From assembly GCA_903955385.1 (NCBI GenBank), contig CAJBNH010000130.1, positions 1 to 34,583 of the forward strand: a stretch of 34,583 nt of DNA, written 5' to 3'. Of the stretch, positions 1-34,583 are shown piece after piece. The stretch comes from an uncultured Myxococcales bacterium (GTDB lineage: Bacteria; Myxococcota_A; UBA9042). The first letter of the stretch is position 1; each line of letters opens with the position of its first letter. The notes beneath the pieces were generated by a model. It was not told the origin of the DNA. It made no database searches and was given only the letters and a program-made list of their open reading frames with translations. Made by a program: the position numbers and the translations under genes.

Positions 1-118
1 GCACCTGACCCGCGGTGGGTTCGACGGCCAGGGCGGGAGCAGCGGCAAGCGACGCAACAACGGCGCCGGCGATGACGGAACGAAGACGGAGGCTCAGGGT
101 CGAGAGGGTGCGCTTCAT
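1..118 (-). CDS. Exported protein, N-terminal fragment
   Basis: This is the first 39 codons of a minus-strand gene that runs off the left edge. It starts MKRTLSTLSLRLRSVIAGAV and continues through an Ala-rich hydrophobic stretch ending APALA, which is a clear Sec-type signal peptide with a likely cleavage site at about residue 34. The start is supported by GGAGA at 127-131 on the minus strand, eight bases upstream. Mature residues begin VEPTAGQV, too few to assign a family. Function is unknown; only export to the periplasm or beyond can be claimed. Confidence 0.75.
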   Translation of the reverse strand, partial: MKRTLSTLSLRLRSVIAGAVVASLAAAPALAVEPTAGQV

Positions 119-375
119 GATGGAAGTCTCCTTCAGAGAAAAGGCTTGAAAATGATGGATTTGGATTCGTCTGCGGGCCGCTTCGTCCTTCCACTCTGCG
201 GCACGTGGATTACGACGCGGCAGTTCGGCGGGCGATCTACGGGGGGCGAAAGAAATTTCGCTCAACACCCAGACGTGATGGATTTCAGAATGTTACGCAC
301 CATCCCCGTGGCGCGGGGCTGATGGACGGTGATGCCGACCCCAAGGTCATCGGCCACCAAGACCGTGCAGGGGGG
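119..375. other. Intergenic region with a small hairpin
   Basis: This non-coding stretch lies between the exported-protein start at 118 and the end of the esterase gene at 376, so it should hold the esterase terminator and the promoter of the next minus-strand gene. A perfect inverted repeat, GCGAAA-GAAA-TTTCGC, sits at 246-261. No U-tract follows it on the minus strand, so a classical intrinsic terminator is not shown. I see no convincing coding sequence; the plus-strand frame that opens at 205 lies mostly antisense to the esterase gene. Confidence 0.5.
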
Positions 376-1371
376 TTACGACACCCTGCCCGCGCCCCAC
401 GCCCTTCCGAAGAAGAACTGAAACGGCACGTGAATGCGCCCGGCCCACGACCCCTCGGCGTGCAGGCCGTCGGGAAAACTGAACGCCAGCAGGTCGCCGC
501 CCAGCCGAAAGCCGCGATGCACCAGCAGGTCGCGCATCGCATTGGTCGCGTCGAAATTGTCGCGCGGCCAGCCGCTGTCCAAGTACAGGCGAATCGGCCG
601 CTTGGGCTCGGTCGCGATGCGCTGAAACAGGTCGTCCTGATAGCCAAACGTGCTGCTGAGGCACCCGGCGTTGCCAAACACCTCCGGGTATTGCCACGCC
701 AGAAACAGCGACACCACGCCGCCCAGAGACGAACCCATCACGACCGTATCCTGCGGTCCCTTGCGGGTGCGAAACTGCAAGTCAATCTCAGGCTTGATGG
801 TCTCGACCAGGAACGCACCGTATGACTCGTAGCCCGGTCGGGTGTAGTCGTGCATCCGGTCGGCCGGCGCCACGCCCACCACAATCGCCTTGCGCACCGA
901 ATTCATGCGGTCCAGCCGGTCCATGGTCTCGTCGACCTGCCACTCGTTGCCGCCGAACGCCTCTTCGGGAAAGAACAGGTTCTGGCCGTCCTGCATATAG
1001 AGCACCGGATAGGTGCGCAGCGTGTTTTCGTCATACCCGGGGGGAAGATAGACGCGCGCGGTGTGCGAGCGACCGTCGTGGTCGAAGCGCAGGATGTCGG
1101 TCACGCGCCCACGGTCTTCCACGAGAAAGTAGGGCCACAAGTCGGGGTCGGGCTCATGCGCGCTCAGGACGTAGTCGCTGCCTTTGCACCACAGCACCTG
1201 GCCATCCACGTGAAGACAGGGCTTCATCGCAAGGAACATGTCGGGGAAGTCGACGTCGAACACGGCGCCTTCCGCAGACGACTCGCAGGGTTCCACGTCG
1301 CGGTCCCAGTCCACCGCCGTGCGCAGGACCAGACGACCTTGGCCGACGGGGTAGTGGACGGCAACGCGCAT
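376..1371 (-). CDS. Enterochelin-esterase-like alpha/beta hydrolase
   Basis: The 331-residue protein belongs to the putative esterase family (Fes/IroD, esterase D fold). An N-terminal domain of about 90 residues (a carbohydrate-binding-like fold in this family) precedes the hydrolase. The phrase HTARVYLPPGYDE begins the catalytic domain, followed by LYMQDGQNLF and the nucleophile elbow GSSLGG. The acid is probably the Asp in LYLDSGWPRDNFD and the base the His in FPDGLHAEGSW. No signal peptide is visible, so it is probably cytoplasmic. GGAG lies eight bases upstream of the ATG. The gene follows the rhodanese lipoprotein by 24 bases on the same strand, so they are probably cotranscribed. The substrate is unknown: nothing nearby suggests siderophore metabolism, so a ferric-siderophore esterase role should not be assumed. 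Confidence 0.85.
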   Translation of the reverse strand: MRVAVHYPVGQGRLVLRTAVDWDRDVEPCESSAEGAVFDVDFPDMFLAMKPCLHVDGQVLWCKGSDYVLSAHEPDPDLWPYFLVEDRGRVTDILRFDHDGRSHTARVYLPPGYDENTLRTYPVLYMQDGQNLFFPEEAFGGNEWQVDETMDRLDRMNSVRKAIVVGVAPADRMHDYTRPGYESYGAFLVETIKPEIDLQFRTRKGPQDTVVMGSSLGGVVSLFLAWQYPEVFGNAGCLSSTFGYQDDLFQRIATEPKRPIRLYLDSGWPRDNFDATNAMRDLLVHRGFRLGGDLLAFSFPDGLHAEGSWAGRIHVPFQFFFGRAWGAGRVS

Positions 1372-1395
1372 GGCAGGGACTCCGTTCGGCGCTGG

Positions 1396-2049
1396 CTAGG
1401 GACCGACCAGAGTGTAGCCAGCGGCTTTCCACGCCATCATGCCGCCGGTCAGGTGCTCGATGTGCTTGTAGCCCAAGGCGATCAACTCGTTGCCGGCATA
1501 GGTGCTCATGCCGCCGCTCATGCACGTCAGCACCGTGTGACGATTCAGGTCGGGGCCGATGTAGGCGGCGATGGCGGCCACTTCCAAGTACGAAATGCTG
1601 ATGTCGGTTTGGGGAATCGTGCCCTCGTACGGCAAGTGGACATCGATCATCGGGAAGTCCTTGGTCTCCAGCATGGTGTGCAGCTGCTGCGGCGACAGCT
1701 GACCCAGCGTGACCGGCGGCACGTCGGCCTCGATGTCGGGCACAACCGTCTCGGCATCGGACATGTCGTCCTCTGGAAAGATGCAGTCCGTCTGGGTCTG
1801 CACGTCGGTGGCACCCGCGTCCGGCAGGGCGTCCAGCGGTGCTTCCACGTCGGTGGACTCCGTCACGTCGGCGGCAACGTCTTGCGGCTCAGGCATGTCG
1901 GCGGCAACGTCGAGAGGCTCAGGCGCGTCGGCCTCGACGTCCAGCGCATCGGGCGTGTCGGAGGCAGCCGCGTCTACGGGAGTGGACACCGGGTCGGACT
2001 CGCAAGCGGCCAGGGCGAGGACCACGAACAACAGAGCGAATTTGCGCAT
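1396..2049 (-). CDS. Rhodanese-domain lipoprotein
   Basis: The 217-residue protein starts MRKFALLFVVLALAAC with a lipobox (LAAC, Cys16), so it is exported and lipid-anchored. Residues 17-88 form an acidic spacer rich in Asp, Ala, Pro and Val. A single rhodanese-like domain follows (about 115-217), with MIDVHLPYEGTIP and the active-site loop CMSGGMS starting at Cys176, followed by HLTGGMMAWKAAGY, typical of the family's last helix. The family transfers sulfane sulfur from thiosulfate or persulfide to thiol acceptors. An upstream ATG at 2256 is in frame, but the start at 2049 is preferred because it gives a proper signal and lies behind AAGG. The gene is divergent from the C39-like peptidase gene and upstream of the esterase on the same strand. 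Confidence 0.85.
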   Translation of the reverse strand: MRKFALLFVVLALAACESDPVSTPVDAAASDTPDALDVEADAPEPLDVAADMPEPQDVAADVTESTDVEAPLDALPDAGATDVQTQTDCIFPEDDMSDAETVVPDIEADVPPVTLGQLSPQQLHTMLETKDFPMIDVHLPYEGTIPQTDISISYLEVAAIAAYIGPDLNRHTVLTCMSGGMSTYAGNELIALGYKHIEHLTGGMMAWKAAGYTLVGP

Positions 2050-2279
2050 GTGTGCCTTGAAGGGGGGAGGTTCCGCCGAATCGGGCGGCCAGCGCGACGC
2101 TCGCAGAATCCGGGGGGCGCCGTCAACCACCGCGACAACGACGGTCGGCCCACCGACACGCGGTGGCCCAACTGGGGCGGCCGCATCCCGTGAGGCTGCG
2201 AGAGCCGATGCGTCACCTTGCGGAGGCCCGGTCCGTGTGGGAGGCTGCCCGCGCAAGCGTTTTCTTCCGGGAGGCGGTC

Positions 2280-4700
2280 ATGCGTGCGACTTCGTTGTCC
2301 TTTGGCGTGCTGATGCTGACCGTAGGCCTGCTGGCGGCGGCTCCGGCGTTTGCAGGTGCCTGCACCGGCAAGGTCAACGGCCTGTGGTGCGACGGCAACA
2401 ACCTGGTGAATTGCCAAGGCGGCAACGTGGCTTCGTCCCAAAGCTGCCCGAACGGCTGCCAGTCGATGCCCGACGGCGTGCCCGACCAGTGCAAGGCGGC
2501 GGCCGGCTTCTGCTCCGGCAAGCAAAACGGCCTGTGGTGCGACGGCGACAAGCTGGTCAACTGCCAGGGCGGCGCGGTGGCGTCGAGCCAGGCCTGCGCG
2601 AACGGTTGCCAGTCGATGCCGGTCGGAACCCCGGATGCGTGCAAGGCGGCCGCGGGTTTCTGCGGCGGCAAACAGAACGGCAAGTGGTGCGACGGCGACA
2701 AGCTGGTCAATTGCCAAGGCGGCGCGGTCGCTTCCAGCCAGACCTGTGACAACGGCTGCGAGTCGATGCCCGTCGGCACCCCCGACCAGTGCAAACCCGG
2801 CACGACTCCGACCGGCCCCTGCTCCAGCAAGTCCGACGGCAAGTGGTGCGACGGCTCCAAGTTGCTGACGTGCAAGGGTGGCAACGTCTCGTCCAGCCAG
2901 GACTGCGGCAACGGCTGCCAGTCGATGCCCGCCGGAACGTCGGACCAGTGCAAGAGCGACCCGACACCGACCGGCTTCTGCTCCAGCAAGACCGACGGCG
3001 CGTGGTGCGACGGCAACGCGCTGCAGCAGTGCAAGTCGGGTCAGACAACCTCCTCTCAGGACTGCAAGAACGGCTGCCAATCCATGCCCGCCGGTACCCC
3101 CGACCAGTGCAAGGCCGACGCCGTCCAACCGACGTTCTGCACCGGCAAGGCCGACGGTCCTTGGTGCGACGGCACCGCCCTGCGAAGCTGCCAGAACGGC
3201 GCGGTGGCCAGCTCTGCCGACTGTCCCGCCGGCTGCCAGACCAACCCTGCCGGCACTCCCGACGCCTGCAAACCCAAGCCGATCGACGGTCTGGACCCCT
3301 GCAAGGGCAAGGCCGACGGCGCGTACTGTCTCGGAGCCCAGCTGGTCGAGTGTTTCAAGGGCAATTCGCAGACCCTGACGCCCTGCCCGAACGGCTGTCT
3401 GGTCAAGCCGCCCGGCACCCCCGACGTCTGCGCCCCTGCGGCCACCGACGACTGCACGATGCTGCCCGACGGCCAGTGGTGCAGCGACGTCAACCTGCTG
3501 AAGTGCAAGAACAAGCAGCTGATCGCCGCCATGTCGTGCGCCCAGGGCTGCTTGGCGATGGGCGGCAAGGGCTCGGCCGTTTGCAAGGCCACCACCACCG
3601 GTTTCTGCGGCGCCAAGACCAACGGCGACTGGTGCGACGGCGAGCTGCTGACGACCTGCTCGTCGGGCAAGACATCGAAGGTTGTGCCGTGCTCTGCCGG
3701 CTGCCAGACCAACCCGCCCGGAACGGCCGACGCGTGCGCGTTCAAGGTGCCCAATCCTCCCCCCAGCGGTGAGGGCGGCCTGTTGACCCCGATCGAGTAC
3801 AAGGGCTGCGCGACGTTCACCGGCTTCGTCGACCTGTGGAAGGACTCTGGCCTGCCCGTCTGGGACCAGAAGGACCCCAAGTGGGGCGGCGACCAGCTGG
3901 GCACCTGCCCCGGCCTGACGATCCACAACTCCGGATGCACCATCACGTCCTTGTCGATGATGCACAACCTGCTGGACCTGACCCGAACGATCGGCAGCGA
4001 GTCGGGCAACGACCCCGGTTTCGAAAACAAGTGGCGCAAGGCCGAGTCCGGCGGCTACGGCACGACCGACCCCTACCCGTATGGCGGCAAGATGGTCACG
4101 GGCGACTGTCTGGTCGCGTGGTCGGAAGCCGCAGGGGGCCTGGTCCCCCACGACAAGCACAACGACTCGAAAAGCTGCCTGACGCAGGTCGCCGCGCAAT
4201 TCATCGCCAATTCGCTCAACGCCGGGATGCCCGTCGTCGCCGGCGTGCACTGGCCCGAGAACCCGTCGCAGCACGACGAGGCCGAGAACTGGCACTGGGT
4301 GCTGGTCGTCGGCGCCGACAAGGACGGCCTGATCCTCAACGACCCGTGGGGCGGCAAAGAGCGGGTGCGCCTGTCGCAGGGCGGTCTGGGCAGCTACACG
4401 GTCGACACGCTCTACACCTTCTGGTCCGGCGGCAACGGCAACGGCAACTTCAAGGGCGCCGCGCTGGACGAGATGGGCGTGCCGCGCGCCGATGAGGACC
4501 TGCCCAACAGCCTGCCGATCCTGGGCCAGCCCCAGACGCAGCCCGACGCCGGAGCGACCGACACGACCTCGGCGCCCGTCTACGGCTCGCCCAGCAGCGG
4601 GTCGTGTACCGCCAGCCCGATGGCTCCGCTGGGGGGTTGGCTGGTCGGATTCGCGGTGATGGTGGTGGTTTTGGTGATGCGGCGGCGGCGCGCCAGCTAG
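2280..4700 (+). CDS. Secreted C39-like cysteine peptidase with nine Cys-rich repeats and MYXO-CTERM-like tail
   Basis: The 806-residue protein has a signal peptide ([20 protein letters not shown], cleavage near APAFAGA). Residues 28-490 are nine tandem repeats of 48-54 residues, each built around GK.NG.WCDG..L..C, S..C.NGCQS and PDQCK with six cysteines. A C39-like peptidase domain follows at about 520-720: [12 protein letters not shown], the nucleophile region [10 protein letters not shown] (Cys553), the His in [11 protein letters not shown] (about 672) and LNDPWGGK (Asp 688). The protein ends with [13 protein letters not shown], a hydrophobic helix and RRRRAS, which resembles the MYXO-CTERM surface-sorting signal. 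GGGAGG at 2269-2274 lies five bases before the chosen ATG; an in-frame ATG at 2163 would bury the signal. It is probably a surface or secreted peptidase displayed on a disulfide-rich stalk. Specificity is unknown. Confidence 0.88.
2361..3749 (+). repeat. Nine tandem ~150-bp coding repeats
   Basis: Nine direct repeats begin at about 2361, 2511, 2661, 2820, 2979, 3138, 3300, 3453 and 3606. The first three are 150-159 bases and closely alike at DNA level (shared runs include GACGGCGACAAGCTGGTCAA in units 2 and 3). Units 7-9 have diverged, which suggests recent expansion at the 5' end. Each unit encodes a six-cysteine module of the peptidase stalk. Confidence 0.9.
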
Positions 4701-4788
4701 CCGCACCCACCACCCCCAAACCCGCATCCGACCCCAAGCACACCGGCGCCGCCCCCCGCGCGCCTTCCCTTCCTCCAAGGAGAACCCC

Positions 4789-5286
4789 ATGTCCCAGACT
4801 CACTTCCGCGGCACACCGGTCCAAACCAGCGGCGACCTCCCCTCCATCGGCACCACTGCCCCCGCCTTCACCCTCACCAAAGCCGACCTGGGCCCCGCCA
4901 GTCTGGGCGACTTTGCGGGCAAGAAGCTGGTGCTGAACGTGTTTCCCAGCATCGACACCGGCGTCTGCGCCGCGTCCGTCCGCCGGTTCAACGCTGAGGC
5001 CAGCCAGCTGCCCAACACCACGGTGCTGTGCATCTCGCGCGATCTGCCGTTTGCGCTCAACCGCTTCTGCGCGGCCGAGGGCCTGACGAACGTGGTCACC
5101 CTCAGCGACTACCGCACCCACGGCTTTGGCGATGCGTACGGTCTGGAGCTGACGGGCAGCCCGCTGGCCGGCCTGTTGGCCCGCTCGGTGTTCGTGCTCG
5201 ACGAGAAGGGCACGGTCGTGTACGCGCAGCTGGTGCCGGAGATTACGCAAGAGCCCGACTACGCCGCCGCGTTGGCCGCGCTGTAG
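4789..5286 (+). CDS. tpx: Thiol peroxidase (atypical 2-Cys peroxiredoxin)
   Basis: The 165-residue protein matches the usual Tpx length and pattern throughout. It reduces hydrogen and organic peroxides using thioredoxin as electron donor. The peroxidatic cysteine is Cys60 in [15 protein letters not shown] and the resolving cysteine is Cys94 in NRFCAAEG; these match the spacing in E. coli Tpx. [12 protein letters not shown] and the conserved [13 protein letters not shown] are also present. No signal peptide is seen, so it is cytosolic. A strong ribosome site, AAGGAGA at 4777-4783, lies five bases before the ATG. It follows the peptidase gene by 88 bases and converges on the radical SAM gene. 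Confidence 0.95.
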
Positions 5287-5297
5287 ACCCTCTGGAA

Positions 5298-5329
5298 CCC
5301 TCTGACCTTCCCTCGCATTCTGCAGAGGG
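5298..5329. terminator. Possible bidirectional terminator between tpx and the radical SAM gene
   Basis: In the 58-base gap between two convergent genes, CCCTCTG (5298-5304) pairs with CAGAGGG (5323-5329) across an 18-base loop. A second CCCTCTG lies at 5288-5294. There is no run of T on either side, so the call rests on the inverted repeat and its location. Confidence 0.3.
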
Positions 5330-5344
5330 CCTCGCCCCCGTGCG

Positions 5345-6970
5345 TCACAGCGACCACGCGTGGTCTTCCTTGAAGGCCGACTTGAAATCCGCGCCGATTC
5401 GCCGCACTGCCGCGCTTTTGGCGAACCGGTGGTCCAGCCAGCGCCGGGCCTCGGTGCGCGGGTGGCGACCGTCGCAGCGAAAGTCGTCGTACAGCGACAG
5501 GTCGGTGTCGTCGTGGAACGGCAGAACTTCCGTGATGCCGAACTGCTCGGGCGCGCGGTGCATCGGGCTGCGGCGCGGCAGGTTCAGGATCGCCAGATTC
5601 AGCGCGTGGATGGCGTCGGCCTCGTCCTCGACCAGCCGCAGCGTCGCCTCGCGATCCGCGTCGGTCTCGGTCGGCACCCCGAACAACAGGTAGACGTAGC
5701 TGCGAATGCCCGCGTGGTGCAGCGTCCGCAGCACCCGCCGCGACAGGTCGGGGTCGCCACCGCCCTTGCCCAGCAGCCCGAGGATCCGCGGCGACCCCGT
5801 TTCCACGCCCAACTGCAACATCGCGCAACCGCCCTCGGCCAGCGTCCGCGCGAATTCGGGGTCGGCAAACGCGCGCTCGACCCGCACGAACCCCCGCCAC
5901 TGCAACGGCAATCGGTCGCGGCGGATCACTTCGGCGGCACGCCCCAGGTGCGCGGGAGGCAGCGCCGAGTCAGTGAAGTGCAGCATCGCACCGTCGGGAA
6001 AGCGGTCGGCAATCGCGTGCAGCCAGGCTTCCAGACCGTCCTGACCGCAAGGCTGCAGCCGCGGATGCAGATGGTCGGGGCAGAACGTGCACTTGCGCCA
6101 GTAGCAGCCGCGCCCCAGCACCGCGGGCACGGTCGGCCGCGGTGCCAGATACTGCGCCCACTCGACCTGATCCAAGGCAACGGACAGCGGCGCATCGTCC
6201 AACGGCGTGGGCGGCGGTCGCAGCCAGGTCGGGTCGTCTGCGTCGGGCTGGGCCAGCTGCTGCAGCTCTGCGTCGGTGCCGGCGATCACCCGATCGAACA
6301 GGTCGAACGGCGCGCCATCGCAGCGCATCTCGGCGGCCAGCCAGCAGGCGACCAGCGGCCCTCCCAGGATCCGCTGCACACCGGGCAGCTCGTCCCGCAG
6401 CAGACGTGCCAACCGAAACGCCGCCGGAGCCTGCATCTGAAAAGTGACGGAAATGCCCACCTGCTGCACGTTTGACGCACGGATGCTCGGGATAAGCACT
6501 TCAAGGAAGTAGGCGTCGAAGGGCTGAACCGTCCCGGACAGCACCGCAAGACCCGCGCGCGACTCGGGGCGCAGGCTGGGATGCCACGCCGTGTAGTTCG
6601 CGATGCCTACCTGAATGCCGGGAAACGGCGCGGATGCCAGCCGCAGCGCCTGCTCCAGATGGTTGACGGCAGAGGTGTAGACCTTCCGGTCGCGGTAGGT
6701 CGCCGGGGCCTGCAGTGGCCGCACCGCGGACACCGAGCGGACGGCGCGGCGGAAGGCCGGAACATCCTTTGCAAACTGCGGATCCTGTGCCACCTGTGCA
6801 AGCGTCGCTTGCAGGCGATCGCCGTCCAGCGCAAAGCGGTGCCAGCCGATCGAGGCATCGACTGCGTGGGCACGACCGCCGAACCGACGCACCAGCTCGG
6901 CCGCCGCGAAGGCAGACAGGCCGGGCTCGGAGGGCTTGATGGGCGGTGGGGTGACAAAGACGATCGACAT
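5345..6970 (-). CDS. B12-binding-like radical SAM protein
   Basis: The 541-residue protein opens MSIVFVTPPPIKPSEPGLSA, typical of the cobalamin-binding-like domain of large radical SAM proteins. GISVTFQMQ followed by ILGGPLVACW (about 172-210) fits its Rossmann core, but no DxHxxG cobalamin-ligand motif is seen. The cluster motif is RGCYWRKCTFC with Cys289, Cys294 and Cys297, spaced C-x4-C-x2-C rather than C-x3-C-x2-C. Later motifs include LQLGVETGSPRILGLLGKG and YVYLLFGVPTETDADRE, usual for the TIM barrel. It probably makes a 5'-deoxyadenosyl radical; the substrate is unknown. It lies 43 bases downstream of cysK on the same strand, yet has its own promoter-like sequence very close to its start. 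No good ribosome site is visible. Confidence 0.85.
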   Translation of the reverse strand: MSIVFVTPPPIKPSEPGLSAFAAAELVRRFGGRAHAVDASIGWHRFALDGDRLQATLAQVAQDPQFAKDVPAFRRAVRSVSAVRPLQAPATYRDRKVYTSAVNHLEQALRLASAPFPGIQVGIANYTAWHPSLRPESRAGLAVLSGTVQPFDAYFLEVLIPSIRASNVQQVGISVTFQMQAPAAFRLARLLRDELPGVQRILGGPLVACWLAAEMRCDGAPFDLFDRVIAGTDAELQQLAQPDADDPTWLRPPPTPLDDAPLSVALDQVEWAQYLAPRPTVPAVLGRGCYWRKCTFCPDHLHPRLQPCGQDGLEAWLHAIADRFPDGAMLHFTDSALPPAHLGRAAEVIRRDRLPLQWRGFVRVERAFADPEFARTLAEGGCAMLQLGVETGSPRILGLLGKGGGDPDLSRRVLRTLHHAGIRSYVYLLFGVPTETDADREATLRLVEDEADAIHALNLAILNLPRRSPMHRAPEQFGITEVLPFHDDTDLSLYDDFRCDGRHPRTEARRWLDHRFAKSAAVRRIGADFKSAFKEDHAWSL

Positions 6971-6980
6971 GAGGCGGCGC

Positions 6981-7009
6981 AGTGTAGCGGGAGTCGCGCC
7001 TCGTCGTAA
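6981..7009 (-). promoter_or_regulatory. Promoter candidate for the radical SAM gene, near-leaderless
   Basis: On the minus strand TTACGA (7009-7004) and TACACT (6986-6981) are separated by exactly 17 bases. The -10 box ends only ten bases before the ATG at 6970, so transcription would begin within a few bases of the start codon. This fits the lack of a clear Shine-Dalgarno sequence. Confidence 0.4.
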
Positions 7010-7013
7010 CGTC

Positions 7014-7985
7014 CTATGCGGTCGCGAAGTCCTGGAACAGCACGCTGGACAGGTAGCGCTCGCCGGCGTCGGGCAGGATCACCACGATCAGCTTGCCCTT
7101 GTTCTCCGGGCGACTGGCCACGCGCACGGCCACGGCCGCCGCGGCACCGCATGAGATGCCGACCGTGATGCCTTCCTCGCGGTGCAGCCGACGGGCCATC
7201 TCGACAGCCTCGTCGTTCGTCACCAGCGCGACCTCGTCCACCAGCGACAGGTCCAGCACGTCCGGCTTGAAGCCCGCGCCGATGCCCTGGATCTTGTGCG
7301 GTCCCGGCTTGGGCGGCAGACCGGCCACGATCGCCGTCAGCACCGGCGAGTCGGCGGGCTCGACGGCGATCGACTGAATCGCCTTGCCCTTGGCCTTCTT
7401 GATGTACTTGGACACGCCGGTGATGGTGCCGCCGGTGCCTACGCCAGCCACCAGAATGTCGATCGCGCCGTCGGTGTCGTCCCAGATCTCGGGGCCGGTG
7501 GTCTGGAAGTGAATCTCGGGGTTGGCGGGATTCTTGAACTGCTGCGGCAAGTAGTACTTGGCCGGGTCGCTGTCGGCGATCTCCTGCGCCTTGGCAATCG
7601 CGCCCGGCATGCCCTTGGCTCCCTCGGTCAGCACCAGCTTGGCACCGAACGCCAGCAGCATCCGCCGCCGCTCGATCGACATGGTCTCGGGCATGGTGAG
7701 GATCAGCGGATAGCCGCGCGCCGCGCAGACATAGGCCAGGGCGATGCCGGTGTTGCCGCTGGTGGGCTCCACGATCGTCTTTTCGGTCGAGCCGGGCGTC
7801 AGGATGCCCTGCTTCTCAGCCGCCCAGATCATGCCCGCGCCGATGCGGCACTTGACGGAATACGCGGGGTTACGACCCTCGATCTTGGCCACCACGGTTG
7901 CGCCGGTGCCGGCGGAGATGCGGTTGAGGCGGACGAGCGGCGTGTGACCGATGCTGAGGCTGTTGTCGTCGTAGATACGGCTCAC
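7014..7985 (-). CDS. cysK: Cysteine synthase A (O-acetylserine sulfhydrylase)
   Basis: The 323-residue PLP enzyme makes cysteine from O-acetylserine and sulfide. [20 protein letters not shown] carries the Schiff-base lysine and keeps the KCRIG form seen in E. coli Cys[21 protein letters not shown] is the substrate loop, and [17 protein letters not shown] is the PLP-phosphate loop. [17 protein letters not shown] is also typical. The start is taken as GTG at 7985, giving VSRIYDDN, because AAGGAGA at 7991-7997 lies five bases upstream; the in-frame ATG at 8021 would put this ribosome site inside the gene. It is cytosolic and lies 55 bases downstream of an Rrf2 regulator, an arrangement that suggests cysteine-responsive control. 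Confidence 0.95.
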
Positions 7986-8040
7986 TGGGGTCTCCTTGGG
8001 GAGGTCGCCTCCCGGGGTCATGGGGTGGAAACGGTTGCGG

Positions 8041-8481
8041 TCAGATGTCGAAGTCGAGCACGCCCCGGCGGCTCTCGACGCGCAGCACCAGCTCCGCGAT
8101 CGTCACCTGATCCAAGGACTTGCGAATGGCCACGCCCACCTCGCGCCAGAGCTCGCGGACGATGGCCTCCATGTCGTCCTCCGGCCCGGACGGGCGCGGC
8201 TTGCGCTCCGACCCCAAGGCCAGGGGACCGTCGATCGTCTCCAGCACTTCCGTCACGGTGATGGCGCTGGTCGGCTTGGCCAGCGCGTGCCCGCCGTCGG
8301 GACCACGCCGACTGCGGAGCAGACCGGCCTTGCGCAGGTCGACCAAGATCGCCTCGAGGTACTTCTCCGGCACTTGGGCCTGGGAGGCGATCTCGGACGT
8401 CTTCATCGTCTTGTCGCTGCCGGGCGAGCCCAGAACTTGCAGGGCTCGCAAGGCGTATTCGGTTCTCAGGGAGACGCGCAT
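8041..8481 (-). CDS. Rrf2-family transcriptional regulator, CymR-like
   Basis: The 146-residue protein starts [20 protein letters not shown] and continues through a winged helix: [19 protein letters not shown] (recognition helix), then [20 protein letters not shown] (wing), [16 protein letters not shown] and a dimerisation helix. It lacks the three-cysteine cluster used by IscR and NsrR, so an iron-sulfur sensor is unlikely; this is the state of CymR, which controls cysteine metabolism in Firmicutes with CysK as corepressor. Its placement directly upstream of cysK supports that kind of role, but function is inferred. AGGAAA lies just upstream of the ATG and overlaps an inverted repeat that could be its own operator. 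Confidence 0.88.
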
Positions 8482-8486
8482 GGTTA

Positions 8487-8509
8487 TTTCCTATCAATCA
8501 AACAGGAAA
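8487..8509. promoter_or_regulatory. Candidate Rrf2 operator overlapping the start of transcription
   Basis: TTTCCT at 8487-8492 and AGGAAA at 8504-8509 form a perfect 6-base inverted repeat with an 11-base centre. It lies immediately downstream of the predicted -10 box of the Rrf2 gene and covers its ribosome site, a position suited to autorepression. Binding is inferred from location and symmetry. Confidence 0.45.
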
Positions 8510-8512
8510 CGA

Positions 8513-8540
8513 AGATTACTTCTGCCCGGGCGGATGTCAA
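8513..8540 (-). promoter_or_regulatory. Sigma-70-type promoter of the Rrf2-cysK group
   Basis: On the minus strand a perfect TTGACA (8540-8535) is followed after 16 bases by TAATCT (8518-8513). Transcription would begin near 8505, inside the inverted repeat, and about 25 bases before the Rrf2 start codon. It is the best -35 element in the window. Confidence 0.6.
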
Positions 8541-8582
8541 GCCTTCAACTCGGTGCAATCGTCGCGAAAGGGGTTGGATCGG

Positions 8583-8611
8583 TTGATCGGCTGACCAGCC
8601 TCGGCTAGGGT
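8583..8611 (+). promoter_or_regulatory. Promoter candidate for the murein endopeptidase gene
   Basis: TTGATC at 8583-8588 and TAGGGT at 8606-8611 are 17 bases apart and lie 41 bases upstream of the gene's start. The -10 form TAGGnn also appears upstream of the PQQ-propeller gene and of the Cys-rich gene at 33449. Confidence 0.45.
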
Positions 8612-8652
8612 CCGCGCCCCGTTCCTCCCTCTCGTTTTTCCGAGGTCTCGCC

Positions 8653-9426
8653 TTGCCGCGCCGTCCCTTCCCTTGCCCGCTTGCCCGGGGCCTGCTGCTG
8701 ACCTGTGCGGTGACCGTGCTGGCCGCCGTGGCCATGCCGACGGCACCCGTGCAAGCCGCGCCGCAGTGCCTCAGTCGGTCGATCGGCGCGCCGACCCACG
8801 GCCGTCTGGTGGCGGGACGCCGGCTGCCCTCTTGGGGCACCCACTACGCGATCCAGCCGTTCACCGTGCGCAACGGCTACGTCTGGGGCACCTGCGAGCT
8901 GATCGACGGCCTGCGCTGGGTCGCTGACGAGCTTGCGGGGACGCTGCAGGGCCGACCGCTGGCGTTGGGCAACCTCAGCCCGCGGAAGGGCGGCGAGATG
9001 CCGATCTCCAGCTCGCACGAGTCGGGCCGCGACGTGGACGTGGCGCCGCTGATGGCCGACGACTTGGGTCGACCGATCCCCAGCTATTACCATCACTTCG
9101 ATCGCGACGGCATCTCGCGCTCGCACGGCCCGCGGTTCCGCTTCGATGTCGCGCGCAACTGGCGACTGGTCGAGGTGATCCTCGCGTGCCCGCACTTCGA
9201 GGTCGAAAAGCTGGTGATCGCGCCGTACTTACGCGACTCGCTGCTGGCCTACGCCCGTCAACAGAACGCCGCGCCAGAGCTTGTGGGGCTGGCCGAACGG
9301 AAGCTGGTGCCGCCCTGGCCCGGCGTCAAGCTGCACGACAACCACTTTCACCTGCGAATCGCCTGCTCGGTTGCGGACTTGGCTGCCGGGTGCCAGGACT
9401 CGATGCCGCAGCGGGTGGCGTTCTAG
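8653..9426 (+). CDS. Penicillin-insensitive murein endopeptidase-like protein (M74/MepA type)
   Basis: The 257-residue protein has an N-terminal signal (LARGLLLTCAVTVLAAVAMP, cleavage near VQAAP) and so acts in the periplasm. The zinc-site pattern of the LAS/M74 endopeptidases is complete: GNLSPRKGGEMPISSSHESG with His122, then GRDVDVAP with Asp127, and KLHDNHFHLRI with His231 and His233. MepA cuts the D-Ala-meso-diaminopimelate cross-links of peptidoglycan; the same activity is inferred here. The start is TTG at 8653, seven bases after a weak AGG; no ATG exists before the end of the signal sequence, which supports TTG. It opens a plus-strand series and is divergent from the Rrf2 gene. Confidence 0.82.
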   Translation: MPRRPFPCPLARGLLLTCAVTVLAAVAMPTAPVQAAPQCLSRSIGAPTHGRLVAGRRLPSWGTHYAIQPFTVRNGYVWGTCELIDGLRWVADELAGTLQGRPLALGNLSPRKGGEMPISSSHESGRDVDVAPLMADDLGRPIPSYYHHFDRDGISRSHGPRFRFDVARNWRLVEVILACPHFEVEKLVIAPYLRDSLLAYARQQNAAPELVGLAERKLVPPWPGVKLHDNHFHLRIACSVADLAAGCQDSMPQRVAF

Positions 9427-9469
9427 CCCGCAGCCGCGGACCCGCGGTTCGGCTTCGCCCGCCGCTTTC

Positions 9470-9498
9470 TTGCGCGCCCGCCCGTTCCGCGATAGGCC
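9470..9498 (+). promoter_or_regulatory. Promoter candidate for the PQQ-propeller gene
   Basis: TTGCGC at 9470-9475 and TAGGCC at 9493-9498 are separated by 17 bases and lie 28 bases upstream of the ATG at 9527. It has the same TTG-N3-N17-TAGG form as two other candidates in the window. Confidence 0.4.
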
Positions 9499-9526
9499 TC
9501 GTTCGTCCCTTTGCCGGAGGCTCCCG

Positions 9527-10834
9527 ATGCAGCGCCGTCAGTTCCTTGAGTCCTTGGCCCTCTCGGCCGTCGCGCTGCCTTTGGCGCGGGCGTACGCCGA
9601 GGACAAGGACGCTGTGGCTTCCTCGCTGCCGCAGGCGCTGGGGCTGCCGGACCCAAAGCCCTACAAGTTCAAGCCCAGCATCGCGAAATTGCCGGCGTGG
9701 ACGCTGGGGGATGCGAGCCAGCACGACAAGTGGACGTTGATGTTCCGCGGCAACCTGTCGCACACCTTCTACGGATCCGGGACGGTGCCGGCCGAGCCCA
9801 AGCTGCTGTGGAAGTTCGAGATGGCCGAGTACGCAACGCTGAAACACGGTGAGCCGACGGTCTGGAAGGGCTCGGGCTGGACCGGCCAGTCGCTGCGGTA
9901 CGGTGACTACGTCTGGATCGGCTCGACCGGCGGCCACATGCACTGCTTCGAGGCGATGACCGGCAAGCTGGTGTGGGTGTTCGCCGCCCAGCGCATGATC
10001 AAGGGCTCGCCGTGCCTATGGTCGAACCGGCTGTACTTCGTGTGTGTGGACAACTACTTGCGCTGCCTCGATGCGGCCACCGGCAAGCTGTTGTGGCAGT
10101 GGCGCTCGCCGAACGATGTGGACTCGTCGCCCTGTGTCTACCAAGGTCGGCTGTACGTCGGCGGTGAGGACGGCGCCGTCAAGTGCTTCGACCCGCTGAC
10201 CGGCAAGCTGCACTGGAAGAAGGACTTTGGCGTGGGCTGCTGCGAGAAGCCGGGCTCGGGCGGCATCGAGTCCAGCATCGCGATCGCAAGTGGCCGCGCC
10301 TACTTCGGTCACCTGGACGGCCACGTGCGCGCCATCGACCCCGCCGACGGCAAGCTCCTGTGGGCAACCAAGATCGGCGGCGACACCGACGCCTCGCCCG
10401 TCGTCGTCGGCGACCGCCTTTGGATCGGCACCGAAGAACCCAATGACGCCGGTGAGAGCTTCTTCTGCCTCTCTGCCACCGACGGCCGCAAGCTGTGGGC
10501 GCGCAAGCTGGGCGGCATCTGGTCCTCGGCTGCGGTGGTCGACGGCAAGCTCTACGTCGGCACCCACGGCGGCAAGATGCTGTGTCTGGACCCCGCGACC
10601 GGCGACACGATCTGGAGCTACGAGATCGGCATCTCGACGTGGAATTCGCCTTCCGTCGTGGACGGTAAGGTCCTGTTCGGCGCCTACGACCGCTACTACC
10701 GCATCCTCGACGCCGCCACGGGCAAGCTGCTGTGGAAGTTCGACGTCGGCGACCGCTGCCACTCCGCCGCAGCGATCGCGGACGGCCGCATCTGGGTCGG
10801 CAGCGCAAGCGGCAGCTACTACTGCTTCGGTTGA
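9527..10834 (+). CDS. Tat-exported PQQ-type beta-propeller protein
   Basis: The 435-residue protein begins MQRRQFLESLALSAVALPLA, a twin-arginine signal (RRQFL) with cleavage near ARAYA, so it is exported folded through Tat. The rest is an eight-bladed propeller of the PQQ/WD40-like type. Blade ends are visible as LLWKFEM, MTGKLVWVF, ATGKLLWQW, LTGKLHWKK, ADGKLLWAT, TDGRKLWAR, ATGDTIWSY and ATGKLLWKF. No catalytic Asp/Glu set or vicinal Cys pair of a true PQQ dehydrogenase stands out, although a CC pair occurs at DFGVGCCEKP. It may be a scaffold like BamB or a sugar or alcohol oxidoreductase relative; which one is not clear. GGAGG at 9516-9520 lies six bases before the ATG. Confidence 0.85.
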   Translation: MQRRQFLESLALSAVALPLARAYAEDKDAVASSLPQALGLPDPKPYKFKPSIAKLPAWTLGDASQHDKWTLMFRGNLSHTFYGSGTVPAEPKLLWKFEMAEYATLKHGEPTVWKGSGWTGQSLRYGDYVWIGSTGGHMHCFEAMTGKLVWVFAAQRMIKGSPCLWSNRLYFVCVDNYLRCLDAATGKLLWQWRSPNDVDSSPCVYQGRLYVGGEDGAVKCFDPLTGKLHWKKDFGVGCCEKPGSGGIESSIAIASGRAYFGHLDGHVRAIDPADGKLLWATKIGGDTDASPVVVGDRLWIGTEEPNDAGESFFCLSATDGRKLWARKLGGIWSSAAVVDGKLYVGTHGGKMLCLDPATGDTIWSYEIGISTWNSPSVVDGKVLFGAYDRYYRILDAATGKLLWKFDVGDRCHSAAAIADGRIWVGSASGSYYCFG

Positions 10835-10867
10835 CCCCAGCTTCGAATCCCACGGCGCCCCGCGCCC

Positions 10868-11815
10868 ATGGTGGAGTGCGACGTGCCCGCTCGGTTTGGC
10901 GAAGTCATGGCGGTGACCTGCGGTCTGGCCTGGGCCGTGTCGGTCGTCCTGTTTCGCCGCGTCGGTGACACGGACCCCAGAGCCCTGAATCTCTTCAAGA
11001 ACGTGGTCGCCTCGCTGCTGTTGCTGATCACGTTGGCGGTGATGGGACAGGGCTTTGACCTGCATCGCTCCACCGAGGATTGGACCCGACTGCTCGGCTC
11101 GAGCCTGCTCGGCCTGACCGTGGGCGACACGCTGTTTTTTGCGGGACTGCAGCGCATCGGCGCAAGCGTGGCGGCCGTGACCGACTGCACCTACTCCCCC
11201 GTGGTGCTGCTCTTTTCGGTTCTGCTGCTGGGCGAGGCGCTGTCGCCCGGTCTGCTGGTGGGGCTGCCGCTGGTCGTGGTCGGCCTGCTGGTGGTGGCGT
11301 GGCGGTCGGAACCCAAAGACAAATCCGGCACTTCCACCGAAGTCGGCAAGCCGGTCGATCGGCTGGGCGTGCTGTTTGCGATGGGCGGAGTCGCGTGCTC
11401 TGCCCTGGGCGCGGTGCTGGCCAAGCCCGCGCTCGAGCGAAGCGGCCTGGTCGAAGCGACCGCAGTGCGCATGGTCTTTTCCAGCCTCACCCTCCTGTTG
11501 TGGCAGGTGGCGTCTGGCCGGACACGGTCGTCGTGGCAGCTCTTCCTGCCGCACCCGCGCTGGCGGTGGATGCTGCCCGCCACCGTGATGGGCTCGTACT
11601 TCTCGATGCTGTTGTGGCTCGGCGGGTTCAAGTACGCCCCGGCAAGCACGGCGGCACTCCTGAACCAGCTGGCAACCATCTTTCTGCTGGTACTGTCGGC
11701 GACCTTGGGGGGCGAGGTGGTGCCCGCGCGCCGTTGGGCGGGGGCCGCGATAGCGTTCAGCGGGGCCATGGTCGTGCTGGCCGGCAGCCATGGCCTGTCG
11801 TGGAACCCGCTGTGA
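10868..11815 (+). CDS. DMT-superfamily (EamA) inner-membrane transporter
   Basis: The 315-residue protein has two EamA repeats of about five transmembrane helices each. The first covers AVTCGLAWAVSVVLF to GLPLVVVGLLVVAW and the second RLGVLFAMGGVACSALGAVL to AAIAFSGAMVVLAGSHG. GLQRIGASVAAVTDCTYSPV and FKYAPASTAALLNQLATIFL are the conserved end-of-repeat segments. Such proteins export metabolites or take up small solutes; the substrate cannot be read from sequence. The gene begins 33 bases after the propeller gene. No strong ribosome site is seen; an in-frame ATG at about 10907 (MAVTCGLAWAV) is a possible alternative start. Confidence 0.85.
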   Translation: MVECDVPARFGEVMAVTCGLAWAVSVVLFRRVGDTDPRALNLFKNVVASLLLLITLAVMGQGFDLHRSTEDWTRLLGSSLLGLTVGDTLFFAGLQRIGASVAAVTDCTYSPVVLLFSVLLLGEALSPGLLVGLPLVVVGLLVVAWRSEPKDKSGTSTEVGKPVDRLGVLFAMGGVACSALGAVLAKPALERSGLVEATAVRMVFSSLTLLLWQVASGRTRSSWQLFLPHPRWRWMLPATVMGSYFSMLLWLGGFKYAPASTAALLNQLATIFLLVLSATLGGEVVPARRWAGAAIAFSGAMVVLAGSHGLSWNPL

Positions 11816-11873
11816 ATCGCTTGTGCGTGGCGTGGCTCTGACGGGCGGTCCCCCTCGACGAGCCGGAGAGCCC

Positions 11874-12656
11874 ATGCACCGCAACCACGCTTCCATCCTT
11901 CGCTTTTCTCTCATCCTCTCCTTGCTGTCGGTCGTCACCGCGTGCAAGGACCCGTCGCCCATCGTCGCTGTTCCGCTGGCCCAAGCCGCCGCGCAGGGTG
12001 GCATCCAGCGGGTCGACGCAGAGACATTCCAGCAGCTGCATGAGCAGTTGGGCGGCATCCTGCTGGACGTCCGGACGCCGGGCGAGACCGCGCGGGCTCG
12101 CATCGCGGGGGCCAGTCTGGTCGACCTGACGGACCCGCGGTTCGAGCAGCGGATCTCTCTGATGCAGAAGAACAAACCGGTGTTCATCTACTGCGCATCC
12201 GGTAGCCGCAGCGCCGCAGCTGCGCGCATCCTGCAGCGTCAGGGGTTTGGCCAGATCTACGACCTTGGGCCGGGCCTCATGGGCTGGATGCGGGCTGGCC
12301 TGCCGGTCGAGCGCGGGGCTGCCGCAGACGACGCCACCGCGCAACGCATGGAACCCGCTGCATTCGATGCGCTTTTGGCCAGCAACCGGGTCGTGCTGGT
12401 CGACTTCCACACACCGTGGTGTGCGCCGTGCAAGAAGATGGCACCTGTCGTCGATGACTTGGCCCGGGTCTGGCAGGGCCGCGCCGTGGTCACCCGTGTG
12501 AATGCCGACGCGAGCGAGGCTCTGGCCGCTCGCGAGCGCGTCGAGGGCGTGCCGCTGTTCGTGCTGTACGTGGCAGGCAAAGAGCAGTGGCGGAAGTCCG
12601 GCGAACAGTCCCGCGAAGCTCTGGATGCAGAGCTGCAGCGCGCCCTTGCGTTGTAG
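11874..12656 (+). CDS. Rhodanese-thioredoxin fusion lipoprotein
   Basis: The 260-residue protein begins MHRNHASILRFSLILSLLSV and has a lipobox VTAC (Cys24). Residues about 45-145 form a rhodanese domain with VRTPGE and the active loop YCASGSRS (Cys107), then YDLGPGLMGWMRAGLP. Residues about 158-260 form a thioredoxin domain with FHTPWCAPCKKM (Cys183, Cys186) and GVPLFVLY containing the cis-proline. The pair could pass sulfane sulfur or disulfides at the outer face of a membrane, with the thioredoxin cysteines reducing the rhodanese persulfide; that coupling is inferred. GGAG at 11864-11867 supports this start over an in-frame upstream one. It converges on the response regulator gene. Confidence 0.9.
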   Translation: MHRNHASILRFSLILSLLSVVTACKDPSPIVAVPLAQAAAQGGIQRVDAETFQQLHEQLGGILLDVRTPGETARARIAGASLVDLTDPRFEQRISLMQKNKPVFIYCASGSRSAAAARILQRQGFGQIYDLGPGLMGWMRAGLPVERGAAADDATAQRMEPAAFDALLASNRVVLVDFHTPWCAPCKKMAPVVDDLARVWQGRAVVTRVNADASEALAARERVEGVPLFVLYVAGKEQWRKSGEQSREALDAELQRALAL

Positions 12657-12672
12657 CCGCGCCCCCGCCCCC

Positions 12673-12686
12673 GGCCGTCTGCGGCC
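12673..12686. terminator. Short GC hairpin between convergent genes
   Basis: GGCCG-TCTG-CGGCC lies in the 51-base gap between the rhodanese-thioredoxin gene and the response regulator gene. It could end transcription from both sides, but there is no T-run. Confidence 0.3.
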
Positions 12687-12707
12687 CGGAACTTCTCTAG
12701 CGCCGTC

Positions 12708-14234
12708 CTACAGTTGCCGTGTGCTGATGCCAGGTCCGGCCGGTATCGACGCCGCCGTGGCCGGCGCGAACTCGGTCCCCTCATCCGCAGCGTTGCGGAA
12801 AGCGGCTTGACGCAGCGTTCGGCGCAGGTCGGCGGGATCCACACCGTATTCCAAGAGCTTGCGATACAGCGTCGACTTGCCGATCTGCAGCTCGCGTCGT
12901 GCGGCCGCCAGATTGCCGCCGTGGGCCTGGATGGCGTCGAAGATCGCCGTGCGCTCGATCGACGCAAGTGCCCGCCGGGGACTCGCGGCATCGCCACCGG
13001 GACGCGGGGCCAACGGTGCTGCCGCCCGCTCCTTGGTCGGCGTCTCGATCGGACCCAGCGGTCGGATCGTCAGGTCGGTGGTGCGCAGCTCATCGCCGTG
13101 CGAAGCCAGCAGCGCCGCGTGCAGGGTGCTCTGCAGCTCACGCACGTTGCCCGGCCAGTGCCACTGCGCCAGCATGTCCAGCATCGCCGGTTCGACACGG
13201 GGCACCGGCCGCCCTTCGCTCTGGCACAGCGGCGGCAGCAGGGCATCGACCAGATCGGGAATGTCTTCGAGGCGATCGCGCAGGGGCGGCACGGTCAGCT
13301 CGGCGACTGCGACGCGGAAAAACAGGTCCTCGCGGAACCGCCCCGCCACCACGGCACCGCGCAGGTCGCGATGGGTGGCCGCGATCAGGCGGAAGTCCGA
13401 GCTGACCTCGACCGTGCCGCCAATGCGGTAGAAGCTGCGCTCCTGCAGCACGCGCAGCAGCCGGGACTGGTTGGCGTTGGTCAGCTCTGCGATCTCGTCC
13501 AGAAACACCGTGCCGCCGTCCGCCTGCTCGAAACGTCCGATGCGCCGCTGCAAGGCGCCGGTGAAAGCGGCGCGCTCGTGCCCGAACAGCTCCGAGTCCT
13601 GCAGGCCCTCTGGCATCGCCGCACAGTTCACGGGCACGAATCGCCGGTCCGCACGCGTGCTGAGACCGTGGATCGCCCGCGCGACGATCTCCTTGCCCGT
13701 CCCCGTCTCTCCGTAGATCAGCACGCTGACGCGGCCGCCGGCCACGCGGTGAATTTCCTTGCGCAGACGACGCATTGCGGCCGAGCGACCGTCCAAACCC
13801 AGCACCTCGGGGTCCTGATCGGCGGCCAGCCGGTCCAGGCGCCGCGTCATCGCGTGGGCAGATACGGCGTTGCGCACCACGGTCTGCAATCGCACCGGCT
13901 CCACCGGCTTGGTCAGGAAGTCCCACGCGCCACCCTGCACCGCTTGCACCGCCAGATCGATCGAGCCGTGGCCCGTCAGCACCACCACTGGCACAGTCGG
14001 GTCCAACGCCTTGATTCGTGTCAGCAATTCGAGCCCGACCGAGTCCGGCAGCACCAGGTCCAGACAGATGGCGGCAGGCGGATTCTGGCGGATCGAGTCC
14101 AGACACGCGGCCGCCGTCGCCACACCGTGGGTCTGGAAGCCGACCGCACGCAGCCAGCGGGACACGATCTCGCGCGCGGTCGGTTCGTCATCGACCACGA
14201 GTACAGGCCAGTCCATCTCATTGGTTGTCGACAT
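12708..14234 (-). CDS. NtrC-family sigma-54-dependent response regulator, orphan
   Basis: The 508-residue protein has three domains. The receiver (about 9-125) has acidic residues Asp15/Asp16, phospho-acceptor Asp59 in CLDLVLPD, Thr87 and Lys109 in LTKPVE. The AAA+ domain (about 147-380) has Walker A GETGTGKE (175-182) and Walker B GTVFLDEIAE (Asp246, Glu247). At the C-terminus a Fis-type helix-turn-helix (about 430-470) includes GGNLAAARRELQIGKSTLYR. The sigma-54 contact loop reads AAFTGA (222-227) where the family has GAFTGA. A long Ala/Pro-rich tail follows the HTH. AAGGAGG at 14243-14249 precedes the ATG well. No histidine kinase lies beside it, so its partner is elsewhere; targets are unknown. 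Confidence 0.92.
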   Translation of the reverse strand: MSTTNEMDWPVLVVDDEPTAREIVSRWLRAVGFQTHGVATAAACLDSIRQNPPAAICLDLVLPDSVGLELLTRIKALDPTVPVVVLTGHGSIDLAVQAVQGGAWDFLTKPVEPVRLQTVVRNAVSAHAMTRRLDRLAADQDPEVLGLDGRSAAMRRLRKEIHRVAGGRVSVLIYGETGTGKEIVARAIHGLSTRADRRFVPVNCAAMPEGLQDSELFGHERAAFTGALQRRIGRFEQADGGTVFLDEIAELTNANQSRLLRVLQERSFYRIGGTVEVSSDFRLIAATHRDLRGAVVAGRFREDLFFRVAVAELTVPPLRDRLEDIPDLVDALLPPLCQSEGRPVPRVEPAMLDMLAQWHWPGNVRELQSTLHAALLASHGDELRTTDLTIRPLGPIETPTKERAAAPLAPRPGGDAASPRRALASIERTAIFDAIQAHGGNLAAARRELQIGKSTLYRKLLEYGVDPADLRRTLRQAAFRNAADEGTEFAPATAASIPAGPGISTRQL

Positions 14235-14337
14235 CTGCTTGCCTCCTTCGTCTCGCCGGGTCCGATTGCACTTCTGATGTCCCTCTCGACTTTCACCGTC
14301 CGGATCGCGCAGGCTGCACTTCGCGCCGGGCTACGGC

Positions 14338-14359
14338 GAGCGGACGAGCGGACGAGCGG
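14338..14359. repeat. Tandem 8-base repeat GAGCGGAC, 2.75 copies
   Basis: Two full copies and six bases of a third follow one another without gaps in the region between the response regulator and endonuclease genes. Direct repeats at 8-base spacing do not match a helical turn, so it may be slippage rather than a binding array. Confidence 0.7.
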
Positions 14360-14387
14360 CGTCCTACTAAGCACGATGCGTGCCAAG

Positions 14388-14402
14388 GTGGGACATTCCC
14401 AC
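14388..14402. promoter_or_regulatory. Palindrome GTGGGA-CAT-TCCCAC, candidate operator
   Basis: A perfect inverted repeat of 6-base arms with a 3-base centre lies 154 bases upstream of the response regulator start. Fis-type HTH dimers of NtrC-like proteins bind such symmetric sites, so autoregulation is a reasonable guess. There is no direct evidence of binding. Confidence 0.35.
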
Positions 14403-14445
14403 AGTACGGTCATGGAATCGAGAGGTTCGACCTGAAACACTGAAT

Positions 14446-14527
14446 CGGAACGGGACCTTCCCCCCAGCCTAACACGTTTCCATTTGAGACACATGACGCT
14501 TCTTGACACGCATCATTTTGAGACAGC
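14446..14527. repeat. Dispersed element, copy A
   Basis: This copy contains CGGAACGGGAC at 14446-14456, TTGACACG at 14503-14510 and CATTTTG at 14514-14520, followed by AGACAGC. Copy B at 25508 has the same three blocks at identical distances (57 bases from the first to the second, three bases between the second and third). Copy A also has an internal near-repeat, CATTTGAGACACATGACG then CATTTTGAGACAGCC. Nested short repeats of this kind occur at IS21-type transposon ends, so an insertion-sequence remnant is possible; a shared regulatory element is the alternative. Confidence 0.6.
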
Positions 14528-14657
14528 CCGACAACTTCGGACGGTTGCCTGGGGCGAAAAGCGCACACTGCGCCCCAAGATGATGCTGTCCGTTGCGGAC
14601 ACCACCGCTGCTCCTGACACGAGAAACGCCTTGGGGAACTCGCTCCCCTGCCCGGGG

Positions 14658-15695
14658 ATGCGTTCCCCCTTCGGCAACGGCCGTGGGACACGCGCCCTGA
14701 CCGCAGCACTGATGACCTTGGCGCTGCTCGGATGCTCGCCGGACAGCGCTGTTTCCGGTCCCGATGCGACCGCCGGTGAGACGCTTGCCGATGCGTGGCC
14801 CGACAGCGCCGATGTCCTCGACGCGATCCTCGACACGCCGCACGACCTGATCGACGCAGGCGATCTGCCGGACCTGCCGGACTCCGACCTTGCGCTGCCC
14901 GACGGTGCCCCCGCCGACGTGATGCCCGTCGATGCCGCCGTCGACACCGCCGTCGACACCGCGTGGCCGGACGATGTGGTGCTGACCGGAGCATACGCGG
15001 ATCTGGAGGGATTGCAGGGACCTGCGCTGTCCCACGCGCTGTGCGAGATGGTGCGTGTCGGCTACAAGTCGCTGTCCTACGATCAGGCGCGCATCGAGCT
15101 CTTTCAGGTGGTCGAGGCCTACGATGGCGACGTCCATGAGATCTACACGGGCGCCTGGCTGCCGCAGAACTTGTCCCAGCTGAACACGGAGCACACGTGG
15201 CCGCAGAGTCTGGGCGCGACCGGCGCGGCCAAGTCCGACCTGCATCACCTCATGCCGTCGCTGGCCGACTTCAACAGCGCGCGCGGCAACCTGCCCTACG
15301 GCAAAGTGAAGTACGTCAACTGGCCCAACGCTTTTCTGGGCGATGTCGACTGCAAGGACCACTGGCCGGGAAACCCGAACGGCTGCTTCTCGTTCCGCGG
15401 CAAGGACGCAAATGGCGTGCAGCTGTTCGAGCCTCGCGACGCCCACAAGGGCAACGCCGCGCGCGCACTGTTCTATTTCGCGATCCGCTGGGGCAGCACC
15501 GACTGCAAGCCCAAGTCCTTCTCGGACCTCGACCCCGCGCACCCGGCCGTCACGCTTGCGACCCTGAAGGCGTGGAACTTTCTGGACCCGCCCGACGACG
15601 CCGAGCGCGACCGCAACGACCGCATCGAGAAGCTGCAGAAGACGCGCAACCCGTTCATCGACCACCCGGAGCTCGTCGACCGCGTCGGGTTCTGA
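14658..15695 (+). CDS. Endonuclease I family DNase, lipoprotein
   Basis: The 345-residue protein starts MRSPFGNGRGTRALTAALMT and has the lipobox LLGC (Cys26), so it is exported and lipid-anchored. An acidic spacer covers about residues 27-107. The catalytic domain belongs to the EndA/NucM/Vvn family, His-Me finger nucleases that cut DNA non-specifically using Mg2+ or Ca2+. LNTEHTWPQSLG (Glu178, His179), KSDLHHLMPS (Asp194, His196, His197), the Asn in ADFNSARGNLPYG and KGNAARALFYFAIRW are all present, so activity is likely. Ribosome site is weak (GGGG directly before the ATG). Likely roles are extracellular DNA breakdown for nutrition, or competition; both are inferred from family and location. 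Confidence 0.88.
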   Translation: MRSPFGNGRGTRALTAALMTLALLGCSPDSAVSGPDATAGETLADAWPDSADVLDAILDTPHDLIDAGDLPDLPDSDLALPDGAPADVMPVDAAVDTAVDTAWPDDVVLTGAYADLEGLQGPALSHALCEMVRVGYKSLSYDQARIELFQVVEAYDGDVHEIYTGAWLPQNLSQLNTEHTWPQSLGATGAAKSDLHHLMPSLADFNSARGNLPYGKVKYVNWPNAFLGDVDCKDHWPGNPNGCFSFRGKDANGVQLFEPRDAHKGNAARALFYFAIRWGSTDCKPKSFSDLDPAHPAVTLATLKAWNFLDPPDDAERDRNDRIEKLQKTRNPFIDHPELVDRVGF

Positions 15696-15768
15696 CGATG
15701 GCAGGCGGCGGCTGGGTGGCGTCGAATTGACGCGCCGCCATGGCCTGTTCGGGCACGTCACGTTCGCG

Positions 15769-15798
15769 TTGCATTGTGCAGCGGGGTGATCCTACTCT
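15769..15798 (+). promoter_or_regulatory. Promoter candidate for the Myxo-repeat lipoprotein gene
   Basis: TTGCAT at 15769-15774 and TACTCT at 15793-15798 are 18 bases apart, 64 bases upstream of the start at 15863. The match is modest. Confidence 0.25.
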
Positions 15799-15862
15799 TG
15801 CACCCTTGCGCCAGGCCCGCGCTGACGGTGCGGCCACGACCTCCTCCTCCTGCCAGGAAGCC

Positions 15863-17587
15863 ATGTCCATGACTGCACTCTCCCGCTTTACCGTGTCCGC
15901 CGCCGCGTGCCTGACGCTCGTGGCCTGCTCCAACACCACGACCGGTGGCGGCACCTACAACTTTCCCGACGGCACGGTAATGCCCGACACCAAGACGGAT
16001 CTGGTCGACACGACTACCAGCGACACCGTCAGCGACACCGAGACGCCGCTCGACACCGTTCAGGACGGCACCGAGAGCGACACCTCCCTGCCCGACACCT
16101 GCCAGGGCGCCGACTGCCCGTTCTCGTGCACCCCCGACGCCGTGTACTGCGACGGCAAGTCGGTGATGAAGTGCAACGCCGACGGCAAGTCCGGTACGGT
16201 TGAAAAAGTGTGTCCGAGCGGCGAGTTCTGCAAGGACGGCGGCTGCGCCGAGCTTGCCTGCGCCCCGAACGAGGCGACCTGTTTCGGCACGGTGGCGACC
16301 AAGTGCAAGGCGGACGGATCTGGCTGGATCGACCCGGGCGAGAATTGCGCCATGAAGCAGCTGGCTTGCAGCAACGGCACGTGCAAGGCCCAGACCTGCA
16401 CGCCGAACACGCTGTACTGCGACGGCAAGAAGTCTCTGGAGTGCTCGGCCGACGGCACCAGCGCAACGCTGAAGCAGATCTGCGGCTCTTCGGAGTTCTG
16501 CGGCAACGGCGTGTGCAAGCCTCAGATCTGCGACGCCGGCCAGTTCGTGTGCAAGGGCACGATCTCGACCACCTGCAACCAGGACGGCTCGGCGTATGTC
16601 GGCGATCAGATCGACTGCGCTTTCGAGAACAAGGTTTGCTGGTTGGGCCAGTGCATCACCCAAGAGTGCGGCAACGGCATCGCGGAAGGCTCCGAAGAGT
16701 GCGACGACGGCAACAAGATCGACACCGACGGATGCATCAGCACCTGCAAGCTCGCGACCTGCGGCGACAGTCTGGTGTGGAAGGACGTGGAGGAGTGCGA
16801 CGACGGCAATCTGGACCCGGACGACGGCTGCCTGAATGGCTGCATCAAGGACTGCTCCGATCGCGCCAAGAAGGTCTACGTCGTCACCGAGCAAAAGGTC
16901 CTGCTTCGCTTCGACGTCGAGGCCCTGCAGCTCGTCAAGATCGGCGTCCTGAACTGCCCGACCAGCGGCACGCCGTTCTCGATGTCGGTCGACCGCGATG
17001 CCAACGCCTGGGTGCTCTACCAGGACAGCAAGATCTACAAGGTCAGCACGTTGGACGCGTCATGCCAGGCCACCTCGTTCAAGATCCCCAACGGCAACTA
17101 CGAAGTGTTCGGCATGGGCTTCTCGTCCGACGTCCCCGGCGGCAAGGAGGAGACCCTGTTCATCGCCGGCAACGCGAGCTTCATCTACACCGCCTCGCAG
17201 GCCAACCTGGCCTCCGTCAGCTTCCCGGCGATGACGGTGTCGCCCATCTCGAAGATCGCGCTGACCGGCGGCCCCGAGCTGACCGGCACCGGCAACGCCG
17301 AGCTCTGGGGCTTCTTCCCCAACGTCAGCAAGGTCGGCCGCATCGACAAGACCAACGGCAGCATCCAACAGCAGCTGAACATTCCCATGAGCATGTCCAG
17401 CGTGCAGGCGTGGGCATTTGCGGCATACGGCGGCAAGTTCTACCTGTTCTTCAAGTCGGTCACCGACCCAATGTCCACCGTCTATGAGCTCGACCCGGCC
17501 ACCGGCGCCTTCCAGAAGGTGATCGGCAACACCGGCTACACCATCGTCGGCGCAGGCGTGTCGAGCTGCGCGCCGACCAAGCTGTAA
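15863..17587 (+). CDS. Lipoprotein with Myxococcus-type Cys-rich repeats and propeller-like domain
   Basis: The 574-residue protein begins MSMTALSRFTVSAAACLTLV and has the lipobox LVAC (Cys22). An Asp/Thr-rich spacer covers about residues 24-75. Four related Cys modules follow (YCDGKSVMKC, TCFGTVATKC, YCDGKKSLEC and VCKGTISTTC begin them), then two Myxo-type disulfide repeats, CGNGIAEGSEECDDGN and CGDSLVWKDVEECDDGN. The last 230 residues, from KKVYVVTEQKVLLRFDVEA, look like a beta-propeller (MSVDRDANAWVLYQDSKIYK, YELDPATGAFQKV). AGGA lies before the ATG at 15863; ATG at 15869 is equally possible. Function is unknown, but the make-up suggests a surface adhesin or ligand-binding protein. Confidence 0.8.
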   Translation: MSMTALSRFTVSAAACLTLVACSNTTTGGGTYNFPDGTVMPDTKTDLVDTTTSDTVSDTETPLDTVQDGTESDTSLPDTCQGADCPFSCTPDAVYCDGKSVMKCNADGKSGTVEKVCPSGEFCKDGGCAELACAPNEATCFGTVATKCKADGSGWIDPGENCAMKQLACSNGTCKAQTCTPNTLYCDGKKSLECSADGTSATLKQICGSSEFCGNGVCKPQICDAGQFVCKGTISTTCNQDGSAYVGDQIDCAFENKVCWLGQCITQECGNGIAEGSEECDDGNKIDTDGCISTCKLATCGDSLVWKDVEECDDGNLDPDDGCLNGCIKDCSDRAKKVYVVTEQKVLLRFDVEALQLVKIGVLNCPTSGTPFSMSVDRDANAWVLYQDSKIYKVSTLDASCQATSFKIPNGNYEVFGMGFSSDVPGGKEETLFIAGNASFIYTASQANLASVSFPAMTVSPISKIALTGGPELTGTGNAELWGFFPNVSKVGRIDKTNGSIQQQLNIPMSMSSVQAWAFAAYGGKFYLFFKSVTDPMSTVYELDPATGAFQKVIGNTGYTIVGAGVSSCAPTKL

Positions 17588-17629
17588 CCTCTCCCTCCCC
17601 CCCACCACCGCCACCGGCAGGAGCTCCGC

Positions 17630-19078
17630 ATGGACGCCCTTCTCTCCGACCTGCAACCCCGCGAGTTGTGGCGCCACTTTCTTGAACTCTCCAAGATTCC
17701 TCGGGGATCGAAGCAGGAGGGTCCGGCCGCCCAGTGGGTCGCCGACACCGGTCGCGCACTTGGCTGTGAGGTCCTGCGCGACGCCGTGGGCAACGTGCTG
17801 CTGCGCAAGGCTGCCTCCCCCGGGCTGGAAGATCGCCCCGGCGTCGCCCTGCAGGCCCACGTCGACATGGTTTGCGAGAAGAACGAGGGCACGCAGCACG
17901 ACTTCACCCGCGACCCGCTGCAGGTGTGGCGGGACGGCGACGTCCTGCGCGCCCGGGGTACCACCCTGGGTGCGGACAACGGCATCGGCGTCGCGGCGGC
18001 ACTGGCGGTGCTCTCGACCCCGGGCCTGCGTCACCCGCCGCTGGAAGTGCTCGTCACCATTGATGAAGAGACCGGCATGACCGGGGCCCGCGAGCTCCGG
18101 CCCGGCTGGCTGCGGTCCAAGTACCTGCTGAACCTGGACTCGGAAGAGGAAGGTGACCTGACGATCGGCTGCGCTGGTGGCATCGACACGGTGGCCACCC
18201 GCAAGGTCGCGTTCCAGAGCGGCGATCCCGGCCGGATCGCTTGGCGTATCAAGGTATTCGGCTGCAAGGGTGGCCACTCCGGCATCGATATCTCGGCCGG
18301 CCGCGCCAATGCCAACCGCGTGCTCGCCCAGGTGCTGGCCGAGCTGAACGCCACGTGCGGTCTCGAGCTCGCCTCGGTCCACGGTGGCAACAAGCGCAAC
18401 GCGCTGGCCCGCGAGGCTTCGGCCGTCGTGCGCGCCGGGGCTCCGTGCGAGACCAAGCTCCGCGCCGAGATCGCTCGCCTGCAAGCGGAGTTCCGCGCGG
18501 CGTTCGGCGCCTTCGACCCGGGCATCTCGCTGGCCCTCGAACCCGCGCAGTCCGACCGCGTCCTGCCCGCTGCCGACGCCCGCGCGCTGGTGGGCCTGTT
18601 GCTGGCTGGTCCGCACGGCGTCGAAGCGTTCAGCCCCGACATCGCCGGCCTGCCGCAGACGTCCACGAACATGGGACTGGTCGAGACCCATGCCGACCGC
18701 GTCGAGGTGTGCTTCCTGACCCGCAGCTCGGTCGACTCGTCCAAGTCCGCGCTTGCGCAGCGGATCTCCCTCGTGTGCCAGCTCGCCGGCTTTACGCCCG
18801 AGCACAGTGGCGGCTACCCCGGCTGGAAGCCCGAGCCGAACTCCGACGTCGTGCGCCTCGTCAACGCCGTGCACCAGGACGTCTTCGGCAAGCCCATGGC
18901 CATCAAGGCGATCCACGCCGGTCTCGAGTGCGGCTTGCTGGGCGAGAAGCTGCCGGACTGCCAGATGGCCTCGATCGGCCCGAACATGTGGGACGTGCAC
19001 ACCCCCGACGAGCACGTCAGCATTCCCTCGGTTGCCGAGTTCTGGCGGCTGCTGACGGCCGTGCTCGAACGCGTTTGA
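17630..19078 (+). CDS. pepD: Aminoacyl-histidine dipeptidase (M20C)
   Basis: The 482-residue protein matches PepD in length and motifs. It hydrolyses Xaa-His and other dipeptides using two metal ions. AHVDMV supplies His77 and Asp79, LGADNGIGVA the bridging Asp116, IDEETGMTGA Glu146 and Glu147, LDSEEEGD Asp170, and the C-terminal MWDVHTPDEH the last ligand. GCKGGHSGIDI is the lid-region motif. No signal peptide is present, so it is cytosolic, unlike its neighbours. GGAG lies about eight bases before the ATG. It starts 42 bases after the preceding lipoprotein gene, so cotranscription is possible. It may take up peptide products made by the secreted peptidases, which is an inference. Confidence 0.93.
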   Translation: MDALLSDLQPRELWRHFLELSKIPRGSKQEGPAAQWVADTGRALGCEVLRDAVGNVLLRKAASPGLEDRPGVALQAHVDMVCEKNEGTQHDFTRDPLQVWRDGDVLRARGTTLGADNGIGVAAALAVLSTPGLRHPPLEVLVTIDEETGMTGARELRPGWLRSKYLLNLDSEEEGDLTIGCAGGIDTVATRKVAFQSGDPGRIAWRIKVFGCKGGHSGIDISAGRANANRVLAQVLAELNATCGLELASVHGGNKRNALAREASAVVRAGAPCETKLRAEIARLQAEFRAAFGAFDPGISLALEPAQSDRVLPAADARALVGLLLAGPHGVEAFSPDIAGLPQTSTNMGLVETHADRVEVCFLTRSSVDSSKSALAQRISLVCQLAGFTPEHSGGYPGWKPEPNSDVVRLVNAVHQDVFGKPMAIKAIHAGLECGLLGEKLPDCQMASIGPNMWDVHTPDEHVSIPSVAEFWRLLTAVLERV

Positions 19079-19129
19079 CGCGGCCTACCCCTTCTCGATT
19101 TCCGAAGCAGATACGCGATCTTGAATCGC

Positions 19130-19158
19130 TTGCACTGGCAAGATTCGCGGCGTAACAT
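19130..19158 (+). promoter_or_regulatory. Promoter candidate for the MopE/propeller lipoprotein gene
   Basis: TTGCAC at 19130-19135 and TAACAT at 19153-19158 are exactly 17 bases apart in the 162-base gap after pepD. The -35 overlaps a small hairpin, CTTGC-ACTG-GCAAG at 19129-19142. Confidence 0.35.
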
Positions 19159-19240
19159 CGGGGATGGCGCCCATGCGTCTGCCCGTGGAACCCGTCGGTG
19201 GGTGTCCGCGCGGAAGGACGTGCGCCGGTCGGGGTATCCC

Positions 19241-21436
19241 ATGAAGCTGCTCTCCAATGCTGGGTTGTGTGTCTCGCTCGTCTGGATTGCGGTCGGTTGC
19301 TCCAACGCCGCCAACACCGCGCCGCCGGCAGTCTGGCCCGACATCACCAAGCCCAGTACCGACATAACGACCATCGATGATGACACGCAAGTCGTTGCCG
19401 ATACCGAAGATCCGGGCACCGACCAGCCCGACTCCACCGTCCAAGACAGCACGGTGGAAGACGGCGCGGTCCAGCCCGACATCAACGTCCCGGACTCCAC
19501 CGAAACCGGCACCGACGCCGTGAACCCGGGGACCGACGAGCCCGACGCCACGGTGCAACCCGACGTGCCGGTGCAGCCCGACGCCACCAAGCCGGACACC
19601 GCGCAGCCGGACGCTGCGGCCGACTCCACGCCCAACAAGTGCATCGACGAAGACGGCGACGGCTTTGGCAAGTTCTGCGTGGCCGGTCTGGACTGCGACG
19701 ACGCCAATCCGAACTTCGCGAAGGCTTGCCCCAACTGCAACGACGGCAACGTCCCCGGCTGCTCGTGCAAGGGCATCGCGGCTCCGTGCTACTCCGGCGA
19801 CCCGAACTGGGTTGGCAAGGGCATCTGCAAGGCCGGCGTCCAGCCCTGCAAGGACGGTTTCTGGGGGGCCTGCAACGGCGAGACCATGCCGGAGAACGAA
19901 GCGTGCGATAACCTGGACAACGACTGCGACGGCCAGACCGACGAGGGCGTGAAGTCGTCTTGCGGCACCTGCGACATGTCCTGCAGCCAGCAGGCCGTGG
20001 GTCCGCAGCTGGGCAATCCCTTCGAGCTGAATTCGGAAAACTCGACCGGCGTCGGCCTGGACCAGAACGGCTACATCGTCATCGACCAGCAGAAGATCAG
20101 CTTGAACCTCAAGTACATCTGGGTGTCGAACTCGCCTGAGAGCACGGTGTCCAAGGTCGACTGCAAGACCGGCAACGAAGTCGGCCGCTACAAGGTCTGC
20201 AGCGACCCGTCGCGCACCTCGGTGGATCTGCTCGGCAACGTCTGGGTCGGCTGCCGTGGCGACGGACGGATCGTCAAGATCATCAGCGAGAAGCAGAACT
20301 GCATCGACAAGAATAACAACGGCATCATCGAGACGGCTGAGGACAAGAACAACAGCAAGACCATCACGCCAGACGAGATGGTGGGCGGTCCCGGCGCCGA
20401 CGAGTGCGTGAAGTTCATGGTCCAGCCCGGCGGCACCAACTCCGCCGCGCGCGGCATCGGCGTCGACAAGGAGAACCACGCGTGGGTCGGCAAGTACGAC
20501 AACAAGTTGTACCGGCTGGAGCCTGAGAACGGCACGGTGATCGACACCATCGCGGGTGCCTGCGGCGGCCCGTATGGCATGGTGATCGACCAGAAGGGCA
20601 TCCTGTGGATCCAGTGCGGCCAGCTGGTCCGCGTTGAACCGTTGACCAAGAAGGTGTCCAGCCACGGCAGCGCGCCTGGGCAGTACGGCATCAACGTCGA
20701 TAAGTTCGGCAAGATTTGGATCGGCAGCTACTCGGTCGGCGCCGCCCGCTACGACCCTCTGACCGGCCAGTGGCAGAACGTCGCGGGTTGCTCGCAGGGC
20801 AGCGGCATTGCCACCTCGAACGACGGCTTCGTGTGGGTCGCCAACGACGGCGCCCAGTCCGTCACCAAGATCAACGCCCAGACGATGCAGGTCGTCGGCT
20901 CGGTGAAGATCGGCGGCGGACCCCACGGCATTGCACTCGACTACGACGGCTTCGTGTGGGGCGTGAACTGGAACGGCCACACCATCTCCAAGGTCGACCC
21001 CAACAAGATGATCATGGTCGGCGACTACCCCGTCGGCAACGGCCCGTACACGTACTCCGACATGACCGGATACACGCTGAACTACTTCACGGCGCCCAAG
21101 GGTCAGTACGTGGTCACGTTCTTCGGCGGCACCTCGGCCAACCCGATCATGGTCGGCACGCACAAGGTCAAGTGGCAGACGATCGCCGTCGAGGCTGAGC
21201 TGCCAGAGAAGACCGCCATCCAGGTCCGCTACCGCACGGGCGACGATGCCAAGACCCTCGAAGTCAGCAAGTGGACGGAAGCAGTGGCTTTCCCGCCCGC
21301 CGTCTTCCCGCTCGACATCTCCGCCTCCCCCGCCGCTACCGGTCTGATGTTGCAGGTTGAACTGCAGCTGATTACGTCTGAGAAGGGCTTCTCTCCCGCA
21401 GTGAAGGGAGTGACGGCCACCGCCAAGGTCGAGTAG
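19241..21436 (+). CDS. Lipoprotein with MopE-like metal-binding motif and lyase-type propeller
   Basis: The 731-residue protein begins MKLLSNAGLCVSLVWIAVGC, with Cys20 as the lipid site. A long Asp/Thr/Pro-rich spacer covers about residues 25-128. A MopE-type metal-binding segment follows: CIDEDGDGFGKFC, GLDCDDANPNF, and CDNLDNDCDGQTDEG. From about residue 270 a beta-propeller like that of streptogramin lyase/NHL proteins repeats phrases such as IWVSNSPESTVSKVDC, AWVGKYDNKLYRLEP, IWIGSYSVGAARYDP and VWVANDGAQSVTKIN. An insertion with DKNNNGIIETAEDKNNSKT looks like an EF-hand-style calcium loop. No lyase activity can be claimed. It is probably a calcium-stabilised surface protein. Confidence 0.82.
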   Translation: MKLLSNAGLCVSLVWIAVGCSNAANTAPPAVWPDITKPSTDITTIDDDTQVVADTEDPGTDQPDSTVQDSTVEDGAVQPDINVPDSTETGTDAVNPGTDEPDATVQPDVPVQPDATKPDTAQPDAAADSTPNKCIDEDGDGFGKFCVAGLDCDDANPNFAKACPNCNDGNVPGCSCKGIAAPCYSGDPNWVGKGICKAGVQPCKDGFWGACNGETMPENEACDNLDNDCDGQTDEGVKSSCGTCDMSCSQQAVGPQLGNPFELNSENSTGVGLDQNGYIVIDQQKISLNLKYIWVSNSPESTVSKVDCKTGNEVGRYKVCSDPSRTSVDLLGNVWVGCRGDGRIVKIISEKQNCIDKNNNGIIETAEDKNNSKTITPDEMVGGPGADECVKFMVQPGGTNSAARGIGVDKENHAWVGKYDNKLYRLEPENGTVIDTIAGACGGPYGMVIDQKGILWIQCGQLVRVEPLTKKVSSHGSAPGQYGINVDKFGKIWIGSYSVGAARYDPLTGQWQNVAGCSQGSGIATSNDGFVWVANDGAQSVTKINAQTMQVVGSVKIGGGPHGIALDYDGFVWGVNWNGHTISKVDPNKMIMVGDYPVGNGPYTYSDMTGYTLNYFTAPKGQYVVTFFGGTSANPIMVGTHKVKWQTIAVEAELPEKTAIQVRYRTGDDAKTLEVSKWTEAVAFPPAVFPLDISASPAATGLMLQVELQLITSEKGFSPAVKGVTATAKVE

Positions 21437-21683
21437 CTCTCCCCCCGTGCCCTTGGGCTGGTCCGCCGCCTGATTCCGCGGCGCTCGCACCTTCCCATGG
21501 GATTGTGCTATGGCTGAACGGGCGATCGCGTCACGGCGCGACGCCTTGGCGATTCGCGCGTGACCGCGTGGATCGGTCGACTTGGACGCGAGCTCCTGCC
21601 CCCCCGGAGCCGCACTCCTCTTGCGATGGGCCCTGGAGGCCCGCACCGTCCGACGCCGAGCCCGACTCGGCCAGAGGTCCCCG
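21437..21683. other. Intergenic region before the amidohydrolase gene
   Basis: The 247-base stretch carries no gene I can support. It should hold the promoter of the amidohydrolase lipoprotein, but no TTG-N20-TAGG or near-consensus pair stands out. A plus-strand frame in phase with the next gene runs through its last 100 bases without a signal sequence and is treated as non-coding. Confidence 0.5.
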
Positions 21684-24600
21684 ATGCGCTTGGCTTCCCC
21701 CCGATCGACCGCCGCTCTGACCGCGGTGCTCGCTGTGTCCATGCTTCTGTTGGCTGCGTGCGGGTCCGATGCTTCCGATGACACGCCGCTGGCCGACGTG
21801 GCCGGCGACGCCAAAATCGACACAACCGGCGATACCGAGGACACGACCGACGGCGACACGACGGGCGACACCACCGACACGCCCGACGGCACCGACATCC
21901 CCAACCCGGAACCCGAGGTGGTCGCGTGCCCGACGCCGCCGCAGCCCGCGACGCCTCCGGGCACCAACGTCTGCTCGGTCGAAAAGGGCACCGGCACCGG
22001 GACGTTGATTGTCGGCGATGTGCTGACGCCTGGCCGGGTCTACGAAGGCGGCAGCGTCTTGCTGGACGCCAAAGGCATGATCACTTGCGTCGGTTGCGAC
22101 TGCGCGGCGGGCGATGCGACCAAGGTCATCTGCCCCGACGCCGTGGTCTCTCCCGGCCTGATCGATGCACACAACCACATCGGCTGGCTGGGCGACAAGC
22201 CCTGGTCGGCGCTGGAGGCCAAGGTCGACCCCAAGCTGCGCTGGGAGCACCGGCATGAGTGGCGCAAGGGCAAGAACGGCCACCCCTCCATCTCGACCTC
22301 GGGTCAGGCGACTGCAGACCAGAAGTCGTGGGGCGAGCTGCGCTACATCCTCACGGGCGGCACGGCAATGTTCGGCTCAGGCGACCTGTCGGGCCTGCTG
22401 CGCGACCTGGACGCCACCGGCTCTGGCAAGAACGGCCTGAACCAACCCGGCGCCTACTACGACACGTTCCCGCTTGGCGACTCGAACGGCTTGATGCTCG
22501 ATACCGGCTGTGGCTACCCGGAGATCCACGCTGCGCCGTCCAGCACCGTTGACGCTTACGTCCCCCACGTTGCTGAGGGCATCGACCACAACGCGCGCAA
22601 CGAGTTCCTTTGCCTGACCGGCCAAGGCGACGCGAACGCCAAGAACTCGCTCGACGGGCGGGCTTCGATCATCCACGGCATCGGCCTGCGCGCGACCGAG
22701 ATCGCGTACATGGCGGCCAAGGGCATGAAGCTGGTGTGGTCGCCGCGGTCCAACGTCTCGCTGTACGGCGACACCGCGCAGGTCACCCTGTACGCCCGCT
22801 TGGGCGTGGCCATCGCGATCGGCACGGACTGGGTTCCCAGCGGCTCGATGAACACGCTGCGCGAGCTGGCCTGTGCGGACTACCTGAACCAGAACCACTT
22901 TGGAAAGTACTTCACGGACGAGCAGTTGTGGCGCATGGCGACGCTGAATGCGGCCAAGGCCATGGCCATGGACGACGCGGTCGGCGTGCTGGCAACTGGA
23001 CGCTACGGCGACATCGCGATCTACGACCGCAAGGGCCGCGAGCCCTACCGCGCGGTGCTGTCGGCGACCGCTGCAGACATGGCGCTGGTCCTTCGTGGCG
23101 GCGTGGCTGTGGCCGGCAATACGGCCGTGGTCGATGCCTTGGTCAGCGGCTGCGACGAGATCGGCGACATCTGCGGCCAGGCCAAGCGGGTCTGCTTCAA
23201 GCGCGACATCGGCAAGGACTGGAGCGCGCTGCAGAAGGCCTTGGGAACACCCAACTATCCGGCTTGGGCCTGCGGTGACCCCGAAGGCGAGCCCACGTGC
23301 ATCCCGGAGCGCACGCTCGAGAACGACTCCGTCAAGGGCTCGACGCTGTATCCGGACAAGACGCTGGTCAACGACCCGGACGGCGACGGCATTGCCACCG
23401 ACAAGGACAATTGCCCCAACACCTTCAACCCGGTCCGCCCTGTGGACGACAAGGTCCAGCCCGACACCGACGGCGACGGCTTGGGCGACGTGTGTGACCC
23501 CTGCCCCTTCGACGCCAACACCACGGCGTGCAAGAAGTTCGACCCGGACGACTCCGACGGCGACGGCCTGCCGACCCTGAAGGACAACTGCCCTGCCAAG
23601 GCCAATGCCGATCAGGTCAACAAGGACGGCGACGACAAGGGCGACGCGTGTGACCCCTGCCCCGACTTCGCGAACCTGGGGTCCGTCGGCTGCCCGACCG
23701 ATCTCGCGGCCATCAAGGTGTCTCCCACGACCTACAACTACCGCGTCGCAGTGTCGGGCATGGTGGTCACCGCCGTCGGCTCCAACGGCTGGTTCATGCA
23801 GAAGAAGGGCACCCCCGTCGAGCACGGCGGCGTGTTCGTGTACGTCGGCACCGCTGGCGTGAAGGCCAAGCTTGGCGACATCATTGACGTAACCGGCGCT
23901 ACCGTGACGCTGTACTTTGACGAGGTCGAGCTGACCGAGCCGGACTGGGTCGCCACTGGAGAGACCGCAACGCCTGAGGCCAAGGTCGTCGACGCCACGG
24001 AGCTCGCAGCTGCGGTGGCGGCCGGTCCCCTGTCTCCGTGGGAGGCAACGCTGATGCGGGTCGAGGGCGTCACCGTCGTCAACGCCGACCCGGCCCCGGG
24101 ATCAGGCGAGACCGACAACGCCAACGAGTTCGAGATCGACGCAAGTGTCCGTGTCGACGACTACATCTGGCCGACCGGCACGCCGTTCGTCGAGCCGTGG
24201 CCCGTCAAGGGCGACGTCTTCCCGTTCATCACGGGTCCGATGGCCTGGCGCAACGGCTTCCTGAAGGTCCTGCCGCGCAACAAGAGCGACTTTGCCCTCG
24301 CGCCCGCCGACGTGCAGGCCTTCAACCAGCTCACTGCCTTCCAACGGCTGGCGAAGTCCGGGCCGACGCTGTCGCTGCCGCTGACGGTGCGCCTGAACCA
24401 CGCGGAGACCAAGGACGTCACCATCGAGGTGCAGTGCGACGACCCGACGATTGCGGTTGCAGTCGGCAGCCCGTTGACCGTGCCTGCCGGACAGACCGAA
24501 GTGGCCGTGCCGGTTCAGGGTCTGAAGCTCGGCGAGACCACGCTGCGCGCGATGCTGACCGGGGGCGAGAACGAGGCGACCGTCAAGATCAGCGTCATCA

Positions 24601-25421
24601 CCGACGATGCGCTGCCCGACGTGCTGGCCCTGAATCCGCCCGAAGCCGCGCTGGTGGCTGGCACGACGGCTACCTTCACCGTTCAGCTGGACATGCCCGC
24701 GCCGTCGACGGGCTTGAGTCTCGAGGTCACGGTGTCCAGCGACGGAGCAGACCCGATCGGCACGGTGTCCGGCGCCGTCGTGTTCGAGCCCGACGCCTTG
24801 TCCGCCACGTTCACGTTTACAGCCGGCAGCAAGCCAGCCACCGGCAAGCTGTTGGTCGGCCTGGCGACCGAAGTGTCGGCGAAGGTCACGGTGCTGGATG
24901 CCAGCGCGACCAACCTTGACCTGTCGGGCTGGAAGATCGAACAGACGGCTTCGGCCAAATCGGCGGCCCTGCCCAAGGGTACCGTGGTCACTGGCGGCGG
25001 CTACGTGATCGTTGCCCGCGGTGCGACCAAGGAGGCGTTCGAGACGTTCTGGAAGGTCACCCTTGCCGCCAACGTGGTGTTCGTGAACGCAGCCAAGGAC
25101 GCGGGCGGCGAGTTCCCGCAGATCAACGGCGACGAGACGTTCACGCTGCTTTCCGCGTCGGGCAAGATCATGGACGGCCCCACCCCAGCGCTGAAGGCCG
25201 GCGACAACCTGCAACGCAACGTGCCCGTGGGTGCCGCAACCGACGCTGCCTCGTGGAAGAAGGGAGCCTCGACGCCCGGGTCCGGCGCCACGCCCGGCAG
25301 CGGCCAGGGACTCGCGATGACGCCCAACGGGGCTTACATCAGCGAGATCGCCGACCCGACTGGCTCCGGAAACTTCATTTACGAGTTCGTCGAGATCCAC
25401 TTCGACGGCCCCAAGCCCTGA
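21684..25421 (+). CDS. Giant amidohydrolase lipoprotein with thrombospondin-3, OB-like and lamin-tail-like domains
   Basis: The 1245-residue protein starts MRLASPRSTAALTAVLAVSM and has the lipobox LAAC (Cys26), then a Thr/Asp spacer to about residue 80. Residues about 105-520 are an amidohydrolase of the chlorohydrolase type: VSPGLIDAHNHIGW supplies His163 and His165, IIHGIGL His331 and AIGTDWVPSGS Asp382. Residues about 563-665 hold thrombospondin type 3-like calcium repeats (DPDGDGIATDKDNCPNTFNP, DTDGDGLGDVCDPCPF, DSDGDGLPTLKDNCPA). An OB-like domain (about 675-880), an Ig-like segment, and a lamin-tail-like domain (from LDLSGWKIEQ to the end) follow. Joining a metal-dependent hydrolase to extracellular calcium-binding and adhesion-type domains is unusual. 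The substrate is unknown. Confidence 0.85.
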   Translation: MRLASPRSTAALTAVLAVSMLLLAACGSDASDDTPLADVAGDAKIDTTGDTEDTTDGDTTGDTTDTPDGTDIPNPEPEVVACPTPPQPATPPGTNVCSVEKGTGTGTLIVGDVLTPGRVYEGGSVLLDAKGMITCVGCDCAAGDATKVICPDAVVSPGLIDAHNHIGWLGDKPWSALEAKVDPKLRWEHRHEWRKGKNGHPSISTSGQATADQKSWGELRYILTGGTAMFGSGDLSGLLRDLDATGSGKNGLNQPGAYYDTFPLGDSNGLMLDTGCGYPEIHAAPSSTVDAYVPHVAEGIDHNARNEFLCLTGQGDANAKNSLDGRASIIHGIGLRATEIAYMAAKGMKLVWSPRSNVSLYGDTAQVTLYARLGVAIAIGTDWVPSGSMNTLRELACADYLNQNHFGKYFTDEQLWRMATLNAAKAMAMDDAVGVLATGRYGDIAIYDRKGREPYRAVLSATAADMALVLRGGVAVAGNTAVVDALVSGCDEIGDICGQAKRVCFKRDIGKDWSALQKALGTPNYPAWACGDPEGEPTCIPERTLENDSVKGSTLYPDKTLVNDPDGDGIATDKDNCPNTFNPVRPVDDKVQPDTDGDGLGDVCDPCPFDANTTACKKFDPDDSDGDGLPTLKDNCPAKANADQVNKDGDDKGDACDPCPDFANLGSVGCPTDLAAIKVSPTTYNYRVAVSGMVVTAVGSNGWFMQKKGTPVEHGGVFVYVGTAGVKAKLGDIIDVTGATVTLYFDEVELTEPDWVATGETATPEAKVVDATELAAAVAAGPLSPWEATLMRVEGVTVVNADPAPGSGETDNANEFEIDASVRVDDYIWPTGTPFVEPWPVKGDVFPFITGPMAWRNGFLKVLPRNKSDFALAPADVQAFNQLTAFQRLAKSGPTLSLPLTVRLNHAETKDVTIEVQCDDPTIAVAVGSPLTVPAGQTEVAVPVQGLKLGETTLRAMLTGGENEATVKISVITDDALPDVLALNPPEAALVAGTTATFTVQLDMPAPSTGLSLEVTVSSDGADPIGTVSGAVVFEPDALSATFTFTAGSKPATGKLLVGLATEVSAKVTVLDASATNLDLSGWKIEQTASAKSAALPKGTVVTGGGYVIVARGATKEAFETFWKVTLAANVVFVNAAKDAGGEFPQINGDETFTLLSASGKIMDGPTPALKAGDNLQRNVPVGAATDAASWKKGASTPGSGATPGSGQGLAMTPNGAYISEIADPTGSGNFIYEFVEIHFDGPKP

Positions 25422-25507
25422 CCCGAGCCGCGCCCCTTTTCCGCTCGCCGGTCCGCGGTCCTACCTCACCCTCCCTCGAGCCCAGCTGCCGAAGTCAGCC
25501 CTGACTG

Positions 25508-25590
25508 CGGAACGGGACGGGCACGTCCCTCGCCCGCTTTCGCTCCAAAACCAAACGTCTCTACTTGACACGGACCATTTTGGTTCTGAC
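25508..25590. repeat. Dispersed element, copy B
   Basis: CGGAACGGGAC at 25508-25518, TTGACACG at 25565-25572 and CATTTTG at 25576-25582 match copy A in sequence and spacing. Read on the other strand, 22 of 28 positions agree from CAAAATG through GTGTCAAG and beyond, while the middle is little conserved. This copy also reads as a promoter: TTGACA (25565-25570), 17 bases, GACACT (25588-25593). Confidence 0.6.
25514..25529. terminator. Hairpin downstream of the amidohydrolase gene
   Basis: GGGACG-GGCA-CGTCCC is a perfect 6-base stem with a 4-base loop, 92 bases after the stop codon. It overlaps the first block of element B. No T-run follows, so termination is only a possibility. Confidence 0.35.
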
Positions 25591-25686
25591 ACTCGGCCGG
25601 TCCAGTCATGGCCGCCGCAACTCGGGGAAAGGGCTGCGTGTGCGCCACCTGCGACGTTCTGCTTTGCGGAGCAGGGGGGAGCACCT

Positions 25687-26442
25687 ATGCACTCGGTATT
25701 CGCTCGCGGAATCCACGGATTCCGCCGAGTAGCGTTGTTCTGTGCGGCGGCGACTGCCGTCTGGGGGGCGGCGGCGACAGCACACGCCGAGACCGCCCCG
25801 TGGGGGCCTTTCTCGACCGAGCTGCTGGGCTCGCGGCAGTACGCTGTGGGCGTGGTGGAGATCGCGCTGATGACCGGGATGAATCCCCTGGGCAACTTCG
25901 GCGGCGGCATCCACTACGCAGAGCGAGGCAGCCTGCTTGCCCAAATGCTGATGGGAGCGGCTTCCGGCGCAGGCGCAGGTGCTCAGGCGCAGCTGACCGG
26001 CAAGGACCAGACGTACTACATCGACACCAGCCCTCGCAGCGGCGCCGGCCTCGAGTTCGACGCACTGATGGCAGAGGGAGGGGCGTCGATCCTGTTCGAC
26101 CTCTTCTATGGCATCCCGCTGGGCGACGATAACAACCCGATCGTGCTGGACTTCGGCTCCTCGTTCGGCTCTTGCCCCACATCCGTCGTCAAGAGCAAGG
26201 CCACCGCCACGGCGCCGGCGACCTACGAGAGCAACGCCATGTTCGGGTTCGTGGTCGGCCTGCTGGGGCCGATGACCCGCTGGGCGCAGTGGGAGGCGGC
26301 CCTGCGTCTGGACATCACCGAGCCGTATTGGAGCGCTGAGCTGGGCGCCGTCGGCAACATCGGCAACCGCTACTTCGTGCGAGCGCGAGTCCACTACATG
26401 GAAGAGGCAACCACCTTCCTGATGGCGGGGGTGCGGCTATGA
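25687..26442 (+). CDS. Exported outer-membrane barrel-like protein 1
   Basis: The 251-residue protein has a signal peptide (RRVALFCAAATAVWGAAATA, cleavage at AHA-ET). The mature part is rich in Gly and aromatic residues with alternating polar and hydrophobic strands, for example YAVGVVEIALMTGM, YWSAELGAVG, NRYFVRARVHYM and TTFLMAGVRL at the end, as in small outer-membrane beta-barrels. No named family is recognised. Its stop overlaps the start of the next gene by four bases (ATGA), so the two are translationally coupled and probably act together. A function in transport or surface structure is a guess. Confidence 0.75.
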   Translation: MHSVFARGIHGFRRVALFCAAATAVWGAAATAHAETAPWGPFSTELLGSRQYAVGVVEIALMTGMNPLGNFGGGIHYAERGSLLAQMLMGAASGAGAGAQAQLTGKDQTYYIDTSPRSGAGLEFDALMAEGGASILFDLFYGIPLGDDNNPIVLDFGSSFGSCPTSVVKSKATATAPATYESNAMFGFVVGLLGPMTRWAQWEAALRLDITEPYWSAELGAVGNIGNRYFVRARVHYMEEATTFLMAGVRL

Positions 26443-27185
26443 ATCACTCCTGCACCAAGCTCTTGGCGACTACTGTGCTGACCTTGCTGGTCTCGACGTT
26501 GGCGTTGGTCGCCCGACCTGCAAGTGCGCTCGATGACGAGACGTTCGGCGACCGTGGCTCGTGGATCATCGGCGGATTCGAGTACGGCGTGCGCAACTAC
26601 TCGGGACTCAAACTCAACGTCGACGACAAGTGGACCCGCTCCTCCGCTTCCGCCAGCAGCTACTCGTTCACCGGCCGCGGCGTGCTGTGGTCGCCGATCA
26701 ACAAGACGGCGCTAGGCCACATGCCCTCGATCAACCTCGACTTTCGGCTGGGCTGGTGGGGAGCGGCCGACGGCTACGCCGGAAATGCCGACGACGCCTC
26801 CGGTGGCATGCTCTGGTACACGAAGATGAGCTTTCCGTGGACGCTGGTCGACCTGTCGTGGCTTCGCTTCGGAGCGGGCTTCGGCTTCGGCATCGGCTAC
26901 GAGATGGGGACGCCCGAGCCCTTGGGCTACAACTACTGGGGCATCGACTTCGACGGCTTCGGCGGACTGAACCTCGCGTGGTATCCGGGCGGCAATGCGG
27001 GGGGCACGATTGTCGACCTGACGTATGAGTACGCCCCGTTCGGCTCCATGGGCGAGGGACAGCACCGCTTCCGGGCGATGTCGAACGTGGGCTGGATAGG
27101 TCTTGGATTGCGCTACTGGCGCACGGACTTGGGCAACGAGCAGACGATGGACGACTTCGGCGTGCTGGCAGGCGTCAAGTTCTGA
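26439..27185 (+). CDS. Exported outer-membrane barrel-like protein 2
   Basis: The 248-residue protein has a signal peptide (LLATTVLTLLVSTLALVARP, cleavage near ASA-LD). Strand-like segments with aromatic girdles follow: SWIIGGFEYGVRNYSG, INLDFRLGWWGAADGYAG, FGAGFGFGIGYEMG, GLNLAWYPGG and WIGLGLRYWRTDLG. It ends FGVLAGVKF with a terminal Phe, as in the signal that Bam recognises on barrel proteins. It overlaps the preceding gene by four bases and converges on the minus-strand lipoprotein gene. Shared size and terminal form (LMAGVRL and VLAGVKF) suggest the two proteins are distant relatives. Family and ligand are unknown. Confidence 0.75.
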   Translation: MNHSCTKLLATTVLTLLVSTLALVARPASALDDETFGDRGSWIIGGFEYGVRNYSGLKLNVDDKWTRSSASASSYSFTGRGVLWSPINKTALGHMPSINLDFRLGWWGAADGYAGNADDASGGMLWYTKMSFPWTLVDLSWLRFGAGFGFGIGYEMGTPEPLGYNYWGIDFDGFGGLNLAWYPGGNAGGTIVDLTYEYAPFGSMGEGQHRFRAMSNVGWIGLGLRYWRTDLGNEQTMDDFGVLAGVKF

Positions 27186-27206
27186 CCAACGGCGGCGGCC
27201 GAGCGA

Positions 27207-28190
27207 CTATTGGGCCAGCAGCTCACCGCGGACTCGACTGGTCACCAGAAGATCCACACAACCTGGCGCAAGCTCGACGGAATCGGCCGTGCGCCGCTCG
27301 ATGGACGCCGTCGCTGCGCCCGACACGCCGTAGTTCAACAACGCGGTCGTCAGGCCCGCAGGAATCGTGTAGCTGCCGGTGTCTGGCACGTCGCAGACGA
27401 GCGTGACCGGCGTCAGCCCGTGCTGGTCCACGTTCAGCGAGATCCGCACTTGCCACGGCCCCTGCGCGGCCTCCCAAGTCAGCGTCAGCGCAGTGTTCTT
27501 CTTCATCACCCAGTCTACCGCCGACACGACCAGGTCGGGCACGCCCACGCCGTGTAGTGCAAACGCCTTCAGGTCGCCCCCCGCCGCCTTGAGCTCGACG
27601 TGCGCGCCCATTTCATAGGCCTTGGTGTCGAAGTCCGTGAAAAAGTAGTCTTTGTTCGCGCCCTTGGCCGTCATCGTCACGGGCAGGACCAGCCCGGTCA
27701 CGGTCACCGCACCGACGTCCATCGGGGCCGGGAACGGCTGGCAGCCGGCATCGCGCACACACTGCTCGGTCTTACTGCAACCCGGCGAACACGTAGGGTT
27801 CTTGCGCTGCAACAGCACGCAAGGGCCGTCCTTCTCCTGCTCGACCAGCACCTGCAACGCGTCGATGCGGTCGCTGATGTTGCCCGCCACGTAGGCGCCG
27901 TACTCGTCGTGCAGCGCCTCGAAGCGACCGACGCGGGTCGCCGCCGGACACGCCTGACCGAGCTGCTGGACCCATGGATCCTGCGCTGTATCGACCGGTT
28001 CCACGACTTCACCTGCGTCTGCGTCGCCCGACTCGACCTCGACCGCCACATCCAGTTCCGGCGTCGTGTCCCCGGTCGCGTCACCAACAGCCGTGTCGAC
28101 AACAGGCGTGGTTCCGTCAGAGGAGTCGCAGCCGGACGCCACTGCGACGGCAAGCACAAAGACCCACAGAATCTTGGGGATGCGAGACAT
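27207..28190 (-). CDS. Lipoprotein of unknown function, last gene of a minus-strand group
   Basis: The 327-residue protein starts MSRIPKILWVFVLAVAVASG and has Cys21 as lipid site (ASGC), followed by an Asp/Thr/Val spacer to about residue 68. The middle has PTCSPGCSKTEQCVRDAGC, a small Cys cluster that could be a disulfide knot. The C-terminal 170 residues are strand-rich (VTVTGLVLPVTMTAKG, WQVRISLNVDQHG, VTLVCDVPDTGSYTIPAGLT) and look like a sandwich domain. GGAG lies nine bases before the ATG. It begins 23 bases after the dikinase-like gene, so the two are probably cotranscribed. The Asp just after the lipid Cys would, by the E. coli rule, retain it in the inner membrane; whether that rule holds here is unknown. 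Confidence 0.75.
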   Translation of the reverse strand: MSRIPKILWVFVLAVAVASGCDSSDGTTPVVDTAVGDATGDTTPELDVAVEVESGDADAGEVVEPVDTAQDPWVQQLGQACPAATRVGRFEALHDEYGAYVAGNISDRIDALQVLVEQEKDGPCVLLQRKNPTCSPGCSKTEQCVRDAGCQPFPAPMDVGAVTVTGLVLPVTMTAKGANKDYFFTDFDTKAYEMGAHVELKAAGGDLKAFALHGVGVPDLVVSAVDWVMKKNTALTLTWEAAQGPWQVRISLNVDQHGLTPVTLVCDVPDTGSYTIPAGLTTALLNYGVSGAATASIERRTADSVELAPGCVDLLVTSRVRGELLAQ

Positions 28191-28213
28191 GTACGCTCCG
28201 TTGCGCGGTTCGG

Positions 28214-30208
28214 TCACTGCGCCCAGCCCTGATGTGGCCGCGCCTGCTTGATCCACACCTTGGACACCGTGTCGCCGGGGGCCGTGTCGAACTTGAACTC
28301 GACATCCATGGCGTAGAACTTGCCCGGTTTCGCATAGATGGGGGCAAACGCCTCGTGCACCTTCACCAACTGCTTGCCCAGCTCATGCACCTGGTCGACC
28401 GTCAGCACGGTCTTTCCAGCACCCACCAGCGAGCTCTGCCCCAGATAGGAAATCGGCTGGCCGGGATAGGCATAGAAATACAGGAACTGCTCGGCCGTCA
28501 CGCCGTCGCCGGGAGGGCGCACAACCGGCGTGTCCCCCGTCTGGACGTTGATGTAGAAGGCAGGCTGCATCGGGTCGAACAGGTTGTTGGTCAGGGCCAC
28601 GCCGTTGGCGTCCTCGGTGGGAAAGCCGCGGTGCACCAACAGCGCCATCGCCACCTGGTCGTTGGGAATGCCTCGCCACGCCCGCTCTTCAAACGCCCGG
28701 TCGTTCCACAGGCTGGCAAACACCTTGCGCACCTGGTCTTCCAGCGCTGAGGTGGGGTCCGCCGGGTCCCAAGTCTTGGACGTATACAGTCCGGCCCCCG
28801 TGAAGCCGTCAAGGTCCTCGGCGTTGGTGCTCGACCGCAACCGCACACGCTGATTCGGAAACTTCTCGTCCAGTCGCGCCCGCAGCGTCTGCAGGAAAGC
28901 CGGGTCCAGTGGCGCCGTCAGCACGAATTCCCGCAGCTCTTGCAGCTTGGACTGGTGATAGGCAGGGTCCTGCACGAACTTCGGGTCCGCTTCGAGTGCC
29001 GCCACCCTTTCGTACAGGCCGTTCTGCACGGCGAACTGGTGGTAGTAGAACACCGGCACGGCGAACGCGGGCGGCACGGGCAGCGTGGGGATCTGGCACA
29101 GCTGTCCGTAGTTGCTGGCCTTTCCGCCAAAGATCGGCGTGTCGGTCGCCGAGACCTGGGTGCAGTCGCGCAGCTCTGTCACGGTCAGGTCCAGGTCGGG
29201 CACCTGGACGACACCCGGCTTGTGCGCCTCCCACCACGCGTCGGCTTCGGCCTGCGTCACTTCCTCGATCTGCCAGTCGAAAGCGGTCACGGTCAGCCGT
29301 ACCCACTTGTTCTGCAAGGACTTCAGCTTGCTGTCGACTTGCGCTCCCACCAGCGCCATGTTCGGCGTGCCGCGGTTCTGCGACAGAACGTTGACGTGTG
29401 ACAGCGGCGTCTGCAGCTCAGCCGTGATCAGGCCCGCCACGACCGACAGGTCGTTCGGCACCGCGTCCAGCACGGCGACGTCGCGCGGCGTTACCCAGGC
29501 CTTCTGCGCTTCGAGATCCTTGACCTGGTAGAACCGCAGCTGACCGACCGCAACCCCAGGATTCAAGGGTTGAAACGACAAGCCCGCGAACAGCTCGGCG
29601 GTCGTCACGATCTTGACGCGCTCGGGCAGCAACGGCACCAGCAACGCCACGGCGTCACTGGTCGGGTGAAAGCGCAGCTGCGGGCCGAAGAACGTCGCGG
29701 CGACCAGCAGGTCCCACGCACGCACCACCATGTCGGCCGATGCGGTGTCGTAGGGCGCGATCTCATACGCCCACACGCCTGCCCCCTCGTAGAACGTCAC
29801 CGCGCCCAGCAGGAACCGCCGCGTGGGGCTGAAGTACTCCTGCGCTGAGAACGACGACGCGTCCTTGACCAGCGGCTTGCCCTTGCCCGACAGGTACTTC
29901 TGGGCAAAGGCGTAGTGCATCGGATAGGTCTCGGCGTTCAGGAAGTACAGCGCGTCGCTGTCCGCCGTGTCGACGATGGTCTTCGACGACTTCGCACCGG
30001 GGATCGCCGCATCGGGAGGACGCCACGCCAGCGCTTCGAAGTCGGCCGGACAGGTCAGCTGGTGGGCAAAGGCAGGCCGCTCTCCCGCGGGAACCGTGCA
30101 CGCGGGGCCCGAGGTATCACCGCCCGCGTCGGCGTCGGCCGCATCGCCGCCGCCGGAACAGCCCAGCGTCGTCAGCAGGGCGCAACACCAGAGCCAAGTC
30201 CCTTTCAT
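28214..30208 (-). CDS. Lipoprotein with PEP-synthase/dikinase-type catalytic core
   Basis: The 664-residue protein begins MKGTWLWCCALLTTLGCSGG, a hydrophobic leader with likely lipid site Cys17 (the lipobox TLGC is not ideal), then a Gly/Asp spacer. Residues about 240-300 form a phosphohistidine swivel domain: TPLSHVNVLSQNRGTPNMAL with His271. Residues about 355-660 form the PEP/pyruvate-type ATP-grasp: IFGGKASNYGQL, VRLRSSTNAEDLDGFTGAGL, LVHRGFPTEDANG, and the ending MDVEFKF with IKQARP. In this family ATP phosphorylates the His and the phosphate passes to an acceptor. The order, His domain before nucleotide domain, is that of glucan water dikinase and opposite to PEP synthase. An exported ATP-grasp is puzzling because ATP is scarce outside. 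The acceptor is unknown. It sits 22 bases after the gene upstream. Confidence 0.8.
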   Translation of the reverse strand: MKGTWLWCCALLTTLGCSGGGDAADADAGGDTSGPACTVPAGERPAFAHQLTCPADFEALAWRPPDAAIPGAKSSKTIVDTADSDALYFLNAETYPMHYAFAQKYLSGKGKPLVKDASSFSAQEYFSPTRRFLLGAVTFYEGAGVWAYEIAPYDTASADMVVRAWDLLVAATFFGPQLRFHPTSDAVALLVPLLPERVKIVTTAELFAGLSFQPLNPGVAVGQLRFYQVKDLEAQKAWVTPRDVAVLDAVPNDLSVVAGLITAELQTPLSHVNVLSQNRGTPNMALVGAQVDSKLKSLQNKWVRLTVTAFDWQIEEVTQAEADAWWEAHKPGVVQVPDLDLTVTELRDCTQVSATDTPIFGGKASNYGQLCQIPTLPVPPAFAVPVFYYHQFAVQNGLYERVAALEADPKFVQDPAYHQSKLQELREFVLTAPLDPAFLQTLRARLDEKFPNQRVRLRSSTNAEDLDGFTGAGLYTSKTWDPADPTSALEDQVRKVFASLWNDRAFEERAWRGIPNDQVAMALLVHRGFPTEDANGVALTNNLFDPMQPAFYINVQTGDTPVVRPPGDGVTAEQFLYFYAYPGQPISYLGQSSLVGAGKTVLTVDQVHELGKQLVKVHEAFAPIYAKPGKFYAMDVEFKFDTAPGDTVSKVWIKQARPHQGWAQ

Positions 30209-30230
30209 GAGCCACAACCTCTCTGCGTGC

Positions 30231-31349
30231 CTAGGGAAACGCCCGCGGTGCCGTCGGAACACCGACCCGCACCCGCCACAGGCCGATCTTCCAGCCATCC
30301 GGCAAGTACAGGCTGTAGGGGTCCCAGCCGCCGCCGGGGCCCCACTGCATGTTGGGCAGGTAGGTCGCCCCGGGGTCGGCGTCGATGATCTTCACGCCCG
30401 GCCCCCCCTGCGGTGGGATGCGCCAGACGTCCGCATTGCCGTACTCGCACACGTAGACGTTGCCGCACACGTCAACGCCGATGCCGTCCAACAGCCCGTC
30501 GCCGCCCGTGGGGTTCGACCAGACGATGAGCTTGCCGGGCACGCCCGTTGGCGACACGGCCAGACGGTAGATCGACCCGGTGGCGAACGAGCCAATGTAC
30601 AGATACTTGAATTCCGGGTCGAAGATGACGCCGTTCGGGTTCTGGATGGCGTTGGTCAGCACGGTGTAGTCGCCGGAGTAGGGGTCGATGCGCAGCACGC
30701 GTCCCGCATCGTGCTCGGTGACGTAGATGTAGCCCTTCAGATCGACCGTAATCCCATTGGGATACAGCAGCCCCTGCACCAGCACCGTCTGCGACCCGTC
30801 CTGATCGAACAGCAGAATCCGCCCCAGCTTGTCGTCGCACACCGCCAGCTTGCCGTTGGGCAGGAACCGCATCCCGGCGCGCTGGTCAACGTTGGGGATC
30901 CACAGCTTGCCCTTGCCGCCGGCTTTGGTGCGGTAGAGCGCCGTGTTGTTCGACCCCACCAGATTGCCCAAGTGGTCGAAGGCGAGGTCCTCTGAAGCCA
31001 CCGCTCCGGGCACGGCTTCCAGCTGGAAGGGTCCCGGCGGCAGGTTGTTGCAGTCGTAGGTCGCCGGCTCCGGCAGGTCCGCGGTGTCCTGACCCGCGTC
31101 CACATCGTCGTCGATCTCTGGGGTTACGTCGGTCTCTACGTCCGACTCGTCGGCCAAGTCCGCCACGTCCAGAACGTCTGGGACGTCCGGCCCGACGTCA
31201 GACGCATCCGGCTCCACAACATCCATGAGATCAGAGACATCGGCGACATCTTCGACATCCGCGGCCACATCGGTCGGCACTGTGGCGTCGGTGGGCTCGG
31301 CCCGATTTCCACACCCGGCGATGACCAGCAGCGCGACCAACGCCCCCAT
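30231..31349 (-). CDS. Probable separate lipoprotein with SMP-30/NHL-like propeller (internal start)
   Basis: From the in-frame ATG at 31349 the 372-residue product starts MGALVALLVIAGCGN, a complete lipoprotein signal (IAGC, Cys13). An Asp/Val-rich acidic spacer of about 80 residues follows, as in the other lipoproteins of the window. The rest is a gluconolactonase/NHL-like six-bladed propeller: LYPNGITVDLKGYIYVTEHD, RVLRIDPYSGDYTVLTNAIQ, NPNGVIFDPEFKYLYIGSFA and DGIGVDVCGNVYVCEYGNAD. GTGATGG at this point overlaps a +1-frame TGA with the ATG, the usual arrangement of coupled genes. I think this was originally an independent gene, with the upstream gene ending at that TGA. A ribosome site is weak. 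Confidence 0.6.
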   Translation of the reverse strand: MGALVALLVIAGCGNRAEPTDATVPTDVAADVEDVADVSDLMDVVEPDASDVGPDVPDVLDVADLADESDVETDVTPEIDDDVDAGQDTADLPEPATYDCNNLPPGPFQLEAVPGAVASEDLAFDHLGNLVGSNNTALYRTKAGGKGKLWIPNVDQRAGMRFLPNGKLAVCDDKLGRILLFDQDGSQTVLVQGLLYPNGITVDLKGYIYVTEHDAGRVLRIDPYSGDYTVLTNAIQNPNGVIFDPEFKYLYIGSFATGSIYRLAVSPTGVPGKLIVWSNPTGGDGLLDGIGVDVCGNVYVCEYGNADVWRIPPQGGPGVKIIDADPGATYLPNMQWGPGGGWDPYSLYLPDGWKIGLWRVRVGVPTAPRAFP

Positions 31350-33449
31350 CACCCACCACGAACGCCTGGTCGACCGCCGCCGTACCGCGCCCATCAGCAA
31401 CAGGGAGAGCAACAGCAACAGGCCGCCGCCGCGCGCTCCGGGCCCGGTCGCTCCTGCCTTGCAGCCGCCGCTGCTGCCTGCCGTATCGCCGCTTGCGTCG
31501 GACTTGCAGACACCGGCAGAGCACGCAACCCCCGACGCGCACTCGCCACACGTGCCGCCGCAACCGTCGGGACCACACCCGGGCGTCTTGCACTGCGGCG
31601 TGCAGGTGGGCTTGCAAGCAGAGGCCTCGCAGCCGTTGGGACAGGACTGCAAGTACTGGGCGTTTTGGCCACACGAGTCCAGGGTGCATAGCGCCGAGCC
31701 GCAGCAGACCCGCTCGTCGCCCGGCACGCACGCACACTGGCCGTCCTGACACTGCTTGCCGCCAAAGCAGCCGCCGCACTCGCCGCCGCAACCGTCCGGC
31801 CCGCACTCCAGACCAAGGCACTTGGGCTCGCAGCTGCCAGGACAGGCCTTGACGAGTTTGCCCGAAGGGTCCGCCTCGCCCGTGGTGCCGCAGTCGTAAT
31901 GCTGGTTGCCGGGGTGCCAGCCGCACCCTCCGGGGGGGGCGCACACCTGCTGCGTCACCTGACCGCCATTGCAGACCTTCAACGTCTGGCCGTCACAGCA
32001 GCCCTCTGCCTGCACGCCGTCACAGCCGTTCGCGACGCACTGCCCCTCGTTGCACGCGAAATGTGCAGGACAATCGCCGCAGTCCCCGCCACAGCCATTG
32101 TCGCCACACGCTTTGCCTGCGCACTGCGGAAGACAGGCGACACAGGTTCCGTCCTTGCAAAGGGTCCCCTTGTCGCATGGACACTTGCCGCCACAACCGT
32201 CGTCGCCGCAGGATGTTCCGTCGCACGTCGTCTTGCAGCACCCCGCGTTGCCAGGACAGGACTCGCAGACGCCCTCGCAGCAGTCGCCGTAGTCCGCGCA
32301 AGCGTCGTCGCAGTAGCAATCCTGTCCGCTCTCGTTCTTTACAGGACCACCGCCGCACTGGCCCGCGCAAACTCCTGTCATGCAAGCGTTTCCGACGCAA
32401 ATCAGGCCCTCGTCGCACTGACCGCACTCGCCACCGCAACCGTCGGATCCGCAAGCCTTGCCCTCGCAATCGGGGACACACTTCTCGCACTGACCGTCGA
32501 TACACGCGTCCCACTCGCCACACGAGCCGCACTTGCCACCGCAACCGTCCGAACCGCAGGTCTTGCCCTCGCACGTCGGCTGACAGCACTGGTACTGGTG
32601 GCAGACCTGACCGCCTTTGCAGCCGCCGCAGTCCACGCCGCAGAAGTTGCCACAGCCCAGACCGTCGCACGTCGGCTTGGCGGGACACGGAGCGCAGGAC
32701 TGCCCGCACTCGGTCTCGCACGCTTCGGCGCAGAACGCGTCCCAAGCCAGCGTGCAGCAAAAGGGATGCTTGGTGCATACGCACGACTCGCACATGCAGC
32801 CCGGGCAGCCGGGCTGGTCGCTGGGAAGGCAGGCTTGCGGCACGGGCAGGCACTGGCTCAGGCCCGGCTCGCACGCGGTGCCGGAAGGGCAGACGCCGCA
32901 CGAGAAGCCGTTGGGGTCCACGCCGCAGGTCTGTTGGCCGCACTGGGGGACGTAGCACGCGCCGTCGTCCAGACACAGCGCTCCCTTCCCCTCGCACTTG
33001 CCACAGAGTCCCGAGCACTTGGCGCTGCAGGCCGCTGCACCGCCCTGACACTCCGCGGGACACGCTGAGCAGGACAGCGGGTGCGTCCCGCTGGGGTCAG
33101 CGCCGCCAGTCGTGCCGCAGTCGTAGGTTCCAGCACTGCTGCCGGGGCCAGAGGAAGCCCACCCGCAAGCGGGGAAGGTGCCCGCGCAGTCAATGCAGTA
33201 CAGGTCGGCTCCAGTGCAATAGAGCAGACGTCCGGTCGCGTCGCAGCACCCGGCGGGGTCGAGCTTGCAGCCACCGACGACCGAGGGTTCCAGCGGCCCC
33301 TTGCACGCCTTGGGGCTGCCTTCCGCCGCCGCGACGACTGGCCATGCGCACACGGCGGCAAGACAAGCGACGAGCAGCCAGCGCCAAGCGCGACGGGAGG
33401 CCCGCGTGAAGTCGGTGGGGGTCGAGAAGGGCGCGCGACGGGTGGACAT
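30231..33449 (-). CDS. Giant Cys-rich secreted protein joined in frame to a propeller lipoprotein
   Basis: This 1072-residue frame has a signal peptide (RRAWRWLLVACLAAVCAWPV, cleavage near AAAEG). Residues about 50-650 are Cys-rich. Six modules of the type CGSDGCGGKCGSC occur, two copies of a module with a YDCGTTG.ADPSG core, and a somatomedin-B-like segment (about 361-398, with DCYCDDACADYGDCC). It then shows a tail like MYXO-CTERM (GGCKAGATGP, GGGLLLLLSLLLMGAVRRR) at about 660-697, where such proteins normally stop. Instead the frame continues directly into a lipoprotein signal and propeller from 31349. The ATG at 33449 is preferred for its signal peptide; an in-frame ATG at about 33482 overlaps the predicted -10 box. 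Whether one or two proteins are made is unresolved. Confidence 0.75.
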   Translation of the reverse strand: MSTRRAPFSTPTDFTRASRRAWRWLLVACLAAVCAWPVVAAAEGSPKACKGPLEPSVVGGCKLDPAGCCDATGRLLYCTGADLYCIDCAGTFPACGWASSGPGSSAGTYDCGTTGGADPSGTHPLSCSACPAECQGGAAACSAKCSGLCGKCEGKGALCLDDGACYVPQCGQQTCGVDPNGFSCGVCPSGTACEPGLSQCLPVPQACLPSDQPGCPGCMCESCVCTKHPFCCTLAWDAFCAEACETECGQSCAPCPAKPTCDGLGCGNFCGVDCGGCKGGQVCHQYQCCQPTCEGKTCGSDGCGGKCGSCGEWDACIDGQCEKCVPDCEGKACGSDGCGGECGQCDEGLICVGNACMTGVCAGQCGGGPVKNESGQDCYCDDACADYGDCCEGVCESCPGNAGCCKTTCDGTSCGDDGCGGKCPCDKGTLCKDGTCVACLPQCAGKACGDNGCGGDCGDCPAHFACNEGQCVANGCDGVQAEGCCDGQTLKVCNGGQVTQQVCAPPGGCGWHPGNQHYDCGTTGEADPSGKLVKACPGSCEPKCLGLECGPDGCGGECGGCFGGKQCQDGQCACVPGDERVCCGSALCTLDSCGQNAQYLQSCPNGCEASACKPTCTPQCKTPGCGPDGCGGTCGECASGVACSAGVCKSDASGDTAGSSGGCKAGATGPGARGGGLLLLLSLLLMGAVRRRSTRRSWWVMGALVALLVIAGCGNRAEPTDATVPTDVAADVEDVADVSDLMDVVEPDASDVGPDVPDVLDVADLADESDVETDVTPEIDDDVDAGQDTADLPEPATYDCNNLPPGPFQLEAVPGAVASEDLAFDHLGNLVGSNNTALYRTKAGGKGKLWIPNVDQRAGMRFLPNGKLAVCDDKLGRILLFDQDGSQTVLVQGLLYPNGITVDLKGYIYVTEHDAGRVLRIDPYSGDYTVLTNAIQNPNGVIFDPEFKYLYIGSFATGSIYRLAVSPTGVPGKLIVWSNPTGGDGLLDGIGVDVCGNVYVCEYGNADVWRIPPQGGPGVKIIDADPGATYLPNMQWGPGGGWDPYSLYLPDGWKIGLWRVRVGVPTAPRAFP

Positions 33450-33480
33450 GAAACACCGCGAGGGCAAAGGCCAGACCCGC

Positions 33481-33509
33481 ATCCTAATTGGCCGTTCGCG
33501 GGGGGGCAA
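33481..33509 (-). promoter_or_regulatory. Promoter candidate for the Cys-rich/dikinase gene group
   Basis: On the minus strand TTGCCC (33509-33504) and TAGGAT (33486-33481) are separated by exactly 17 bases, 31 bases upstream of the ATG at 33449. It is the third TTG-N3-N17-TAGG example in the window and separates this group from the phosphatase gene. Confidence 0.45.
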
Positions 33510-33542
33510 ACGCGTTGCGCTGCTTCGGCGCGTTCTCATCGC

Positions 33543-34010
33543 TCAGTCGGGAAGCGGGCGTTCGGCCACGCGTCGGGCAAAGGCGTGAACGGCCGCGACC
33601 TGCTCTGCTGTCTCGATCGAGCCGTGACGAGATTTACGAACAACCTCGATAGCTTCCGCGGCAGATGCTCCGTCAGCGACCAAGCAGGCCGCCAGCACGG
33701 TGCCGGTTCGGCCCAAGCCCGCAGCGCAGTGAACGGCGACCGCCCGCCCTGCGCGTTGCTGATCGCCGATCCACGCCACGAGGTCGTCCAGCAGCTCGGG
33801 TTCCGGCGCGGCGAAGTCTGCAATCGGAGCGTGGCGGGAGGTCAGCCCTGCCGCCTCGAGCTCGCGCGGGTCCAGCGGCGTCTCCGTCAGACTGAGCAGG
33901 GCCTCAATACCCACGCGGCGCAGCTCGGCAAGGTCCTCCCTCAAGTCTGGACCCGGCCGTGCCACGCCGGCGAGCAGGCGCGTCTGGAGATAGGAGAAGT
34001 TGCGCAGCAT
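33543..34010 (-). CDS. Dual-specificity protein phosphatase family protein
   Basis: The 155-residue protein has the Cys-based phosphatase signature HCAAGLGRTG (His94, Cys95, Arg101), preceded by VAVH and followed by a helix, as in the DSP/PTP superfamily. Asp65 in PIADFAAPE is the likely general acid. SYLQTRLLAGVARPGPD at the N-terminus fits the short bacterial type. No signal peptide is seen, so it is cytosolic. The substrate could be a phosphoprotein, phosphoinositide or phosphosugar; sequence does not decide. GGGGA lies four bases before the ATG. The gap to the next minus-strand gene is 93 bases and holds that gene's own promoter candidate, so cotranscription is uncertain. Confidence 0.9.
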   Translation of the reverse strand: MLRNFSYLQTRLLAGVARPGPDLREDLAELRRVGIEALLSLTETPLDPRELEAAGLTSRHAPIADFAAPEPELLDDLVAWIGDQQRAGRAVAVHCAAGLGRTGTVLAACLVADGASAAEAIEVVRKSRHGSIETAEQVAAVHAFARRVAERPLPD

Positions 34011-34305
34011 TCGATCCCCGTCCCCCCTGCCTGAATAGGGGCCTCAGGGGGATTCCTCTCACGTTTTTGCTCGAAATGCCACGCTCGAGAACCCCAAAGC
34101 GAATAGCTCAATGCTTACAGTTCTTCCGGGTTTGTCCATTGACCAGCGCCCCGTGGACCTTCACCCTAGTCTCTGAGTTCGTGGTCGCCCGGCTCAGGGC
34201 GCCGACTGGAGTCTGCGCGAAGCGACTGCGGAGCAGTTGTGACGCGGAAGCGACGGGAAGACGGCAAGTAAGCAGAAACACTGTGCACTGGGAAGGGAGG
34301 GAGAG
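34011..34305. other. Divergent intergenic region
   Basis: The 295 bases between the phosphatase and the last exported-protein gene are slightly less G+C-rich than the genes beside them. An inverted repeat of CCCCCTG (34023-34029) and CAGGGGG (34045-34051) lies 13 bases upstream of the phosphatase start codon and could be a leader hairpin or operator. A TTGACC at about 34138 has no partner -10 at 17 bases. No gene is supported. Confidence 0.5.
34023..34051. promoter_or_regulatory. Inverted repeat just upstream of the phosphatase gene
   Basis: CCCCCTG and CAGGGGG form a perfect 7-base stem with a 15-base loop. In the phosphatase transcript it would sit in the leader; it could also be an operator. 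Function is not shown. Confidence 0.3.
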
Positions 34306-34583
34306 ATGTCGAACGCGACCAAGTGGCTGGGCTCATTTCTGATGGTGGCGATGGCCTGGGCCAGCACGACCGCGCTGGCTGCCGTGCCGTCCAAGACGAC
34401 CATCGAGGGCGCGCTGGTCAGTACCGGCGGCGGTCCGGTGGCCGACGGCGACTACGCCGTGACCTTCTCCCTGTACAAGGACGCCGTCGGTGGCGCCGCC
34501 GTGTGGTCCGAGGGGCCCGTCACCATCGCCGTCGCTTCGGGGTCCTTCACCTACCTGCTGGGAAGCGCCACGGTGCTTTCCCA
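34306..34583 (+). CDS. Exported protein, N-terminal fragment
   Basis: The gene runs off the right edge after 92 codons. It begins MSNATKWLGSFLMVAMAWAS with cleavage near ALA-AV, so it is exported. The mature start (VPSKTTIEGALVSTGGGPV, then DGDYAVTFSLYKDAVGGAAV) is the opening domain often seen in large secreted proteins with tail-fibre or collagen-like C-terminal parts; the rest is outside the window, so this is only suggestive. GGGAGGGAG at 34295-34303 is a strong ribosome site just before the ATG and fixes the start. Confidence 0.75.
   Translation, partial: MSNATKWLGSFLMVAMAWASTTALAAVPSKTTIEGALVSTGGGPVADGDYAVTFSLYKDAVGGAAVWSEGPVTIAVASGSFTYLLGSATVLS

Follow-up and report, generated by a model that had tools for sequence, protein, structure and literature searches.

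Dikinases are ATP-spending enzymes of the cytoplasm or plastid, and to our knowledge all that have been characterised work in one of these two compartments. A gene within a 34,583-nucleotide stretch of DNA from an uncultured Myxococcales bacterium (contig CAJBNH010000130.1, the whole of which we call the window) raises the question of what a dikinase-like protein could be doing when it starts with a lipoprotein leader. We consider it probable that its product is a membrane-anchored extracytoplasmic phosphotransferase of the dikinase type, a reading that combines export with catalysis and draws on sequence conservation and a structure model.

The gene runs on the minus strand from the ATG at 30208 to the stop at 28214 and encodes 664 amino acids, arranged as a leader, a linker, an N-terminal domain of 170 residues, a phosphohistidine domain and a C-terminal PPDK-type ATP-grasp. 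The gene's features and its two neighbours are as follows.

30231-33539, minus strand: upstream ORF (cluster c2), beginning with a Cys-rich part that has a MYXO-CTERM-like segment, followed by an internal lipobox and a propeller of the SMP-30/gluconolactonase kind.
30158-30208, minus strand: lipoprotein leader, residues 1-17 (MKGTWLWCCALLTTLG followed by C17, the predicted lipidated cysteine), supported by the lipobox test of orthologues.
30101-30157, minus strand: Asp/Gly-rich linker, residues 18-36, seen in the sequence and variable in length among orthologues.
29579-30100, minus strand: N-terminal domain, about residues 37-210, supported by conservation and the model (pLDDT 95.4), with Cys37-Cys53, K76, H98, R130 and D154.
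29255-29578, minus strand: swivelling phosphohistidine domain, about residues 211-318, from fold matches and the invariant His271.
29396-29398, minus strand: His271 codon.
28217-29185, minus strand: ATP-grasp, residues 342-664, from PPDK_N and fold, with K363, R458, E637, K654, Q655 and R657.
27207-28190, minus strand: downstream lipoprotein gene (cluster c1), its ATG just past the dikinase-like gene's stop.

The coordinates, motifs and residue numbers of the first-pass annotation proved right on re-reading of the 664-residue ORF: H271 lies in QTPLSHVNVL, K363 in FGGKASNYG, R458 in RLRSSTNAEDLDGF, E637 in MDVEFKF and Q655/R657 in IKQARP. The ATG, with an AGAGAGG stretch on its 5' side, is located 22 bases beyond the upstream gene's stop at 30231, and about 23 bases separate the dikinase-like gene's own stop from the next gene start. 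An alternative start (ATG 30298, a 694-residue ORF) was rejected, since translation from there would overlap the upstream gene and place the leader inside the protein.

The protein has all three parts of a lipoprotein leader, namely an n-region, a hydrophobic stretch and a lipobox cysteine. We collected 80 related loci; 66 orthologues among them had their whole 5' end and could be assessed for a leader. Export by this route, which had been proposed from the window alone, is upheld by 60 of these 66, which pass a strict lipobox test that codon-shuffled upstream frames pass at 5%. The six failing orthologues (with endings such as SMHLFC, LLLLLSC and LSLVAC) are leader-like by eye and fall below the script's thresholds. 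Orthologues starting after the leader, named beforehand as evidence against export, were sought and none was found; many members of paralogue clades also have a lipoprotein leader. Between the lipid cysteine and the invariant Cys53, orthologues carry a low-complexity linker of 23-140 residues, and in 65/66 of them another cysteine precedes Cys53 by 11-24 residues (the Cys37-Cys53 pair). A second pair, Cys471/Cys474, is present as a whole in 20/69 orthologues, absent as a whole in 49 and never single; in L036, L038 and L056, for example, CAGC stands instead of GAGL beside the RSSTNxED loop of the ATP-grasp. Lying near the active site, this pair could possibly form a disulfide or a metal site, and the paired cysteines would fit an oxidising compartment. 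The protein is thus predicted, from sequence, to be an exported bacterial lipoprotein.

The active site is preserved as well. H271, K363, R458, E464 and D465 are invariant in 79/79 aligned orthologues, and E637, K654, Q655 and R657 are kept in 96-97% of them. The first-pass annotation had claimed a complete catalytic core and had named systematic loss of His271 and the ATP-grasp residues in relatives as refuting; such loss was sought and not found, and the claim holds across the 79 orthologues. By motif alignment, K363 corresponds to Lys22 and R657 to Arg337 of PPDK, residues whose functions are established in that enzyme, and the PPDK_N match to the 664-residue protein (Pfam, E 4.7e-27) is far beyond chance. 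From 69 sequences we built a structure model that covers residues 37-664 (model residue 1 being protein residue 37) and has a mean pLDDT of 91.7. Its ATP-grasp (model 306-628) matches RPH 5hv1 (Z 28.9, 2.4 A over 293 residues, 18% identity) and PEPS 2ols (Z 27.0, 2.4 A over 288 residues), while the His domain (model 175-282) matches the mobile domains of RPH (5fbu, Z 11.3), pyruvate kinase (3t05, Z 10.5) and Enzyme I (1zym, Z 10.0). Two features that characterise the dikinase superfamily, a PPDK-type ATP-grasp with the K, R, E, Q, R set and a mobile domain with an invariant phosphorylatable His, are both present.

Within this superfamily the protein can be assigned neither to PEPS/PPDK nor to GWD. 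It shares with PEPS/PPDK (2ols, 1dik; PF01326) the PPDK_N domain, the equivalents of Lys22 and Arg337 and the phospho-His motif. However, it differs from them in its predicted export and, decisively for the assignment, in having no C-terminal PEP/pyruvate TIM barrel (the modelled chain ends with the ATP-grasp, and Pfam gives no barrel match) and in its domain order, since PEPS/PPDK have the ATP-grasp before the His domain and here the His domain comes first. The GLGE motif of PEPS is not recognisable in the orthologue alignment, which reads NVQTG...VV-P at that place. RPH (5hv1, 5fbu) has the same ATP-grasp fold, swivelling His domain and GGK and RSS..ED motifs, but it is a cytoplasmic enzyme with the ATP-grasp first and the His domain last, and it has neither a leader nor such an N-terminal domain. 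In GWD, a His domain is followed by a C-terminal ATP-grasp, and the model and Pfam bear out the suggestion, made at first pass, that the order here is GWD-like and not PEP synthase-like. GWD, in contrast, is a plastid enzyme, and two observations keep the protein out of this group: neither the protein nor its relatives have a Pfam match to CBM45 or another glucan-binding domain, and the match to the GWD pHis domain (GWD1_pHisD, PF22973) is below the curated cut-off (E 0.04, 14 bits vs a cut-off of 27). The same Pfam family matches 14/69 relatives when E values as high as 0.1 are admitted (the best being 0.0012), and for the PEP-utilizers family the best E among relatives is 0.00033. Since no GWD structure is among the PDB matches listed, the likeness to GWD rests on order and Pfam, not on fold.

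Relatives of the protein are widespread in the two phyla surveyed, Myxococcota and the one to which the Fibrobacter-labelled record L085 belongs: at E 1e-30, family members occur in 37/113 sampled Myxococcota genomes and in 8/61 genomes of the latter phylum. Among cultured hosts, Sorangium, Nannocystis and Pyxidicoccus have orthologues. A literature search of limited journal coverage, taking in dikinases that are exported or lipid-anchored, GWD homologues of bacteria and the vesicle proteomes of myxobacteria, yielded no account of this family or of any exported dikinase. We are apparently dealing with a large undescribed family of Myxococcota and Fibrobacterota. The genome of the window itself has three further exported-looking dikinase-like copies (L004, L005 and L009 on contigs C169, C92 and C143) as well as a leaderless PPDK. 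In the wider family of some 40-43 members the catalytic set is intact in nearly all readable ones, the rows of L009 and L133-L135 being incomplete at the C-end through alignment or length. Two members, L110 and L116, have lost the His, Lys, Arg, Glu-Asp pair, Glu637 and Gln655 all together; they are full-length, keep the fold and retain the K, H, R and D of the N-terminal domain, and judged by sequence they would form a distant pseudoenzyme branch. As the fold evidently tolerates loss of the catalytic residues as a block, their retention elsewhere points to catalysis, and in the rest of the family these residues look to be under selection.

The dikinase-like gene stands among tightly spaced lipoprotein genes, and in 56/78 loci a c1, c2 or c3 lipoprotein gene lies on the same strand no more than two genes away. 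Relatives of the downstream c1 protein, which belongs to no Pfam family, are found in 44 loci; conserved cysteines and an HG close to the C-end mark the c1 family. SMP-30-like propellers (c2) occur in 24 loci, and c3 is a lipoprotein family that weakly resembles DUF1554. Next to some relatives Pfam identifies CotH, VTC, DUF4956 and HlyD-like neighbours; in L114, VTC, DUF4956, the dikinase relative and CotH are on one strand inside 15 kb. Of 32 VTC genes in the phylum sample, 5 have a family member no more than 6 kb away vs 0.17 expected (Poisson p 9e-7); in three of the five that member belongs to the broader family and is not a window-type orthologue. By genome, VTC is present in 30/37 with the family vs 24/76 without it (Fisher p 8e-7, uncorrected for kinship). 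The link to VTC, DUF4956 and CotH comes from relatives, because in the window's own genome these genes are on other contigs and not beside the dikinase-like gene. A gene set of CotH, polyphosphate polymerase (VTC) and DUF4956 has been described as an accessory module beside Pel clusters (PMC7112168). Some dikinase relatives adjoin the same genes, whereas the passages describing the module name no dikinase-like member; Pel genes were not identified at dikinase-family loci, and the window copy is unlinked.

The N-terminal domain, modelled alone, gives a confident fold (pLDDT 95.4) with no Foldseek match in the PDB at E under 0.001. Its Lys76, His98, Arg130 and Asp154 are nearly invariant and hold in much of the wider family. 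Because they persist even in the catalytically dead L110 and L116, a separate role is suggested for this domain, for example as a candidate acceptor-binding unit. In a structural comparison the four highest rows are polyphosphate kinase 1 (PPK1) entries at Z 3.9-4.8, below the level of trust; this weak resemblance (29579-30079) is curious beside the VTC neighbours of relatives.

If the protein is indeed an extracytoplasmic phosphotransferase, its C-terminal ATP-grasp would bind ATP or another polyphosphate donor and pass phosphate to His271, as in PPDK, PEPS, RPH and GWD. The His domain would then swing over to the N-terminal domain, where Lys76, His98, Arg130 and Asp154 might hold the acceptor. 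The latter would be phosphorylated outside the cytoplasm and could be a surface glycan, a lipid or a protein, with lipoproteins of the same operon among the conceivable targets. Three points count against such an enzyme: little ATP is available outside cells, the GLGE motif of PEPS is not recognisable, and the neighbourhood link to VTC, DUF4956 and CotH stems from relatives. Candidate phosphate sources are ATP freed from lysed cells and polyphosphate from linked VTC genes.

The same ATP-poor compartment would suit an exported binding protein, in which the dikinase fold would hold a nucleotide or a phosphorylated ligand but transfer no phosphate, and the degenerate but full-length L110 and L116 illustrate that the fold can serve without catalysis. 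Yet such a protein would not need His271, and elsewhere a phosphorylatable His on a mobile domain is retained together with the ATP-grasp residues; the all-or-none character of the loss in L110/L116 makes binding alone unlikely in our judgement. Activity inside the cell, with the leader either inefficient or only anchoring a cytoplasmic enzyme, would agree with the location of every characterised dikinase known to us. Nonetheless, we find this very hard to accept because lipobox leaders occur in essentially all orthologues and are accompanied by both cysteine pairs; low-complexity linkers typical of exported lipoproteins and the lipoprotein gene neighbours also speak against it.

A true relative of alpha-glucan water dikinase, phosphorylating surface or prey polysaccharide as GWD does starch, would account for the shared order of domains and for GWD1_pHisD being the protein's only His-domain Pfam match, one found in relatives as well. 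We regard this too as highly improbable, given a match under the cut-off, the lack of a glucan-binding domain in Pfam searches, and PPDK_N, NCBIfam and closest folds that indicate PEPS and RPH instead.

Returning to the preferred reading of an exported phosphotransferase, a large exported branch that is conserved and has kept its active sites would imply an unrecognised supply of high-energy phosphate outside the cell and an equally unrecognised phosphorylated product there. It is tempting to speculate, quite tentatively, that Myxococcota and Fibrobacterota have an exported phosphorylation system, in which a surface or periplasmic dikinase acts on extracytoplasmic molecules with lysed-cell ATP or exported polyphosphate as donor and which in some lineages includes CotH kinases and the VTC/DUF4956 polyphosphate module. 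For testing, the family supplies members that seem to be active, a naturally occurring branch that is catalytically dead, and co-operonic lipoproteins that may be partners.

The upstream ORF has a peculiarity of its own. Near 31280-31420 the MYXO-CTERM-like sorting segment GGGLLLLLSLLLMGAVRRRSTRRS runs straight into the lipoprotein leader WWVMGALVALLVIAGC, so that one uninterrupted frame holds a Cys-rich protein, a leader and the SMP-30-like propeller (Pfam SGL, E 2.9e-14, best stretch 958-1045). Two explanations come to mind, a fusion protein that bears two signals, or the loss of a stop combined with an internal start; a similar join is seen in L011.

Follow-up and report, generated by a model that had tools for sequence, protein, structure and literature searches.

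A conserved in-frame fusion of a MYXO-CTERM-like sorting tail to a lipoprotein-type signal in Myxococcota and its possible processing into two envelope proteins

Introduction

MYXO-CTERM sorting tails (TIGR03901, NF040593), which consist of a Cys residue, a helix and an Arg cluster, normally occupy the very C-terminus of a protein and are usually seen as C-terminal tags, an internal copy being a rarity. Myxosortase has been shown to cut these tails, both in vivo and in E. coli, a reaction for which the Cys is needed, and lipidation followed by cleavage has been proposed (Guo, Haft and Wall; PMC11980579). Internal copies are already on record: the same paper calls internal motifs rare, describes MXAN_5598 of Myxococcus xanthus as a possible gene fusion and proposes processing of its internal MYXO-CTERM motif (PMC11980579). 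MXAN_5598 combines, in one ORF, a secreted adhesin-like part, the internal motif and a second exported domain, an outer-membrane barrel with an OmpA domain; the passage that deals with it mentions no second signal peptide (PMC11980579). Two other M. xanthus proteins, TraA and TraB, form a pair in which a Cys-rich MYXO-CTERM protein is encoded directly before its partner envelope protein (PMC3325183).

Here we analyze a 34,583-nucleotide contig of an uncultured Myxococcales bacterium (hereafter, the window), in which the original prediction had noticed a MYXO-CTERM-like tail that runs in frame into a lipoprotein signal. The join is indeed present where it had been placed, and the expected anatomy of the tail (Cys, transmembrane helix, Arg cluster) is borne out by the sequence and by the alignment of relatives. 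The arrangement of the encoded protein resembles that of MXAN_5598, but its second part is a predicted lipoprotein rather than an outer-membrane barrel.

Results

The fused open reading frame spans positions 30231..33539 of the minus strand (1,102 codons), on which all parts of the fusion lie, and translation probably begins at the ATG at 33449 (MSTRRAPF...), picked by eye with the signal peptide downstream. The N-terminal Sec signal peptide (MSTRR...RRAWRWLLVACLAAVCAWPVVAAA; 33321..33449), directly apparent in the sequence and with a predicted cleavage site, is followed by a Cys-rich exported region with C-x-GKxCGxDGCGGxCGxC repeats (31497..33308) that is homologous to separate Cys-rich proteins in two other genomes, G036 and G023. 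The internal MYXO-CTERM-like signal (31374..31472) comprises the Cys (31463-31461), helix 1 (about 31421-31383) and the Arg cluster (31382-31362); beyond it, hydrophobic helix 2 (31311..31352) ends in the lipobox IAG-C, with the Cys at 31313-31311. In the window frame, the join reads GGC(31463-31461)KAGATGPGARGGGLLLLLSLLLMGAV-RRRSTRR-SWWVMGALVALLVIAG-C(31313-31311)GN. After the lipobox Cys comes an Asp/Pro-rich low-complexity linker (31065..31310), with equivalents in all relatives, and then an SMP-30/gluconolactonase-like (NHL-type) beta-propeller (30231..31064; PF08450, 53.7 bits, exceeding the gathering cut-off of 26.3). About 380 residues thus lie C-terminal of the MYXO-CTERM-like tail, which, unlike the TIGR03901 norm, is not at the C-terminus.

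The match to the SMP-30/gluconolactonase/DrP35 propeller family covers the C-terminal part of the window protein. The nearest named relatives include lactonase-type enzymes of the SMP-30/DrP35 kind, which is a lead only with regard to the possible substrate or role of the gene set described below; candidate invariant residues E, N, N and D are seen as columns of the propeller alignment A1. In the paralogous propellers L016, L017, L026, L035 and L027, a repeat that contains Cys (C.GK..GD.C-like) is inserted between blades, close to position 270 of the propeller query. Elsewhere in the window (2163-4700, plus strand), another gene encodes a Cys-rich repeat protein of its own, in which the MYXO-CTERM is an ordinary terminal one (tail at 4596-4691).

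A search of 52 genomes of the class with the propeller as the query produced orthologues (score >450 bits) in 10 genomes. The same in-frame join was found in eight of these, from three families: the window genome G000, G019, G010 and G006 (f1), G050 and G051 (f5), and G028 and G035 (f8); in G006, the join spans two contigs with an exact overlap of 141 bases. No stop codon separates the two parts in any of the eight genes. In the remaining two genomes, the parts are separate genes: in G036 (f9), the propeller, a PPDK_N lipoprotein and the Cys-rich protein are encoded in a single cluster, whereas in G023 (f3), the propeller and the Cys-rich homologue are on different contigs. In these unfused homologues, both signals are found where such signals ordinarily lie, and the separate Cys-rich homologue of G036 ends right past the Arg cluster. 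Such a comparison with relatives had been set as a check in the original prediction, and it backs one of the two alternatives offered there, that of a true fusion whose two membrane signals lie mid-protein. In a maximum-likelihood tree of 16 propellers, all eight fused copies included, the fused propellers fall on one side of a single branch (95/95, 96% of bootstrap trees); the simplest history, therefore, is a genuine and old fusion that occurred once, before the three families diverged.

The two signals have one Arg cluster in common, with which the first signal ends and which provides the second with its n-region. The lipoprotein signal had been thought complete, with its own ATG at 31349. 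This ATG exists (31349-31347), but the signal that begins there is not complete because the 12 residues up to the Cys include no Arg or Lys, that is, no positively charged n-region of its own, and there is no Shine-Dalgarno sequence; the charge comes from the upstream Arg cluster. The lipobox Cys of the window follows a hydrophobic h-region, and the PS00013 lipobox pattern fits six of the eight lipoboxes, including that of the window, the misfits being VTC in G051 and AWGC in G028. The window tail scores 13.2-13.6 bits, below the curated TIGR03901 cut-off of 20 bits, and four orthologous tails score above it (G019, 27.7; G050, 21.7; G028, 21.3; G035, 27.5 bits); because the same join occurs in eight genomes, the window tail is more than a chance match despite its low score. 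The spacing between the two Cys is 40-50 residues in seven of the eight joins and 71 in G028 (L011); in contrast to the other seven, the hairpin loop of G028 is Arg-rich, and it is longer by about 20-30 residues. In the alignment of the eight joins, just three hairpin columns are invariant: the Cys of the MYXO-CTERM-like tail, a single Leu and the Cys of the lipobox. Invariance of both Cys is what would be predicted of two processing sites.

Lipoprotein genes recur beside the fusion, which is therefore one member of a conserved envelope-protein set. The next gene of the cluster encodes a PPDK_N-domain lipoprotein (MKGTWLWCCALLTTLGC...; 28214..30208, minus strand), and the third encodes a lipoprotein with no Pfam match (27207..28190, minus strand). 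Both are located downstream of the fusion in G000, G010, G019, G006, G051 and G035. Of the two, the third gene alone was found beside the fusion in G050, and in G028, the contig terminates within the PPDK_N gene. The separate Cys-rich gene adjoins members of this set in G036 and G039. Just upstream of the fusion, the window contains a gene for a DSP/PTP-type phosphatase (33543-34010, minus strand); no match of this type was found beside the fusions of the relatives.

The same design is found in unrelated proteins. Among the best 30 TIGR03901 matches in the window genome, 23 are terminal (the protein ends at most 28 residues from the match centre) and seven are internal. Each of the seven internal matches precedes a further hydrophobic segment that bears an AxA-like site, after which comes a domain resembling an outer-membrane barrel, and six of these ORFs also have a TSP3 repeat match (G000 contigs C135, C13, C28, C24, C87, C146 and C106; loci L058, L062, L068, L069, L070, L073 and L077). 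Of the 23 terminal MYXO-CTERM ORFs, just one has a hydrophobic stretch in frame with it and no more than 35 residues past its stop codon, as measured over a slightly different span. A hairpin profile search identified more internal copies across the class, about ten of which have a site of the signal-peptidase-I type. The lipobox version is present in at least nine other ORFs, other families of the phylum included: seven within the class (two each in G038 and G035, one each in G016, G020 and G050, with the G016 and G020 proteins resembling each other), along with G203 and G128 outside it. Two of these proteins, from different families (L178, G038:C237; L198, G203:C8), combine CarboxypepD_reg/PEGA, an internal MYXO-CTERM, a lipobox and a PD40 propeller, with Amidase_3 also present in the G038 copy; at the Pfam level, this pair is unrelated to that of the window.

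Discussion

The fused gene probably encodes a single precursor of two exported proteins, with the hairpin cut twice and both products released. The N-terminal signal peptide would lead the Cys-rich part to the periplasm, helix 1 of the MYXO-CTERM-like signal would stop transfer, the shared Arg cluster would be kept in the cytoplasm, and helix 2 would act as an internal signal sequence exporting the propeller. Under the positive-inside rule, an Arg cluster lies on the cytoplasmic side, so both flanking domains would be outside. The unusual topology that had been anticipated is better read as a putative out-in-out hairpin, with both domains periplasmic and one cleavage site on each side. A myxosortase-type CPBP protease would most likely cut at the first Cys, and the lipoprotein signal peptidase (LspA, after Lgt) before the second; with one site at each outer end of the hairpin, both domains would be freed and a hairpin of about 50 residues discarded. 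The predicted products, in a 1:1 ratio, are the Cys-rich protein, anchored at its C-terminus, and the propeller, lipidated at its N-terminus, both presumably located at the surface and functioning jointly; a stable fused product is not expected. The main evidence for the predicted double cleavage is the conservation of exactly two Cys. In the window genome, 27 matches reach or exceed the TIGR03901 cut-off. The genome also encodes a CPBP protease in which the motifs EExxxR and HxxxN are present and which scores 80 bits against the MrtX model, below the cut-off of 180.

The other alternative in the original prediction was a one-base indel, real or due to sequencing, that fused two genes, with an out-of-frame TGA overlapping the ATG as the vestige of a former stop. 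This TGA is there (31350-31348, overlapping ATG 31349), but has little weight because TGATG occurs in the join stretch of only two of the eight fused genes (the window and G010) and is absent in the other six; on these grounds, we rejected it as a fossil stop. Two separate genes joined by a sequencing error or a recent indel are extremely improbable, being refuted by the identical in-frame join in seven other genomes, which come from other families and sequencing projects as well; third-position GC stays high over the join in the fused frame, and the occurrence of the same design in unrelated gene pairs likewise argues against an error.

If the join is genuine, the lipoprotein could still be produced also, or mainly, from internal translation starts in the hairpin, making the fusion a minor read-through product. 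Seven of the eight genes have some ATG, GTG or TTG between the two Cys that retains the Arg cluster, and in some genes, the cluster is retained only together with helix 1. However, no start position is common to the genes, Shine-Dalgarno-like sequences are almost absent, and the frame is uninterrupted throughout, which makes this scenario quite improbable; in G019, there is no start codon from the first Cys to position -7, so that there the lipoprotein can be produced only within the fusion. With no shared start, and none in G019, internal initiation was rejected as the sole source of the lipoprotein. Somewhat more credible, albeit unlikely, is a conserved fusion that remains uncut or is cut at one site only, yielding a two-helix inner-membrane protein with both domains periplasmic: an open frame by itself is silent on cleavage, two of the lipoboxes are weak, and so is the MYXO-CTERM score of the window. 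Against this stand the two Cys, invariant while the remaining hairpin varies freely, and the presence of both signals in ordinary positions in the separate homologues. We favor the precursor that is cut twice; for the recurrent design in general, the most likely course is likewise a first cut by myxosortase and a second by signal peptidase II or I, yielding two surface proteins.

In the window genome, roughly one in four of the best MYXO-CTERM matches is internal and has another export signal directly after it, and this second signal can be a lipobox. In the literature covered, to which the main myxosortase discovery paper is external, we found no account of internal MYXO-CTERM being repeatedly paired with such a signal, or of the lipobox version, so priority is uncertain. 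More broadly, the chances seem evenly balanced that Myxococcota have evolved a recurrent module of this kind, a self-removing membrane hairpin in which a C-terminal sorting tail is fused to a further export signal of either the lipoprotein or the ordinary type. Such a module would turn adjacent envelope-protein genes into single precursors, the products of which are delivered together at one place in equal numbers. The hairpin fusions would allow one to test cleanly whether internal sites are cut by myxosortase and LspA, and they pair unknown proteins by function.

Two exported proteins are also made as one chain and separated at an internal signal sequence in the cytochrome b/c1 protein FbcH of Bradyrhizobium. 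The same applies to the Gn/Gc glycoproteins of bunyaviruses (PMC5113920). FbcH and Gn/Gc differ from the window protein in having no C-terminal sorting tail, and no myxosortase takes part in their processing; the enzyme that cuts them is signal peptidase I or the eukaryotic signal peptidase, where LspA is proposed here. If both ends of the hairpin are cut, bacteria would produce surface-protein polyproteins much as viruses do. The TraA/TraB pair differs from the window in consisting of two ORFs with a four-base overlap, rather than one frame, and in the barrel, TSP3 and OmpA domains of TraB (PMC3325183). By analogy, TraA/TraB shows how such a fusion could arise, and suggests that pairs of this kind may work together.
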